Origin: Candidatus Limnocylindria bacterium
Lineage (GTDB): Bacteria > Chloroflexota > Limnocylindria > P2-11E
Reading direction: 5' to 3'
Length of the DNA stretch: 53,799 bases
Assembly (NCBI GenBank): GCA_036523395.1
Contig: DATDEH010000074.1
Span: 1 to 53,799 of the forward strand
Each line of letters begins with the position of its first letter. Positions within the stretch are counted from its first letter, which is position 1. The notes under the pieces were generated by a model that saw only the letters and a program-made list of their open reading frames with translations, searched no databases and was not told the origin of the DNA. The position numbers and the translations under genes were made by a program. This document shows, one piece after another, positions 1 through 53,799 of this stretch.

Positions 1-118
1 TCCGAAACTGAACCGACGTCGCCCGTCAGACCGCTGATCAGATGAGTCAGTATTGCGCCGAAAACGCGCCTCAGATAAGCGGCCGAACGAAGAAGCGAGG
101 CGGGCAGCAGGCCCAGCC

Positions 119-286
119 TCACTCCCCGTCGGGTGGAATGGGCTTCGTCTCGCCTTCCAACTCGACATCGCGCAGAAATTGGTCGACATCGAGGTCTCCG
201 AAGAAAACTCGGAGCTCATTGATGTTCTCGATGAGCGTCCAGCGCGAAACGTCACGCGCCGACTTCAGATCGGCCAGTCCATCTGG
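119..286 (-). other. possible coding remnant, no usable start
   Basis: The last 55 or so codons of an open frame read like real protein: charged and amphipathic, with the stretches RWTLIENINELRVFFGD and VDQFLRDVELEGE before the stop. No ATG, GTG or TTG lies in frame close upstream, and the upstream part of the frame is low-complexity Arg/Gly sequence typical of GC-rich noise. It may be the 3' end of a decayed gene or a small gene with a CTG start. I do not recognise a family. The rest of positions 1-416 shows nothing I can support. Confidence 0.25.
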
Positions 287-416
287 GCCAGCAGGAGCGG
301 ACCGGCACTCCGAGTCTGATCTCCTGGAATCGCCGGTCGCGGTCCTGCCGGCCGATCCGGTCTGTCCAACACAACGCCGCGCCCCGCTCGTCGGCCCCTC
401 CTCGAGGCGCAGCCGG

Positions 417-677
417 CTACTTGACTGGCTTCTTGGGAGCTTCCCCAACAGCCGTCGAGGAGTCTTTCCACCCCTTGGCCTGATCGATCCAGTCCTGAGC
501 AATCTTCTCGGAGAGTCCGACAACCTTGCCGTGCCGTTCCTCGATCATCTTCACAAGCGAGTCAGCGCGACGCTTCGAAAGCTCCTTGATCGAGTCGACC
601 CCGATCTTTTCCAGCATCTCGGTGTGCTTGGGCCCGATCCCCTTGAGCTTCCATAGATCGTTCTCCATGCCCGGCAT
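417..677 (-). CDS. small helix-hairpin-helix protein (DUF4332-like)
   Basis: An 86-residue protein with an N-terminal helix-hairpin-helix signature, LKGIGPKHTEMLEKIGV followed by SIKELSKR, as in the DUF4332/HhH families that bind DNA or act as protein-protein modules. The tail is Lys/Pro rich. The start is the ATG at 677 because GGAGGA lies 6 nt upstream, although the frame is open for 16 more codons. It stands alone, with no clear partner. Function beyond probable nucleic-acid binding cannot be inferred. Confidence 0.7.
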   Translation of the reverse strand: MPGMENDLWKLKGIGPKHTEMLEKIGVDSIKELSKRRADSLVKMIEERHGKVVGLSEKIAQDWIDQAKGWKDSSTAVGEAPKKPVK

Positions 678-1200
678 AGCCACTCCTCCGCACTGTTTTC
701 CGCCTGGCGCGGTCGCGCCAGACAATAACGCGGCGGTCGGATGGCTGTTGGCGCCGCTGTCGCAGCCGACACACGGTGCGGCGACGCCTCGTCGCGAGCT
801 GAGGACGACCGATGCCGACGATCACGTCGACGGTGACGCTCACGAGCATCAGGTCTCGCCGGCTACACCCGGCGAAGTGTGAAGAACATACTCACGCCCA
901 GCAATACCGCGCCGGCCGTGGGAATGGCACCGATCTCTGCACCGAACGATTCCGTGCTTGTGATCGGGCGGGTCTTCGTTGCGAGCGACAGCGACCTCGC
1001 GACCGCCGACGCGCTTTCGATACAGATTCAGGTCGCCTCACCCACGATTCGGCAACTCAGCCAGTAACCCTCGCTGCCGCGCATCGTCTGGATGACCGGA
1101 TCGCTCATGGCGGCGGTTCCCGATGTCGTGTGCGCGGTGAAGTTTCGCAAGGCGACGAACCCGTGGGGCGTGCCCTTCCATCCCGAGGTAGCGTGCCTTC
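678..1200. other. 523-bp stretch without a confident gene
   Basis: Short frames exist on both strands, for example a 62-codon GTG frame at 879-1067 on the plus strand, but none shows a recognisable domain, ribosome binding site or convincing codon pattern. The last 12 bases hold the promoter of the SMP-30-like gene. Confidence 0.5.
1189..1194 (+). promoter_or_regulatory. leaderless -10 element TAGCGT
   Basis: TAGCGT is followed by exactly 6 nt and then the GTG start of the SMP-30-like gene at 1201. This spacing puts the transcription start at the start codon. GAGG just upstream overlaps the element rather than acting as a ribosome binding site. Confidence 0.6.
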
Positions 1201-2073
1201 GTGACACGGACGCTCGAGGTCATCCTCGACGGCGGGAGGTTCTTCGAAGCACCCCGTTGGCACGACGGGCGGTGGTACGTAAGTGACTTCGGGCGCCATG
1301 TCGTCCAGGCCCTGGACGAACAGGGCGCGGCTGCCGTCGTCCTCGACGTACCGGAGCAGCCGTCGGGTCTGGGATGGCTTCCCGACGGTTCGCTTCTGGT
1401 CGTCTCGATGAAAGACCACTGCGTCATTCGGCGCTGGCACGATGGGCGCGTGACCACTCATGCCGACGTGTCGCGCCTCTGCGGTGGGTTCCTCAACGAC
1501 ATGGTCGTCGACAGCTCTGGCCGTGCGTACGTCGGGAACTTCGGCTTCGCCCTGGATCGGAAGTCCCGACCCGCGCCGACCGTGTTGGTCCGAGTTGACC
1601 TCGATGGCTCGTCGTCGGTGGTCGCTGATGATCTGCTTTTCCCGAACGGCATGGTCATCAACGCGGACGGAAGGACGCTCGCCGTCGGTGAGACGTTCAG
1701 GAATCGCTACACCGCGTTCACGATCGCGACGGATGGATCATTGACCGATCGCAGGTTATGGGCAGATCTCGCCTCCGCTGGGGACCCGCCGCCGATCCGC
1801 CCCGATGGGTGTGCTCTCGATGCAGAGGGCCACATCTGGTCCGCGGATGCGGGATCGGGTCGTTGTTACCGCATCGCGCCGGGCGGCGCGATCGTCGATC
1901 GCGTCGACCCGCCCGCCGGTCTGCGCTTCTTCGCGTGCATGCTCGGTAGCGCCGATGGCCGCACGCTACTGGGCTGCGCCGCCCGCGGCTACTACGAGGC
2001 GATCGAGTCGGAGAGTTGCGATGCGGTGCTCGCCATAACGAGGGTTGACGTGCCGCACAGCGGACTGCCGTAG
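1201..2073 (+). CDS. SMP-30/gluconolactonase-family protein
   Basis: A 290-residue cytosolic protein of the SMP-30/gluconolactonase/LRE-like six-bladed beta-propeller family, which hydrolyses lactones or related esters using one divalent metal. The expected ligand regions are visible: the acidic EAPRW near residue 16, FLNDMVVD near residue 97, the Asn of PNGMVIN near 148, and PDGCALD with HIWSADAG near 200-218. Length is normal for the family. The GTG start is supported by the TAGCGT element 6 nt upstream. It sits 64 bp ahead of an acyl-CoA ligase on the same strand, so it may supply or clear a lactone or hydroxy acid for that pathway. Substrate is unknown. Confidence 0.85.
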   Translation: MTRTLEVILDGGRFFEAPRWHDGRWYVSDFGRHVVQALDEQGAAAVVLDVPEQPSGLGWLPDGSLLVVSMKDHCVIRRWHDGRVTTHADVSRLCGGFLNDMVVDSSGRAYVGNFGFALDRKSRPAPTVLVRVDLDGSSSVVADDLLFPNGMVINADGRTLAVGETFRNRYTAFTIATDGSLTDRRLWADLASAGDPPPIRPDGCALDAEGHIWSADAGSGRCYRIAPGGAIVDRVDPPAGLRFFACMLGSADGRTLLGCAARGYYEAIESESCDAVLAITRVDVPHSGLP

Positions 2074-2137
2074 CACAGCGCGCAGACATTTCATCGAGCG
2101 CGGACCTCGGTGGTACGGTAGCGACCGGCGGTTGAGG

Positions 2138-3880
2138 TTGAGCACCGGGATCGCGACCGAGCGGCCTTGGTTTCGGCACTACGACCCCGGCGTGCCGCGC
2201 ACGCTCGTCTATCCCGCCGTTCCGCTCCAGCAGTTCCTCACCGACACCGCCGCGAACCACCCGCTCGCGGTCGCGACGATCTTCGGCGCCGTCGTAGCGC
2301 ATCGGCTCGTCGAGGCATCGCTCACGTACGCGGAGCTCGATCGGCTCGCCGATCGTTTTGCCGCCGGGCTCCAAGCGCTCGGTGTTCGCAAGGGCGATCG
2401 TGTCGCGCTGCTCTTGCCCAACTGTCCGCAGTTCGTGATCGCCTTCTACGGCGCGTTGCGCGCGGGCGCGGTGGTGGTGCCGTGCAACCCGCTGTACACC
2501 GCACCCGAGCTACGCCGGCAGCTTGCCGACTCCGGGGCCGAGACGCTCGTCGCGCTCTCGCGACTCCACGCTGTCGCGCGGGCTGCGCGCGACGGGACGG
2601 GCGCCCGAAACGTGATCCTGACCAACATAAAGGAGCAGTTCCCGCCGCTCCTCCGAATACTGTTCACGGTCGCGCGCGAGCGCCGCGAGGGGCATCGCAC
2701 GGCGATCGACCGCGCCGCGGGCGAGCACTCCTTCCAAGACCTCCTACGTGACGGTCCCGCCCTTCGGCCGGTGGAGGTCCGCCCCGAGGACACCGCGATC
2801 CTCCAGTACACGGGTGGCACGACCGGCGTGCCGAAGGGCGCCGTGCTGTCGCATCGCGCGCTCGTCGCGAACGTGCGGCAGTCGCGTTCGTGGAACCCGA
2901 CGCTCGTGGAGGGGCGTGAGCGGGGGGTTGACGTCATGCCGCTCTTCCACGTCTACGGCCTCACCGTGATCATGGGCGTCTCGGTCGCGACCGGCACCGC
3001 GATGGTGCTGATCCCGCGCTTCGATCTCGAGCACGTGCTGCTCGCGATCCAAAGGCACCGCCCGCGTTCGTTCGCCGGCGCGCCGCGGATCTACGTCGCG
3101 GCCGCGAGCGCGCCCGACCTCGCTCGATACGATCTTCGCTCGGTGGAGGTGTTCGGGTCGGGGTCCGCGCCGCTCCCGGTTGAGGTGCAGACGAAGTTCG
3201 AGCAGCTGGCCGGCGGCGGACGGGTGCTCGAAGGCTACGGACTGACGGAGGCGGCACCCGTCACGCACACGACCCCACGCAAGGGGCAGCGCAAGCTCGG
3301 CTCGATCGGCGTGCCGATCCCCGACGTCGACGCGAAGATCGTCGACCTCGAGACGGGAATGCGAGATCTTCCGGTCGGAGAGGCAGGCGAGCTGGTGGTG
3401 CGTGGTCCGAACCTGATGGACGGCTACTACAGGCGACCGGATGAGACTGCGCTCGCCCTGCGCGACGGATGGCTCTACACGGGAGACGTCGCGCGCATGG
3501 ACGAGGACGGCTACTTCTACATCGTCGACCGCAAGAAGGAGCTCATCATCGTCTCGGGATACAACGTCTATCCGCGGGAGGTCGAGGAGGCGCTCTACGC
3601 GCATCCGGCGGTGCTCGAGGCCGCCGCGATCGGCATCCCCCACCCCGAGCGCGGCGAGGTCGTGAAGGCCTTCATCGTGCTGCGCGCCGGGGCATCGGCG
3701 ACGGCGGACGAGCTGCGCTCACACTGTGCGTCATCGCTCGCGCGCTTCAAAATCCCGGCCGAGATCGAATTCCGTTCCGACCTGCCGAAGAGCATGGTCG
3801 GCAAAGTGCTGCGGAGCGCCCTGGCCGAGGAGGAGCGCACGGCCCGCGTCGCGAGAGAAACGTCAGGGAGGCAGCGTTGA
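2138..3880 (+). CDS. long-chain acyl-CoA synthetase (AMP-forming)
   Basis: An adenylate-forming ligase that activates a carboxylic acid, probably a long-chain fatty acid, to its CoA thioester through an acyl-AMP. Visible motifs: phosphate loop YTGGTTGVPKGA near residue 224, GYGLTE near 366, YTGDVARMDEDG near 447, the hinge and A8 region DRKKELIIVSGYNVYPREVEE, and the C-terminal catalytic Lys in SMVGKVLR near 554. The N-terminus matches the usual ERPWxxHYDPGVP opening of FadD-like enzymes, so the start must lie before 2160; TTG at 2138 or 2132 are the only candidates and neither has a good ribosome binding site. It overlaps the next gene by 4 nt (TTGA), so the two are translationally coupled. 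Confidence 0.9.
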   Translation: MSTGIATERPWFRHYDPGVPRTLVYPAVPLQQFLTDTAANHPLAVATIFGAVVAHRLVEASLTYAELDRLADRFAAGLQALGVRKGDRVALLLPNCPQFVIAFYGALRAGAVVVPCNPLYTAPELRRQLADSGAETLVALSRLHAVARAARDGTGARNVILTNIKEQFPPLLRILFTVARERREGHRTAIDRAAGEHSFQDLLRDGPALRPVEVRPEDTAILQYTGGTTGVPKGAVLSHRALVANVRQSRSWNPTLVEGRERGVDVMPLFHVYGLTVIMGVSVATGTAMVLIPRFDLEHVLLAIQRHRPRSFAGAPRIYVAAASAPDLARYDLRSVEVFGSGSAPLPVEVQTKFEQLAGGGRVLEGYGLTEAAPVTHTTPRKGQRKLGSIGVPIPDVDAKIVDLETGMRDLPVGEAGELVVRGPNLMDGYYRRPDETALALRDGWLYTGDVARMDEDGYFYIVDRKKELIIVSGYNVYPREVEEALYAHPAVLEAAAIGIPHPERGEVVKAFIVLRAGASATADELRSHCASSLARFKIPAEIEFRSDLPKSMVGKVLRSALAEEERTARVARETSGRQR

Positions 3881-4743
3881 CGATCGACGAGGTTGGACGG
3901 ATCTGCGTGGTCGGGGCCGGCCTCATGGGACGCCAGATCGCGCTGAACGCGGCGCACCACGGATACGACGTGCGGCTCCACGACGCGAGCGCCGACCAGC
4001 TGCGGGCCGCGGAGCGCTGGACCGACGATTACATCGCATCGCGGATCGAGAAGGGCCGCTGGACGAAGGACGAGGCCGCCGCGACGCGGACGCGGCTCGC
4101 GTTCGCCGGAAGCCTCCCAGAGGCCGCGCTGGACGCGGACCTCGCTATCGAAGCGGTCGTCGAGGACGTCGCGGTGAAACGCACGGTCTTCGCCGAGCTC
4201 GACCGCCTCTGCCCGCCGCGAGCGATCCTCGCGACGAACTCCTCCACCTTCGTCTCGAGCCTGGTCGCGGACGCGACGAAGCGGCCGTCGCAGGTCGCGA
4301 ACCTCCACTACTTCAATCCCGCGATGGTCATGGAGGTGGTCGAGATCGTGCAGGGTCCGCACACGTCGGCCGAGACGGCGACGCTGTTGGTGGAGTTCGC
4401 GAAGCGCGTGGGGAAGCGGCCGATCTTGATGAAGAAGGAGATCGAGGGGTTCATCGCGAATCGGCTGCTCCGGGCCCTCGGCCGCGAAGCGACCTTCCTT
4501 GTCGATGAGGGCTATGCGTCCTTCGAGGAGGTCGACCTCGCCGCGGAGAAGGCGCTCGGCCATCCGCTCGGACCGTTCCGCCTCATGGATCTCACCGGCA
4601 TCGACCTCGCGTTCATGATCCGCTCGGCGATCTACGAGTCGTCGGGCCGCGAGGAGGATCGCCCGCCGCGCTGCATCGAGGAGCGCTACCGCGCGGGCCA
4701 CTACGGCCGGAAGACCGGTCGTGGCTTCTACCGGTACGAGTGA
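3877..4743 (+). CDS. 3-hydroxyacyl-CoA dehydrogenase (3-hydroxybutyryl-CoA type)
   Basis: A 288-residue NAD(P)-dependent enzyme that interconverts 3-hydroxyacyl-CoA and 3-ketoacyl-CoA in beta-oxidation. The Rossmann motif GAGLMGRQIA lies at residues 12-21. The catalytic-region motifs NSSTF and NLHYFNPAMVMEVVEI follow, then NRLLRALGREA and the C-terminal domain with GHPLGPFRLMDLTGID. The usual HFFNP is HYFNP here. The TTG start overlaps the TGA of the ligase and has AGGGAGG 5 nt upstream, an excellent match. Its partners for the rest of the spiral (enoyl-CoA hydratase, thiolase, acyl-CoA dehydrogenases) are encoded on the opposite strand nearby. Confidence 0.92.
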   Translation: MTIDEVGRICVVGAGLMGRQIALNAAHHGYDVRLHDASADQLRAAERWTDDYIASRIEKGRWTKDEAAATRTRLAFAGSLPEAALDADLAIEAVVEDVAVKRTVFAELDRLCPPRAILATNSSTFVSSLVADATKRPSQVANLHYFNPAMVMEVVEIVQGPHTSAETATLLVEFAKRVGKRPILMKKEIEGFIANRLLRALGREATFLVDEGYASFEEVDLAAEKALGHPLGPFRLMDLTGIDLAFMIRSAIYESSGREEDRPPRCIEERYRAGHYGRKTGRGFYRYE

Positions 4744-4750
4744 ACGACCC

Positions 4751-5137
4751 TCAGCGGTAGCGCTCGAGAAAGCGTGGACTCGCGACGCGCAGCTTGTCGG
4801 CGACCGTCGCCAGGAGATGCGCCAGCGTGCCCTCGGGAGCGTCGCCCGCGCGGATGCGCCGCACGAGCTCGCGGTTGAGGTCGACCGCCAGGCGACGCAG
4901 CTCAAGGGGGTCGTCCGGCAGCGGGTCCGTGCGGTCCAGCAGCCTCGTGAGAGAGCTGACCTCTCGCCGCACCAGCTGCGCCCCGATCGCGATCTCGCGC
5001 TCGAGTATGCCGAGACCGTTCGCGGCGACGAGGGTCCGGAACCGAAGCCGCGGATCGTCGATCTGCGGGAGCACCTCGGTCTCGATGAACTCGCGCACCG
5101 CCTCGGCAAGCTCCGCGGCGTGCGGGCGGTCCTGCAT
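4751..5137 (-). CDS. DUF6285-domain protein
   Basis: A 128-residue, mostly helical protein starting MQDRPHAAEL and containing LREFIETEVLP-like and LGILEREIAIG segments typical of DUF6285. Members of this family are regularly encoded right after an APH-like kinase in acyl-CoA catabolic clusters; the same order holds here. The ATG overlaps the stop of the kinase gene by 1 nt (TGATG), so the two are almost certainly made together. Biochemical role is not established; a small partner subunit for the kinase is a reasonable guess. Confidence 0.75.
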   Translation of the reverse strand: MQDRPHAAELAEAVREFIETEVLPQIDDPRLRFRTLVAANGLGILEREIAIGAQLVRREVSSLTRLLDRTDPLPDDPLELRRLAVDLNRELVRRIRAGDAPEGTLAHLLATVADKLRVASPRFLERYR

Positions 5138-6132
5138 CAGCCGGCCCGCTCGAGGAGATGGAGCAGCTCGAACTCCATCTCGGCGGCGAGCCGCCCGAGC
5201 ACGGCGAGCTCGACGCTCCGCTGCTGTCCCGAGAGGTGGCGGTGCGACTGGGTGAGCGCGCCGATCGCCCACTTCAGATTGCCCACGATCTCCCAGTAGT
5301 CGAGCGACGCGAGCGTGAGGTGCCGGCCGGTGAGCGTGTTGTAGCGCTCGAGATACGGCTCGACCTCGCCGATGCCGCCCAGGCGCAGGTGATCGATGCC
5401 GAAGCGCCACGCCCGCACCAGCGGCCAGGCGACGTCTTCCGCCGGGTCGCCGCGGTGCCCGAACTCCCAATCGAGCACGTGGCCGAGGCCCGCCTGGGTG
5501 ACCGCGAGGTTGCCCACGCGCAGGTCACCATGGAGGACGACTGTTTCGCTCCGCGCCGGCGCCCGTCGTCCCGCCCACGCGAGCCCGAGCTCGATCGCCG
5601 GGTGCGCATCCCCGAGGCGGTCGACCTCCTTCGTGAGCCGGCCGACGACGTCACGTGCTCCGACGGCGCCAAGAAAAGGCACGCGGTCGGCCGGGATCGC
5701 GTGGATCTTCGCGAGCTCTTCGGCCATCTGCGCCGGCAGCGCCGCGCGCGCACCGACCAGCTCGGGCCGCTGCACGATCCGCCGCCCGATCGTCTCGCCC
5801 GACACGCGCTCGCTGACGAACGCGGCCCGACCCGCGATCTCCCCGAGATAGCCGTACGGCTTCGGGACCCGCACGCCGGACGCGAACGCGACCTCGAGCA
5901 GGCGGTGCTCGTCCTCGAGCGTCAGCGTCTCCTGATGGATGACGCCGCCGCCGGCGCGCCGCACCAGGAGCTCGCGCATCCCCTGCGGCGTGCGCAGGTC
6001 GAGGGCCCAGGCCTCCTTCGATGCTCCGCCCGCGAGGAGGGCGAGACGCTCGACCCAGATGTCCGCGCCGAAGAGCGGCACAAGACGCTCGCGCAGCTCG
6101 TGCGAAAGGGCTGCGTCGACGTCGGGCGTCAA
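5137..6132 (-). CDS. APH-family phosphotransferase (ACAD10-N-like)
   Basis: About 331 residues with an aminoglycoside-phosphotransferase/choline-kinase fold. Visible are the N-lobe glycine-rich stretch LLAGGASKEAW, the invariant Lys-equivalent region LLVRRAGGG, the catalytic Brenner motif VVLHGDLRVGNLAV and the Mg-binding Asp of VLDWEFGHRGDPAED. The N-lobe sequence resembles the kinase domain fused to acyl-CoA dehydrogenases in ACAD10/11, which phosphorylates 4-hydroxyacyl-CoAs; that substrate is inferred from family and neighbours. The frame is open to 6219, but TTG at 6132 avoids a 62-bp overlap with the SDR gene and matches where homology begins. It is coupled to DUF6285 downstream. Confidence 0.8.
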   Translation of the reverse strand: MTPDVDAALSHELRERLVPLFGADIWVERLALLAGGASKEAWALDLRTPQGMRELLVRRAGGGVIHQETLTLEDEHRLLEVAFASGVRVPKPYGYLGEIAGRAAFVSERVSGETIGRRIVQRPELVGARAALPAQMAEELAKIHAIPADRVPFLGAVGARDVVGRLTKEVDRLGDAHPAIELGLAWAGRRAPARSETVVLHGDLRVGNLAVTQAGLGHVLDWEFGHRGDPAEDVAWPLVRAWRFGIDHLRLGGIGEVEPYLERYNTLTGRHLTLASLDYWEIVGNLKWAIGALTQSHRHLSGQQRSVELAVLGRLAAEMEFELLHLLERAG

Positions 6133-6157
6133 TCGACGAGGGCCCGATAGGCCACGC

Positions 6158-6931
6158 TCATGAGGCCGTGTGCCCGCCGTCCACCGGGAGGATCTGCCCG
6201 GTGATGTAATCGGAGGCACGCGACGCGAGGTAGACGATCGTCCCCTTGAGGTCCTCGTCGCCGCCGATGCGGCCGAGCGGGATGTTGCGGGCGAGCCGGT
6301 CGCCCCAGCGCTCGACGATCGCGCTCGACATGCGGCTCGGGAACCACCCCGGAGCGATCGCGTTCACGTTGATCTTGTGGCGGCCCCACTTCACCGCGAG
6401 GTCGCGTGTGAAGTTGACGAGCCCGCCCTTGCTCGTGTTGTACGCGATCGAATCGAGCACCTCGGGCATCGCGCCGCCCAGTCCTGCGACGGAGGCGATG
6501 TTGATGATCTTGCCGCCGCCCTGCGCGATCATGACGTTCCCGGCGGCCTGCGAGCAGAGGAAGGCGCCGGTCAGGTTCACGTCGAGCACGCGCCGCCAAT
6601 CCTCGACGGCCATGGTCGCGACCGGCGCGACCCAGGCGCGGCCGGCGTTGTTCACAAGGATGTCGATCCGGCCGAGCTCTGCCTTCACACGCTCGACCAT
6701 CGCGCGCACGTCGTCGGCGCTGGTGACGTCGCAGCGGAGGCCAAGTGCGCGGACGCCGAGCCCCGAGAGCTCCGTGGCGGTCACCGCGCAGCGCTCGACA
6801 TTGCGCGCGCAGAGCACCACGTCCGCACCCATCTCGGCGAGCGCTGTTGCCATCTGCCGCCCCAGCCCGCTGCCTCCGCCGGTGACGATGGCGACCTTCC
6901 CGCTGAGGTCGAAGAGCTCTTTGGTGTGCAT
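6158..6931 (-). CDS. short-chain dehydrogenase/reductase
   Basis: A 257-residue classical SDR. Cofactor motif TGGGSGLGRQMA at about residues 17-28, NNAG near 97, the catalytic Ser region SVAGLGG, and the YxxxK pair in YNTSKGG near 168-172 are all present. The Gly-rich loop followed by CARN suggests NADP or NAD without clear preference. Start chosen at the ATG at 6931, which has GAGGGGGAG a few nt upstream; a further upstream ATG at 6961 lacks one. It begins a minus-strand run with the APH-like kinase and DUF6285, consistent with oxidation of a hydroxyacyl substrate. Confidence 0.88.
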   Translation of the reverse strand: MHTKELFDLSGKVAIVTGGGSGLGRQMATALAEMGADVVLCARNVERCAVTATELSGLGVRALGLRCDVTSADDVRAMVERVKAELGRIDILVNNAGRAWVAPVATMAVEDWRRVLDVNLTGAFLCSQAAGNVMIAQGGGKIINIASVAGLGGAMPEVLDSIAYNTSKGGLVNFTRDLAVKWGRHKINVNAIAPGWFPSRMSSAIVERWGDRLARNIPLGRIGGDEDLKGTIVYLASRASDYITGQILPVDGGHTAS

Positions 6932-6969
6932 CCGCTCCCCCTCGTTCGTTGCGTCGATCACGCCGGTTG

Positions 6970-6975
6970 TACATT
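6970..6975 (+). promoter_or_regulatory. leaderless -10 element TACATT
   Basis: TACATT, then 6 nt, then the GTG at 6982 that opens the acyl-CoA dehydrogenase. No ribosome binding site is present at that start. The element lies inside the 50-bp divergent spacer shared with the SDR gene. Confidence 0.55.
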
Positions 6976-6981
6976 CCGCCG

Positions 6982-8187
6982 GTGCCGGCCTTCGCGCCGT
7001 CCCCCGACGTGCAGCAGCGCCGCGAGCGCCTCGCGGCCTTCATGGAGGCACAGGTCTACCCCAATGAGCGCGCCCTCGCAGCGGAGGATGACGCGGCGGA
7101 AGCGCTCATGCGCGAGCTCCAGGGCAAGGCGAAAGCCGCGGGTCTGTGGGCGATGTTCATCGGCCCGGAGGCCGGCGGGACGGGCACGGGATTCCTCCCC
7201 TACGTCTACCTCAACGAGGTCATCGGCCGCAGCCTCGTGGCGCCGCGCGTCTTCGGCTGCCAGGCACCGGACACCGGCAACGCCGAGATCCTCCACGCCT
7301 TCGGGACGCCCGAGCAGAAGGCGCGCTGGCTGCGCCCGCTCGTCGCCGGTGAGATCCGCTCGTTCTTCGCGATGACCGAGCCCGAGGTCTCCGGGTCCGA
7401 TCCGCGCGGCCTGCGTGCGCGAGCCCAGCGCGATGGCGATGCGTGGGTGATCGACGCACACAAGTGGTTCAGCTCGGGCGCGGAGGGCGCGGCGTTCGCG
7501 ATCGTGATGGCGGTCACCGATCCCGACGCACCGCCGCACGAGCGCCTCAGCCAGATCATCGTGCCGGCGGACACGCCCGGCCTCGAGATCGTGCGGGCGA
7601 CCCCGACCCTCGGTCACCGAGGCCGCGGCTACAACACCCACTGCGAGGTGCGGTTCACGAACGTCCGCGTGCCGATCTCGAACACGCTCGGCCGACCCGG
7701 GGACGGCTTCCGCATCGCGCAGAAGCGCCTCGGCCCCGGCCGCATCCATCACGTGATGCGCTGGCTCGGGCAGATGCAGCGCGCCTTCGATCTCATGTGC
7801 GACCGCGCGCTCGCGCGCGAGGTGTTTGGAAGCGCGCTGGCCGAGAAGCAAACGGTCCAGAACTGGATCGCCGACTCCGCCGCCGAGATACAGGCCTGCC
7901 GCCTCCTGACGCTCCAGGCGGCGCACCGTCTCGACGCCGGCGACGAGGCCCGGGTCGAGATCTCGCTCGTGAAGTTCTATGCCGCGCGCGCGTTGCACGA
8001 CGTGATCGACCGCGCGATCCAGGTCCACGGTGCGCTCGGCCTCACCGACCAGACGCCGCTCGGTGCGATGTACCTCGTCGCACGCACCATGCGCCTGGTC
8101 GACGGACCGGACGAGGTCCATCGCATGGTCGTGAGCCGCGAGGTGCTGAAGGCGTATCGGGCCAGCCGGCGTTGGGAGTTCATGTAG
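6982..8187 (+). CDS. acyl-CoA dehydrogenase
   Basis: A 401-residue FAD enzyme of the acyl-CoA dehydrogenase superfamily. The middle-domain signature FFAMTEPEVSGSDP is near residue 131, HKWFSSGAEGAAFAIVMA follows, and the C-terminal flavin-binding helix carries IQVHGALGLTDQTPL. The first C-terminal-domain helix is LGPGRIHHVMRWLGQ, as in the ACAD10/11-like branch, and no catalytic Glu is obvious at the short-chain position. Start: GTG 6982 with the leaderless element. It runs convergent with the thiolase gene 32 bp away. Confidence 0.9.
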   Translation: MPAFAPSPDVQQRRERLAAFMEAQVYPNERALAAEDDAAEALMRELQGKAKAAGLWAMFIGPEAGGTGTGFLPYVYLNEVIGRSLVAPRVFGCQAPDTGNAEILHAFGTPEQKARWLRPLVAGEIRSFFAMTEPEVSGSDPRGLRARAQRDGDAWVIDAHKWFSSGAEGAAFAIVMAVTDPDAPPHERLSQIIVPADTPGLEIVRATPTLGHRGRGYNTHCEVRFTNVRVPISNTLGRPGDGFRIAQKRLGPGRIHHVMRWLGQMQRAFDLMCDRALAREVFGSALAEKQTVQNWIADSAAEIQACRLLTLQAAHRLDAGDEARVEISLVKFYAARALHDVIDRAIQVHGALGLTDQTPLGAMYLVARTMRLVDGPDEVHRMVVSREVLKAYRASRRWEFM

Positions 8188-8219
8188 CCGCGAGCTATGC
8201 GGGGCGGACGGCATCGGGG

Positions 8220-9407
8220 CTAGTTCAAGGCCTCGACGAGCCCGGCGGCCCCCATCCCGCCTCCGACGCACATCGTGACGAGCCCGAAGCGCGCCTTCCG
8301 GCGACGCAGCTCGTACAGCACTGTCCCGACCATGCGCGCGCCGCTCATCCCATAAGGGTGACCGATCGAGATCGCGCCGCCGTTCGGATTGAGCAGCTCG
8401 GGATCGATGCCGAGGCGATCGCGGCAGTAGACCGCCTGAGAGGCGAACGCCTCGTTCAGCTCCACCAGGTCGATGTCCTTCAAGGGGATCCCGACCTGCC
8501 GGAGGAGCTTCGGCACGGCGAACACCGGCCCGATGCCCATCTCGTCGGGCTCGCACGCCGCGACGGTGAAGCCGCGGAAGACGCCGAGCGGCCGCACGCC
8601 CAACGCGTTCGCGCGCTCGGCGGACATGAGGAGCGCCACCGACGCGCCGTCGGACAGCTGACTCGCGTTGCCGGCCGTGACCGTACCGCCCTCCTTGAAC
8701 GCCGGCGGGAGCTTTGAGAGTCCCTCGAGCGTGGTGTCGGGCCGATTGCACTCGTCGCGATCGACGGTGACCTCCCGCGTGGATGTCGCGCCCGTGACCT
8801 TGTCCGTCGTCTGCATCCTCACGGTGATGGGCAGGATCTCCTCCGCGAACTTCCCCTCGCGCTGGCCCGCGGCGGTCCGCTGCTGCGAGAGGAGCGCGAA
8901 CGCATCCTGGCGTTCGCGCGAGACGCCGTAGCGCTCGGCGACGACCTCAGCGGTCTGGCCCATCGGCATGTAGATGTCCTTCTTGTGATCGAGGAGCCAG
9001 GGGTTCTGGAGGTCCTTCTTGTTGTAGTCGTTCTGGAGCATGGTGATCGACTCGAGCCCCCCGGCGATCGCGACGTCGTAGCTGCCGCCCTCGATCATCC
9101 GCGCGGCGATGGCGATCGAGTTGAGCCCCGACGCGCAGAATCGGCTGACGGTCGATCCCGGCACCGACGTCGGGAGGCCGGACATGATCGCGACGGTCCT
9201 TCCGACGTTCTGGCCCTGCGGTCCCTCCGGGAAACCCGCGCCGAGGATGACGTCATCGACCTGCGCCGGGTCGATCTCGGGCACACGACGCAGCAGCTCC
9301 CGAACGCAGCGCACCGCGATGTCGTCGGGCCGGGCGAGGTTGAACGAGCCGCGGAACGACTTGGCGAGACCACTCCGCACGCTCGCGACGATCACCGCTT
9401 CACGCAT
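8220..9407 (-). CDS. acetyl-CoA C-acyltransferase (thiolase)
   Basis: A 395-residue thiolase that cleaves 3-ketoacyl-CoA to acetyl-CoA and a shortened acyl-CoA. The nucleophilic Cys is in SRFCASGLNS near residue 88, the second-half motifs are NEAFASQAVY, GGAISIGHPYGMSGARM with the active-site His, and the C-terminal catalytic Cys is in MCVGGGMGAAG. The sequence is FadA/FadI-like rather than biosynthetic. ATG at 9407 overlaps the end of the enoyl-CoA hydratase gene by 8 nt, with AGGTGG upstream. It is the last gene of the TetR-led minus-strand run. Confidence 0.93.
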   Translation of the reverse strand: MREAVIVASVRSGLAKSFRGSFNLARPDDIAVRCVRELLRRVPEIDPAQVDDVILGAGFPEGPQGQNVGRTVAIMSGLPTSVPGSTVSRFCASGLNSIAIAARMIEGGSYDVAIAGGLESITMLQNDYNKKDLQNPWLLDHKKDIYMPMGQTAEVVAERYGVSRERQDAFALLSQQRTAAGQREGKFAEEILPITVRMQTTDKVTGATSTREVTVDRDECNRPDTTLEGLSKLPPAFKEGGTVTAGNASQLSDGASVALLMSAERANALGVRPLGVFRGFTVAACEPDEMGIGPVFAVPKLLRQVGIPLKDIDLVELNEAFASQAVYCRDRLGIDPELLNPNGGAISIGHPYGMSGARMVGTVLYELRRRKARFGLVTMCVGGGMGAAGLVEALN

Positions 9408-10161
9408 CGGCGTGCCCACCTGCCGGCGGCGCCCAGCGCGCCGCGCGCTTCTCGAGGAACGCGGCGATGCCCTCGCGCGCATCTGGATGCGCGAGCAGAC
9501 GCGCGAGCGCGGCGGTCTCGGTCCGGAGGCCGCCCTGGAGCGAAGCGTCGCTCGTCTCACGCAGGAGGGTCTTGATCACCGCGAGCGAGTGCGGCGACTG
9601 CGCCGCGAGGGTGCGCGCGATCGCCGCGGCCCGGTCGAAGACCTCCGCCGGCGCGACCGCCTCCTCAACGAGTCCCCACTCCGCGGCGCGGAGTCCGGAG
9701 ATCGGCTCCCCGCCGAAGATCATGAGCCGCGCGCGCCCGGGTCCGACGACCCGAGGCAGGCGCTGTGTGCCGCCGCCGCCAGGCAGGATGCCGATGCGGA
9801 CCTCGGGCAGACCGATCTGCGCGTCCTCGGCCGCGATCCGTATGTCGCACGCGAGCGCGACCTCCAGCCCGCCGCCCATGCAGAAGCCGTGGATCGCGAC
9901 GATGAGCGGCTTCGGGAACGCCTCGATGCGGTCGGCCAGACGCTGGATACCCTCCCCGCGCGTGTCGGCATTCGGTTCGAGAAGCGCCGGAAACTCCGAG
10001 ATGTCCGCTCCGGCGCTGAAGCCACGCGGCCCCGCGCCGCGCAGCAGGGCGACACGGGTCGCCGCATCGGTGGCGAGCGCATCAAGGGTCGACTCGAGCG
10101 CGGCCACGACCGCCCGGCTCATCGCATTCACCGGCGGGCGATCGATCGTGATCGTCGTCAC
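9400..10161 (-). CDS. enoyl-CoA hydratase/isomerase
   Basis: A 253-residue crotonase-fold protein for hydration of 2-enoyl-CoA. The oxyanion-hole segments are GFSAGADISEF and HGFCMGGGLEVALACDIRIA; the acidic residue of GLPEVRIGILPGGGGTQRLPR corresponds to the first catalytic Glu region. The usual N-terminal strand seems to begin about ten codons earlier (ELVRVEPSGG in frame), but only a CTG is available there, so GTG at 10161 is given with some doubt. It lies between the acyl-CoA synthetase and the thiolase. Confidence 0.88.
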   Translation of the reverse strand: MTTITIDRPPVNAMSRAVVAALESTLDALATDAATRVALLRGAGPRGFSAGADISEFPALLEPNADTRGEGIQRLADRIEAFPKPLIVAIHGFCMGGGLEVALACDIRIAAEDAQIGLPEVRIGILPGGGGTQRLPRVVGPGRARLMIFGGEPISGLRAAEWGLVEEAVAPAEVFDRAAAIARTLAAQSPHSLAVIKTLLRETSDASLQGGLRTETAALARLLAHPDAREGIAAFLEKRAARWAPPAGGHADA

Positions 10162-10189
10162 GCCACCCGACGGCTCGACGCGAACGAGC

Positions 10190-11818
10190 TCAGGAGGCAG
10201 GCGTCACCTCACGGGCCGTCGCGAAGCGTTCGCGCAGCGCCGTCTTGCGGAACTTGCCCGCCGCGGTCTTTGGGATCTCGGTCACGAACTCGAACGCATC
10301 GGGCAGCCACCACTTCGCGAAGCTGGGCGCGAGGTAGTCCCGGAGCTCATCCGCGGTCGCCGTCTGCCCGGGCCGCAGCAGGACGACCGCGAGAGGACGC
10401 TCCTGCCAGCGCGCATGCGGGACCGCGATGACCGCGGCCTCGGCGACCGCGGGGTGACCCATGAGCGTGTTCTCGAGCGCGACCGAGCTGATCCACTCGC
10501 CGCCGGACTTGATCAGGTCCTTGGAGCGGTCCTGGATCTCGACGTAGCCGCGCGCATCGATGGTGACGATGTCGCCGGTGCGGAACCAGCCGTCCTTCGT
10601 GAAACGGTCCGCCGACTCCGGACTCTTGTAGTACGCGCGCGCGACCCACGGACCGCGCACCTGGAGCTCGCCCATCGACTTTCCGTCCCAGGGCACATCG
10701 TTCCCGGCGTCGTTCTGCGCGCGGATCTCCACCAGCGGCACCGGATATCCCTGCTTCGCACGGTAGGCGAAGCGCGTCTCGGTGTCCGACTGCTCGAGAT
10801 CGCTCATGAGGCTGGACACCACGCCGAGCGGCGTGGTCTCGGTCATGCCCCAGGCGTGGAGGACACGTAGACCGTGCCGCTCTTCGAAGCCACGGATCAT
10901 CGACTTCGGCGCCGCCGAGCCACCGACGACGAGGACGCGGAGGCGCGACAGGTCGTACTCCTTCGGCCGCTCGTCGAGCCTGCGCAGCAGTCCGAGCCAG
11001 ATCGTCGGCACGCCCGCGGTGTAGGTGACGTGCTCCTTAGCGAACAACTCGCAAAGGCTCTCCGCATCGAGGTGCGGCCCGGGGTGGACCTGCGTGGCTC
11101 CGATCATCGTGCAGGTGAACGGCAGGCCCCAGGCGTTCACGTGGAACATCGGCACGACCGGCAGGACAACGTCGGACTCCAGAACGCCGACCGAGCCGGA
11201 CGCCTGTCCGAGACTGTGCAGCACCAGCGCGCGGTGCGAATAGACGACGCCCTTCGGACGGCCGGTCGTCCCGGACGTGTAGCACATCGCGGCGGCCTCG
11301 CGCTCGTCGAGCTCCGGATACGCGAACGCGTTTGCGTCCGCTCCCGCGAGGAGCGCCTCGTAGCCGATCGTCCCCGCGGGCGCCTTTGCCCCGTGCTCGA
11401 TCACGACGATGTGCTCGATCTTCACGTCGGCACGGAACTTCTCGAGTACCGGCAACAGCGTGTCGTCGATGATGAGCACGCGGTCCTCGGCGTCGTTCAC
11501 GATGTAGGTGAGGTCGCTCGGATGCAGGCGCGGGTTGATCGTGTGGAGGACGGTGCCGGCGAGCGGTATTCCGAAATACGCCTCGAGGTGCTCGTACTGA
11601 TTCCAGCACAGCGTCGCGACGCGGTCTCCGCGCCGCATGCCGAGCTGCTGGAGCGCGACCGCCAGCTTCTTCGCGCGGGGCACGAAGTCTGCGTACGTAT
11701 ACCGGTGCAGGGTCTTGTCCGGTCTGCGCGTGACGATCGCTTTGTGCCCAAAGAGCGTCTCCGCACGCCGGAGGATGAACTCGATCGTCAGCGGGTACTC
11801 CATCATCAGTCCGTCCAC
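10190..11818 (-). CDS. fatty-acyl-CoA synthetase (AlkK-like)
   Basis: A 542-residue adenylate-forming ligase. Motifs: CYTSGTTGRPKGV near residue 183, the A5 motif HAWGMTETTPLG, FRTGDIVTIDARGYVEI, DRSKDLIKSGGEWISSVALEN and the terminal catalytic Lys in KTAAGKFRKTALR. The SGGEWIS variant of the A8 region is typical of medium-chain AlkK-like enzymes and of FadD3-type ligases. GTG at 11818 has GAGAGGGG about 10 nt upstream. This is the second acid-CoA ligase in the window; two ligases facing opposite ways suggest two substrates or two regulatory inputs. Confidence 0.9.
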   Translation of the reverse strand: MDGLMMEYPLTIEFILRRAETLFGHKAIVTRRPDKTLHRYTYADFVPRAKKLAVALQQLGMRRGDRVATLCWNQYEHLEAYFGIPLAGTVLHTINPRLHPSDLTYIVNDAEDRVLIIDDTLLPVLEKFRADVKIEHIVVIEHGAKAPAGTIGYEALLAGADANAFAYPELDEREAAAMCYTSGTTGRPKGVVYSHRALVLHSLGQASGSVGVLESDVVLPVVPMFHVNAWGLPFTCTMIGATQVHPGPHLDAESLCELFAKEHVTYTAGVPTIWLGLLRRLDERPKEYDLSRLRVLVVGGSAAPKSMIRGFEERHGLRVLHAWGMTETTPLGVVSSLMSDLEQSDTETRFAYRAKQGYPVPLVEIRAQNDAGNDVPWDGKSMGELQVRGPWVARAYYKSPESADRFTKDGWFRTGDIVTIDARGYVEIQDRSKDLIKSGGEWISSVALENTLMGHPAVAEAAVIAVPHARWQERPLAVVLLRPGQTATADELRDYLAPSFAKWWLPDAFEFVTEIPKTAAGKFRKTALRERFATAREVTPAS

Positions 11819-11842
11819 GTTGATGCCACCCCTCTCATTTCG

Positions 11843-12910
11843 TCATGCGCCACTGAGGACCGACTCTGCGATCTCCGCGCGGTGGGCCGCGCCGGAGCGG
11901 TCGAACGACTCGATCCAAAGCGCCCGCTTGTAATAGCGGTGCAGCGGATGGTCCCACGTGAAACCCATGCCGCCGTGCACCTGGATCGCGCGCTCGCATG
12001 CCGTGACCGCGGCCTCGGCCGCGTACGCCTTCGCCGCGATCGCGGCGCGCTCGGCCTCGCCGTCACCCTCGGCGATGCACCAGGCCGCCCAGTACGCGAG
12101 CGAGCGCGCGAGCTCCGTCTCGACATACGTGTCCGCGAGCTTGTGCGACACCGCCTGGTACGCCCCGATGGGCCGGCCGAATTGCTCGCGGCTCTTCGCG
12201 TGGTCGACGCCGAGCTCGAGCGCACGGCTGGCGATGCCGACCGCCTCGAGGGCGAGCGCGGCGAGGGCGCGCCGCCGAGTGGCGGCAACGATCTTCGCCG
12301 CGGCGGGCGGAGCCGCGAGGAGGTGTGCGGCATCGTCGTCGAAGGTGACGTGGCCGAGCCGCCGCGTCGCGTCGACCGTGTCGAGGACGCGGACGTGCGG
12401 CCGGGCGTCATGGCGCTCCGCGAGGCACAGCCCGATGCCGTCGGGCCGGCGCGCTTGGACCACGAACGCGTCGACCCAGCCGGCATCTGGAACGAGATCA
12501 GCCTCGCCACGCAGGAGCCAGCGATCGCCCGCCCCACGCGCTTCCACCGTCCCTGACGCGATCGTCGCAGTGAGCGCGCCGGACGCGACCTTGGCCAACA
12601 GGTCGGGCGCGCATCCGAGGGCCGGCAGCGCGAGCGCGACGGTCGAGAAGTACGGACCCGCGTAAAGCACGCGACCGAGCTCCTCGAACACGATCGCCTC
12701 TTCGACGAAGCCGAGGCCGGCGCCACCCTGCGCCTCGGGGATCGAGGCGCCGGTCCACCCAAGACGAGCGAGCTCGAGCCAGGACGCGCGGTCCCAGCCG
12801 TCTTTGGACGTCGCGATCTCCGCCAGGCGCGCGGCGGGGAAACGCTTGTCGAGGAAGGAGCGGGCCTGCGCGCGGAGCTGCTCCTGCTCCGGCGAGAAGC
12901 TGAAGTCCAT
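11843..12910 (-). CDS. acyl-CoA dehydrogenase, short form (CaiA/FadE-like)
   Basis: A 355-residue acyl-CoA dehydrogenase homologue beginning MDFSFSPEQEQLRAQ. It keeps the IPEAQGGAGLGFVEEAIVFEELGR helix of the N-terminal domain, the SREQFGRPIGAYQAVSHKLAD helix and IQVHGGMGFTWDHPLHRYYKR of the C-terminal domain. The middle FAD domain is poorly conserved and lacks the canonical TEPxxGSD segment. Such degenerate subunits often pair with a full-length partner in alpha2beta2 steroid or branched acyl-CoA dehydrogenases; the gene directly upstream overlaps by 1 nt (TGATG) and encodes such a partner. Confidence 0.9.
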   Translation of the reverse strand: MDFSFSPEQEQLRAQARSFLDKRFPAARLAEIATSKDGWDRASWLELARLGWTGASIPEAQGGAGLGFVEEAIVFEELGRVLYAGPYFSTVALALPALGCAPDLLAKVASGALTATIASGTVEARGAGDRWLLRGEADLVPDAGWVDAFVVQARRPDGIGLCLAERHDARPHVRVLDTVDATRRLGHVTFDDDAAHLLAAPPAAAKIVAATRRRALAALALEAVGIASRALELGVDHAKSREQFGRPIGAYQAVSHKLADTYVETELARSLAYWAAWCIAEGDGEAERAAIAAKAYAAEAAVTACERAIQVHGGMGFTWDHPLHRYYKRALWIESFDRSGAAHRAEIAESVLSGA

Positions 12911-14067
12911 CAGCGGCTCCGTGGCAGGCCGAGCACGCGCTCGGCGATGATGTTCCTGAGGATCTCCGACGTGCCGGCTTCGATGGTGTTGCCGCGGCTC
13001 CGGAGCTGCTGATGGCGCCAATAGGCCGCCGCCCCGTCGCCGTCCGCCACCTGCGCCTCCCGTCCGATGATCTCGATGGCGAGCTTGGTGAGGCGCTGGT
13101 TCGCTTCGGACCAGCGGAGCTTCGCGACGGACCCCTCGGGGCCGGGCACGCCGGTGCGCTCGAGGCGCGCCAGTGCGCGGTAGTTGGTGTATCTGAGGGC
13201 CTGGAGATCGATCCACTCGCGCGCGACGCGGTCGCGCACCAGCGCGTCGGCCCCCGCGCGCTCGCGAGCCAGAGCGACGAGCTTGCGGACGGCGACATCG
13301 AGGGCGCCGGCGAGGGCGAAGCCGAACGTGCCGCGTTCATGCGAGAGGGTCGTCATCGCCACACGCCAGCCGTCACCGACGTCGCCGAGCAGGTTCTCCT
13401 TCGGCACCGCGACATCCGTGAAGAAGATCTCATTGAATTCCGCTTCGCCGGTGATCTGGCGGAGTGGCCTGACCTCGACACCGGGACTCTTCATGTCGAC
13501 GATGAGATACGTGAGGCCCTCGTGCTTGTCGCCCGCCGCGGCGCTCCGGCCGAGCAGGATGCACCGGTCGGCGATATGCGCGTACGACGACCACACCTTC
13601 TGACCGTTCACCACGAAGCGATCGCCCACAAGCTCCACGCGCGTGCGCACCGACGCGAGATCGGAGCCCGAGCCGGGCTCGGAGAAGCCTTGGCACCAGA
13701 TCTCCTCTGCCGACAGGATCTTCGCCAGGTAACGCGCCTTCTGATCCGGCCGGCCGTGCGCGATGATCGTCGGGCCGGCCATGCCGAGCCCGATCACACC
13801 GAGGTGCTGCGGCGCTTCGGCGCGCGCGAGCTCCTCGAGATAGACAGCCTGGTAGCGCCACGGCCGTCCCGCGCCGCCGTACTCCTTGGGCCAGGTGAGC
13901 CCGGCGTACCCGCACTCGGCCAGGCGCTTGCTCCAGTCGCGTCCGAGCGCGAGGGCTGGGCCGCTCCAGCCGCGGAAGCCGCGCAGCCCGGCGGGCACGT
14001 TCGCCTCCAGCCAGGCGCGCAGCGCCGCGCGGAACGCCGCCTCTTCTGGTCCGTCTCGGAGATCCAT
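12910..14067 (-). CDS. acyl-CoA dehydrogenase, long form
   Basis: A 385-residue acyl-CoA dehydrogenase. The middle-domain signature CQGFSEPGSGSDLASV lies near residue 125, VNGQKVWSSYAHIAD follows, and the C-terminal domain ends in GTSEILRNIIAERVLGLPR, the usual final helix. It overlaps the next gene by 1 nt and the thioesterase by 1 nt. Together with the shorter acyl-CoA dehydrogenase downstream it probably forms a heteromeric enzyme of the FadE-FadE type described for cholesterol side-chain and related oxidation in actinobacteria; that pairing is inferred from gene order and the complementary conservation. Confidence 0.92.
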   Translation of the reverse strand: MDLRDGPEEAAFRAALRAWLEANVPAGLRGFRGWSGPALALGRDWSKRLAECGYAGLTWPKEYGGAGRPWRYQAVYLEELARAEAPQHLGVIGLGMAGPTIIAHGRPDQKARYLAKILSAEEIWCQGFSEPGSGSDLASVRTRVELVGDRFVVNGQKVWSSYAHIADRCILLGRSAAAGDKHEGLTYLIVDMKSPGVEVRPLRQITGEAEFNEIFFTDVAVPKENLLGDVGDGWRVAMTTLSHERGTFGFALAGALDVAVRKLVALARERAGADALVRDRVAREWIDLQALRYTNYRALARLERTGVPGPEGSVAKLRWSEANQRLTKLAIEIIGREAQVADGDGAAAYWRHQQLRSRGNTIEAGTSEILRNIIAERVLGLPRSR

Positions 14068-14504
14068 CAGCGCCCCTCGCTCGACTCGCCGCGCAGCGTC
14101 ATGCAGGTGCTCATCGCGCGCGCGACGAGCCGCTCGTCCGGGTCGGTCACGTCGCACTCCACGAATCCGATCGTCCGCCCCGTCTTCACCATGCGTGCCG
14201 TCGCGACGAGGCGGCCGCTCCAGAACGGCCGGAGAAAGTTGATCTTCAGCTCGAGCGTGGTGAAGCTCTCTCCCTCACCGAGGGTCGAGGCGTACGCCGT
14301 GCCCATCGCTGCATCGGCGACATCGCAGATGATCCCGCCGTGGAGCGTACCCATGGGATTGGCGTGCTGCGGCCCGGCATCGAGCTCGAAGATCGCCTTC
14401 CCCGTTTCGATCGAGGTCGGTCGAAAGCCGATGAGTCTGCCCACCGGAGCGCCCGGGCCATCCCCACGCACCATCGCGTTGAAGCGATCGATCAGCCTGG
14501 CCAC
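14067..14504 (-). CDS. PaaI-type hotdog thioesterase
   Basis: A 145-residue hotdog-fold protein of the PaaI/acyl-CoA thioesterase family, which releases CoA from acyl-CoA intermediates. The signature NPMGTLHGGIICDVADAAMG is intact, with the Asp of DVADAAMG in the catalytic position; the second half has LELKINFLRPFWSGRLVATA. The GTG at 14504 is preferred over one ten codons upstream because GGGAGG ends 5 nt before it. It likely protects against CoA sequestration during beta-oxidation. Confidence 0.87.
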   Translation of the reverse strand: MARLIDRFNAMVRGDGPGAPVGRLIGFRPTSIETGKAIFELDAGPQHANPMGTLHGGIICDVADAAMGTAYASTLGEGESFTTLELKINFLRPFWSGRLVATARMVKTGRTIGFVECDVTDPDERLVARAMSTCMTLRGESSEGR

Positions 14505-14562
14505 GACACCTCCCAGCCGCCCCGATGGAGGCACGCGAGCCGTGCGGCGGTCGCGGAGCGTA

Positions 14563-15528
14563 TCAAAGGGATCGTCCGGTCGAAAGCGGCGGGCGCGCCG
14601 AGAGCTGCGCCCCGATGCTCACCAGCGCGCCAAGAGCTGAATCGAGTCGGGCGTCGTGCTCCCCGAGCGCATACGGCGAGGCGATGAAGTCGGTCGCGCC
14701 CGCCTCGGCCAGCCGCTCCAGGTGCTCGCCGATCGCGTCCTGGTCGCCGACGATGGCGACATCCGCGGGGCCGGCGGCGCCCTCACGGTCGAGCATCGCG
14801 CGATACGCCGGCAGCGATGCGTAGGTCTTGAACACCTTGCCTGCCAGCTCGCGCGCGGCGGCCGCGTCGTCCGTGAGCGCGAGCGGCAGCCCTACGACGA
14901 TCCGCGGCGTGGGCCGGCCGGCCTGCGCTGCCGCTTCGCGGATGCGCGGAACGATGTGTTCGCGCAGTGTGCGTGCGCCCACCATCCAGGTCACCGTGCC
15001 GGACGCGACCGAACCCGCGAGCGCGAGCATCTTCGGACCGAGACCAGCCAGCAGCACCGGCACCGGCAACCCATCCGTCGAGGTGACGCGAGCGCGGACC
15101 GTGAACATCTTCCCGGTGTGATCGACCTCCCCGGTGAGGAGCAGCGGGACGAGTACGGAGAGGTACTCGACGGTGTGGGCGTAGGCATGCTCGTACGAGA
15201 GACCCCAGGTCCCTTCGACGACCACACGATGTGACGGCCCGACGCCGAGCGTGAAGCGACCGCGCGCCGCGGCCTGCGTCGACGCCGCCTGCTGGGCCAT
15301 CGCGTACGGGTGGCGTGGGTAGGTCGGCGTGATGGAGGTCCCCAGCTCGATGTGAGTCGTCACGCGAGCCGCGAGCGCGACGACGGTCATCGCGTCATGT
15401 CCAAAGATGTTGTTGAACCAGACCGACGCCAGGCCGCGGTCCTCCGCAAGGCGGGCGCGCTCGACCAGCTCATCGAGCGTCGCCGGCCGGCGGTCCCGCT
15501 GCGCGCCGTCGAAGAGCCCGATGCGCAT
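14563..15528 (-). CDS. LLM-class flavin-dependent oxidoreductase
   Basis: A 321-residue luciferase-like (alpha/beta)8 monooxygenase, of the type that uses F420 or FMN. Supporting segments are MRIGLFDGAQ at the N-terminus, ELGTSITPTYPRHPYAMAQQA near residue 80, GRFTLGVGPSH near 106, and PVLLAGLGPKMLALAG near 180. The ATG at 15528 begins the first strand; the frame is open 30 codons further but that part has no similarity. Lying between the transporter and the thioesterase genes, it probably oxidises or reduces an intermediate imported by the liv system. Confidence 0.87.
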   Translation of the reverse strand: MRIGLFDGAQRDRRPATLDELVERARLAEDRGLASVWFNNIFGHDAMTVVALAARVTTHIELGTSITPTYPRHPYAMAQQAASTQAAARGRFTLGVGPSHRVVVEGTWGLSYEHAYAHTVEYLSVLVPLLLTGEVDHTGKMFTVRARVTSTDGLPVPVLLAGLGPKMLALAGSVASGTVTWMVGARTLREHIVPRIREAAAQAGRPTPRIVVGLPLALTDDAAAARELAGKVFKTYASLPAYRAMLDREGAAGPADVAIVGDQDAIGEHLERLAEAGATDFIASPYALGEHDARLDSALGALVSIGAQLSARPPLSTGRSL

Positions 15529-15645
15529 CAGCCCGGACCTCGCGTGAGAGCCGAGCGCGATGCTGTCCGGGCGAGCGGGGTCGACGTCAACTCGACGCGT
15601 CTCGACCCCGCCCACCATTCGTGTAGCACGACGTTGCGCGTGTTT

Positions 15646-16905
15646 CTACTTGAGCGTGATGTAGCCAGTCACGGTGACGAACTTGCCATCCTTCGCCGCC
15701 TGGAAATAGGCGGCCTTGACGCCCGCGTGATCCGTGGGGCTGTAGCTGAGACTTGGCACGAGTGAGCCCGTGAAGTCCTTCATCTGGTCGAGGTTCGTCA
15801 TGAAGCCCTCGCGGGTCAGCTCCTTGCCCGCGCGCTTCAGCGCCTCGATGAACACCTGTCCGTATGTATATCCGGCCTCGGTGAACCCACCGATCTGCTC
15901 CTTCGGAGCGTACTTCGCCATGAACGCCTGGTACTCGACGATCTTCGGGTTGCTGGTGTCGTCGAACGCGGGGAGGTAGGCCTCGATCAACATGCCGTTG
16001 ATCGCGGTGCCGGCAAGCTGGAAGATCGACGGATCGTTGATGACCGAGGATGAAAGCAACTTCGGCGCGTAGCCGATCTTGCCCATCTCGGCGATGATCG
16101 AGCCGCCCGGCTTCGGAACGGCGTAGAGGATCACCGTATCTGCGCCGGTCGTCTGCAATTTGAGCGCCTGCGCGCTGAAGTTGGTGTCGGCCGTTTCGTA
16201 GGACACACCGGTCGCGGCCGCAAGTCCGCGCTTCTTGAGCTCCGCCTGGACGGCGTCGAGCCCCTCTTTGCCGAAGGCATCGTTCTGGTAGAAGACCGCG
16301 ATCTTCTTCGTGCCCATCGTGTCGAGCGCGTACTGCGTCGCGAGCGTCGCTTCCGTCGTGTAGTTGAGCTGGACGGCATAGATGTTCTTCTTAAGCGGGA
16401 CGGCGAGTGCGGTCGTGCCGGTCGCCGGCCATACGTGCGGGACGTTATTCGCCACGAGGTAGTCCATGACCGCCGCGTTGTGGGCCGTCCCAAGGCCGCC
16501 GCAAAGCGCGAAGACCTTGTCCTCTTCCACGAGCTTCTTCACCGCGGCCACCGTCTTGGCCGGCTGGTAGCTGTCGTTCTCGTAGATGAAGCGGATCTTG
16601 CGGCCGTTGATGCCGCCCTGGTCATTGATCATCTTGAAGTACGCGTCGAGCGTGCGGTCGATCGCGCCGTACGCACCCGCCGGTCCATCCTGCGGACCCC
16701 AGCTGCCGACAAGGACCTCAGTGTCGGTGACGCCGACGACGACCGGTTTGGCCGTGGCGGTCGCCGCCGCGGTCGCGGCGGTCGTCGCGCTGGGTGCGGG
16801 GGTCGCCGACCCGCAAGCCATCACGAGCAGCGCGACGAGCAAAGGGACGACCTGCGCCACCCGTGGCAGAAATCGATGTTGTGTCCTCGTAAGTTGCCCT
16901 GTCAA
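15646..16905 (-). CDS. branched-chain amino acid-type ABC transporter substrate-binding lipoprotein
   Basis: A 419-residue type-I periplasmic binding protein (Leu/Ile/Val-binding family). A signal peptide with lipobox VMAC ends at Cys31, followed by an Ala/Thr-rich linker of about 25 residues, then the mature domain starting VVVGVTDTEVLVGSWGP. GGINGRKIRFIYENDSYQP and VFYQNDAFGKEGLDAV are typical. TTG at 16905 has GGAGAGGGAG just upstream. It follows livF in the same run, so it supplies ligand to LivHMGF. Given the catabolic neighbours the ligand may be a fatty or aromatic acid rather than an amino acid. Confidence 0.92.
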   Translation of the reverse strand: MTGQLTRTQHRFLPRVAQVVPLLVALLVMACGSATPAPSATTAATAAATATAKPVVVGVTDTEVLVGSWGPQDGPAGAYGAIDRTLDAYFKMINDQGGINGRKIRFIYENDSYQPAKTVAAVKKLVEEDKVFALCGGLGTAHNAAVMDYLVANNVPHVWPATGTTALAVPLKKNIYAVQLNYTTEATLATQYALDTMGTKKIAVFYQNDAFGKEGLDAVQAELKKRGLAAATGVSYETADTNFSAQALKLQTTGADTVILYAVPKPGGSIIAEMGKIGYAPKLLSSSVINDPSIFQLAGTAINGMLIEAYLPAFDDTSNPKIVEYQAFMAKYAPKEQIGGFTEAGYTYGQVFIEALKRAGKELTREGFMTNLDQMKDFTGSLVPSLSYSPTDHAGVKAAYFQAAKDGKFVTVTGYITLK

Positions 16906-16935
16906 AGCTCCCTCTCCTTCTGGCCTTAGCCGGCC

Positions 16936-17658
16936 CTATTGCCCGAGATATGCGCTTCGCACCTCCTCCCGCTGCCGGAGCGCCGCGCTCCGATCGCTGA
17001 GGATCACCCGCCCGATCTCTAAGACGTACGCGCGGTCAGCGATGTCGAGCGCCATGTGTGCGTTCTGTTCGACCAGAAGCACGGTCGTACCCGTGGCGCG
17101 GATCTCGCTGATGACGCGGAAGATCTCCTTCACCAACATCGGTGCGAGGCCAAGGGAAGGCTCGTCGAGCAGGAGCAGTCGTGGCCGGGCCATGAGGGCC
17201 CGTCCGATGGCGAGCATCTGCTGCTCGCCGCCGCTGAGAGTTCCGGCCCGTTGCTGCAGCCGCTCGCGCAGGCGCGGGAAATACTCGAACACCCGCGGAT
17301 CCTGGCCCGCGGCGCCGAGATCGCGGCGCGCGTACCCACCGAGCAACAGATTCTCGCGCACGGTGAGCTCCGCGAAGATCTGCCGTCCCTCGGGCACCTG
17401 AACGATCCCCATGCGCACCAGGCGGTCGGGGGTCATTCCGTCGACGCGCCGACCGTCGAACTCGACCGAGCCGCGCGTGGGCCGGAGGAGACCGGAGATC
17501 ACCCGCAGTGTCGTCGTCTTCCCCGCGCCATTCGCTCCGAGCAACGCGATGACGCTCCCCTCGGCGACCTCGAGACTGACGCTGTGCAGCGCGCAGACGC
17601 GCCCGTAGTAGGCCTCGATCTCGTGCACCACAAGGAGCGGACGAGCCGCGCTAAGCAT
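16936..17658 (-). CDS. livF: branched-chain ABC transporter ATPase LivF
   Basis: A 240-residue ABC ATPase. Walker A GANGAGKTT, Q-loop region VPEGRQIFAELTVREN, signature LSGGEQQML, Walker B LLLLDEPSLGLAP and the switch His region VEQNAHMALDIAD are all intact. The EGRxIFxxLTVxENL segment is diagnostic of LivF. ATG at 17658 overlaps the livG stop by 8 nt. It energises import with LivG. Confidence 0.95.
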   Translation of the reverse strand: MLSAARPLLVVHEIEAYYGRVCALHSVSLEVAEGSVIALLGANGAGKTTTLRVISGLLRPTRGSVEFDGRRVDGMTPDRLVRMGIVQVPEGRQIFAELTVRENLLLGGYARRDLGAAGQDPRVFEYFPRLRERLQQRAGTLSGGEQQMLAIGRALMARPRLLLLDEPSLGLAPMLVKEIFRVISEIRATGTTVLLVEQNAHMALDIADRAYVLEIGRVILSDRSAALRQREEVRSAYLGQ

Positions 17659-18439
17659 CGGAGACCCCAGGCTCAGGTTCGCCGAGGTAGGCCTCGATGA
17701 CCAGCGGGTCACGACGGACGTCGGCCGGCGATCCAGTGGCGATGCGTCGGCCGAAGTCCAGCACGTAGAGCCGATCGCAGAGACCCATGACGAAAGACAT
17801 GTCGTGCTCCACGACGAGCACGCTTAGCTCGAACCGATCGCGCAGACGGCGGATCAGGCCCGCGAGCCCCTGGCTCTCCTGGCGGTCGGCGCCGGCGGTC
17901 GGCTCATCGAGCAGCAGAAGGGCTGGCTTCGAAACGAGGGCGCGGCCGAGCTCGACCAGCTTCTGGACGCGGAAGGGCAGCGTCGAGACCACGCGGTCGC
18001 GATAGGCAGTGAGGACCAGAAGTTCGAGCATCTCATCGGCGCGAGCCGTCGCCCGGGCTTCGTCCGCGCCGACGCCCGGCAGGCGCAAGCCATCACGGAT
18101 CACGCCGCTACGGATCACGACATGCTGTCCGACCAGCAGGTTCTCTAAGGTCGTCATGCTCCGACAGAGCTCGACGTTCTGGAACGAGCGCGCGATGCCG
18201 AAGCGGATGATCTCGTGCGACCGAGCGCGGGTGATGTCGCGGTCCTTGAAACGGATGGTCCCGGCATCGGGGTCATAGAACCGGCTGATGCAGTTGAAGA
18301 CGGTGGTCTTCCCGGCGCCGTTCGGTCCGATCAGGCCCACGATCTCGCCAGCGTTGACCGTGAGGTCGAGGCCGCCGAGGGCAACCAGGCCTCCGAAGCT
18401 CATCGTTAGCCCCCTGATCTCGAGGAGCGGTCCGCTCAC
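17651..18439 (-). CDS. livG: branched-chain ABC transporter ATPase LivG
   Basis: A 262-residue ABC ATPase. Walker A GPNGAGKTT, ARSFQNVELCRSMTTLENLLVGQH, Walker B LLLLDEPTAGADRQE and the switch region VVEHDMSFVMGLCDRL are present. The signature motif is weak: LPFRVQKLVELGRAL replaces the usual LSxGxQRRLEIARAL, so the canonical LSGGQ is eroded to LPFRVQ. This is tolerated in some LivG proteins. GTG at 18439 overlaps the livM stop (GTGA). Confidence 0.94.
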   Translation of the reverse strand: MSGPLLEIRGLTMSFGGLVALGGLDLTVNAGEIVGLIGPNGAGKTTVFNCISRFYDPDAGTIRFKDRDITRARSHEIIRFGIARSFQNVELCRSMTTLENLLVGQHVVIRSGVIRDGLRLPGVGADEARATARADEMLELLVLTAYRDRVVSTLPFRVQKLVELGRALVSKPALLLLDEPTAGADRQESQGLAGLIRRLRDRFELSVLVVEHDMSFVMGLCDRLYVLDFGRRIATGSPADVRRDPLVIEAYLGEPEPGVSDA

Positions 18440-19506
18440 CTGACGCCGCTCCCCTCGCCCAGCTCGACGATCTGGTCCACCCGCGACGCGCGGTCCCGCG
18501 GGCGCGCCGCCCACCGCAGCCGCACGGAGCGCGCGACCCCGGCCAATCCGTGCGGCAGGAATGCGATCGTGAGGATGAGGATCGCGCCCAGCACGACGAT
18601 GTAGAGATTCTTGAAATCGTGCACCACGGGCAGTCGCGTAAGGGCGTTCTGCAGGAACGTGAGCAGCAGGGCCCCGGAGAGCGCGCCACCCACGGAGCCG
18701 AGGCCGCCGAGCACGATCATCGTCAGGAAATCGACCGAGAGGAGCACGGTGAAGTCCTCGGGACTGATGCCGTGCAGGAGATGAGCGTACAGGCCGCCCG
18801 CGATCCCCGCGTACAGCGCGCTGAGCGCAAAGGCGGTGGTCTTGTAGCGCACGAGGTCCACACCCATCGCGCGCGCGGCGATCTCACTGTCGCGTATGGC
18901 CACGAACGCACGGCCGGTGTGGCTCGTGACGACGTTCCTTGCGAAGATCGTCAACACGATGAGCACGGCCGCGGCCAGGTAGTAATAGTCCTGATCGGTG
19001 CGGAACACGATCGTGAACGCGCCCAGCGGGAGCGACGCGAGCGGCAGACCGTGCAGTCCCGATGAGCCGCCGGTCCAAGAGCCCTGCCACACCGCGAGCT
19101 GCGGGATCGCGAGGCCGAAGCCAAGCGTCGCGACCGCGAGGTAAGGACCGGATAGGCGCAGGGCGGGCAGGCCCAGCAGGAACCCGATCGCCGCAGAAAC
19201 GGATCCCGCGAGGAGCACCGCCACGACGAATGGGAGACCCAGGCGGAGGGTGAGCAGGGCGGAGGCGTAGGCGCCGATCGCGAAGAAACCGGCGTGCCCG
19301 AGTGAGATCTGGCCGGTGTGCCCGATCAAGATTCCCAGGCCGATGGCGACGACGGCGTAGATGAGCGCGAGCGAGACGAGATAAAGGACATAGCCCGGGG
19401 CGACGCCGGGGATGACGCCGAGAACCGCGGGGAGGACAAGGACGGCGGCGAGGCCCAGAGCGTACGGCGCCGCGGCCCGCCCGCGCGTTCGCAGCCAGCG
19501 CACCAT
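18436..19506 (-). CDS. livM: branched-chain ABC transporter permease LivM
   Basis: A 356-residue polytopic membrane protein with 8-10 hydrophobic segments. The permease signature GHTGQISLGHAGFFAIGAYASALL lies near residue 63 and AIRDSEIAARAMGVD with YKTTAFALSALYAGIAGGLYAH near 220. The C-terminus is a basic cytoplasmic tail. ATG at 19506 has AGGGG upstream. Frames extending further upstream run antisense-like through livH and are ignored. Confidence 0.94.
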   Translation of the reverse strand: MVRWLRTRGRAAAPYALGLAAVLVLPAVLGVIPGVAPGYVLYLVSLALIYAVVAIGLGILIGHTGQISLGHAGFFAIGAYASALLTLRLGLPFVVAVLLAGSVSAAIGFLLGLPALRLSGPYLAVATLGFGLAIPQLAVWQGSWTGGSSGLHGLPLASLPLGAFTIVFRTDQDYYYLAAAVLIVLTIFARNVVTSHTGRAFVAIRDSEIAARAMGVDLVRYKTTAFALSALYAGIAGGLYAHLLHGISPEDFTVLLSVDFLTMIVLGGLGSVGGALSGALLLTFLQNALTRLPVVHDFKNLYIVVLGAILILTIAFLPHGLAGVARSVRLRWAARPRDRASRVDQIVELGEGSGVR

Positions 19507-19517
19507 CACGCCGGCCC

Positions 19518-20399
19518 CTAGACCTTCTTGGTCTCGTGCCGGCCCAGCAAGCCCCCGGGCCGCCCCACCAGCACGAGCACGATGAGGGCGAACGCGATGG
19601 TGTTGCGGAGCTCGGCGACTTCGAACCCCGCGACGCTGTCGATGATCCCGAGCAGCAGTCCACCGAGGACGGCGCCGGGCAGGCTGGTAAGTCCACCGAC
19701 CACAGCCGCGGCAAATGCCTTGAGCGCGACGTCGCCCATCATGCCGGGGTCGAGGTAGTTGATCGGCGCGATCAGCATGCCGGTCACCGCGCCCATCGCG
19801 GTACCCATTCCCCAACCAAGGGCATTCATGCGACCGATGCTGATGCCCATCAGTTGTGCGGCCACACGATTCTCCGCGACGGCCCGCATGGCGATCCCCG
19901 TTCGGGTGAAGCGGAAGAACGCAAAGAGGACCGTCATCAGAACAAGCGTCACGAGGAAGATCAGTGCGTTCAGCTGGCTCACGACGACCGTCCCAAGATG
20001 GAAGGGCGGGCCGACCACCGGGTCGGGGAAGGTCCGTATCTCGTAGCCCCAGATCCAACCCGCAGCACCGAGCAGGATGAGGCTCAGGCCGACCGTGACG
20101 ATCACCGGGTTCAACACGGTGGTCGTGCTGATGTGGCGCAGCACGACGCGCTCGATCAGCGCGCCGAACAGTCCAGCGAAGAGCATGGTGAGGACGAACG
20201 CGACGGCGAACGGGAGCTGGAACGCGGTCAGGAGTGTGAACGCTACGAATGTGGAGAACATCGCTGTCTCGCCCTGAGCAAAGGTGATGACCTGTGTCGT
20301 TTTGAATATCAGGACGATGCCGAACGCGGTCAGCGCGTACAGGCTGCCGAGCGCGAGCCCGTTGACGAGCAGTTGTCCCCATGGCAGATCGAGCGTCAC
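19518..20399 (-). CDS. livH: branched-chain ABC transporter permease LivH
   Basis: A 293-residue polytopic membrane protein. LVNGLALGSLYALTAFGIVLIFKTTQVITFAQGE at the N-terminus and AIAMRAVAENRVAAQLMGI-like coupling helix region identify LivH; VVGGLTSLPGAVLGGLLLGI is near the C-terminus. GTG at 20399 overlaps the TetR stop by 4 nt (GTGA), which ties transporter expression to the regulator gene. Confidence 0.94.
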   Translation of the reverse strand: MTLDLPWGQLLVNGLALGSLYALTAFGIVLIFKTTQVITFAQGETAMFSTFVAFTLLTAFQLPFAVAFVLTMLFAGLFGALIERVVLRHISTTTVLNPVIVTVGLSLILLGAAGWIWGYEIRTFPDPVVGPPFHLGTVVVSQLNALIFLVTLVLMTVLFAFFRFTRTGIAMRAVAENRVAAQLMGISIGRMNALGWGMGTAMGAVTGMLIAPINYLDPGMMGDVALKAFAAAVVGGLTSLPGAVLGGLLLGIIDSVAGFEVAELRNTIAFALIVLVLVGRPGGLLGRHETKKV

Positions 20400-21028
20400 A
20401 CCACCCTCAGCATCCGAATGGCGCGTTCGGCGAAGTCGTCGGCGATCGCGGTCTCCGTGAGCCGCCCTCTCGGCCGGTACCAGCGATGGACCCACGTGCA
20501 CATGCCGACGAGAGCAAGGGCGGCAAGCTTCGGGTCGGTCTCGACGAACGAGCCGTCGCGCATGCCGTCCCCGATGACGCCCTCGAACAGGTCACGCATT
20601 GTTCGCTGCTCGGCGTGCACCTGCCGCAGTGCCGCGGGTGGCAGCACGTGCTCCTCACGGAGGTACACGCGAACAGAGTCGAGATTTCGTAGAACGCCGA
20701 GGACGTACGCGCGCACCATGGCGCGCAGCTGATCGGTGCACGTGCCGGTCCCGTGCGCGACGGCTCGTATCTCACCCAGGACCTGGTCTGCTTGCCCCTC
20801 GAACAGTCGAACGAGGAGTTCCTCTTTTGAGGAAACGTAGTAATAGAGGCTGCCCTTGTAGAGGCCCACGGCATCCGCGATGTTCTGCATCGAGGCGGCG
20901 TGGTAACCCTTCTGGCGGAAGATGCGGAGCGCCGCCGCGCGGATGGATTTCTCGCGCTCGGCGGACCGGCGTTGCCGTCGCCGCCCGAGGCTGGGCGCCC
21001 CGCGCACGCTTCCCACCAGCCGTGCCAC
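20396..21028 (-). CDS. TetR-family transcriptional regulator
   Basis: A 210-residue TetR repressor. The N-terminal helix-turn-helix reads IRAAALRIFRQKGYHAASMQ followed by NIADAVGLYKGSLYYYVSSKEELL, the standard TetR_N pattern; the C-terminal ligand domain matches the TetR_C_33/KstR2-like group (RMxRxYVxGVLxNLDSVRVYLREE region). GTG at 21028 is chosen because it directly follows the palindrome and a TATCGT element. It heads the run of liv and beta-oxidation genes and probably represses them, with an acyl-CoA as likely inducer by analogy with KstR2/FadR-type TetRs. Confidence 0.9.
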   Translation of the reverse strand: MARLVGSVRGAPSLGRRRQRRSAEREKSIRAAALRIFRQKGYHAASMQNIADAVGLYKGSLYYYVSSKEELLVRLFEGQADQVLGEIRAVAHGTGTCTDQLRAMVRAYVLGVLRNLDSVRVYLREEHVLPPAALRQVHAEQRTMRDLFEGVIGDGMRDGSFVETDPKLAALALVGMCTWVHRWYRPRGRLTETAIADDFAERAIRMLRVV

Positions 21029-21042
21029 GGGCGGGGACGATA

Positions 21043-21062
21043 TACCAAACGACCGTTCGGTA
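21043..21062. promoter_or_regulatory. TetR operator palindrome
   Basis: TACCAAACGACCGTTCGGTA is an imperfect 20-bp palindrome: 8 of 10 positions match between the half sites. It lies 15 bp upstream of the TetR start and 58 bp upstream of the alcohol dehydrogenase start. The ACCRAACG half site resembles operators of acyl-CoA-responsive TetR regulators. It overlaps where the regulator's own promoter should be. Confidence 0.75.
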
Positions 21063-21108
21063 GAACGGCGCCCGGGATGCCAGTGCGCGCTCGCCACCGC
21101 AGCGGGCG

Positions 21109-21114
21109 TAGCCT
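21109..21114 (+). promoter_or_regulatory. leaderless -10 element TAGCCT
   Basis: TAGCCT followed by 6 nt and the GTG at 21121 that starts the alcohol dehydrogenase. The TetR operator lies about 47 bp upstream, close enough to modulate this promoter too. Confidence 0.6.
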
Positions 21115-21120
21115 CTCGCG

Positions 21121-22209
21121 GTGAGCGATCGCGGGGCGGTGCTGAACGCGGCCGGCGAGGGTGTCGCGCTTGAACAGATCGTCTTCGACGATCTTGGGGA
21201 TGACGAGATCCTCGTGCGCCTGGCCGCAAGCGGTGTGTGCCACACCGATCTCCATGTGAAGAACATGAACGGCTGGGGCATGGCCTTCCCGATCCTCCTC
21301 GGCCACGAGGGCGCCGGCATCGTCGAGCGCGTCGGCCGCACGGCGACCTCCGTCCGGCCTGACGATCGGGTCGTCATTTCGTGGCGGGTCCCATGCGGCG
21401 AGTGCGCGATCTGCAGGCGCGGTGATCCGGTCCTATGCCAGACGCAGAGGGTCGCCCAGCCTCGCGTCCGCCGCGCGCGCGACGGTCAGCCTCTTTCGCG
21501 GGTCCTCTCGACAGGCACCTTCGCGACCCGCACGGTCGTTCATGCGGCCCAGGTCATCGCGGTGCCCGAAGGGATCCCGCTGGAGAAGGCCTGTCTCATC
21601 GCCTGCGGGGTCGTGACCGGAGTGGGCGCCGCACTGAACACCGCGAAGGTCCGGAGAGGGTCACGCGTCGCGGTCATCGGCTGCGGCGCGGTGGGCCTGT
21701 CCGTCGTGCAAGGCGCGCGTATCGCCGGCGCCGATCGGATCGTCGCCGTCGACCTCGCACCACAGAAGCTCGAGTGGGCTCGCCACTTCGGTGCTACGGA
21801 CACGGTCGATGCGCGGAGCGGCGATCCCGTCGAAGCCGCTCGCGCGGCTGCCGGCGGGCCGCTCGATTACGCGTTCGAGGTAGTGGGCCTTCCGGCGACG
21901 GTCGTGCAGGCAGTCGGCATGGTCGGCTACGGCGGAACGGTGGTGATCGTTGGCGTCCCACCGACGGATTCGACGGTCACGCTGCCGCTCGCGCGCGGCG
22001 GTCTCTTCAACAAGAAGGTCACCCTCACTTCGTGCAGCGGCGGCGACATGGTCCCGTCCGAGTTCTTCCCGCGGCTCATGCGCTGGTATCTGGACGGCAC
22101 GCTGCGGCTCGATGAAATGGTCACGCGCGAGATCGGAATTGATGAGGTGGAAGATGCCTTCGCCGCGATGACCAGCGGTACCGTGATCCGGTCGGTGATC
22201 CGCCTCTAG
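21121..22209 (+). CDS. zinc-dependent alcohol dehydrogenase
   Basis: A 362-residue medium-chain dehydrogenase. Catalytic zinc ligands are visible in SGVCHTDLH near residue 38 and GHEGAGIVE near 60; the structural zinc loop CGECAICRRGDPVLC near 91-105 has all four cysteines. The NAD domain has VIGCGAVGLSVVQGARIAGA near 185 and VDLAPQKLEWA, with the Asp that favours NAD. It is closest to the class III / NDMA-type branch. Divergent from the TetR gene and sharing its operator, it may oxidise an alcohol formed or imported by the pathway. Confidence 0.92.
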   Translation: MSDRGAVLNAAGEGVALEQIVFDDLGDDEILVRLAASGVCHTDLHVKNMNGWGMAFPILLGHEGAGIVERVGRTATSVRPDDRVVISWRVPCGECAICRRGDPVLCQTQRVAQPRVRRARDGQPLSRVLSTGTFATRTVVHAAQVIAVPEGIPLEKACLIACGVVTGVGAALNTAKVRRGSRVAVIGCGAVGLSVVQGARIAGADRIVAVDLAPQKLEWARHFGATDTVDARSGDPVEAARAAAGGPLDYAFEVVGLPATVVQAVGMVGYGGTVVIVGVPPTDSTVTLPLARGGLFNKKVTLTSCSGGDMVPSEFFPRLMRWYLDGTLRLDEMVTREIGIDEVEDAFAAMTSGTVIRSVIRL

Positions 22210-22274
22210 CGTGGCCCGCGGACGCCAGATACCACTCGCGCGTTTCCGAACAATTCCGTGAATCGCGCCTCGAG

Positions 22275-22316
22275 CGATTCTTTAGACCATTGCTCTGCCA
22301 ACTGAGCTACCTCGTC
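22275..22316 (-). tRNA. tRNA 5'-half remnant
   Basis: On the minus strand GACGAGG is followed by TAGCTCAGTTGGCAGAGCA, a perfect tRNA D-arm in the correct position after a 7-nt acceptor strand. After it the sequence fails: no paired anticodon stem forms around GTCTAAAGAATC and there is no T-arm (GGTTCGA) or complementary acceptor strand within 60 nt. It is best read as the 5' half of a lost or disrupted tRNA gene and not a functional one. It lies 3' of the PHP-domain gene. The 136-bp gap 22210-22345 holds nothing else. Confidence 0.5.
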
Positions 22317-22345
22317 GAGACCGGATTTTTGCTCGGAGTGCGACG

Positions 22346-23350
22346 CTAACGGTTCGTCCACCCCAGCAACTTGTCGGTTGACCACGAGTTCACGACGCGG
22401 TCGATGGTCACCCCGGTCTCGACCGCTTTGTCGGCGCCGTAGGTCTGCCACTCCAGCTGACCGGGCGCGTGCGCATCCGTATTGATCGCGAACTGGCAGC
22501 CGACCTCGACGGCCAGCTTGAGCAGGTCGTTCGGCGGGTCCAGGCGCTCCGGTCGCGAGTTGATCTCGACCGCGGTGTCGAACCGCTCGCACGCGCGGAA
22601 CACGACCTCGGCGTCGAACTCTGACTGCGGCCGGCCGCGGCCAACCACATAGCGGCCGGTGCAGTGGCCAAGCACATCGGTGTGCGGGTTGGCGATGGCC
22701 GCGATGATCCGTCGCGTCATCGCCGTCTTCTCCATGCGAAGCTTGGAGTGGACCGATGCGACGACGACGTCGAGCTGCTCGAGGACGTCGTCGTCCTGGT
22801 CGAGCGCGCCGTCCTCGAGGATGTCGACCTCGATCCCCGTGAGGATCCGGAACGGCGTAAGGTCGTGGTTCAGCGCCGCGACGATGTCCAGCTGCCGCAG
22901 CAGGCGCTCGCGTGAGAGACCGTTGGCGACGGTGAGCCGTGGTGAGTGGTCGGTGAGCGCGATGTACTCGTGCCCGAGGTCGCGGGCGGCGCGCGCCATC
23001 ACGTCGATCTCGGCGCCGCCGTCGCTCCACAGCGAGTGCACGTGGAGATCACCTTTCAGCTGGGCGGCGATTTCGTTGCCCTTGCCTACGGTGAGGGCGG
23101 TCTCCCTCTCGAGCCTATCGAGGTACGAGGAGGAGCCGGAGGTGGCGACCTCGATGATGATCGCCGCCGTCTTCGGGCCGATCCCGTCAAGCTCCTCGAG
23201 TGTGCGAGCGGCGATGCGAGCGAGGAGCTCGTGAGGCGCCAGGGTCTTCGCGACCTCGGCCGCTCGAAGGTAGGCGCGGACCCGATAGGGCTTTTCCCGT
23301 GCCCGGTCGAGCAGGTAGGCGATGCGCTCCAACGCCTCTGCAGGCTCCAT
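22346..23350 (-). CDS. PHP-domain protein with helix-hairpin-helix (PolX C-terminal type)
   Basis: A 334-residue protein made of a short N-terminal HhH domain (LEELDGIGPKTAAIIIEVA near 52-70) and a PHP phosphoesterase domain. Metal-binding motifs are clear: DLHVHSLWSDG near 101, ALTDHSPR near 130, GIEVDIL, VVASVHSKL, and INTDAHAPGQL near the C-terminus. It equals the C-terminal half of bacterial PolX but without the polymerase fingers and palm. It probably hydrolyses phosphoesters with three metals. The ATG at 23350 is preceded by TAGCGT with 7 nt spacing; the frame continues upstream but without similarity. Confidence 0.85.
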   Translation of the reverse strand: MEPAEALERIAYLLDRAREKPYRVRAYLRAAEVAKTLAPHELLARIAARTLEELDGIGPKTAAIIIEVATSGSSSYLDRLERETALTVGKGNEIAAQLKGDLHVHSLWSDGGAEIDVMARAARDLGHEYIALTDHSPRLTVANGLSRERLLRQLDIVAALNHDLTPFRILTGIEVDILEDGALDQDDDVLEQLDVVVASVHSKLRMEKTAMTRRIIAAIANPHTDVLGHCTGRYVVGRGRPQSEFDAEVVFRACERFDTAVEINSRPERLDPPNDLLKLAVEVGCQFAINTDAHAPGQLEWQTYGADKAVETGVTIDRVVNSWSTDKLLGWTNR

Positions 23351-23357
23351 CCAGGCA

Positions 23358-23363
23358 ACGCTA
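23358..23363 (-). promoter_or_regulatory. leaderless -10 element TAGCGT
   Basis: TAGCGT on the minus strand, 7 nt before the ATG of the PHP-domain gene, no ribosome binding site in between. Confidence 0.55.
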
Positions 23364-23630
23364 CCCGCCGCCGGAACGACCACGCGCCGTAGATCGTCTC
23401 GCGATCCTCGCCCCTCCTGCCTCCATCCGGCATCGTCGTTCGTTGTAGAGGACAGGGAAGTGAAGGAGAGCGTCGTACCGGTGCCGGCGTCCGCACTGCG
23501 CACGGCCGAGTGGGATTTCGCGTACCGCGCCCACGGTGAAGCGCTGCGCACCCAGGGTCCGATTCAGGTTCATACCGTTCGTCGGGATCGAGCCCGCGCC
23601 CGATCGCGACACCACGCAGCCATCACCGTC

Positions 23631-23660
23631 TGCGAGCTCGATCATTGCGAGCTCGATCAC
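23631..23660. repeat. tandem 15-bp direct repeat
   Basis: TGCGAGCTCGATCAT is followed at once by TGCGAGCTCGATCAC, a two-unit tandem with one mismatch. Each unit contains the palindrome GAGCTC. No function is evident. Confidence 0.7.
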
Positions 23661-23836
23661 GTTGACGAGCGCTGATTGCACCTCCGAGGGCCTGGGCCTT
23701 CAATCTGCACCGGCTGCTCGACGGCCATGGTTATCGCGAGCTCGAGCTGCACATCCAGCAGCGTCAGCAGGGCACCTTTCCAGGTCAACTAGCGACCTCG
23801 GCGGGACGTAGACCATTTAGCTAGAGTCCGACCCAC

Positions 23837-24259
23837 GTGAAAGCCTGGAAGAAGACATCACCTGAGCTGCTCGCCGCGTTTGACAAGGCAGTGCCGGCCT
23901 CGCCGAGAGTCACCCGCCGGCCCATGTTCGGCTACGCGAGCGCGTTCGTGAACGGGAACATGTTCGCCGGTACATTCCAGGACTCGATCGTGGTGCGCCT
24001 CGCCGAGACCGATCGGGCCGCGCTGCTGAAGCTGAAGGGCGCCGCTCCGTTCGAGCCGATGGGTCACCCGATGAAGGAGTACGTCGTCGTACCTGCCTCG
24101 ATCGTGTCGAAGCCAAAGGAGCTCGGCGCGTGGATCGAGCGCGCGCACCGCCACGGACTGACGCTGCCCGCCAAGACCACCGCGAAGAAGACCGCCGCCT
24201 CGAAAAAGACCGTCGCAGCGACGAAGACAACAGCCAGGAAGACAGCGGAGAAGCGCTAA
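23837..24259 (+). CDS. TfoX N-terminal-domain protein with lysine-rich tail
   Basis: A 140-residue protein. Residues 10-105 match the TfoX_N fold (RRPMFGYASAFVNGNMFAGTF, VRLAETDRAALL, FEPMGHPMKEYVVVP). The last 35 residues are a Lys/Ala/Thr-rich tail with repeated AKKT and ATKT units, resembling histone H1-like tails found in GC-rich bacteria, so DNA or RNA binding is likely. The GTG start has no ribosome binding site. It lies convergent with tRNA-Val, which follows 9 bp later on the other strand. Confidence 0.82.
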   Translation: MKAWKKTSPELLAAFDKAVPASPRVTRRPMFGYASAFVNGNMFAGTFQDSIVVRLAETDRAALLKLKGAAPFEPMGHPMKEYVVVPASIVSKPKELGAWIERAHRHGLTLPAKTTAKKTAASKKTVAATKTTARKTAEKR

Positions 24260-24268
24260 GGATCTCGG

Positions 24269-24342
24269 TGGGCGACCTCGGGCTCGAACCGAGGACCTTC
24301 TGCGTGTAAAGCAGACGCTCTAACCAGCTGAGCTAGTCGCCC
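24269..24342 (-). tRNA. tRNA-Val (anticodon TAC)
   Basis: A complete cloverleaf: acceptor GGGCGAC/GTCGCCC, D-arm GCTC/GAGC, anticodon stem TCTGC/GCAGA with loop TTTACAC (anticodon TAC), T-arm CTCGG-TTCGAGC-CCGAG, discriminator A. The 3' CCA is not encoded (ACCG follows). It begins one nucleotide after the stop of the 167-residue gene upstream, so both are probably on one transcript. Confidence 0.96.
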
Positions 24343-24343
24343 G

Positions 24344-24847
24344 TCATGAGTATGAAGGCGCATGACGCTCCACCGCGAGCCACGGCATCGGCGGCAGCGG
24401 GAAAAGCCGCACGTTGCGACCGGCGAGCACGAGCGCGTCGGCGATGCCCTCGAGCCGGCCGAGCTGCGTCGCGAAGAAGTCCATCCGCTCGGCGTCGCGC
24501 TCGCCGAGCGGCCACTCCGCACCGCCGCGCCGCGCGATCATCTGCCACAGCTGGAAGTAGTCGCGCGTGATGTCGTCGGCGCGCTCGGCGAGCTGCACCT
24601 GGTAGCGGCAGCGCGACAGGCGAAGGCTCGCCGTCTCGAACGACGACAAGCGGCCGAGCGCGGCGAGGAAGTCGGCGCGCAGGCGGATCGACTCCTCACT
24701 GCCGGGAAGTGCGCGCGAACGGCGGTACGTGCGCGCCCGCAGCTTCGCTTGCACGGACAGCTCGCGGTGCCGCTCGTCGAGTCGCTTGTGGAAGCGCTCG
24801 CCGCCGACCGCGATCGTGGACCAGATGACGGGTGCGCGTGGTGGCAT
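24344..24847 (-). CDS. hypothetical helical protein
   Basis: A 167-residue soluble protein, rich in Arg, Glu and Ala and predicted mainly helical (KRLDERHRELSVQAKLRART, RLRADFLAALGRLSSFETASL). It has no recognised motif. Start ATG 24847; GATAAT lies 10 nt upstream as a possible -10 with a very short leader. Its stop codon is separated from the mature tRNA-Val by a single base, so processing of the tRNA 5' end would have to occur right at the end of this reading frame. Confidence 0.7.
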   Translation of the reverse strand: MPPRAPVIWSTIAVGGERFHKRLDERHRELSVQAKLRARTYRRSRALPGSEESIRLRADFLAALGRLSSFETASLRLSRCRYQVQLAERADDITRDYFQLWQMIARRGGAEWPLGERDAERMDFFATQLGRLEGIADALVLAGRNVRLFPLPPMPWLAVERHAPSYS

Positions 24848-24903
24848 GTCGCTCGCGATTATCCTGCCGGCGATGCAGTGTTCAAGACTTCCGCGCGAAC
24901 GGG

Positions 24904-24909
24904 TAGCGT
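24904..24909 (+). promoter_or_regulatory. leaderless -10 element TAGCGT
   Basis: TAGCGT, 6 nt, then the ATG at 24916 of the CoA-binding protein. It is the same hexamer as upstream of the SMP-30-like and PHP genes. Confidence 0.6.
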
Positions 24910-24915
24910 GAGATA

Positions 24916-25335
24916 ATGAACGACGCCGCCCTCATCAACGAGCTCCTCGCGGGCGAGCGCACGATCGCCGTCGTCGGCTATTCCACCGATCCCACACGGC
25001 CGAGCAACTCCGTGTCTCGCTACCTGCGCGGCAAGGGCTTCCGGATCGTTCCGGTGAATCCAAGGCTGCGCGGCGCGATCGTCGACGGCGAGCAGTCATA
25101 CGACCATCTCGTCGATATCCCGGCCACGACACGCATCGATTTCGTCGACGTGTTCCGGCGAGGCGAGTTCCTGGACGCGGTCGTCGACGACGCGGTCGCC
25201 GCGAAGATGCCGGCCATCTGGTTCCAACTCGATCTCGGCAACATCGACGCGGCGCGACGGGCGGAAGCCGCGGGACTCGGCGTGGTCTGGGATCGCTGCA
25301 CGGCCATCGAGCACCGACGCCTCCGCGCCGGCTAG
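24916..25335 (+). CDS. CoA-binding domain protein (YccU family)
   Basis: A 139-residue single-domain Rossmann protein of the CoA_binding_2 family. TIAVVGYSTDPTRPSNSVSRYL near residues 16-36 carries the P-loop-like CoA site, GFRIVPVNPRL follows, then IDFVDVFRRGEFL and IWFQLDLGNIDAARRAEAAGLGVVWDRC with the conserved C-terminal Cys. These small proteins bind CoA but have no defined reaction. Confidence 0.88.
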   Translation: MNDAALINELLAGERTIAVVGYSTDPTRPSNSVSRYLRGKGFRIVPVNPRLRGAIVDGEQSYDHLVDIPATTRIDFVDVFRRGEFLDAVVDDAVAAKMPAIWFQLDLGNIDAARRAEAAGLGVVWDRCTAIEHRRLRAG

Positions 25336-25339
25336 CGCC

Positions 25340-25846
25340 TCACATGCGGCTGCGCGGCGTGAGGCTGATCTCCTTCGATACGTCCTCCCCCGCGGCGACG
25401 CGTGACCAGAACGGATCGAGCTCGACGCGCGAGTTCGCCTGGCGCAGCAGCGTGATCAAAGGCACGAAGCTCCGAAGGCGATACGGCTTCGTGTTCACCT
25501 TGACGGTGGAGTCGCGGCCACGCGCGACGAAGAACGGCGCGGATACGCCGGAGTGCGCGCCCGGGTAGCGCTTCGCATCGATGCGCTGCAGCGAGCCGAT
25601 GGGGACACGCTCCTGGTGTAAGCCGAAATTCGTGCGGAACACGACCGCATCCCCCTCGAGCGCGAGCGTCGTGAAGTACGCCTGGTTCACCACGATGAGG
25701 ATGTTCACCGCCAGCAGCAGCAACCCGATCACGATCATCACCGGGTCGCCGCTGCTCGCGCCGAACACGAGCACCGCGAGCGCGGCGAGCGGGAAGAACG
25801 TGAACGAGGGCCACAGGAGCGCCAGGTCGGGACGGACCTGAGTCAT
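25340..25846 (-). CDS. PH-domain-like membrane protein
   Basis: A 168-residue protein with two adjacent transmembrane helices at residues about 10-30 and 35-55, followed by a beta-rich cytoplasmic domain (YFTTLALEGDAVVFRTNFGLHQERVPIGSLQRIDAKRY) resembling bacterial PH / YdbS-type domains. Start ATG 25846 has TAGACT exactly 6 nt upstream. It is convergent with the CoA-binding gene (4 bp between stops). Role unknown. Confidence 0.7.
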   Translation of the reverse strand: MTQVRPDLALLWPSFTFFPLAALAVLVFGASSGDPVMIVIGLLLLAVNILIVVNQAYFTTLALEGDAVVFRTNFGLHQERVPIGSLQRIDAKRYPGAHSGVSAPFFVARGRDSTVKVNTKPYRLRSFVPLITLLRQANSRVELDPFWSRVAAGEDVSKEISLTPRSRM

Positions 25847-25852
25847 GTTGCG

Positions 25853-25858
25853 AGTCTA
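25853..25858 (-). promoter_or_regulatory. leaderless -10 element TAGACT
   Basis: TAGACT on the minus strand with 6 nt to the ATG of the PH-like membrane protein. The same hexamer and spacing recur ahead of selD. Confidence 0.6.
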
Positions 25859-25867
25859 GGTCGGGCG

Positions 25868-26173
25868 TCACACCACATCGATGGCCAAGCGGCGCTCGAC
25901 CTCGTCGAGCGCGGCGCGAACGCGCGGGTCGTCATCGTCGGCGAGACGTGCGTTGTAGAAATCCCGCAACCGCCGCAGACCGTCGCGGATCGCGAGCGGC
26001 ACGTAGCCGAGGTCGGCCGTCTGGCTCGCGATCCGGTACTCGAGCTCCGCGGCTCGGTAGCAGTTGCGGCACACGAAGACCGGGCGCTCGACACCGTTAT
26101 CGAGCACGCGCGTCGGGTGTGCGTCCGCGCTGATGTCTTCCGCGCGGCAGCGCGGACACCGGTGGAGGGCCAT
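25868..26173 (-). CDS. small zinc-ribbon protein
   Basis: A 101-residue protein with a two-pair zinc ribbon, CPRC at residues 6-9 and CRNC at about 35-38, followed by a helical region (AIRDGLRRLRDFYNARLADDDD). No enzymatic domain. Start ATG 26173 is supported by the ribbon starting at once after it; GGCAGG abuts the codon. The conserved leader of the LAGLIDADG element A begins 15 bp upstream on the other strand. Confidence 0.7.
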   Translation of the reverse strand: MALHRCPRCRAEDISADAHPTRVLDNGVERPVFVCRNCYRAAELEYRIASQTADLGYVPLAIRDGLRRLRDFYNARLADDDDPRVRAALDEVERRLAIDVV

Positions 26174-26188
26174 CCTGCCGATTCTCGG

Positions 26189-26267
26189 CCTTGTCGCACG
26201 AAATAGCAGGCCGTTTGACGCTTTTGTGTGACAACACAGACGGGCGCTTGCGCGTAGATGTATCCGC
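26189..26267 (+). promoter_or_regulatory. conserved 5' leader of LAGLIDADG element, copy A
   Basis: This leader is shared with copy B (32702-32779, minus strand). It has CCTTGTCGCACGAAATAGCAG at the start and TTTGTGTGACAACACA about 14 nt later, identical or nearly so in both copies, then GCGTAGAT before the coding region. TTGTCGCAC (26191-26199) pairs with GTGTGACAA (26226-26234) around a 26-nt loop. One pair is G-U here where copy B has A-U, which fits an RNA hairpin. Distance from the left arm to the start is 77 nt, against 76 in copy B. Confidence 0.65.
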
Positions 26268-27008
26268 ATGGGAAAGGGTCGGGCCAAGGGGCTGACGGCG
26301 GCGACGGATCCGCGTGTAGCACGCAGGGCGGAAGGGCATCGGGGAAAACTGTATGTCCGACCGCACTCCATTGGAGAAACTCGGGTGGAGTGTTCGCACC
26401 GCGACGACGCTGCCCCTGGCCTGGTCAGACCCGATGGCATACGTCGTTGGGCTCACCGCAACCGATGGTTGCCTCACTCACGGTCGACGCCGCTCGATCA
26501 ACTTCAAGTCAGAAGACTTCGAGCTCGTGTCACGTTACTTGGCCCTGCTTGGACGGACGAACAGGATCGGCGTGGAGCTGACCCGCGAAGGCAACTTCGT
26601 TTACCACACGCAGTTCGGCGATGCACGCCTGACGTCCCCGACTCGAATGTGTCCCACCTCGTCCGAGGACTGCTCGACGGTGATGGATCGATCCTGAATT
26701 ACATGTACGAGGGAACGGGTAAGGCAAGGGGCACGTATGAGGCACTCCGAACAGTCTTCAACTCGGCGAGTCGCGCACACATCGAATGGCTCCGCGCACG
26801 TCTACGGTCGCAACTAGAGATCTGGGGATCGATCGGCACGCACCAGCCGAGCAACCGGATCCATCCGATGCATCGGCTCGCGTACGCGAACCACGAGTCG
26901 TCTCGACTCCTGCCATGGCTGTATTCGGGACTCGATGTTCCGTGCCTCCAGCGAAAACGAGTCATCTGGGACTCCTACGCAGCGCGCCATGAACTCGACC
27001 CGTCGTAA
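26268..27008 (+). pseudogene. LAGLIDADG homing endonuclease-like gene, copy A, frameshifted
   Basis: The N-terminus MGKGRAKGLTAATDPRVARR lies in one frame. From about 26360 homology moves to the next frame (RTPLEKLGW, then the first LAGLIDADG motif MAYVVGLTATDGCL and INFKSEDFELVSRYLALLGR). From about 26630 it returns to the first frame (DVPDSNVSHLVRGLLDGDGS, the second motif, to the stop). Compared with copy B, the second break removes about 20 codons (the YRWLLTIGLMPRKSLVLGG region). The first is probably one inserted base. So two lesions separate N-terminal, first and second motif parts; an internal ATG at 26353 could still yield a truncated product. The stop is 15 nt before tRNA-Leu(GAG). 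Confidence 0.75.
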
Positions 27009-27023
27009 ACTGAAGTCTCACCC

Positions 27024-27107
27024 GCCCAGGTGGTGTAATTGGCAGCCACGCGAGTTCGAGGGGCTCGTGTCCGAAAGGACGTGCGGGTTCAAGTCCCGCC
27101 CTGGGCA
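27024..27107 (+). tRNA. tRNA-Leu (anticodon GAG), C33 variant
   Basis: Class II tRNA: acceptor GCCCAGG/CCTGGGC, D-stem GTG/CAC, anticodon stem CGAGT/GCTCG (last pair T-G), long variable arm GTCC-GAAA-GGAC, T-arm GCGGG-TTCAAGT-CCCGC, discriminator A, no encoded CCA. The anticodon loop aligns as TCGAGGG, so the anticodon is GAG but position 33 is C and not the near-universal T. It follows element A by 15 nt with no separate promoter visible. Confidence 0.88.
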
Positions 27108-27122
27108 CCGACGCCGTCCCGA

Positions 27123-28511
27123 TCAGACCCTCACCCTCGCCCACGCCCCGCTCCGGAATCGGATCGCGAGCAGGGCCGCACGGACGAAGTAGTCGATCGT
27201 GACACCGAGCCAGATCCCGGTGAGACCGAGCCCGAAGACGAACGCGAACATGTATGCAAGCGGGAGCCGGACGAGGAACCAGTTCACGAGTGACACGACG
27301 AGCGGGTAGCGCGTGTCGCCGGCACCGCGTAAGGCGCCACCGAGCGCGAAGATCACGGCCTGCGCGGGCTGACCCACGCCGACGACCGCGAGCGCACCGA
27401 CTCCCGCGATCACGACGGCACTGGAGATCGTGAAGATGCCGAGCAGGAGACCCGGGAGAACGACGAACGCGATCCCCGCGGCGGTCGCCCAGACCAGCGC
27501 CATACCCGTGGCCGCCCAGCCAGCGCGGCGCGCACGGTCCGGATCGCGCATCCCGAGGGCCTGCCCGACCAGCGCGCTCGCGGCCGCGGAGAACCCGATG
27601 CACGGGAAGAAGGAGAACGTCTCGATCTGCCCGATGATCTGATGCGCCGCGACATCGACCGTGGTCAGGCGGAACACGAGCCCCGACAGGAACAGGATCC
27701 CGAAGCTGAACGTCGCGCTCTCGAGGCCTGACGGCAGGCTGATCGCGAAGAGCGTGCGCGTCGTCTGCCGGGTGATGTGCCAGGGTCCGCCGGCGACGCT
27801 CAGCCCGGCGCGACCGCGCCAGAGCAGCACGAGCATCGCGCACAGCCCCAGCACCCAGCTGACCGACGAGGCATAGGCCGAGCCCATCGGTCCGATCTTC
27901 AGCACATCGATGAAAAGGTACGCGAGGGCGACGCTGATCACGACGCTTGCGCCCGACAGGAACATCGGCGTGCGGGTATCGCCGGCCGCGCGCATCGCGG
28001 ACGTACCGATGAGCCACACCGTCACCGCGCCATTCGCGGCGCCGACGACCGCGAGGAACGGCGCACCGATCGCGACGATCTCCTCGTCCGCTCCGAGAAG
28101 GCGGAGAAGCGGCGCCGAGAACAGCACGAAGAACACGCCGAACGCAACGCCAGCGATCGCACCGAGCAACAGCGACTGCCGCGTCGCGTCCTCGGCTTCC
28201 GCGACGCGCCCCTCGCCCATGCGGCGGCTCACGACCGCGATCGTGCCGATCGCGAGCGAGCGCCAGACCGGGAACATCAGGAAGAGGAAGCTGGACGCTG
28301 CCCCAACGCCGGCCGTGGCCGCGGCTCCGAGATGCCCGACGAACGCGAAGACGACTGCCGTACCGGCCGCGCTGACCGACTGCTCGATGATGCCGGGCCA
28401 CGCGAGCTCGAGCGCGGCGCGACTCGGGGAGAGCCGCGCGAGCTCCGCGGCTCTCGCGCTTGGTGCTGGTGCCTCTTCTACCTCGACCGAATCGGCCTGC
28501 TGGATGCTCAC
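27123..28511 (-). CDS. MATE-family efflux transporter
   Basis: A 462-residue polytopic membrane protein with about 12 hydrophobic segments in two repeats, of the multidrug and toxin extrusion (MatE) family. Repeat 1 begins ALELAWPGIIEQSVSAAGT and has AMRAAGDTRTPMFLSG; repeat 2 has LFAISLPSGLESATFSFGI and GALRGAGDTRYPLVVS, the paired ALRGxGDTR signatures of MATE proteins. GTG at 28511 overlaps the selD stop (GTGA). Substrate unknown; probably driven by Na+ or H+. Confidence 0.92.
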   Translation of the reverse strand: MSIQQADSVEVEEAPAPSARAAELARLSPSRAALELAWPGIIEQSVSAAGTAVVFAFVGHLGAAATAGVGAASSFLFLMFPVWRSLAIGTIAVVSRRMGEGRVAEAEDATRQSLLLGAIAGVAFGVFFVLFSAPLLRLLGADEEIVAIGAPFLAVVGAANGAVTVWLIGTSAMRAAGDTRTPMFLSGASVVISVALAYLFIDVLKIGPMGSAYASSVSWVLGLCAMLVLLWRGRAGLSVAGGPWHITRQTTRTLFAISLPSGLESATFSFGILFLSGLVFRLTTVDVAAHQIIGQIETFSFFPCIGFSAAASALVGQALGMRDPDRARRAGWAATGMALVWATAAGIAFVVLPGLLLGIFTISSAVVIAGVGALAVVGVGQPAQAVIFALGGALRGAGDTRYPLVVSLVNWFLVRLPLAYMFAFVFGLGLTGIWLGVTIDYFVRAALLAIRFRSGAWARVRV

Positions 28512-29551
28512 GCCGTGACGATGACGCCCTGACCTTCGGTCACCTCTCCGATGCGCGTCGCGCTCACGCCGTGCTTCGCTCGCGCGCTCTCCCACGCATC
28601 CGCATGCGCGGCCGGCACTCCGACGAGCAGCCCACCCGACGTCTGCGGGTCGAGCAGTAGCGTGCGAAGCACGTCCTCAACACCGTCGAACCGAACGCGC
28701 CCGCCCTCAAGGAAGTGCGCCATGTTGCGCTCGAGACCGCCGAAGCTCGCGCCGTGCGCGTGCTCGCGCGCAGCGGGAAGCAGCGGCACGAGACTCCCGC
28801 GGATCCGCACGCGGACCTTCGACTGTTCCGCCATCTCGTGCGCGTGACCGGCCAGCGCGAAGCCCGTCACGTCGGTCGCCGCGTGGACGCCGGCCTCGAC
28901 CGCCGCGCGAGCGGCGCCGCGGTTCAGTGTCACCATCGACGCGACAACTGATGCGAGATCCTCCGGCGGGAGCGCGCCATTCTTGTGCGCCGTCGTGAGC
29001 ACGCCGGTGCCGATCGGCTTGGTGAGCCAGAGCGCGTCGCCGGGACGAAGGGCGTTCTTGCGCAGGATGTGATCCGGGTGAACGCGACCGGTCACCGCAA
29101 GACCGTACTTCGGCTCGCGGTCGATCACGGTGTGACCGCCGGCCACGACACCGCCCGCCTCGCGGACCTTGTCGACGCCTCCTCGGAACAGCGTCTCGAG
29201 CTGCTCGAGCGACACATCCTCGGGCCACGCGGCGATCTGCAGCGCGAAGAGCACCTCACCACCCATCGCGAACACGTCGGACATCGCGTTCGCCGCTCCG
29301 ATCGCACCTGACGCGTAGGCGTCGTCGACGATCGGAGGGAAGAAATCGAGCGTCTCGACGATGGCCGTGTCTGGCGCGACGAGATACACCGCCGCGTCGT
29401 CGCTCGGCGCGAGGCCGACGAGCAACCCCGCGGGGCTCGACTGTTGCTGCAAAGGACGCAGGACCTGCGCCAGTGGGCCGGGGCCCAGCTTCGCGCCTCA
29501 GCCGGCGCAGGTCGCGAGCGTCGTCAGGCGGACCTCTTCGCGCGTGAACAC
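28508..29551 (-). CDS. selD: selenide, water dikinase, selenocysteine-containing
   Basis: SelD makes selenophosphate from selenide and ATP for Sec-tRNA and selenouridine synthesis. The open frame visible without read-through begins only at 29452, after the catalytic site. The same frame upstream reads VFTREEVRLTTLATCAG, then TGA at 29500-29498, then GAKLGPGPLAQVLRP. TGA falls at codon 18, exactly where SelD has its catalytic Cys or Sec, with the essential Lys three residues later. Read as Sec, the protein is 347 residues, normal for the family. Later motifs DDAAVY, DFFPPIVDD, GGHT, ATDVTGFALAGHAHEM and LLLDPQTSGGLL are intact. GTG 29551 has a leaderless element upstream. Confidence 0.93.
29455..29471 (-). 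promoter_or_regulatory. candidate bacterial SECIS hairpin
   Basis: On the minus-strand RNA, 26 nt after the selD UGA, a hairpin can form with core stem CGCAG/CTGCG, extended by G-U and G-C pairs, and apical loop GUC. The loop lies about 34-36 nt after the UGA, inside the range known for SelB-binding elements. Structure was judged by eye. Confidence 0.45.
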
Positions 29552-29557
29552 TCGGTC

Positions 29558-29563
29558 AGTCTA
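29558..29563 (-). promoter_or_regulatory. leaderless -10 element TAGACT
   Basis: TAGACT with 6 nt to GTG 29551. It supports the upstream GTG as the true selD start, and so the reading through TGA. Confidence 0.6.
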
Positions 29564-29585
29564 GTAATCGGGCAGCTTTCGCTGG

Positions 29586-29771
29586 TCAGGGCAACGGAAG
29601 AGGACTGCGGATGGTCGTGTACCAGACACCGACCGCGAGCACGATGAGCAGGGCGGCGAGCGCGAGGTACTGCAGGGAGCGTCCGCGGCCAATGACGACG
29701 AGAAGCAGGAGTACGACAGCGCCCACGACGAGCGCGAGGTCGAGCGCGAGAAAGAGAGTCTGCGCGTTCAG
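29586..29771 (-). CDS. small two-helix membrane protein
   Basis: A frame of 61 codons encodes two hydrophobic segments, LFLALDLALVVGAVVLLLLV and LALAALLIVLAVGVW, joined by a short basic turn (GRGRSLQY) and ended by YTTIRSPLPLP. Hydrophobicity and codon pattern look genuine. The first codon is uncertain: a CTG overlapping the oxidoreductase stop, with AAGGAG 11 nt upstream, or a start inside the first helix. Probably translated with the upstream oxidoreductase. Function unknown. Confidence 0.4.
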   Translation of the reverse strand: MNAQTLFLALDLALVVGAVVLLLLVVIGRGRSLQYLALAALLIVLAVGVWYTTIRSPLPLP

Positions 29772-30910
29772 ATGACGTTGTGCTCCTTGATGAGGTCGCC
29801 GCGGCGGAACCGATCGTACGCGAGCGGCGTGAGGTCAAGGGAGCTCTTGCCGTCGACGATCAGCTCCGCGATCGCCTCACCGGTCGCCGGCGCGTGCATG
29901 ATTCCATGCCCTGAGAAGCCGGCCGCGCAAAGGAATCCCGCGAGCCCCGGCGCGACGCCGATGATCGGATGCTTGTCGGGCGTGTCCTCATAGAAGCCGG
30001 CCCACCCGGTCTTCACCTTCGCGCGCTCGAGGATCGGCAGCCGGTAGAGCGCGCGCTCCACAAGGGTCGGCAGGAAGTCCCAGTTCACACTGGCGTCGAA
30101 CCCCGGACCGTCTGTCGGATCGGCCATGCCCATGAGCACCCCGCCAGATTCGCGATGAAAGTAGAGCCCGCTCGCGAACTCGACAGTGAGCGGGAAGTCG
30201 CGGTCGAGACCCGGCACCGGATCGGTCACGAAGATCTGACGCCGCAGCGGCCGGATCGGAAGATCGATCCCCGCGAGCTGACCGACCTCCGCGCCCCAGG
30301 CGCCCGCCGCGTTGACGACCGCCGCGCACGCGATCTCGCCCTTCGCGGTGCGGACGGCGGTCACGCGATCGCCCTCGCGCGTGATCGCCGTGACGGCCTC
30401 ATGTTCGCGGAACGCCACGCCCTTTTCCCGCGCCCGCGCGACGTAGCCATTGAGGAGGCTCGTTGGATCGCAGTAGCCGTCGCGCATGCACAGCGTCGCG
30501 AAGCGAAGGTCATCGACGCGAAGCTCCGGGAAGACCTGATGGACGCCGGCACCGTCGAGTCGTTCGACGGGTACGCCGAGGCGCTTCCACATCGCGAGCG
30601 ACTCCTCGAACGGTGCGACATCGCGCTCCTCCGTGATCAGGAATAGATACCCGACCTGGCGGAGGTGCGGGTCAACGCCCATCTCTTCTTCGAAGTGTTC
30701 GATCCGCGGCAGCGACCGGAGCGACAGCCGCACGTTGATCTCCGTCGAGAACTGCAGGCGCACGCCGCCGGCGTTGCGTGTCGTCGAGCCGCCACCCAGC
30801 TGGTCGCGCTCGAGCACGACCACGTCGCGCACGCCACGCGCCGCGAGGTGGTACGCGATGGAAGCGCCGATGATGCCGCCCCCGACGATGACGACGTCTG
30901 CCCGCTCCAC
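29768..30910 (-). CDS. FAD-dependent oxidoreductase (DAO/sarcosine oxidase beta type)
   Basis: A 380-residue DAO-superfamily enzyme. FAD-binding VVIVGGGIIGASIAYHLA at residues 6-23, LERDQLGGGSTTRNAGGVR near 33, the AAGAWGAEVG motif near 200 and the C-terminal GWAGFYEDTPDKHPIIG with GFSGHGIMHAPATGEAIAEL identify it as a sarcosine oxidase beta/glycine oxidase-like amine or amino-acid oxidase. GTG at 30910. AGGAGG lies 13 or more nt upstream, further than usual. It follows the D-aminopeptidase gene by 18 bp, suggesting release and oxidation of amino acids. Confidence 0.9.
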   Translation of the reverse strand: MERADVVIVGGGIIGASIAYHLAARGVRDVVVLERDQLGGGSTTRNAGGVRLQFSTEINVRLSLRSLPRIEHFEEEMGVDPHLRQVGYLFLITEERDVAPFEESLAMWKRLGVPVERLDGAGVHQVFPELRVDDLRFATLCMRDGYCDPTSLLNGYVARAREKGVAFREHEAVTAITREGDRVTAVRTAKGEIACAAVVNAAGAWGAEVGQLAGIDLPIRPLRRQIFVTDPVPGLDRDFPLTVEFASGLYFHRESGGVLMGMADPTDGPGFDASVNWDFLPTLVERALYRLPILERAKVKTGWAGFYEDTPDKHPIIGVAPGLAGFLCAAGFSGHGIMHAPATGEAIAELIVDGKSSLDLTPLAYDRFRRGDLIKEHNVI

Positions 30911-30928
30911 GCTGGGCGCGAGGGCCTC

Positions 30929-31783
30929 CTACGACTGCTCCGGCGGAACTGCCGCCGGAGCGATGCGGACCATCGCGAGCATGGCTTTGTACAGCTCGAG
31001 GTAGTCGCGCGAGGCGTACGCGACGGCGCGGGCGCCGCTGCGTCGCGTCGCCGGGATGAGCTCCGCCATGTCGGCCATCGCCGACGTGAGAAAGACGAGC
31101 TCGATCTCGTTCGAGCCCTTCGCCACGAGTGGCTTGAGCGTCGACGCGAGGCCGATCGCGCGCGCCGCGCCCTCGCGCAGCGCCTCCTGCACGCGACTCG
31201 GATGGATCATCTTCGCCGAGAAACGGCCGGTGGCGTCCTTCGTCTTCACGGTCACGACGTCGGAAACAAGCGCGCGACCCTCGCGGCACGTCGCGTCATC
31301 GCCCGCGACGAGCGAGACCGTCGTTCCGAAATGGCCGGCGAGGTATGCGTTGAGCGTGGTCTCGCCGACCGGCTTCCCGTTGAGGCGGCACTCGAAGATC
31401 GCGCGACTGGCGTATGTGTGATCGAGCACCGCCTTGGGATGTCCCGCGCGCCCGTGATACCCGACGAAGAAGCAGGTGTCGTATCCGCCGTCGATCCCTT
31501 GGCCCATGCTCCACGGCTTCGCGGTGCCGGTGACGAGCTCCGCGCGCGGGTCGAGATCGTCGGCGAAGATGTTGTGCATCGCACCGTGCGAGTCGTTCAC
31601 CAGGATGCGGCGCGCGCCGGCGCTCGCCGCGCCATCGATGCACGCATTCGCCTCGTCGGCCATCCACTTACGCGCCCGCTCGTACTCGACGCCCTGCATC
31701 ATCACGTGGGAATACGCGGCAACGCCGCCGAGTCCTTCCATGTCGATAGAGATCCACACACTCGTGGCGGCGCGCTTCGGCAC
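30929..31783 (-). CDS. M55-family D-aminopeptidase (DppA-like)
   Basis: A 284-residue protein of peptidase family M55. The N-terminal ISIDMEGLGG (SxDxEG, two zinc ligands) lies at residues 11-20; VNDSHGAMHNI near 62, VGYHGRAG near 107 and the LVAGDDATCREG segment complete the metal site. DppA removes N-terminal D-amino acids from peptides, as in peptidoglycan-derived D-Ala-D-Ala. GTG at 31783 has TACCAT 7 nt upstream. tRNA-Leu(CAG) lies 31 bp upstream on the same strand. Confidence 0.9.
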   Translation of the reverse strand: MPKRAATSVWISIDMEGLGGVAAYSHVMMQGVEYERARKWMADEANACIDGAASAGARRILVNDSHGAMHNIFADDLDPRAELVTGTAKPWSMGQGIDGGYDTCFFVGYHGRAGHPKAVLDHTYASRAIFECRLNGKPVGETTLNAYLAGHFGTTVSLVAGDDATCREGRALVSDVVTVKTKDATGRFSAKMIHPSRVQEALREGAARAIGLASTLKPLVAKGSNEIELVFLTSAMADMAELIPATRRSGARAVAYASRDYLELYKAMLAMVRIAPAAVPPEQS

Positions 31784-31790
31784 GACGGCG

Positions 31791-31796
31791 ATGGTA
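31791..31796 (-). promoter_or_regulatory. leaderless -10 element TACCAT
   Basis: TACCAT on the minus strand, 7 nt before the GTG of the D-aminopeptidase gene, inside the 31-bp gap after tRNA-Leu. Confidence 0.5.
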
Positions 31797-31814
31797 GGAG
31801 GTCGAAACCGACTG

Positions 31815-31898
31815 TGCCGACGGCGGGACTCGAACCCGCACCCGCTTACGCGGACCGCCTCCTGAAGACGGCGCCTCAGCCAATTGGGCTACGTCGGC
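31815..31898 (-). tRNA. tRNA-Leu (anticodon CAG)
   Basis: Class II cloverleaf: acceptor GCCGACG/CGTCGGC, D-stem GCC/GGC, anticodon stem CCGTC/GGCGG with loop TTCAGGA (anticodon CAG, normal T33), variable arm CCGC-GTAA-GCGG, T-arm GCGGG-TTCGAGT-CCCGC, discriminator A. CCA not encoded. It lies 12 nt downstream of the LAGLIDADG copy B stop on the same strand. Confidence 0.96.
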
Positions 31899-31910
31899 GA
31901 AGATTCAATT

Positions 31911-32701
31911 CTACGGCGGCGTCGCGTTTCGGGGCACGCTGATCGAATGGCGGGTGGCGTATCCCGCCCACTTGCGCCACTTGCGTTCCAGCCGTGGAAC
32001 GTCCTGGTCCGCATACATCGCCGGAAGCAAGACGCGCGAAGCCTGGTTCCCGTACTTCAACCGATAGAACGGATTCTTGTGACCCTCTCGCTCGAACTCC
32101 TCTATGTACCCGGAGAGGCGTAGGGCGCAATAGAGCCGTGCTTGGATCCACTCGACGTGTCTGCGGCTGGCGGAGCTGAAGAACGTCCATAGCCGCTCGT
32201 ATCGGTAGCTTCGGTACGTGCTGACCGTCGGGTGGTGGATCAGGGTGTAGATCGTCCCGTCGCCGTCGATGAGGCCGCGCGCGAGCGGCATCAGATGCTC
32301 GTCCGGCACGTCGATCCCGCCTAGTACGAGACTCTTTCGCGGCATGAGCCCGATCGTCAGCAGCCAACGGTAGAGGACGACGTGGCTGAACTGCCCTCGA
32401 AACGCCCAGCCTCCGAAGTCGCTCTCAAAGCGGCGATACCGGATGTTCGGCCTGTCGACGAGGCCGAGGAGAGTGCGCATGAGGTCTTCGTCTTTGAGAT
32501 GAAGGCGATGTGGCGGCCGTCTCCGTACAGGCAGCCGTCGGTCGCGATCAGGCCGACCGCGTACGCCAGTCGAGCCGTCCACTCGATCGCCCCGGGAGTG
32601 GTGCCTCGAGGTCGGTACTGAAGGCCGCGATGCGCCGCTGCCGCGCGTGCTACACGCCCGTCAGTCGTCGCTGTGAGGCCCCTGCTCCATCCCTTTCCGA
32701 T
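31911..32701 (-). pseudogene. LAGLIDADG homing endonuclease-like gene, copy B, frameshifted
   Basis: The N-terminal part GKGWSRGLTATTDGRVARAA, HRGLQYRPRGTTPGAIEW and the first motif LAYAVGLIATDGCL are in one frame as far as IAFISK. At about 32492-32497 the homology moves by one base to DEDLMRTLLGLVDRPNIRYRR and continues to the second motif LARGLIDGDGTIY and the C-terminus. One base is therefore missing there. The codon matching the ATG of copy A is ATC at 32701, so the start is lost too. About 40% of residues match copy A by eye. Its stop lies 12 nt before tRNA-Leu(CAG). Confidence 0.75.
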
Positions 32702-32779
32702 CCACGTATCTACGCACAGATCGGCACGCTTGTGTTGTCACACAAATGTGTCGGCAGGCTGCTATTTCGTGTGACAAGG
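32702..32779 (-). promoter_or_regulatory. conserved 5' leader of LAGLIDADG element, copy B
   Basis: Counterpart of the leader at 26189-26267. The arms TTGTCACAC (32777-32769) and GTGTGACAA (32743-32735) form a perfect 9-bp inverted repeat around 25 nt. CGAAATAGCAG and TTTGTGTGACAACACA are identical to copy A. It ends 15 bp from the stop of the solute-binding protein gene. Confidence 0.65.
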
Positions 32780-32793
32780 CATGTCGGCGGCGG

Positions 32794-34431
32794 CTAGCGG
32801 CGCGCCGTCCTCACATACCAGTCTTCGGCGTTCCAGAAACGCTCGCGCGGATCGCTGATGGGCGCGATCTTCAGGCCCTGCACCTGACGGTTCTGCGCGT
32901 AGAGGTAGTCGCTGAAGTACAGGAACACCACTGGCACGTCGTTCGCGATCGCCTGGAAGACCGGCGCGTAGAGCTCGCGCCGCTTCGCCTGATCGGTCGT
33001 GCGTCGCGCAGCTTCGAGGCTGCGGTCATTGCTCAGGGTCGAGTAACCCGAGAAGTTGTGCCCCGGGTCCTTGATCTCGGTCGAATGGAAGAACGAATAC
33101 GGGTCGGGGTCACCGCTCACGCTGATCCCGATCAGCAGCGCGTCGTAGGTTCGTTCGCGCGCCGCCGTTTCCAGGAGCTCGGTGAATGGCATCGCCTTGA
33201 GCTCCACGCGCATGCCGATCGCGGACAGATCGTCGGAGATCTGTAGCGCGGCAGCCACGCGCGCCGGCTCGTTCGACGTCGTGATGGCGAAGGCGAGCTT
33301 CACCCCACCGCGGTCGCGAACGCCATCGCCGTCGTGATCCTTCCAATCCGCGGCATCGAGCAGAGCTTTCGCGTCCTCATAGGACCGCACGTAGCGCGTG
33401 ACGTCCTTTATGTACGCCCACGAGGACTGCGGAACGAATTCGTCTGCGACGGCACCACGGCCGTCGGCCGCGAGCTGGAGCACGCGGCCGCGGTCGATCG
33501 CGGTCGCGATCGCTTGTCGCACCGCCCGGTCGCGGAACGTCGCCTTGTCCGGCCGCAGGTTCAGGAACAATGCGGTGAAGTCGTTGGTGCCGAAGCTGTA
33601 GAGGTTCGCGTTCTTTAGACCCCGGGCACGCTCCGCGTCTCCGGTGGACAGGCCGCCGACCCCATCGATCTCGCCGCGACCGAGCGCGGTGAGCGCTTCC
33701 GACGCGTCCGGATACGAGCGGAGCACGAGACGGTCGAGGTAGGGCCGCGTGCGATCCGGGGCGGTGCGATAGAAGGAGTCGTTGCGCGCGAGGACGGTCT
33801 GCCGCGCATCAGCCTCGATCACACGAAAGGGCCCGCTGCCGACCGGATGCTGGTTGAACGCGACGCGCGGCAGCCCCGAGTACTCGACCTTCGCGAGCAG
33901 GTGCGACGGCAGCAGCGGGACCGTCGTGCTCGCCGCGAACGGTCCGTACGCGTCCGGCAACGTGAACCGCACGACGCGATCGGTGACGCGGTCGACCCTT
34001 ACGCCCCGGAACGCGTCGCTATACGGACCGACATAGGCCTTGTCCTGGAGCAGCGCGATCGTGTACACGACGTCGTCCGAGAGCACCGGCTTGCCGTCGT
34101 GCCACTTCGCGTCGTCTCGGATCTGGAAGGTCCAGACCTTTCCATCGTCGCTCGTCGTGAAGGACGCCGCGAGATCCGTTCGGATCGAACCGTCGCTCTG
34201 GTATCGGGTCAATCCGCTGAAGACGAGTCGGACGACGTCGTCGTCAACGGGAGTTGCGGCGAGGACGGGGTTCAGGAACTGCGCGGCGCTCGTCACGCCT
34301 TCGACGTACGTGCCCCCGTATGCGGGCACGATCGTCTTCGTCTCGGCCCGGTCGATCGCCACGGCAGCGCCACTGACGACGACCAAGAGCCCGATGAGAG
34401 CGACGACGATGAACTTGTCGCGGGCCCTCAT
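32794..34431 (-). CDS. ABC transporter substrate-binding protein, family 5
   Basis: A 545-residue peptide/nickel-type (SBP_bac_5) binding protein. After an uncleaved or Sec-type N-terminal helix (KFIVVALIGLLVVVSGAAVAI) comes the mature domain with GGTYVEG, LVFSGLTRYQSDG, WTFQIRDDAKWHDGKPV, FNQHPVGSGPFRV near 190 and DAADWKDHDGDGVRDRGG. There is no lipobox Cys, unusual for a monoderm. No permease or ATPase genes adjoin. ATG 34431 directly follows the secG stop. Confidence 0.9.
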   Translation of the reverse strand: MRARDKFIVVALIGLLVVVSGAAVAIDRAETKTIVPAYGGTYVEGVTSAAQFLNPVLAATPVDDDVVRLVFSGLTRYQSDGSIRTDLAASFTTSDDGKVWTFQIRDDAKWHDGKPVLSDDVVYTIALLQDKAYVGPYSDAFRGVRVDRVTDRVVRFTLPDAYGPFAASTTVPLLPSHLLAKVEYSGLPRVAFNQHPVGSGPFRVIEADARQTVLARNDSFYRTAPDRTRPYLDRLVLRSYPDASEALTALGRGEIDGVGGLSTGDAERARGLKNANLYSFGTNDFTALFLNLRPDKATFRDRAVRQAIATAIDRGRVLQLAADGRGAVADEFVPQSSWAYIKDVTRYVRSYEDAKALLDAADWKDHDGDGVRDRGGVKLAFAITTSNEPARVAAALQISDDLSAIGMRVELKAMPFTELLETAARERTYDALLIGISVSGDPDPYSFFHSTEIKDPGHNFSGYSTLSNDRSLEAARRTTDQAKRRELYAPVFQAIANDVPVVFLYFSDYLYAQNRQVQGLKIAPISDPRERFWNAEDWYVRTARR

Positions 34432-34653
34432 TTAGGCGCTGGCTGAACGAGCGCCCAAGAGCGAAATGACCACGTAGACGACGATGAGGACGATCGTCAG
34501 CCTGAACAGCGTGCGCTCGAGCCCACGGCGGCTCCGGTATGCGGTCGACTCACCACCGAAGGTCGAGGACAGCCCGGTGCCGCGAGCCTGAAGCAGGATC
34601 GAGGCGCCGACGGCCACGGCAATGACGATCTGGGCGACCTGAAGAAGATCCAC
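34432..34653 (-). CDS. secG: preprotein translocase subunit SecG
   Basis: A 73-residue protein with two transmembrane helices (LLQVAQIVIAVAVGASILLQ and RLTIVLIVVYVVISLLG) joined by the conserved loop GTGLSSTFGGESTAYRSRRGLE. Length and pattern are typical of SecG, the accessory subunit of SecYEG. Start GTG 34653 has GGAG 7 nt upstream; earlier codons of the frame are not conserved. Confidence 0.92.
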   Translation of the reverse strand: MDLLQVAQIVIAVAVGASILLQARGTGLSSTFGGESTAYRSRRGLERTLFRLTIVLIVVYVVISLLGARSASA

Positions 34654-34664
34654 GGGGTCACTCC

Positions 34665-34670
34665 ATTCTA
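34665..34670 (-). promoter_or_regulatory. -10 element TAGAAT for secG
   Basis: TAGAAT lies just after the stop of the upstream membrane-protein gene and 11 nt before the secG GTG. It would give a very short leader that includes the GGAG ribosome binding site. Confidence 0.4.
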
Positions 34671-34673
34671 GGA

Positions 34674-36086
34674 CTAGCGGCGCGTGTACACGTAGAGCTG
34701 CTGGCACCACACGAACGCCCGGCAGAGCCCAAGAGTGCGCGTCGGCATCTGGTAGCGCTCTAACACCGCAGCCACGAGATCAGCATTCCAGCGTTGACGC
34801 GCGTAGCCGGGACCGACATCGAGCCCCTCGAGGTCGACTTCGGTCACGATCGCGTCGAACCGACCCCCGCGTACCGCTGCGAGCAACGCGGCCCCCTCGA
34901 TCCGTCCGCTCCCGTAGAGCCGGGACCAAAGGAAGAGATCGTCGACCATCGGCTCACGCCCCGTCGCCACCAGGAGGCCGCTGTCTTCGACCAAGACGGT
35001 CCCGGGCACGTTGTCGCGCACGAAGGCGATGCGTTCCGGACTCCCCCATTTGCCAGTCGGCTGAAGAAGACTGGGAAAGCCCGCGAATGGATTGAGCAGG
35101 ACGACCGCGAGCGTTAGCTGCCCGAGAGACGCCAGCGGGTACACAGGTCGGAGTGCGAGCCGCGGGGCGAGACTGGCTGCGGTCAGAGCGAGCGCCGCTG
35201 AGAGGTCAAGGAAGTAGTTGATCGTCGCTCCCTCGCGACCTCCGAGCAACAACACACCGACCGCGCCAGCGAGATATGCGGCAATCACAGCGTCGCGCGC
35301 GCGTGTCGCCACTGCGGTCCCGATCGGGACCGCCAACACCAGGGCGGCGACGAACAGGAGCCCGACCAGCAGTTCGAAGCGCCAGGGCAGCGCGTTCCAG
35401 TCAATAACGTGCAGACGCATTGCTTCGTCCGGCGGATACGTGAAGACGAATACGACCACGGCGGTAACCGCCCCGGCACCGAGCGCGCGGAGCGCGGCGA
35501 GCGGATCGCGCCTGGCCACGTACGCGAAGAGCGCAAGGCCGGGGACGAGCGCCGTCGGTTTCGCAAGCGCGGCGGCTCCTATGAGAGCGCCGGCGAGCAC
35601 GTGATTCGGTCGGTCGCGTGCAAGAACGATCACCGCGCCGACGGTGAACGCCAGAGCGACGGGATCGGGCTTCAGCGCCGCGCCCCACTGCATCACGGGA
35701 ACGGAGGCGATCCATCCGAATGCGAGCGTCGCGGCGACCAGCAAGCCGGCGGGGCGGGCGCGCCAGGCGATCGCGCCGGCGACGAACAGTGTTGCGACCA
35801 CGCTAAGCACGCGGCCCGTCACGAAGGGATCGTCGCCGATACCCGCGAGATGAAAGAAGAGGGGCGGGTAGTTGGCCGCCGTAAAGATCGGATCCGCATC
35901 GAGCGAGAACAGGGGGTTGCTGTACTCGACATGCGCGCGCGCCAGGATCGCGGCGTGTGCGACGGCACCTTCGCCGTAGAGAACGGGGCCGCGCAGCGTG
36001 ACCGCCCAGATCCAGCTCCCTATCACGATCAGTGCGAGCGCGGTCGCAACCGCCCCATAGATCCACCACGCGACACGCGTCCGCAT
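34674..36086 (-). CDS. GT-C-like polytopic membrane glycosyltransferase
   Basis: A 470-residue integral membrane protein with about 10-12 helices. The first extracytoplasmic loop carries LFSLDADPIFTAANYPPLFFHLAG, matching the acidic loop and YPP segment of GT39/ArnT/PMT-like GT-C enzymes, and ALKPDPVALAFTVGAV with GAAALAKPTALVPGLALF fits DUF2029/GT87-like folds. The C-terminal soluble part includes VRDNVPGTVLVEDSGLLVATGREP. It probably transfers a sugar from a polyprenyl phosphate donor. It shares TGATG with gpmI upstream. Confidence 0.7.
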   Translation of the reverse strand: MRTRVAWWIYGAVATALALIVIGSWIWAVTLRGPVLYGEGAVAHAAILARAHVEYSNPLFSLDADPIFTAANYPPLFFHLAGIGDDPFVTGRVLSVVATLFVAGAIAWRARPAGLLVAATLAFGWIASVPVMQWGAALKPDPVALAFTVGAVIVLARDRPNHVLAGALIGAAALAKPTALVPGLALFAYVARRDPLAALRALGAGAVTAVVVFVFTYPPDEAMRLHVIDWNALPWRFELLVGLLFVAALVLAVPIGTAVATRARDAVIAAYLAGAVGVLLLGGREGATINYFLDLSAALALTAASLAPRLALRPVYPLASLGQLTLAVVLLNPFAGFPSLLQPTGKWGSPERIAFVRDNVPGTVLVEDSGLLVATGREPMVDDLFLWSRLYGSGRIEGAALLAAVRGGRFDAIVTEVDLEGLDVGPGYARQRWNADLVAAVLERYQMPTRTLGLCRAFVWCQQLYVYTRR

Positions 36087-37594
36087 CAGCGCGGCTGCAG
36101 CAGGGAGCGCCCGGTCATGCGATCGGGAACGGGCAGCCCGAGAAGGGTGATCAGCGTCGGCGCGATATCGCGCAGGCCGCCGTCTCGCAACGAGAATCGT
36201 GCGGCGTCGCGGGCGACGAAGACGACGGGCACCGGATTCATCGAATGCTGCGTGTTCCGCCCGCCGTCGGGGAACAACAGCTCCTCCGCATTCCCGTGAT
36301 CGGCGGTGACGATGACGCAGCCGCCCGCGGCGAGCGCCGCGTCCACCACGCGCCCGACCGCGGCATCCGTCGCCGCCATCGCCGCGACCGTGGCGTCGAG
36401 GTCCCCGGTATGCCCGACCATGTCGGGATTCGCGAAGTTCACGACCGCGAAGTCATACGTGCGGCTCTGGATGGCCTTGACGAGCGTGTCGGCGACGCCC
36501 GCGGCGCTCATCTCAGGGTGCAGGTCGTAGGTCGCGACTTTGGACGAGGGGACGAGGATCCGGTCCTCACCAGGGAACGGCGGCTCGTGGCCGCCGTTGA
36601 AGAAATACGTCACGTGCGCGTACTTCTCCGTCTCGGCGGTATGGAACTGCTTCAGGCCGGCCTCGGACAGCAGCTCTGCCATCGGCACGACATCGGCGGG
36701 TGCGAACGCGACCCTCACGTCCGGGATGCCGACCTTGTATTCGGTGAGCGTCACGAAGGTCAGGTCATGGGGGACGCGCCTCCGCGGAAAGGCGTCGAAG
36801 TCCGCCTGCATGAGCGCCCACGTGAGCTGCCGCGCGCGATCGGGTCGGAAGTTGAAGAAGACGACGGCGTCGCGGTCCTGCATCGGCGCACCCTCGCGCA
36901 CGACGTGGGGTTTCATGAGCTCATCGCTGCACGCGCTGTCCTTGTAGCAGAGCTCCACCGCGGCCGTCGCGGTCTCGCATCGTGGTCCGGCCGCGTCGAC
37001 GATCGCGTCGTAGGCAAGCTCGGTGCGATCCCAACGCTTGTCGCGGTCCATCGCGAAGTAGCGGCCGTGCACCGTCGCGATCGGCGCCGAGACCTGCGGC
37101 AGGAGCTCGAGCGCGCTGCGCGGGGGCATGTCGCGGCCGTCAAGGAAGGCGTGCACGACGACGCGCGCCACGCGCTCGCGCTTCGCGAGCTCGATGAGCG
37201 CGGCGAGATGCTTCATGTCCGCATGCACCCCACCCGTGGAGATGAGCCCCATCAGGTGGAGCGTGCCCCGCTCGCGCACCGCGGCGCATGCCGCTCGCAG
37301 GACGGCGTTCTCAAAGAACGTGCCGTCGTCGATCGCGTCGTTGATGCGAACGAGCTCCTGGTACTGGATGTAGCCCGCGCCCATCGTCAGATGACCGACC
37401 TCGCTGTTGCCCATCACGCCGTCAGGCAGCCCGACGGCACGGCCGCTCGCCTCGAGCTTCGCGTGCGGGTAGCGCGCGAACAGCGCATCGAGGCGTGGCG
37501 TCTTGGCGCGCGTGACGGCGTTACCGGGGCCGTCCGGCGCGATCCCCCACCCATCGAGCACGCACAGCACGACCGGCCGGTACGCCGCCGTCAC
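36086..37594 (-). CDS. gpmI: 2,3-bisphosphoglycerate-independent phosphoglycerate mutase
   Basis: A 502-residue Mn-dependent enzyme that interconverts 3- and 2-phosphoglycerate in glycolysis. CVLDGWG near residue 11 gives the first metal Asp, GVMGNSEVGH near 60 contains the phosphorylated Ser, FLDGRDMPP near 150, FFNFRPDRARQL near 250, FANPDMVGHTGD near 395 and TADHGNAEE near 445 complete the two metal sites. Length is usual (about 510). GTG at 37594 overlaps the tpiA stop (GTGA). Confidence 0.96.
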   Translation of the reverse strand: MTAAYRPVVLCVLDGWGIAPDGPGNAVTRAKTPRLDALFARYPHAKLEASGRAVGLPDGVMGNSEVGHLTMGAGYIQYQELVRINDAIDDGTFFENAVLRAACAAVRERGTLHLMGLISTGGVHADMKHLAALIELAKRERVARVVVHAFLDGRDMPPRSALELLPQVSAPIATVHGRYFAMDRDKRWDRTELAYDAIVDAAGPRCETATAAVELCYKDSACSDELMKPHVVREGAPMQDRDAVVFFNFRPDRARQLTWALMQADFDAFPRRRVPHDLTFVTLTEYKVGIPDVRVAFAPADVVPMAELLSEAGLKQFHTAETEKYAHVTYFFNGGHEPPFPGEDRILVPSSKVATYDLHPEMSAAGVADTLVKAIQSRTYDFAVVNFANPDMVGHTGDLDATVAAMAATDAAVGRVVDAALAAGGCVIVTADHGNAEELLFPDGGRNTQHSMNPVPVVFVARDAARFSLRDGGLRDIAPTLITLLGLPVPDRMTGRSLLQPR

Positions 37595-38346
37595 GCGAAG
37601 GCCCGCACGATCGCTCCGAACTCCTCGGCTTTCAGCGACGCGCCGCCCACGAGCGCGCCGTCGATCCCGTCCGCAGCCGCGAACTCGCCGACGCCGGCCG
37701 CGGTGACGCTGCCTCCATACAGGATCGGCGTGCGGTCGCCGGGGAGACCCGCGGCCTCGAGCGTGCGGCGGATGACACGTGCCGCAGCCGCCGCGTGCGC
37801 GCCGGTCGCGGGACGTCCGGTTCCGATGGCCCAGATCGGCTCGTATGCGATCACGAGCTGCACGGCGCGCTCGCGATCGGCCCGGAGCGGCGCGACATCC
37901 GCCGCGACCTGACGAGCGACCACGGCCTCGGCGTCGCCTACGAGATGTTGAGCCTCGCTCTCGCCGACGCAGAGCACGACGCGCAGCCCCGCGGCGATCG
38001 CGCGCGCGAGCTTTCGCGCGACGCGCGTGTCGTCGTCACCGAGATCGCGGCGCACCTCGGAGTGGCCGACGATCGTTCCCGCGACCAGCCCCGCGAGCAT
38101 CGACGCCGCGATCTGCCCGGTGTACGCGCCCTTGTCCTCCCAGTGCACGTCCTGCGCGTAGACGAGGACATGCGTCCCGCGCACGGCGTCGGCCACTGCC
38201 GCAAGCGCGATCGCGGGCGGCGCGACTGCGACACCAACATCGCCCGCAGGCGCGGCGGACACGACCGCGCGCGCGAGCGCGACAGCGTCGGCGATCGTCG
38301 GTGGGTTCATCTTCCAGTTGCCCACCACCAGGCGCGCCCTCGTCAT
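37591..38346 (-). CDS. tpiA: triosephosphate isomerase
   Basis: A 251-residue (alpha/beta)8 enzyme for DHAP/GAP interconversion. The N-terminal GNWKMN holds the catalytic Lys, VGHSEVRRDLG the catalytic His near 95, AYEPIWAIGTGRPA the catalytic Glu near 167, and YGGSVTAAG the phosphate-binding loop near 210. ATG 38346 overlaps the whiA stop (ATGA). It belongs to the rapZ-whiA-tpiA-gpmI run. Confidence 0.96.
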   Translation of the reverse strand: MTRARLVVGNWKMNPPTIADAVALARAVVSAAPAGDVGVAVAPPAIALAAVADAVRGTHVLVYAQDVHWEDKGAYTGQIAASMLAGLVAGTIVGHSEVRRDLGDDDTRVARKLARAIAAGLRVVLCVGESEAQHLVGDAEAVVARQVAADVAPLRADRERAVQLVIAYEPIWAIGTGRPATGAHAAAAARVIRRTLEAAGLPGDRTPILYGGSVTAAGVGEFAAADGIDGALVGGASLKAEEFGAIVRAFA

Positions 38347-39074
38347 CGCAGAGCCTCGTCAATAACGCGGCGAAGACGCTGCCGCACCACCCACTTCGTG
38401 GTGTCGAGCCGCGCGGCGAGCTCCGCAAGCGTGGCCTCAGGCGCCCGAAGCCGCGCGGCTGCGGCGGCGCGCACCTCGACGGGCAGCCGCGCGAGCCGAC
38501 CCGAGCGCGCCAACACGCGCACGGCCTCGATCTGATCGCGCGCCGCGGCGACCGCGCGCGCGAGATTCGCCGCGTCCGCGTTGACGCTCGCGTTCGTCCG
38601 GCCGCGCATCTCGCGCGAGACGCGCCGTGTCTCGAAGCGCAGCAGCGTCTCGCCCGCCCCCGCGTGACGCAAGAACGATGCGATCGCGTCGCCGTCGCGC
38701 AGCATCAGTACCGGCCGGCCGCGCCGTACGCGCGCGCGTGGAGCGAACCCTTCGCGCCTCAGCACGGCGCGCGCTCGCGTCGCCTCGCCACGCGGCGGCC
38801 GGACCTCGAGCAGGTAACCGGACGGTCCGGCCGAGACGGAGCCGCCGGCGAGGAACAGGCCACGCAAATAGGTGCGCCGGCAGCACTCACGCCGCAGTGA
38901 GGCACGACCGGCGACGAGCTCGGCCGCGTGAGCGACACGCCGGGCGGGAGCGCCGAGATGCTCGGCACGCGGGAGAAGCGCAGCCAGCACGCGACGATCA
39001 CAGTCGCGCGGGAGCACGCGCGCCAGCTCGGCCTTCACCTCTTCGGACAGCGGCGAACGCTGCGCCCTGGTCAC
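38343..39074 (-). CDS. whiA: sporulation/cell-division regulator WhiA
   Basis: A 243-residue WhiA homologue. The N-terminal region SEEVKAELARVL and CCRRTYLRGLFLAGGSVSAGPSGYLLEV is the degenerate LAGLIDADG domain, and the C-terminal part INxDAANLARAV-like and ATLAELAARLDTTKWVVRQRLRRV is the helix-turn-helix. It is shorter than the roughly 310-330 residues seen in Bacillus and Streptomyces, mainly in the LAGLIDADG half. GTG 39074. In Gram-positive bacteria WhiA controls division genes; it follows rapZ here as usual, but yvcK, which often separates them, is absent. Confidence 0.88.
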   Translation of the reverse strand: MTRAQRSPLSEEVKAELARVLPRDCDRRVLAALLPRAEHLGAPARRVAHAAELVAGRASLRRECCRRTYLRGLFLAGGSVSAGPSGYLLEVRPPRGEATRARAVLRREGFAPRARVRRGRPVLMLRDGDAIASFLRHAGAGETLLRFETRRVSREMRGRTNASVNADAANLARAVAAARDQIEAVRVLARSGRLARLPVEVRAAAAARLRAPEATLAELAARLDTTKWVVRQRLRRVIDEALR

Positions 39075-39085
39075 GCCGCGTCGGC

Positions 39086-39964
39086 TCAGGTGACCACCTC
39101 CGGGCGCCCGACGTCGCGGTGCTCGACGGTGATCTCGCCCGGCCAGAAGTCCTTCAACCGTTTCGCCACTTCGTCCGCGATCACGACAGAGCGATGCCAG
39201 CCGCCGGTACAGCCGAAAGCCACACCGAGACGTGCCTTCTTCTCGTCCTCGTACCGCGGCAGTGCGAATCGCAGCAGCGGCATGAGATACGACAGGAACT
39301 CTTGCGTCGCCGGGTGGCCCAACACGAAGTCGCGCACCGCGGAGTCCCGACCGGTCTTCGGCCGCAGCTCCGGTATGTAGAACGGGTTCTCCATGAAGCG
39401 CACGTCGAATACAAGATCGGCCGCGGGGGGAACGCCGTTCTTGTATCCGAAGCTCGTCACGTGGACGAGCATCCCGGTGGTCGCGCCGCCATAAAGCGAG
39501 TGGAGCGTGTCGCGAAGGTCTTTGACTGTCAGATACGTGGTGTCGATGACCTTGTCGGCCCGAGCACGCAGCGCGACGAGGACGCGCCGTTCTTCGTCGA
39601 TCGAAGGCTGCACTCCTCCCGCGGTCTCCAGCGGATGGCGGTGGCGGGTCTCGCTGTACCGGCGCAGCAGCACATCGTCGGACGCGTCGAAGAAGAGGAT
39701 GTGCGGACGATCGCCCGCGGCGGCGAGCTCGTCGAGGGCGGCGCTCGCCTCGGCGAACAGCGCGCCGCTGCGAGCGTCGATCACGAACGCGACGCGTGGA
39801 TGCCCGCCGCGCCGGCACACGTCGATCGTCGTCTTCATCAGCGCCGGCGGGAGGTTATCGAGCGTGTAGTAGTCGAGGTCCTCGAAGACCTTCACCGCCT
39901 GCGATTTGCCCGAACCGGAGAGGCCAGTCACGACGACGAAATCGGGCGCACCCTTCGTCGCCAT
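39086..39964 (-). CDS. rapZ: RNase adapter RapZ / YvcJ-family GTPase
   Basis: A 292-residue P-loop ATP/GTP-binding protein. Walker A is GLSGSGKS near residue 15, FFDASDDVLLRRYSETRHRHPL near 90, FGYKNGVPPAADLVFDVRFMENPFY near 172, and the C-terminal GCTGGWHRSV near 253; the usual residue before His is Arg (GCTGGRHRSV), replaced by Trp here. The family binds nucleotides and, in E. coli, steers sRNA decay. ATG 39964 or the adjacent GTG 39967 could be the start. Confidence 0.93.
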   Translation of the reverse strand: MATKGAPDFVVVTGLSGSGKSQAVKVFEDLDYYTLDNLPPALMKTTIDVCRRGGHPRVAFVIDARSGALFAEASAALDELAAAGDRPHILFFDASDDVLLRRYSETRHRHPLETAGGVQPSIDEERRVLVALRARADKVIDTTYLTVKDLRDTLHSLYGGATTGMLVHVTSFGYKNGVPPAADLVFDVRFMENPFYIPELRPKTGRDSAVRDFVLGHPATQEFLSYLMPLLRFALPRYEDEKKARLGVAFGCTGGWHRSVVIADEVAKRLKDFWPGEITVEHRDVGRPEVVT

Positions 39965-39977
39965 CACGCGCAGGGCG

Positions 39978-40364
39978 TCAGTCGGGCAGGACCATCGAGA
40001 GGCCCCAGCTGACGATCGAGATGACGATCGCGGCGACGAGCGCGACGAGGAAGCCGTTGACGACGAAACCCAGGAACGGGATCGCCGAGACCAGCAGCAG
40101 CATCAGCGCGTTGATCACCAAAATGAAGAGGCCGAGCGTCATACACGTGATCGGCAGCGAGACCATGACGAGGATCGGCTTCACGATCGCGTTCACGATC
40201 CCGAGCGCGAGGCCGGTGAGGATGAGCGAGAGGTAGCGACCGAGATCGCCCATCCCGTAGTCGACCTGGCCCCACTTGATGGAGTCGGGCGAGTAAAGGT
40301 TCACGACGTACGCAGCGACGACGATCGCCAGGGCGTTGATCAGCGCCCGCCACACGATGCCCAT
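39978..40364 (-). CDS. phage holin family (PF04020-type) membrane protein
   Basis: A 128-residue protein with four hydrophobic segments. LYSPDSIKWGQVDYGMGDLGRYL is followed by LTGLALGIVNAIVKPILVMVSLPITCMTLGLFILVINALML, the standard NAxxKPILxxxxLPI signature. These small membrane proteins are common in actinobacteria and Chloroflexota; function is unknown. ATG 40364 follows TAGGCT by 7 nt. It begins the rapZ-to-gpmI run. Confidence 0.82.
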   Translation of the reverse strand: MGIVWRALINALAIVVAAYVVNLYSPDSIKWGQVDYGMGDLGRYLSLILTGLALGIVNAIVKPILVMVSLPITCMTLGLFILVINALMLLLVSAIPFLGFVVNGFLVALVAAIVISIVSWGLSMVLPD

Positions 40365-40371
40365 CGGCCCT

Positions 40372-40377
40372 AGCCTA
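40372..40377 (-). promoter_or_regulatory. leaderless -10 element TAGGCT
   Basis: TAGGCT on the minus strand with 7 nt to ATG 40364. AGGG inside the spacer is too close to act as a ribosome binding site, so leaderless transcription is favoured. Confidence 0.5.
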
Positions 40378-40387
40378 GCGGGACGCG

Positions 40388-41209
40388 CTAGTACTGTCCG
40401 AGCGTGCCCCGGATGCGCATCGTGCGCTCGGCCCGCGCGAACGCCCACCTACCGACCGGGAACACAAGGAGCGTCGTGGCGATCAGGCCGACGTACTCGA
40501 GCGTCGGGTCAAAGAGGGGTCGCGCACCGAGCGCGTGCTGGCGCAGTAGATCCATCGCGTACGTCGTGGGAAGCAGCAGCGCGAGGGGCTGAAGCACCAG
40601 CGGCAGGAATGTGATCGGAAAAGACACGCCCGACGCGATCCCATACAGGAAGTTCGTGCAGTCGACGAAGAAGTTCGCCTCGCGGATGACGAGCACGATC
40701 CCGGCGAGGAGGTACGCGACACCGAGCATCGCGACGACCGCGACGAGGAGCGCCGGAAGGGCATAGACGATGTTGAGGCTGAAATGCAGGCCGAAGAAGG
40801 CGATGCCGACGGCGAAGAGCATGAGCTGTCCGACCATGAACTGGGCGATGCCAAAGATGGCCCGCCCGATGAGGATGGTGTCGTGCCGCGTCGGTGTCAG
40901 CCATGTCGGCTCGAGGGTCCCGAGGTCCATCTCCCAGCGAAGCGACATCGCCATCGCCCAGAACGTCGTCGACACGAGCCCGGCGATCACGCCACCCATG
41001 AAGATGAAGCCCGACAGGTTGTCCGTCCCGATCGCGGACTCGAGCCCGATGACGCGCCCGCCGACCGCGAAGGCAGCGCCGAAGAGGAACGCGGGGATCA
41101 CTCCCTGATAGAGGGGAATGAACAAGGTCGCGAACATCGACCACTTGTAGCGCGAGAAATTGCGGATGTCCTTGCGCGCGATCGCGAGCGCCGCGCGGAG
41201 CTCGTCCAT
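40388..41209 (-). CDS. ABC-2 type transporter permease
   Basis: A 273-residue membrane protein with six predicted helices, beginning MDELRAALAIARKDIRNFSRYKW. The ABC-2 signature region RWEMDLGTLEPTWLTPTRHDTILIGRA lies near residue 90, and SFPITFLPLVLQPLALLLPTTYAMDLLR near 205. It overlaps the preceding permease gene by 1 nt (TGATG). It forms a heterodimeric exporter with that permease and the ATPase further upstream. Confidence 0.9.
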   Translation of the reverse strand: MDELRAALAIARKDIRNFSRYKWSMFATLFIPLYQGVIPAFLFGAAFAVGGRVIGLESAIGTDNLSGFIFMGGVIAGLVSTTFWAMAMSLRWEMDLGTLEPTWLTPTRHDTILIGRAIFGIAQFMVGQLMLFAVGIAFFGLHFSLNIVYALPALLVAVVAMLGVAYLLAGIVLVIREANFFVDCTNFLYGIASGVSFPITFLPLVLQPLALLLPTTYAMDLLRQHALGARPLFDPTLEYVGLIATTLLVFPVGRWAFARAERTMRIRGTLGQY

Positions 41210-42048
41210 CAGTACCGGCCGAGCATTCCGCTACGGCGAGCGCCGCGTTCCAGCGCGCGGAACGTCACGATCGCCAGCATGGCGAAAGCTGCCGTGAGGC
41301 CGAACGTGATCGCGAGATCGCCCGCGACATCGCCGAGCCCCAGACCGCGCAGAAGCACCGCGCGGATGTCCTGGACGATGTACGTGGGCGGCAGGACCCA
41401 CGCGACGGCCTGCGCCCAGCCTGGAAGCATCAGTACGGGGAACGTGATGCCACAGGCGAGAACGAAGATGCCACGCACGAGCTGCACGATCGGCCCGATC
41501 TCGCCGAAGCGCAGGACACCCGCCGCAAAGAGCGTGCCGATGGCATACAGCGCCGGCAGCGCGAACGCGATCACGGCCATCGTGCGCAGCACGCCATCGA
41601 GCGGAAGCGCGACGCCGAACAGGATCCACATAGCGGCGCCCATGACCACGAACGTCAGCCCCAGGGTCGGCAGCGCCGCGGCGGGCGGCCCGAACAGCGC
41701 GACGAGCCGTGACGTCGGCGTGAGGAACATCGCCTCGAGCGTTCCGCGCATCTGCTCCGTTCGCAGCGCGGTACCGGGACCCCACAGGATCGTCGACAGC
41801 CACATGTACATGGCAAAGCCGACGAAGACGAAGCCGGCGACCTCCACCGTTCCAGACCGTTCGGCGAACGCGGCGATGGCCTTCGGATCGGAGCCCGAGT
41901 ATGCCTGTCCCATGAGCACGTAGGACGCGGGTAGCAGCACCGGCCAGAAGATGAGGCCGAGCCACATCGTCGGATAGCGCCGGACGGTGCGCAGCTCCTT
42001 TCGCACCGCCGCGACGAACGCGCGGAGGTCGGCGGCGATGAGCGTCAC
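41209..42048 (-). CDS. ABC-2 type transporter permease
   Basis: A 279-residue membrane protein with six predicted helices. LRAFVAAVRKELRTVRRYPTM at the N-terminus, EQMRGTLEAMFLTPTSRLVALFG near 105 and GITFPVLMLPGWAQAVAWVLPPTYIVQDIR near 205 fit ABC-2 permeases. GTG 42048 overlaps the ATPase stop (GTGA). Much longer frames in the same register upstream run antisense to nothing real and are read through the ATPase gene in another frame. Confidence 0.9.
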   Translation of the reverse strand: MTLIAADLRAFVAAVRKELRTVRRYPTMWLGLIFWPVLLPASYVLMGQAYSGSDPKAIAAFAERSGTVEVAGFVFVGFAMYMWLSTILWGPGTALRTEQMRGTLEAMFLTPTSRLVALFGPPAAALPTLGLTFVVMGAAMWILFGVALPLDGVLRTMAVIAFALPALYAIGTLFAAGVLRFGEIGPIVQLVRGIFVLACGITFPVLMLPGWAQAVAWVLPPTYIVQDIRAVLLRGLGLGDVAGDLAITFGLTAAFAMLAIVTFRALERGARRSGMLGRY

Positions 42049-43052
42049 TCGCGCAGCGCGCGACCGGTCAGCGAGAGGAACACGTCCTCGAGCGTCACGG
42101 GCACCACTTCGACGTGGCGCACGGTCGCGCCGGAGGCCTGCGCGGCATCGAACGCGGCCGGCACGAGCTCGCGGGCGGACCGGCAATGCACGGTCACCGC
42201 GAGCGTCCCATCGGTGCGCTCGTGGCGCGCGACGGTCCCGACGCGCGCGAGCCGCTCGAGAAGTGCGGCGCCGTCGCCCGCGAGTCCGATGTCGAGCCGG
42301 ACGATCTCCTCGGCGCGGATCGTCCGCTTCAGCGCGGCCGGCGAGTCGAGCGCGACGATCCTGCCGTGATCGATGATCGCGACGCGGTCGCAGAGCTGGT
42401 CCGCTTCCTCCATGTAGTGCGTGGTCAGCAAGACGGTGCGGCCCTGTGCGCGAAGGTCGCGCACGCGGTCGCGCAAGTCGCGCGCCGACTGCGGATCGAG
42501 GCCGACGGTGGGCTCGTCGAGGATGACGAGCGGCGGATCTGGCAGCAGAGCCCGCGCGAGAGCCAGCCGCTGACGCATCCCCGTCGAATAGCGCTCGACG
42601 TAATCGTCCGCGCGGTCGCTGAGCTTCACGGCGGCGAGCGCCCTGTCGATGCGCTCCTTCATCCCCTTCGGCGGCACGTGATAGAGCGCGGCGAAATACT
42701 CGAGGTTCTCGCGGGCCGTGAGCTTCCAGTACAGGCTGCGCTCGCCGGAGAGCATCGCGCCGAGCTTCGCTCGCACCTCGCGCGGACGGCGCGCGACATC
42801 GATGCCGAGCACCTCGATGGCGCCACTGGTCGGCTCGAGGAGCGTCGAAAGCATCTTCATCGTCGTCGTCTTGCCGGCGCCGTTCGGACCGAGCAGTCCG
42901 AAGATCTCGCCGGTCTCCACTCTCAGGTCGATGCCATCGACAGCCCTGATGCGCGTGCGCTGATCCGGTCGGCCACGCAGCCTGTGCCAGACCGTATGGC
43001 GACCCTTCTCGAATTCCTTGACCAGCCCCGTCGCGACGACGGCGGCGATCAC
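42045..43052 (-). CDS. ABC-2 type transporter ATPase
   Basis: A 335-residue ATPase of the drug-exporter (DrrA/CcmA-like) class. Walker A GPNGAGKTT near residue 55, YVERYSTGMRQRLALARAL signature near 153 (STGMR variant of LSGGQ, typical for this class), Walker B LVILDEPTVGLDPQS and switch TTHYMEEADQL are intact. The C-terminal extension ends VVPVTLEDVFLSLTGRALRE as in DrrA proteins. GTG 43052 has AGGTCGA upstream. Substrate not predictable. Confidence 0.93.
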   Translation of the reverse strand: MIAAVVATGLVKEFEKGRHTVWHRLRGRPDQRTRIRAVDGIDLRVETGEIFGLLGPNGAGKTTTMKMLSTLLEPTSGAIEVLGIDVARRPREVRAKLGAMLSGERSLYWKLTARENLEYFAALYHVPPKGMKERIDRALAAVKLSDRADDYVERYSTGMRQRLALARALLPDPPLVILDEPTVGLDPQSARDLRDRVRDLRAQGRTVLLTTHYMEEADQLCDRVAIIDHGRIVALDSPAALKRTIRAEEIVRLDIGLAGDGAALLERLARVGTVARHERTDGTLAVTVHCRSARELVPAAFDAAQASGATVRHVEVVPVTLEDVFLSLTGRALRE

Positions 43053-43065
43053 TCGACCTGATCAA

Positions 43066-43086
43066 TCTCTCGGCTGTGCCGAGAGA
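43066..43086 (-). terminator. perfect 9-bp hairpin before the ABC exporter operon
   Basis: TCTCTCGGC, loop 3 nt, GCCGAGAGA form a perfect stem in the 88-bp gap between the SHOCT-like gene and the ATPase gene, both on the minus strand. Only TTGATC follows, so it is not a classical T-rich terminator; it may be an attenuator or a protein-binding palindrome. Confidence 0.5.
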
Positions 43087-43140
43087 CACGCTCAAGGCTG
43101 GTGGTCTCGCTCCTCGCGGGTGAACCGCTCGTCGCTCGTC

Positions 43141-43557
43141 TCATTCAACAAAGATCTCGACCCGGTCTTCGTCGTCTGCGATGTCCACGAACTTGCCCGG
43201 GTATTCGATCGAGCGAAGGAGCTCATCGAGGTCGATGCCGAATTTCGACAGGTGGCCGCGGACCAGCCCGCTCGAGGCGAGCTTCATCTTTCCCACTCGC
43301 GCGATCGCGAGAGGGATGGCGACGTTGACCTTCTGCTGCCCGTTCTCGGTGACGCGGATGCGCAGGATGCGCCCGCGGGCGCCGGGCGGGATCGGCGGCT
43401 CGGGTGCGAGCGGTGGCGTGGGCGGGGTGGGCGGCGTCGGCCCGCGCGGCCGTTCGTCGATGTCACCCAGTGCGCGCAGGAGGCGGAAGGCCTGCTCGAC
43501 GTCGACCTTGCCCTCGGCCAGCAGCTTCAGGACCTGCCTGCCCTCGTCGCTCGGCAT
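43141..43557 (-). CDS. SHOCT-like domain protein with proline-rich linker
   Basis: A 138-residue protein. Residues 1-33 (EGRQVLKLLAEGKVDVEQAFRLLRALG) form a SHOCT-like helical hairpin often found in DUF4097-associated proteins. A Pro/Thr repeat linker (PTPPTPPTPP) follows, then a beta-rich domain ILRIRVTENGQQKVNVAIPLAIARVGKM and an acidic C-terminus. It overlaps the DUF4097 gene stop by 1 nt (TGATG), so it is the third member of this unit. Confidence 0.7.
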   Translation of the reverse strand: MPSDEGRQVLKLLAEGKVDVEQAFRLLRALGDIDERPRGPTPPTPPTPPLAPEPPIPPGARGRILRIRVTENGQQKVNVAIPLAIARVGKMKLASSGLVRGHLSKFGIDLDELLRSIEYPGKFVDIADDEDRVEIFVE

Positions 43558-44936
43558 CAGCGCCCCCGGCGAGCGGCATCGAGCGCGGCCGCGGCGTCGT
43601 CCACGCCAAGCTCGCCACGCGCGAGACGCTCGAGCACCGAGCGGACCTCCTCACGCGACGACATGTCCATGGGCTGCGTCCGCTCGACGTCGGCCGCCCT
43701 GGCCTCGTCGGGCGTGAATTCTTCCGTCTGCGCTTCGTCGGGTGTCGACGCGCTCGTCCCGCGCACAGTGAGATCACCACTGACGGTCTTGACGCCGACG
43801 TGGCCGTGGCCACCGCCGACCACCACGCCGTACTCCTTGCGACCGCGCCGCACGATGCGCGCGGGAAGCTCGCACTCGACATCGCCGCTCGCGGTGCGGT
43901 ACTCGATCGTCACGTCCGCTTCTGCGAGCGCCAGCTCCACGTCCCCACTGATCGTCTTGAAGCGGTGTTCTTTCCGAGGATCGAGGCGGCCTTCGATCTG
44001 GACGTCCCCGCTCACAGTGTGCAGCTGGGTCGAGCGCAGTCGTGAGCCGTTGATCGTGACGTCGCCGCTCACGGCGTTCCCCTCGAGGTGCCCGACGTAG
44101 CGCCGGCAGTCGACGTCGCCACTCACCGACTTCAACCGCATCGGTCCCTGCACGTCCTCGAGCCGCACGTCCCCCGACACGGTCTGGATCTCGATCGGCC
44201 CATGAACGCCCTCGACGGACAGCTCACCGCTCACGGTCTGCGCGTCGACCGCGCATTCCGCCGGCACCGTGATGTCGAAGTCGACACGGAAGCGCTTGCC
44301 ACGGAAGAGGTCGAGCCAGCCGCGCTCCTGCTCGTACAGGTGCGGCTCCACGAGAAGCTCGTCACCGTGTTTCTCCATACGCACCTCGAGGTTCTGCAGC
44401 AGCCTCTTCGCGCGGTCCTCGCTGCTTGCGCTCACGCGCTTGCGCGCGACGACCCGGATCTCGCCCGGCGCGCCCGCCGCGGTGACCGAGGTCTCCCCGG
44501 AGACGTTCCGTACCTTCAGGTGCGGCGTCTGCTTGAAGGTGAAGCGCTCCTCGATCGACTCGGAGTAGCTCTCGCCGCCCACATCGCCGACAAAATCCCC
44601 GACGAACGCGCGCGCGAACTTGCCGGCGTCGAACTCGCGGCCGTCGATCTTGAACGCAGCGCTGCCCGATCCGAATTCGATCCTGTGTGAACGGTGCTCC
44701 GCGCGGCGTGACGCGTGATCGGCGTGGCGCGCCTCCCGTTCCGCATCGCGCTCGGCGCGACGCGCCTCGCGTTCCGCGCGGCGCTCCTCGCGCCCTTCCC
44801 GCGACGCCCAGGGCCCGCGATCCGGATCTTCGTCCTTCTCCGCGTCCTTTGCGGCATCCTTCGCGGCATCCTGGGCGGCCTTCTCGGCCGCTTTTGCGGC
44901 GTCGCGCTCCTCGTCGTCGTGGCGGTGTTCGCTCAC
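43557..44936 (-). CDS. DUF4097 beta-helix protein with SHOCT-like tail
   Basis: A 459-residue protein in three parts. Residues 1-85 are a highly charged Lys/Glu/Arg/Ala coiled-coil-like segment with repeats AAKDAAKDAEKD and AEREARRAERD. Residues about 110-400 are a DUF4097 right-handed beta-helix, each turn marked by VSGDV or VSGEL (at least eight turns). The last 35 residues (SSREEVRSVLERLARGELGVDDAAAAL) repeat the SHOCT-like hairpin of its neighbours. No signal peptide or membrane helix, so it is cytoplasmic. GTG 44936 overlaps the DUF2089 stop (GTGA). Confidence 0.8.
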   Translation of the reverse strand: MSEHRHDDEERDAAKAAEKAAQDAAKDAAKDAEKDEDPDRGPWASREGREERRAEREARRAERDAEREARHADHASRRAEHRSHRIEFGSGSAAFKIDGREFDAGKFARAFVGDFVGDVGGESYSESIEERFTFKQTPHLKVRNVSGETSVTAAGAPGEIRVVARKRVSASSEDRAKRLLQNLEVRMEKHGDELLVEPHLYEQERGWLDLFRGKRFRVDFDITVPAECAVDAQTVSGELSVEGVHGPIEIQTVSGDVRLEDVQGPMRLKSVSGDVDCRRYVGHLEGNAVSGDVTINGSRLRSTQLHTVSGDVQIEGRLDPRKEHRFKTISGDVELALAEADVTIEYRTASGDVECELPARIVRRGRKEYGVVVGGGHGHVGVKTVSGDLTVRGTSASTPDEAQTEEFTPDEARAADVERTQPMDMSSREEVRSVLERLARGELGVDDAAAALDAARRGR

Positions 44937-45316
44937 GAGGTCGGCTCGCCTTCGAGCAGATTGGCAGCGTCCTCGGCGGCGATGCGCCCCTCCGCGAGCT
45001 CCCGCAGGATCTCCTTGCGCCGCTCGCTCTCGCGGTCCGGCTCGGCCTGCGACGGGAAGCCGAGCGCGCGGATCATCGCGTCGAGGCGCGAGCGCACCGT
45101 CGGGTACGAGATGCCGAGCTCGCGCTCGATGTCCTTGAAGTTGCCGCGGGCGCGTATGAACGTCTCGAGGAATTCGAGCTGGTCCGGGGAGAGCGCGTGG
45201 AAGCGGCCAAGTGAGAACGAGCCTTCCATGCGCGTGCCGCAGCTGTCGCACTCGAGGCGCACGACCTTTAGCTGTTCCGAGCAGATGGGGCACTTCGCGA
45301 CCACTGGATTCGCCAT
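44933..45316 (-). CDS. DUF2089-domain regulator
   Basis: A 127-residue protein. A zinc ribbon (CPIC at 8-11, CDSC at 22-25) precedes SLGRFHALSPDQLEFLETFIRARGNFKDIERELGISYPTVRSRLDAMI, the helix-turn-helix core of DUF2089, and a C-terminal SHOCT-like hairpin EILRELAEGRIAAEDAANLLEG. It is likely a transcription factor for the DUF4097 and SHOCT genes it precedes. ATG 45316; the codon abuts a hairpin in the leader. Confidence 0.87.
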   Translation of the reverse strand: MANPVVAKCPICSEQLKVVRLECDSCGTRMEGSFSLGRFHALSPDQLEFLETFIRARGNFKDIERELGISYPTVRSRLDAMIRALGFPSQAEPDRESERRKEILRELAEGRIAAEDAANLLEGEPTS

Positions 45317-45329
45317 GCATCGAAGATGC
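45317..45329 (-). promoter_or_regulatory. hairpin abutting the DUF2089 start codon
   Basis: GCATC-TTC-GATGC lies immediately before the ATG. It could be a small translation-control stem or an operator half for the DUF2089 protein itself. TTGACT, a good -35, is found about 25 nt further upstream, but no clear -10 is visible. Confidence 0.35.
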
Positions 45330-45443
45330 GTCTCGACCTAAAGGAAAGTCAAGCGTTCCTCACGGTTCTGTAGCCGAGATATCGAAACGATGAGGTGACG
45401 GAACGCGTCGCGGATCACACAACTGCGCGCAGGCGCCGGACCG

Positions 45444-45890
45444 TCACACGAACAGGTGGTAATGCTGGAACTCGTCGTCCCGCCGCCAGCCGCACGACTC
45501 GTACAGCGCCTGCGCCGTGCTGTTCGTCACCGCCGTTGCCAGGACCAGCCCTTTCGCCTCGGTCTCGACTGCCCACTGCCTCGCGCGATCAAGCAGCCGC
45601 CTGCCGACACCCCCGCGCCGGACACCTGGCCCGACGAACAGATCGTTCAGGATCCAAAGGCCCTTCAGCGACACCGAGGAGAACGACGGGTACAGCTGCG
45701 TGAACCCGAGCGCTTCTCCGTGATCGTCGCCCACTGCCAGGAAGATCACCGACTCACCGCGTCGCAGGCGCTCGTCGAGAAATGCGCGCGCCGCGACGAC
45801 ATCGGAGCGCTGCCCGTAGAACTGCCGATACGCGTCGAACAGCGTCGCGGCATCGTCCAGGTCCGAAAGGGTCGCGCGCTTGATGAGCAT
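45444..45890 (-). CDS. GNAT-family N-acetyltransferase
   Basis: A 148-residue acetyltransferase starting MLIKRATLSDLDDAATLFDAYRQFY. Acetyl-CoA binding motif A is visible as LWILNDLFVGPGVRRGGVGRRLLDRA near 88-113 (GxRGxGxGxxL pattern), and NSTAQALYESCGWRRDDEFQHY near the C-terminus. Substrate unknown. ATG 45890 overlaps the uvrC stop by 1 nt (TGATG). Confidence 0.9.
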   Translation of the reverse strand: MLIKRATLSDLDDAATLFDAYRQFYGQRSDVVAARAFLDERLRRGESVIFLAVGDDHGEALGFTQLYPSFSSVSLKGLWILNDLFVGPGVRRGGVGRRLLDRARQWAVETEAKGLVLATAVTNSTAQALYESCGWRRDDEFQHYHLFV

Positions 45891-47764
45891 CAGGACGACA
45901 GCGCCTGTTTGATCCGCTCCGCGAGCGCCGGTCCCACGCCACCGACCGCTGCGAGCTCCTCGACCGGCGCCTCCTGCATCGCTCTCACGGATCCGAATTT
46001 CCGGAGCAGCGCGCGCTTGCGTGCCGGTCCGACACCGGCGACGTCGTCCAGGATCGATCGGATCGCTCGGCGCGCACGTACCTGCTGGTGGTACGTGACG
46101 GCGAAACGGTGCGCTTCGTCGCGTATCCGCTGGACCAGGTACAGGCCCTGAGCATTGCGCGGCAGGACGATCGGATCGGGCCGGTTCGGTACGAACAGCT
46201 CCTCGCGCTCCTTGGCCAGTGCGGCGATCGGGATCTGCAGCCGGCCCGCGTCCGCGAGTGCGTCGAGGCCCGCGGAGAGCTGTCCCTTGCCACCGTCGAG
46301 GATCACGAGGTCGGGCAGAGGCCACGACGACTGCGCCTCCGGTGACGCACTCCGCGCGAAGCGCCGCTTCAGCGTGTCGCGCATGTTCGTGAAGTCGTCG
46401 TTGCGGTCGGTGATGCGCGCGCGGAAGCGGCGGTACTGCGATCTTGCCGGGCGGCCATCCTCGAACACGACCATCGAGCTCACCACGCTGGTGCCCTGCA
46501 CGTGGCTCACGTCGTAGCACTCGATCCGCTTCGGCGGCCCCTCGAGACCGATGGCCTCCTGAAGCTCTCGTAGCGCGACCTCGGTCTTGCCACGGTCGGC
46601 GAGCCACCGCACGCGTTCCTGTTCGAGCGCGTCCGTCGCGTTGCGCTCCGCGAGCTCCGCAAGGTGTCGTTTCTTGCCGCGCTGCGGCACGAGGAGTCGC
46701 GCCGGACCTCCGCGCCGCTCCGTCAGGAACGTTTCCAGCGAAGCGGATTCGGGCAGCGCCATCGGCGTCACGATCTCCGGCGGCAGCGTCGTCGCGGCGC
46801 TGTAGTGCTGGCGCAGGAACGAGGCGACCACCTCTGGCGGGCCGGCGCCCTCCGAGCCCTCCAGCGCGAAGTGATCGCGTCCGACGATCGTGCCGTCGCG
46901 CACGCGGAAGAGTTGCACGACCGCGTCCCCCTCGGCCAATGCCGCGGCGAGCACGTCGAAGTCGTCACCCTTGTACGCGTGCACCTCCTGCCGATCGAGG
47001 GTGCGATCGATCGCGGTGAGGCGGTCGCGAAGCGCAGCTGCGCGCTCGAACTCGAGCACCTCGGCCGCCGACTCCATCTCCTTGCGCGTCGCGCGCGCGA
47101 GCGTCTCGTAGCGACCTTCCAGGAAGAGAACGCTCTTGTCGATCGTGGCGCGGTACTCGTCCTTCGTCGTGTTGCCGACGCACGGCGCGGTGCAGCGCTT
47201 GAGGTGGAAGAGCAGACATGGTCGCCCGCCGGGGAGCGCGCTCGGCGGTACGGTCCGGCCGCGACCCTCGTCCCCCGCGAGGATCGTGAGCTTGCAGGTG
47301 CGATACGGGAACAGCTTCTGGAGCAGATCGAGCGACTGATCGACCGACTTCGCGTTCGCGAACGGTCCGAAGTAGCGCGCGGTGCGGTCGCCGAGCGAAC
47401 GCGTGCGCAGGATGCGCGGGAAGTCCTCGCCGAGCGTGATCTTCACGTATGGATAGGACTTGTCGTCCTTGAGGCGGATGTTGTACCGAGGCTTGTGCTG
47501 CTTGATGAGGTTCGCCTCGAGGAGGTACGCCTCGGAGATCGACCCCGTCACCGCGAACTCGACCCGTTCCGAACGCTCGACCATGCGGACGTGGCGCACG
47601 TCGAGGCTGGGGCCGAAATACGCGCGGACCCGGTCCCGGAGGACATCGGCCTTGCCCACGTAGAGGACGCGACCGCGGCTGTCCTTGAACAGGTAGACGC
47701 CCGGCGCGTCCGGGAAGGACGCGACCTGGGCCTCGAGGCTCTCGCGCCGCTCGTCCTTGTTCAT
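45890..47764 (-). CDS. uvrC: excinuclease ABC subunit UvrC
   Basis: A 624-residue nuclease making both incisions in nucleotide excision repair. N-terminal GIY-YIG domain GVYLFKDSRGRVLYVGKA near 22-40, the Cys-rich CLLFHLKRCTAPCVG near 183, UVR domain SAAEVLEFERAAALRDRL near 235, RNase H-like domain with ECYDVSHVQGTSVVSSMVVFEDG near 410 and LVILDGGKGQL near 485, and a C-terminal helix-hairpin-helix pair DDVAGVGPARKRALL and AAVGGVGPALAERI. ATG 47764. It is divergent from the iclR-type gene, with a 44-bp shared promoter region. Confidence 0.96.
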   Translation of the reverse strand: MNKDERRESLEAQVASFPDAPGVYLFKDSRGRVLYVGKADVLRDRVRAYFGPSLDVRHVRMVERSERVEFAVTGSISEAYLLEANLIKQHKPRYNIRLKDDKSYPYVKITLGEDFPRILRTRSLGDRTARYFGPFANAKSVDQSLDLLQKLFPYRTCKLTILAGDEGRGRTVPPSALPGGRPCLLFHLKRCTAPCVGNTTKDEYRATIDKSVLFLEGRYETLARATRKEMESAAEVLEFERAAALRDRLTAIDRTLDRQEVHAYKGDDFDVLAAALAEGDAVVQLFRVRDGTIVGRDHFALEGSEGAGPPEVVASFLRQHYSAATTLPPEIVTPMALPESASLETFLTERRGGPARLLVPQRGKKRHLAELAERNATDALEQERVRWLADRGKTEVALRELQEAIGLEGPPKRIECYDVSHVQGTSVVSSMVVFEDGRPARSQYRRFRARITDRNDDFTNMRDTLKRRFARSASPEAQSSWPLPDLVILDGGKGQLSAGLDALADAGRLQIPIAALAKEREELFVPNRPDPIVLPRNAQGLYLVQRIRDEAHRFAVTYHQQVRARRAIRSILDDVAGVGPARKRALLRKFGSVRAMQEAPVEELAAVGGVGPALAERIKQALSS

Positions 47765-47782
47765 GCTCGGGAGTCCAACGGC

Positions 47783-47788
47783 TATCCT
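47783..47788 (+). promoter_or_regulatory. -10 element TATCCT for the IclR unit
   Basis: TATCCT is 20 nt before TTG 47809, and GGAGGG follows, giving a short leader with a normal ribosome binding site. This gene is therefore a leadered contrast to the leaderless pattern. The opposite strand of the same 44 bp must drive uvrC. Confidence 0.4.
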
Positions 47789-47808
47789 TTCACGCGGCGG
47801 AGGGAACT

Positions 47809-48621
47809 TTGCGCGAAGCGAAAGACACCGGCGCGGCCCCGAAGCGTGCTCGGCGATCGGTCCAGTCGGTCGACCGGGCGCTCGACCTGCTCGAGGCGCT
47901 GGCGGCGGCCGAGGGCGAGGTCTCGATCACCGCCCTCGCTGCGCGCACCACCCTCCATGTGTCCACGGTCCATCGTCTCCTATCCACGCTGCTACGTCGC
48001 GGGTATGTTCGCCAGAACCCTGAAACGAGCCGCTACTACGCCGGCGCGAAGCTGGCGACGCTGTCCGAGGGCCGGTCGCGCTTCGGCGAACTCCGCCTCC
48101 GCGTTCGGCCGGTGCTGCGGGCGATCACCGAAGCCACTCGTGAGACCGCCAACCTCGTCGTCCTCGACGATCTGGCCGCCGTGTACATCGAGACGATCCC
48201 GAGTCCGCAGGTGGTGCGGCTCTTCACGCAGGCCGGCAACCGCGTGCCGCTCCACGCTACCGGTGCGGGCAAGGCGATCCTCGCCGCGCTTCCGGCCGCG
48301 CGACGCGACGGCGTCCTCGATCGGCTCGAGCTCCGGCCGTACACGCCGCACACGATCGTCGACCCGGCCACGCTGCGTCGCGCGCTCGAGGAGATCCGCG
48401 AACGCGGTTACGCCATCGACGACGAGGAGTACGACGACGGCGTCCGGTGCGTCGCGGTGCCGGTCATGGGCGCGCCCAGCGAGCTCATCGGCGCCCTCTC
48501 GATCTCAGCGCCGGCGAATCGGCTCACGCGGCAGCGCTGCACGGAGCTCGTTCCGTTGCTGCGGCGCTCGGCGTCGGAGCTCGCCGCGGCCCTCCGCGAG
48601 AAGACCGAGCCGTCGGCGTGA
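47809..48621 (+). CDS. IclR-family transcriptional regulator
   Basis: A 270-residue regulator. N-terminal winged helix SVQSVDRALDLLEALAAAEGEVSITALAARTTLHVSTVHRLLSTL (residues about 14-58), then the IclR effector domain with VYIETIPSPQVVRLFTQAGNRVPLHATGAGKAILAAL and the C-terminal GYAIDDEEYDDGVRCVAVPVMG. TTG start with GGAGGG 5 nt upstream. It overlaps glcD by 4 nt (GTGA), so it is co-transcribed with the glycolate oxidase genes it likely controls. Confidence 0.93.
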   Translation: MREAKDTGAAPKRARRSVQSVDRALDLLEALAAAEGEVSITALAARTTLHVSTVHRLLSTLLRRGYVRQNPETSRYYAGAKLATLSEGRSRFGELRLRVRPVLRAITEATRETANLVVLDDLAAVYIETIPSPQVVRLFTQAGNRVPLHATGAGKAILAALPAARRDGVLDRLELRPYTPHTIVDPATLRRALEEIRERGYAIDDEEYDDGVRCVAVPVMGAPSELIGALSISAPANRLTRQRCTELVPLLRRSASELAAALREKTEPSA

Positions 48622-50045
48622 CCATACGCGCGGGGTTGCGCGGCGCGCCGCTCATCTCGGCGCTGACGGATCTTCTCGGGAGGGACAAGGTCCTGGGCAC
48701 GCGCGAGGACCTCCTCATCTACGAGTACGACGGCGCGGTCGACACCGCGACACCCGACGCGGTCGTGCTCCCGAACGACACGTCCGACGTCGCGAAGCTT
48801 TCGCGCTTCTGCCATCAGAACGACGTGCCCATAGTTCCCCGCGGCGCGGGCACCGGTCTGTCCGGTGGCGCGATCGCCGTCGAGGGCGGCGTCGTCGTGT
48901 CCTTCGCGCGGATGTCGCGGATCCTCGAGATCGACGTGCCCAACATGCGCGCGGTCGTGCAGCCCGGTCTCGTCAATCTGCACCTGTCGACTGCGGCGGC
49001 GCCGCACGGCCTGTACTTCGTTCCCGATCCATCGAGCCAGAAGGCGTGCACGATCGGCGGGAACGTGGCGGAGAACTCCGGTGGTCCGCACACGCTGGCG
49101 TACGGCGTCACGACGAATCACGTGACCGGCATGGAGATCGTCCTCTCCGACGGGACCGTCGTGCGGCTCGGAGGGAAGGCCGTCGAGTACGACGGCTACG
49201 ACCTCATCGGCGCGTTCGTCGGCTCGGAGGGAACGCTCGGCATCGTCACGGAGATCACCGTGCGCCTCACGCCGCTGCCCGAGGACAAGCGCACCATCCT
49301 GGCGGCGTTCCCGACGATCGACGGCGCGTCCGAGACGGTGTCCGCGATCATCGGCGCCGGCATCGTGCCCAGCGCGATCGAGCTCATGGACCAGCTCGCG
49401 ACCGAAGCGGTCGAAGCTGCGGTCGGCGCGGGCTACCCGCTCGACGCGGGCGGCATCCTGCTCATGGAGGTCGATGGCCTCCGCGACGGTCTCGATGACG
49501 CGGCGACGCGCATCGAGGAGATCTGCCGCGCCAACGGGGCGACGACGCTCCGGCGCGCGGCGACGACGCTCGAGCGCGATCGGCTGTGGGCCGGACGCAA
49601 GGGCGCGTTCGCCGCGATGGGGCGCCTCGCGCCCGCGTACTACGTGCAGGACGGCGTGATCCCTCGAACGCGACTGCCCGAGGTGCTCCGCACCGTCCGG
49701 GAGGTCGCCGAGCGACACGGCGTGCGTATCGCGAACGTCTTTCACGCCGGCGATGGCAACCTCCACCCGCTCATCCTCTTCGCGAATATGAGCGAGCTCG
49801 AAGGCGTGAAGCAGGCGGGTCTTGAGATCCTCGAGGCCTGCGTCGCGGCCGGCGGCTCGATCACCGGCGAACACGGCGTGGGCATGGAGAAGAACTGCTT
49901 CATGCCACTGCAGTTCACCGCGGAGGATCTCGCGACGATGGGACGCGTGAAGACCGCGTTCGATCCGCATGGTCTTTCGAATCCGGGAAAGATCTTCCCT
50001 ACTCCGGGCCGGTGTCGCGAGTTCCAGCTCGGCGCGACTCGGTGA
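48618..50045 (+). CDS. glcD: glycolate/D-lactate oxidase subunit GlcD
   Basis: A 475-residue FAD-linked oxidase. The PCMH-type FAD-binding motifs VPRGAGTGLSGGAIA near residue 75, KACTIGGNVAENSGGPHTLAYGVTTNHVTG near 140 and DLIGAFVGSEGTLGIVTEIT near 195 precede the C-terminal domain with NVFHAGDGNLHP and ITGEHGVGMEKN. It oxidises glycolate to glyoxylate or D-lactate to pyruvate with GlcE and GlcF. GTG 48618 in the IclR stop. Confidence 0.94.
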   Translation: MTIRAGLRGAPLISALTDLLGRDKVLGTREDLLIYEYDGAVDTATPDAVVLPNDTSDVAKLSRFCHQNDVPIVPRGAGTGLSGGAIAVEGGVVVSFARMSRILEIDVPNMRAVVQPGLVNLHLSTAAAPHGLYFVPDPSSQKACTIGGNVAENSGGPHTLAYGVTTNHVTGMEIVLSDGTVVRLGGKAVEYDGYDLIGAFVGSEGTLGIVTEITVRLTPLPEDKRTILAAFPTIDGASETVSAIIGAGIVPSAIELMDQLATEAVEAAVGAGYPLDAGGILLMEVDGLRDGLDDAATRIEEICRANGATTLRRAATTLERDRLWAGRKGAFAAMGRLAPAYYVQDGVIPRTRLPEVLRTVREVAERHGVRIANVFHAGDGNLHPLILFANMSELEGVKQAGLEILEACVAAGGSITGEHGVGMEKNCFMPLQFTAEDLATMGRVKTAFDPHGLSNPGKIFPTPGRCREFQLGATR

Positions 50046-51214
50046 ACGCGACGACCACCGAGCGCATCCGTCCCACTGACGCCGCTGCGTGCGCACGGGC
50101 TATCGCCGACGCCGCGGCGGCGTCACGCAGCATCCGCATCCGTGGCGCCGGCACGAAGGACTACATCGGCGAAATGCTTCCGACCGACGCCGTGCTCGAC
50201 ACGACCGCCCTCGCCGGCGTCGTCGCGCACGTTCCCGCGGATCTCACCGTCACCGTGGCCTCGGGCACCCGCCTCGCCGACCTGCGGACAGCGCTCGCCC
50301 GCGCGGGACAGTTCCTTCCGCTCGATCCCCCGCACGCGGACGCGGCGACGATCGGCGGGATCATCGCGGCGAACAGCACCGGTTTCTGGCGGTCGCGCTA
50401 CGGGGGCGTTCGTGACCTGCTCATCGGGACGACCGCAGTGCTCGGCGACGGCACGATCGCGCGGTCAGGTGGCCGTGTCGTGAAGAACGCCGCGGGGTAC
50501 GACCTCAACAAGCTTTTCGTCGGCTCCCTGGGCACACTCGGCGTCCTCGTCGAATGCACCTTCAAAGTCCTTCCCGCGCCGCCGGTCAGCGCGGGCGCGC
50601 ATGCCCAGTTCGCGGACAGCGCGGGTGCGTTCGCGGCAGCGGATGCGATCGCTCGTACGTCGGCGCGCCCGGCTGCGCTCGCGATCTCAGGCGGACCGGG
50701 CGGAGCGTGGGAGCTTCTCCTCCAGGCCGACGGCGACGCCGCGCCCGTCGCGCGCACGCTCGATCTCCTCTCACAGTCGGCACGCGCACAGGGCACGAGC
50801 GCGCAGCGCCACGACGGAGTTCCGGGTGTGCTGGCGACGCTCAACGAGATCTCCGGCAACGCCGACGGCATGGTCGTGCGTGCCGCGCTGCCGCTTGCCG
50901 CGCAACCCGCATTCGCGACCACCGCGGCCCGACTGGAAGGCTTCGCGCAGCTGGTGGCCGACGCGGCGAGCGGGATCGTTCGCGTCGTCGTGCGCGGCGA
51001 CGACAGAGTCACGCTCGACGCGGCCGACGCGCTGATCGCAGCGGCGCGCGTGGTCGGAGGCTCCGCGCGGGTCGAGCGGCGACCAGATTCCGTGCGGGGT
51101 CGCCTGCGTGCGTGGGGCGACGCCGAGCCGGCGGGACTCTTCCTGATGCGACGCCTCAAGGAGGCATTCGACCCGCGCGGCGTCCTCGAGCCCGGAAGAT
51201 CCGCAGCGGGATGA
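50042..51214 (+). CDS. glcE: glycolate oxidase FAD-binding subunit GlcE
   Basis: A 390-residue FAD_binding_4 protein. RIRGAGTKDYIGEML near 33, LPLDPPHADAATIGGIIAANSTGFWRSRYGG near 97 and VVKNAAGYDLNKLFVGSLGTLGVLVECTFKV near 148 are the GlcE pattern. The C-terminus ends RLKEAFDPRGVLEPGR. GTG 50042 overlaps glcD and its stop overlaps glcF, so the three subunits are made in step. Confidence 0.93.
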   Translation: MNATTTERIRPTDAAACARAIADAAAASRSIRIRGAGTKDYIGEMLPTDAVLDTTALAGVVAHVPADLTVTVASGTRLADLRTALARAGQFLPLDPPHADAATIGGIIAANSTGFWRSRYGGVRDLLIGTTAVLGDGTIARSGGRVVKNAAGYDLNKLFVGSLGTLGVLVECTFKVLPAPPVSAGAHAQFADSAGAFAAADAIARTSARPAALAISGGPGGAWELLLQADGDAAPVARTLDLLSQSARAQGTSAQRHDGVPGVLATLNEISGNADGMVVRAALPLAAQPAFATTAARLEGFAQLVADAASGIVRVVVRGDDRVTLDAADALIAAARVVGGSARVERRPDSVRGRLRAWGDAEPAGLFLMRRLKEAFDPRGVLEPGRSAAG

Positions 51215-52500
51215 CCGGCTACCCGAACGCCGACGCGCCGTCGCCCGAGCTGCTGCAGCGCTGCGTGCACTGCGGGTTCTGCCTGCCGACCTGTCCCACA
51301 TACGCGGTGCTGGGCGTCGAGATGGACTCGCCGCGTGGACGTATCCGGCTGATGGAAACCGTTTGGCAGGGCCGCGTCGACGTCAAGAGCGATCCGTTCG
51401 AGCGCCACATGTACGGGTGTCTCGACTGCCGCGCCTGCGAGACCGCATGTCCTTCCGGCGTGGAGTTCGGGAAGCTCATGGAGGGCGCGCGCTCGCAGAT
51501 CGAGGCCGCTCGGCCGCGCTCGACCACCGAACGTCTGGTCCGCATGATCGCGTTCCGTTTCCTCCTGCCGCGCCCCGCGGTGCTCGGGACCTTCGCCCAC
51601 TTCTCGGTGCTTTCGAAACGCCTCGGCGCCGCGGCGGTCCTTCGTGCGGTCGGTTCTCGAGTCGGGCTCGCACGGCGACTCGCGGAACTGCTCGATCTCG
51701 TACCTGATCGCGCGTCGTCGCGCTCGTTGCCCGCCACATATCCAGTGCGTGGCGCGCGACGAGGGAGCGTGGCGCTCTTCACGGGCTGCGTCATGCGCGC
51801 GGCCTTCGCCGACACGAACGCCGCGACCGCACGCGTGCTCGCACGCAATGGATTCGAGGTGATCATCCCCGGGGACCAGACGTGCTGCGGCGCGCTCCAC
51901 GCGCATGCAGGCGAGCGTGTGGACGCACGGGCCCTCGCGCGACGAAACATCGCGTCGCTCGAAGGACTCGCCGTGGACGCTTTCATCGTGAACGCCGCGG
52001 GCTGCGGCGCCGCATTAAAGGAGTACGGCTGGCTCCTGAAGGACGACCCCGCCTGGTCCGATCGCGCGAGCCGTTTCGCGTCACGCGTGAAGGACGCGAG
52101 CGAGTTCCTCGGAGACGCAGGCCTGACCGCTTCACCAGGTCCGCTCCGCCTGCGCGTCGCGTACGACGACCCGTGCCACCTCCTGCACGGGCAACAGATA
52201 AGGGACCAGCCCCGGGCGATGCTCGCCGCGATCCCCGAACTGAGAGTTCTGCCGCTCACCGAGGCCGACTGGTGCTGTGGGAGCGCCGGCACGTACAACG
52301 TCACACAACCGGAGCTCTCGGCGAAGCTCCTCGAGCGCAAGGTCGGCCACATCACAAGCAGCGGCGCGGAGCTGGTCGTGACCGCGAATCCCGGCTGCCA
52401 GATGCAGATCGCCGCGGGCCTGCGCGCGGGACATGTCCCGGTTACCGTCATCCATCTCATGGACCTTCTCGATCGCGCGTATTCGGACGCGGAGCGTTGA
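51211..52500 (+). CDS. glcF: glycolate oxidase iron-sulfur subunit GlcF
   Basis: A 429-residue protein with two N-terminal 4Fe-4S motifs, CVHCGFCLPTCPTY near 18 and CLDCRACETACPSG near 70, and two CCG domains (CCGALHAH near 227; CCGSAGTYN near 353) that bind a further cluster or form a heterodisulfide-reductase-like unit. DPCHLLHGQQIRDQPR is also typical. It passes electrons from GlcDE to the quinone pool. ATG 51211 overlaps the glcE stop (ATGA). Confidence 0.94.
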   Translation: MTGYPNADAPSPELLQRCVHCGFCLPTCPTYAVLGVEMDSPRGRIRLMETVWQGRVDVKSDPFERHMYGCLDCRACETACPSGVEFGKLMEGARSQIEAARPRSTTERLVRMIAFRFLLPRPAVLGTFAHFSVLSKRLGAAAVLRAVGSRVGLARRLAELLDLVPDRASSRSLPATYPVRGARRGSVALFTGCVMRAAFADTNAATARVLARNGFEVIIPGDQTCCGALHAHAGERVDARALARRNIASLEGLAVDAFIVNAAGCGAALKEYGWLLKDDPAWSDRASRFASRVKDASEFLGDAGLTASPGPLRLRVAYDDPCHLLHGQQIRDQPRAMLAAIPELRVLPLTEADWCCGSAGTYNVTQPELSAKLLERKVGHITSSGAELVVTANPGCQMQIAAGLRAGHVPVTVIHLMDLLDRAYSDAER

Positions 52501-53662
52501 CCTGCCGCTGACAGACGCGAACGCGCTCCTACTCCAGATCGCGGTCATCTTCGTGGCGGCGAAGGTGTCGTCGGAGCTCGCGATCCGCCTCGGCGGCGTC
52601 GCCCTCGTGGGCGAGATCATCGCCGGGGCCGTGCTCGGGCCGCACGGATTCGGGATCATCCAGGAGAACCAGCTGGTCGAGGGTCTGGCCGAGCTTGGCG
52701 TCGTCGTTCTGCTCTTCAGCGTCGGCCTGGAGACCGAGTGGCACCAGCTGCGCGACGTCGGCATGCGCGGCATCGTCGTCGGGAGCGTCGGCATCGTCCT
52801 GCCGTTCATCGGCGGCGCGGCGATCGCTCTCCTCAGCGGCCACCAGACGATCACCGCGCTCTTCGTCGGGACCGCGCTCGTGGCAACGAGCGTCGGCATC
52901 ACCGCACGCGTGCTGGAGGAGCAGGGACTTCTGAAGCAGCGCGAGTCGTTGATCATCCTCGCCGCGGCCGTTGCGGACGATGTCCTGGGTCTCCTCGTGC
53001 TCGCGATCGTCACCTCGGTCGGAGCCGGCGCCCTCGACGCGACGCGCGTGCTGATCCTCCTGGTCGAGACCGCGGTGTTCATCGCCATCCCGCTGACGAT
53101 CGGACGAATCGGCTATCGCGAGCACGGCCATCGTTCGCAGCTGCTCAAGATCCCGCACGGCGCGCTCTCCGTCGCACTCATCATCTGCCTGGTGTTCGCC
53201 GTCCTCGCCGGCTCGATCGGGCTGGCGGCGATCGTGGGTGCCTATCTCGCCGGTCTCATCGTCGCCGAGCTGTCCGATGAGCTGGAGCTGAAACGCGACC
53301 TCTCGCCGATCCGAGCGCTCCTCGTCCCGTTCTTCTTCGTGCTGACCGGAGCCCGGTTCGACATCGCTACCATGCTGCGGCCGGAGTCCCTGGCAATCGG
53401 CGTGGCGATCACTCTCATGGCGATCGTGACCAAGCTGATCGGCTGCGGCCTCGCGATGTGGGGCACAAGCCTTCGCTCGGCTGTACGCGTCGGCGTGGGG
53501 ATGGTGCCCCGGGGCGAGGTCGGCCTAGTCGTCGCTTCGATCGGGCTCGCGGCGGGCGTGATCGATGGACCGCTCTATGGCGCAGTCCTCATGATGGTGG
53601 CCGTGACGACGCTCGCCGCCCCGCTGCTACTGGGCCCGGCGTTCAGGTTCCGGGCGCGATGA
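52433..53662 (+). CDS. cation/proton antiporter (CPA2 type)
   Basis: A polytopic membrane protein of up to 409 residues with about 12 helices. GGVALVGEIIAGAVLGPHGFGII near residue 36-58 of the conserved part, VVVLLFSVGLETEW, GTALVATSVGITARVLEE and ILAAAVADDVLGLLVLAIV (the ion-binding Asp pair AxDD) identify the Na+/H+ exchanger family. The C-terminus lacks the TrkA-N domain of KefC. The start is doubtful: ATG 52433 would overlap glcF by 68 nt; conservation begins at ALLLQIAVIF, so CTG 52502 or 52508 may be used. Confidence 0.85.
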   Translation: MSRLPSSISWTFSIARIRTRSVDLPLTDANALLLQIAVIFVAAKVSSELAIRLGGVALVGEIIAGAVLGPHGFGIIQENQLVEGLAELGVVVLLFSVGLETEWHQLRDVGMRGIVVGSVGIVLPFIGGAAIALLSGHQTITALFVGTALVATSVGITARVLEEQGLLKQRESLIILAAAVADDVLGLLVLAIVTSVGAGALDATRVLILLVETAVFIAIPLTIGRIGYREHGHRSQLLKIPHGALSVALIICLVFAVLAGSIGLAAIVGAYLAGLIVAELSDELELKRDLSPIRALLVPFFFVLTGARFDIATMLRPESLAIGVAITLMAIVTKLIGCGLAMWGTSLRSAVRVGVGMVPRGEVGLVVASIGLAAGVIDGPLYGAVLMMVAVTTLAAPLLLGPAFRFRAR

Positions 53663-53799
53663 CGGCGTCGAAGACCGAGTTCCGCCGCAAGCTCGATCGC
53701 GCCCTCGACTCTGACAAGCTGCGGGTCGCGCTCCACCGCGCCCTCCCGGCTCTCGGTCTGCGCCGTGAAGACCGGATGCGCGAGATCGACTGGCCGAAG
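53659..53799 (+). CDS. LutB-like iron-sulfur protein, 5' end only
   Basis: The first 47 codons (SKTEFRRKLDRALDSDKLRVA, then ALPALGLRREDRMREIDWPK) before the window ends. A short FR-K-L-AL-D-LR-AL opening followed by a MREIDW-like segment resembles LutB/LldF iron-sulfur proteins, which often accompany lactate and glycolate oxidation genes. ATG 53659 overlaps the antiporter stop (ATGA). Identification rests on a short stretch. Confidence 0.45.
   Translation, partial: MTASKTEFRRKLDRALDSDKLRVALHRALPALGLRREDRMREIDWPK

Follow-up and report, generated by a model that had tools for sequence, protein, structure and literature searches.

The window analysed here is a 53,799-nucleotide stretch of DNA from Candidatus Limnocylindria bacterium, and contains two related genes that each end directly before a tRNA-Leu gene. 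Copy A (26268–27008, + strand) is followed by tRNA-Leu(GAG) (27024–27109, +), and copy B (31911–32701, − strand) by tRNA-Leu(CAG) (31814–31898, −). A likely −10 box for each tRNA overlaps the end of the preceding gene, TAAACT (27006–27011, +) providing the TAA stop codon of copy A and TAGAAT (31908–31913, −) the TAG stop codon of copy B. In the other inspected copies in line with a tRNA, the stop codon is likewise on or beside the likely −10 box, and sites lacking the gene have TACAAT or TAGAAT where copy A has TAAACT. Both copies are frameshifted in this assembly, copy A has also suffered an internal deletion, and copy B has ATC (32701–32699) in place of the expected ATG start codon. The endonuclease copies in the window seem inactive, so the operator described below may be a remnant there.

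On sequence comparison, both open reading frames are LAGLIDADG proteins. The tRNA-Leu-linked family to which they belong has two LAGLIDADG motifs, VGLxATDGC and RGLLDGDGS, and the A-T-D-G and D-G-D-G residues, including the conserved acidic residue, were invariant among 15 members, 14 of which matched PF14528 (LAGLIDADG_3). The predicted structure (pLDDT 83) has a tandem alpha-beta-beta-alpha-beta-beta-alpha fold with PDB 2dch as the best match (E value 1.7e-11). This is I-Tsp061I, which was the nearest relative by sequence as well as by fold, and which has the same two motifs and repeated fold. Unlike LAGLIDADG homing endonuclease genes that lie within an intron or intein, the genes in the window are free-standing beside a tRNA-Leu gene and preceded by a host operator. 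A phage origin was considered and rejected, as the relatives found in viral contigs were all weak, those of near full length having ≤28 % identity.

Members of the family were found in 25 of 177 genomes of the class in a sequence search for which the copy B query was read through its own frameshift. A wider scan of public genomes found 50 relatives with at least 30 % identity in Chloroflexota, Patescibacteria, Omnitrophota, Elusimicrobiota and unnamed bacteria. A tRNA-Leu gene was within approximately 200 nt in 47 of these, the remaining three reaching contig ends, and all 47 relatives with enough flanking sequence thus adjoin a tRNA-Leu. The anticodon was GAG, CAG, CAA, TAG or TAA, and the endonuclease gene was found on either strand and on either side of the tRNA. 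The members from Patescibacteria, Omnitrophota and Elusimicrobia (L164–L186) also adjoin a tRNA-Leu, and some are downstream of it. Empty sites were found in the window's genus, at both tRNA genes in G142, at GAG in G140 and at CAG in G139 and G141. Nearly all of the genomes compared are metagenome assemblies. Occupied and empty sites within one genus are consistent with site-specific cleavage and homing by the tRNA-Leu-linked endonucleases, which would be expected of such proteins. At the site syntenic with 31814–31898, the tRNA-Leu(CAG) genes of relatives (L097–L128) frequently had only 66–77 % identity and frequently pointed the other way. Replacement of the tRNA gene, and not inversion, seems to have taken place there, whether or not an endonuclease is present.

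The preliminary description had noted, in the leader of each copy, a 9 bp inverted repeat enclosing 25–26 nt, and this was confirmed by coordinates. In copy A the arms are TTGTCGCAC (26191–26199) and GTGTGACAA (26226–26234) with a spacer of 26 nt, and in copy B they are TTGTCACAC (32777–32769) and GTGTGACAA (32743–32735) with a spacer of 25 nt. As described, position 6 of the left arm forms a G-T pair in copy A and an A-T pair in copy B, and CGAAATAGCAG and TTTGTGTGACAACACA are identical between the two copies. The distances of 77 and 76 nt from arm to start codon were also correct, except that copy B has the ATC noted above at the position of the start codon. Approximately 1.6 such repeats (9 bp, ≤1 mismatch, spacer ≤40 nt) are expected by chance per 79 nt of the window, so the observation in a single copy is weak and any significance must come from relatives. 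When the leaders were folded as RNA, neither was better than shuffled sequences (z −0.58 for copy A and −0.25 for copy B), and the stem of copy B was missing from its best predicted fold. With repeats at the level of chance and folds at the level of shuffles, the two copies alone prove little, and the leaders of relatives were needed.

Relatives did support a conserved functional element with paired changes that belongs to the endonuclease gene. The arms are TTGTCRCAC and GTGTGACAA in copies A and B, L031 and L032, TTGTCACCA and TGGTGACAG in L015, and CTGTCGTCA and TGACGACAG in genus g2. Across 23 distinct operator sequences, two-sided changes were found at six of the nine pairs, and 91.8 % of cells were paired compared with 77 % in shuffles. 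These changes, which include G-U pairs, are compatible with a structured RNA leader of the endonuclease mRNA, as proposed in the preliminary description. Such a leader (which comEA, see below, would then have as well) could be the target of an RNA-binding protein or act as a switch, and three half-sites could form two alternative hairpins. The CAG form of the leader in g2 also folds well (z −2.3). However, any inverted repeat in DNA yields the same paired changes, so the covariation is real without being diagnostic of RNA. Cells with G-U (17) outnumbered those with A-C (8) in alignment A2, an excess that is not significant given shared ancestry. The stem is also not kept in all further copies, but is broken in L020 (A-C), in L035 and L118 (two C-A each), and in L030 and L039. 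In L023 and L039, full half-sites are found only as direct repeats 22 bp apart, and direct pairs were also seen in L118 (23 bp apart) and L027 (22 bp apart), while inverted pairs are approximately 10 or 30–32 bp apart. The half-site spacings step by helical turns, which fits a DNA operator. An Rfam search of the leader gave no match.

The position of a conserved TAGAT points the same way. Copies A and B, L015, L016, L017, L020, L022, L025, L031 and L042 have this −10-like element 4–8 nt ahead of the start codon, on the downstream side of the repeat. If it is part of the promoter, the mRNA would be nearly leaderless and the repeat would not be transcribed. In copy A, half-sites TTGTCGCACGAAA (left, 26191–26203, +) and TTTTGTGTGACAA (right, 26222–26234, +) precede TAGAT at 26255–26259 (+), 8 nt before the start codon; in copy B, TTGTCACACGAAA (left, 32765–32777, −) and TTTGTGTGACAA (right, 32735–32746, −) precede TAGAT at 32708–32712 (−), which is likewise a putative −10 element. 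Phased half-sites ahead of a probable near-leaderless promoter would constitute a DNA operator, and the stem breaks, direct repeats and helical spacing fit this arrangement. With the copy A and B leaders folding no better than shuffles and the same element present at comEA-comEC, we consider a functional RNA leader unlikely.

The element was also found without the endonuclease gene, at the DNA-uptake genes comEA-comEC and at other promoters. When the family's genomes were searched for TGTCGTCA-N4-TGACGACA, most g2 genomes had one exact or near-exact site in addition to those in the endonuclease leaders. This extra site follows leuS and a DUF6941 gene and is approximately 60 nt before comEA-comEC, which were identified by their SLBB and HHH_3 domains and their Competence domain. 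Across the 11 g2 genomes searched, the 12-mer TTTTGACGACAG was located at 18 sites. Seventeen of these sites are at comEA or in tRNA-Leu endonuclease leaders (one of them in a short contig end repeating a leader) and one is inside the selD coding sequence, while reversed-pattern controls gave one match overall. In two genomes, G138 and G150, the operator was present at comEA and no endonuclease member was found.

The comEA promoter of the window's genus (CCGTCACACGAACGTGTGACGG in G000) combines the half-sites present in copy A and copy B. In the window's own genome, the comEA operator GTCACACGAACGTGTGAC (L301) includes a half-site that differs from the left half-site of copy A at one position. 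Plain similarity between the copy A and B leaders and the comEA promoter of their own genome was not significant, so it is the half-site search, together with the relatives, that links these two copies to comEA. A genome-wide search for GTCRCAYGAA-N0-30-GTGTGACR gave 12 matches in five genomes of the window's genus, and the reversed-pattern control gave none. Three of the matches are at comEA, five are in tRNA-Leu endonuclease leaders (including copies A and B), two precede a gene for a secreted protein of 175 aa in two genomes, and two precede a second LAGLIDADG gene, also in two genomes. The second LAGLIDADG gene (L366:1567–2196 and L365:591–1454 (−)) encodes two GFFDGEG motifs, and no tRNA was found beside it. 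CGAAATAGCAG is also found upstream of this gene, as in copies A and B. In addition, three different genes of the window's genus (L015, L359, L365, L366 and L370) have GGCGAGGGACAGACA or a near-match after the operator.

The presence of the element at these promoters bears on two further explanations. The preliminary description had suggested that the repeat might be a protein-binding end of the element, and a related possibility is that it is a transposon-like terminal repeat or the recognition site of the endonuclease itself. Comparison with empty tRNA sites (L099, L097 and L102) revealed that the leader and the gene are present or absent together, and at the empty sites that were read the leader was gone along with the gene. 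However, there is no second copy of the repeat at the tRNA end of the element, and the same sequence is found at the comEA and secreted-protein promoters, outside the element. A terminal repeat or recognition site is therefore most improbable; the proposal of protein-binding DNA came close to the reading we prefer and that of a transposon end did not hold. The second explanation is autoregulation, as some homing endonucleases bind their own leader. LAGLIDADG proteins bind DNA, and the leader does differ between copies, but the operator is present at other genes and at comEA in the two genomes with no member found. Furthermore, divergent proteins within one genome have one operator, while L015, the closest relative of copy B, has another. 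We consider that the endonuclease is very unlikely to be the protein that binds.

The sequence of the operator varies among lineages, and it does so in step at comEA and at the endonuclease genes. In all lineages taken together, the 8-mers common to the endonuclease leader and the comEA promoter exceeded expectation within the genome (permutation p=0.0003). A genome from another family, G127, provided a test, as its endonuclease leaders carry a wholly different motif (GGATGTCATCC and CGGATGAT). As predicted beforehand, the comEA promoter of G127 was found to carry the same motif as the endonuclease leaders, with matched stretches of 16–31 nt. A search of the G127 genome for TCGGATGATSRCC gave only four exact matches, at comEA, in two endonuclease leaders and at a gene whose product is homologous (40 % identity) to the secreted protein of the window's genus. 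No Pfam family above the cut-off was found for the secreted protein (~170 aa; L370:1564–2088, L359 and L373:948–1454 (−)). As it has the comEA operator in two lineages in which the operators differ, it is a candidate competence-related protein. In g3 and g5 there was no recognisable element at comEA nor at the endonuclease gene. The exceptions in genomes that have the operator were two leaders without the element, L100 (CAA, G140) and L124 (TAG, G137).

Together, these data indicate that the element is probably a competence-type operator-promoter of the host that acts as DNA and not as RNA, and that the endonuclease genes use it to be expressed with the uptake machinery. The operator might instead serve another host response, for example to DNA damage, with comEA as an incidental target, and the small regulon and a regulator that is so far only postulated would agree with this; to our knowledge no competence regulator has been described in Chloroflexota. 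No DNA-repair gene was found among the exact sites examined in the genome-wide searches, and we regard this alternative as improbable.

From the common, lineage-matched sequence element and its anatomy we infer protein binding, activation, competence timing, cutting and homing, and a competence operator might work as follows. A host regulator of comEA-comEC would bind half-sites arranged on consecutive helical turns, most often as an inverted pair, located some 20–35 bp upstream of the −10-like box, and would most likely activate the promoter just downstream. The tRNA-Leu endonuclease genes would have acquired or kept this operator, leading to co-expression with the uptake machinery, such that the endonuclease would be present while transforming DNA recombines with the chromosome. 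It could then cut an incoming element-free tRNA-Leu allele, and the element would be copied into that allele or would resist replacement. The sharing of the operator suggests that selfish DNA-cutting genes are turned on during the uptake of foreign DNA.

Competence promoters are known elsewhere, with ComK boxes in Bacillus, ComE sites in pneumococcus and CRP-S sites in Haemophilus and Vibrio. The operator resembles them in being upstream of DNA-uptake genes, and its phased half-sites recall the ComK and ComE sites. It differs in sequence, in its Chloroflexota host and in being shared with selfish endonuclease genes. HEARO and OMEGA RNAs are structured RNAs beside an endonuclease gene, and the element described here is likewise conserved, non-coding and adjoining such a gene. 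However, it had no Rfam match, the endonuclease is LAGLIDADG and not HNH or IscB, and the operator is also upstream of unrelated genes. Homing endonucleases need an occupied and an empty allele to meet, which in bacteria mostly means DNA uptake. In the open-access literature, we found nothing that directly described this tRNA-Leu family or placed a homing endonuclease within a competence regulon. LAGLIDADG genes of the same superfamily have been found in rRNA insertions of CPR bacteria (PMC11270868), a group that also holds members of the tRNA-Leu family; those genes are inside rRNA genes and tRNA is unmentioned in that paper. Population data from the soil of one grassland meadow have linked ComEC loci with recombination (PMC7305173).

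The evidence is about evenly balanced on whether the following broader view holds. At least two separate types of homing endonuclease would have captured the host competence operator and would cut on the arrival of transforming DNA. For the tRNA-Leu family, which is spread over several phyla, natural transformation would be the vehicle in these lineages, where the family would track changes in the sequence of the operator. If this is true, cutting exactly at DNA uptake would directly answer the question of how such selfish genes spread among uncultured soil bacteria, and the parasite would track the host regulon as the sequence of the operator changes. The work also yields an operator and a candidate for a new competence protein, and offers a system in which competence control could be tested in Chloroflexota.
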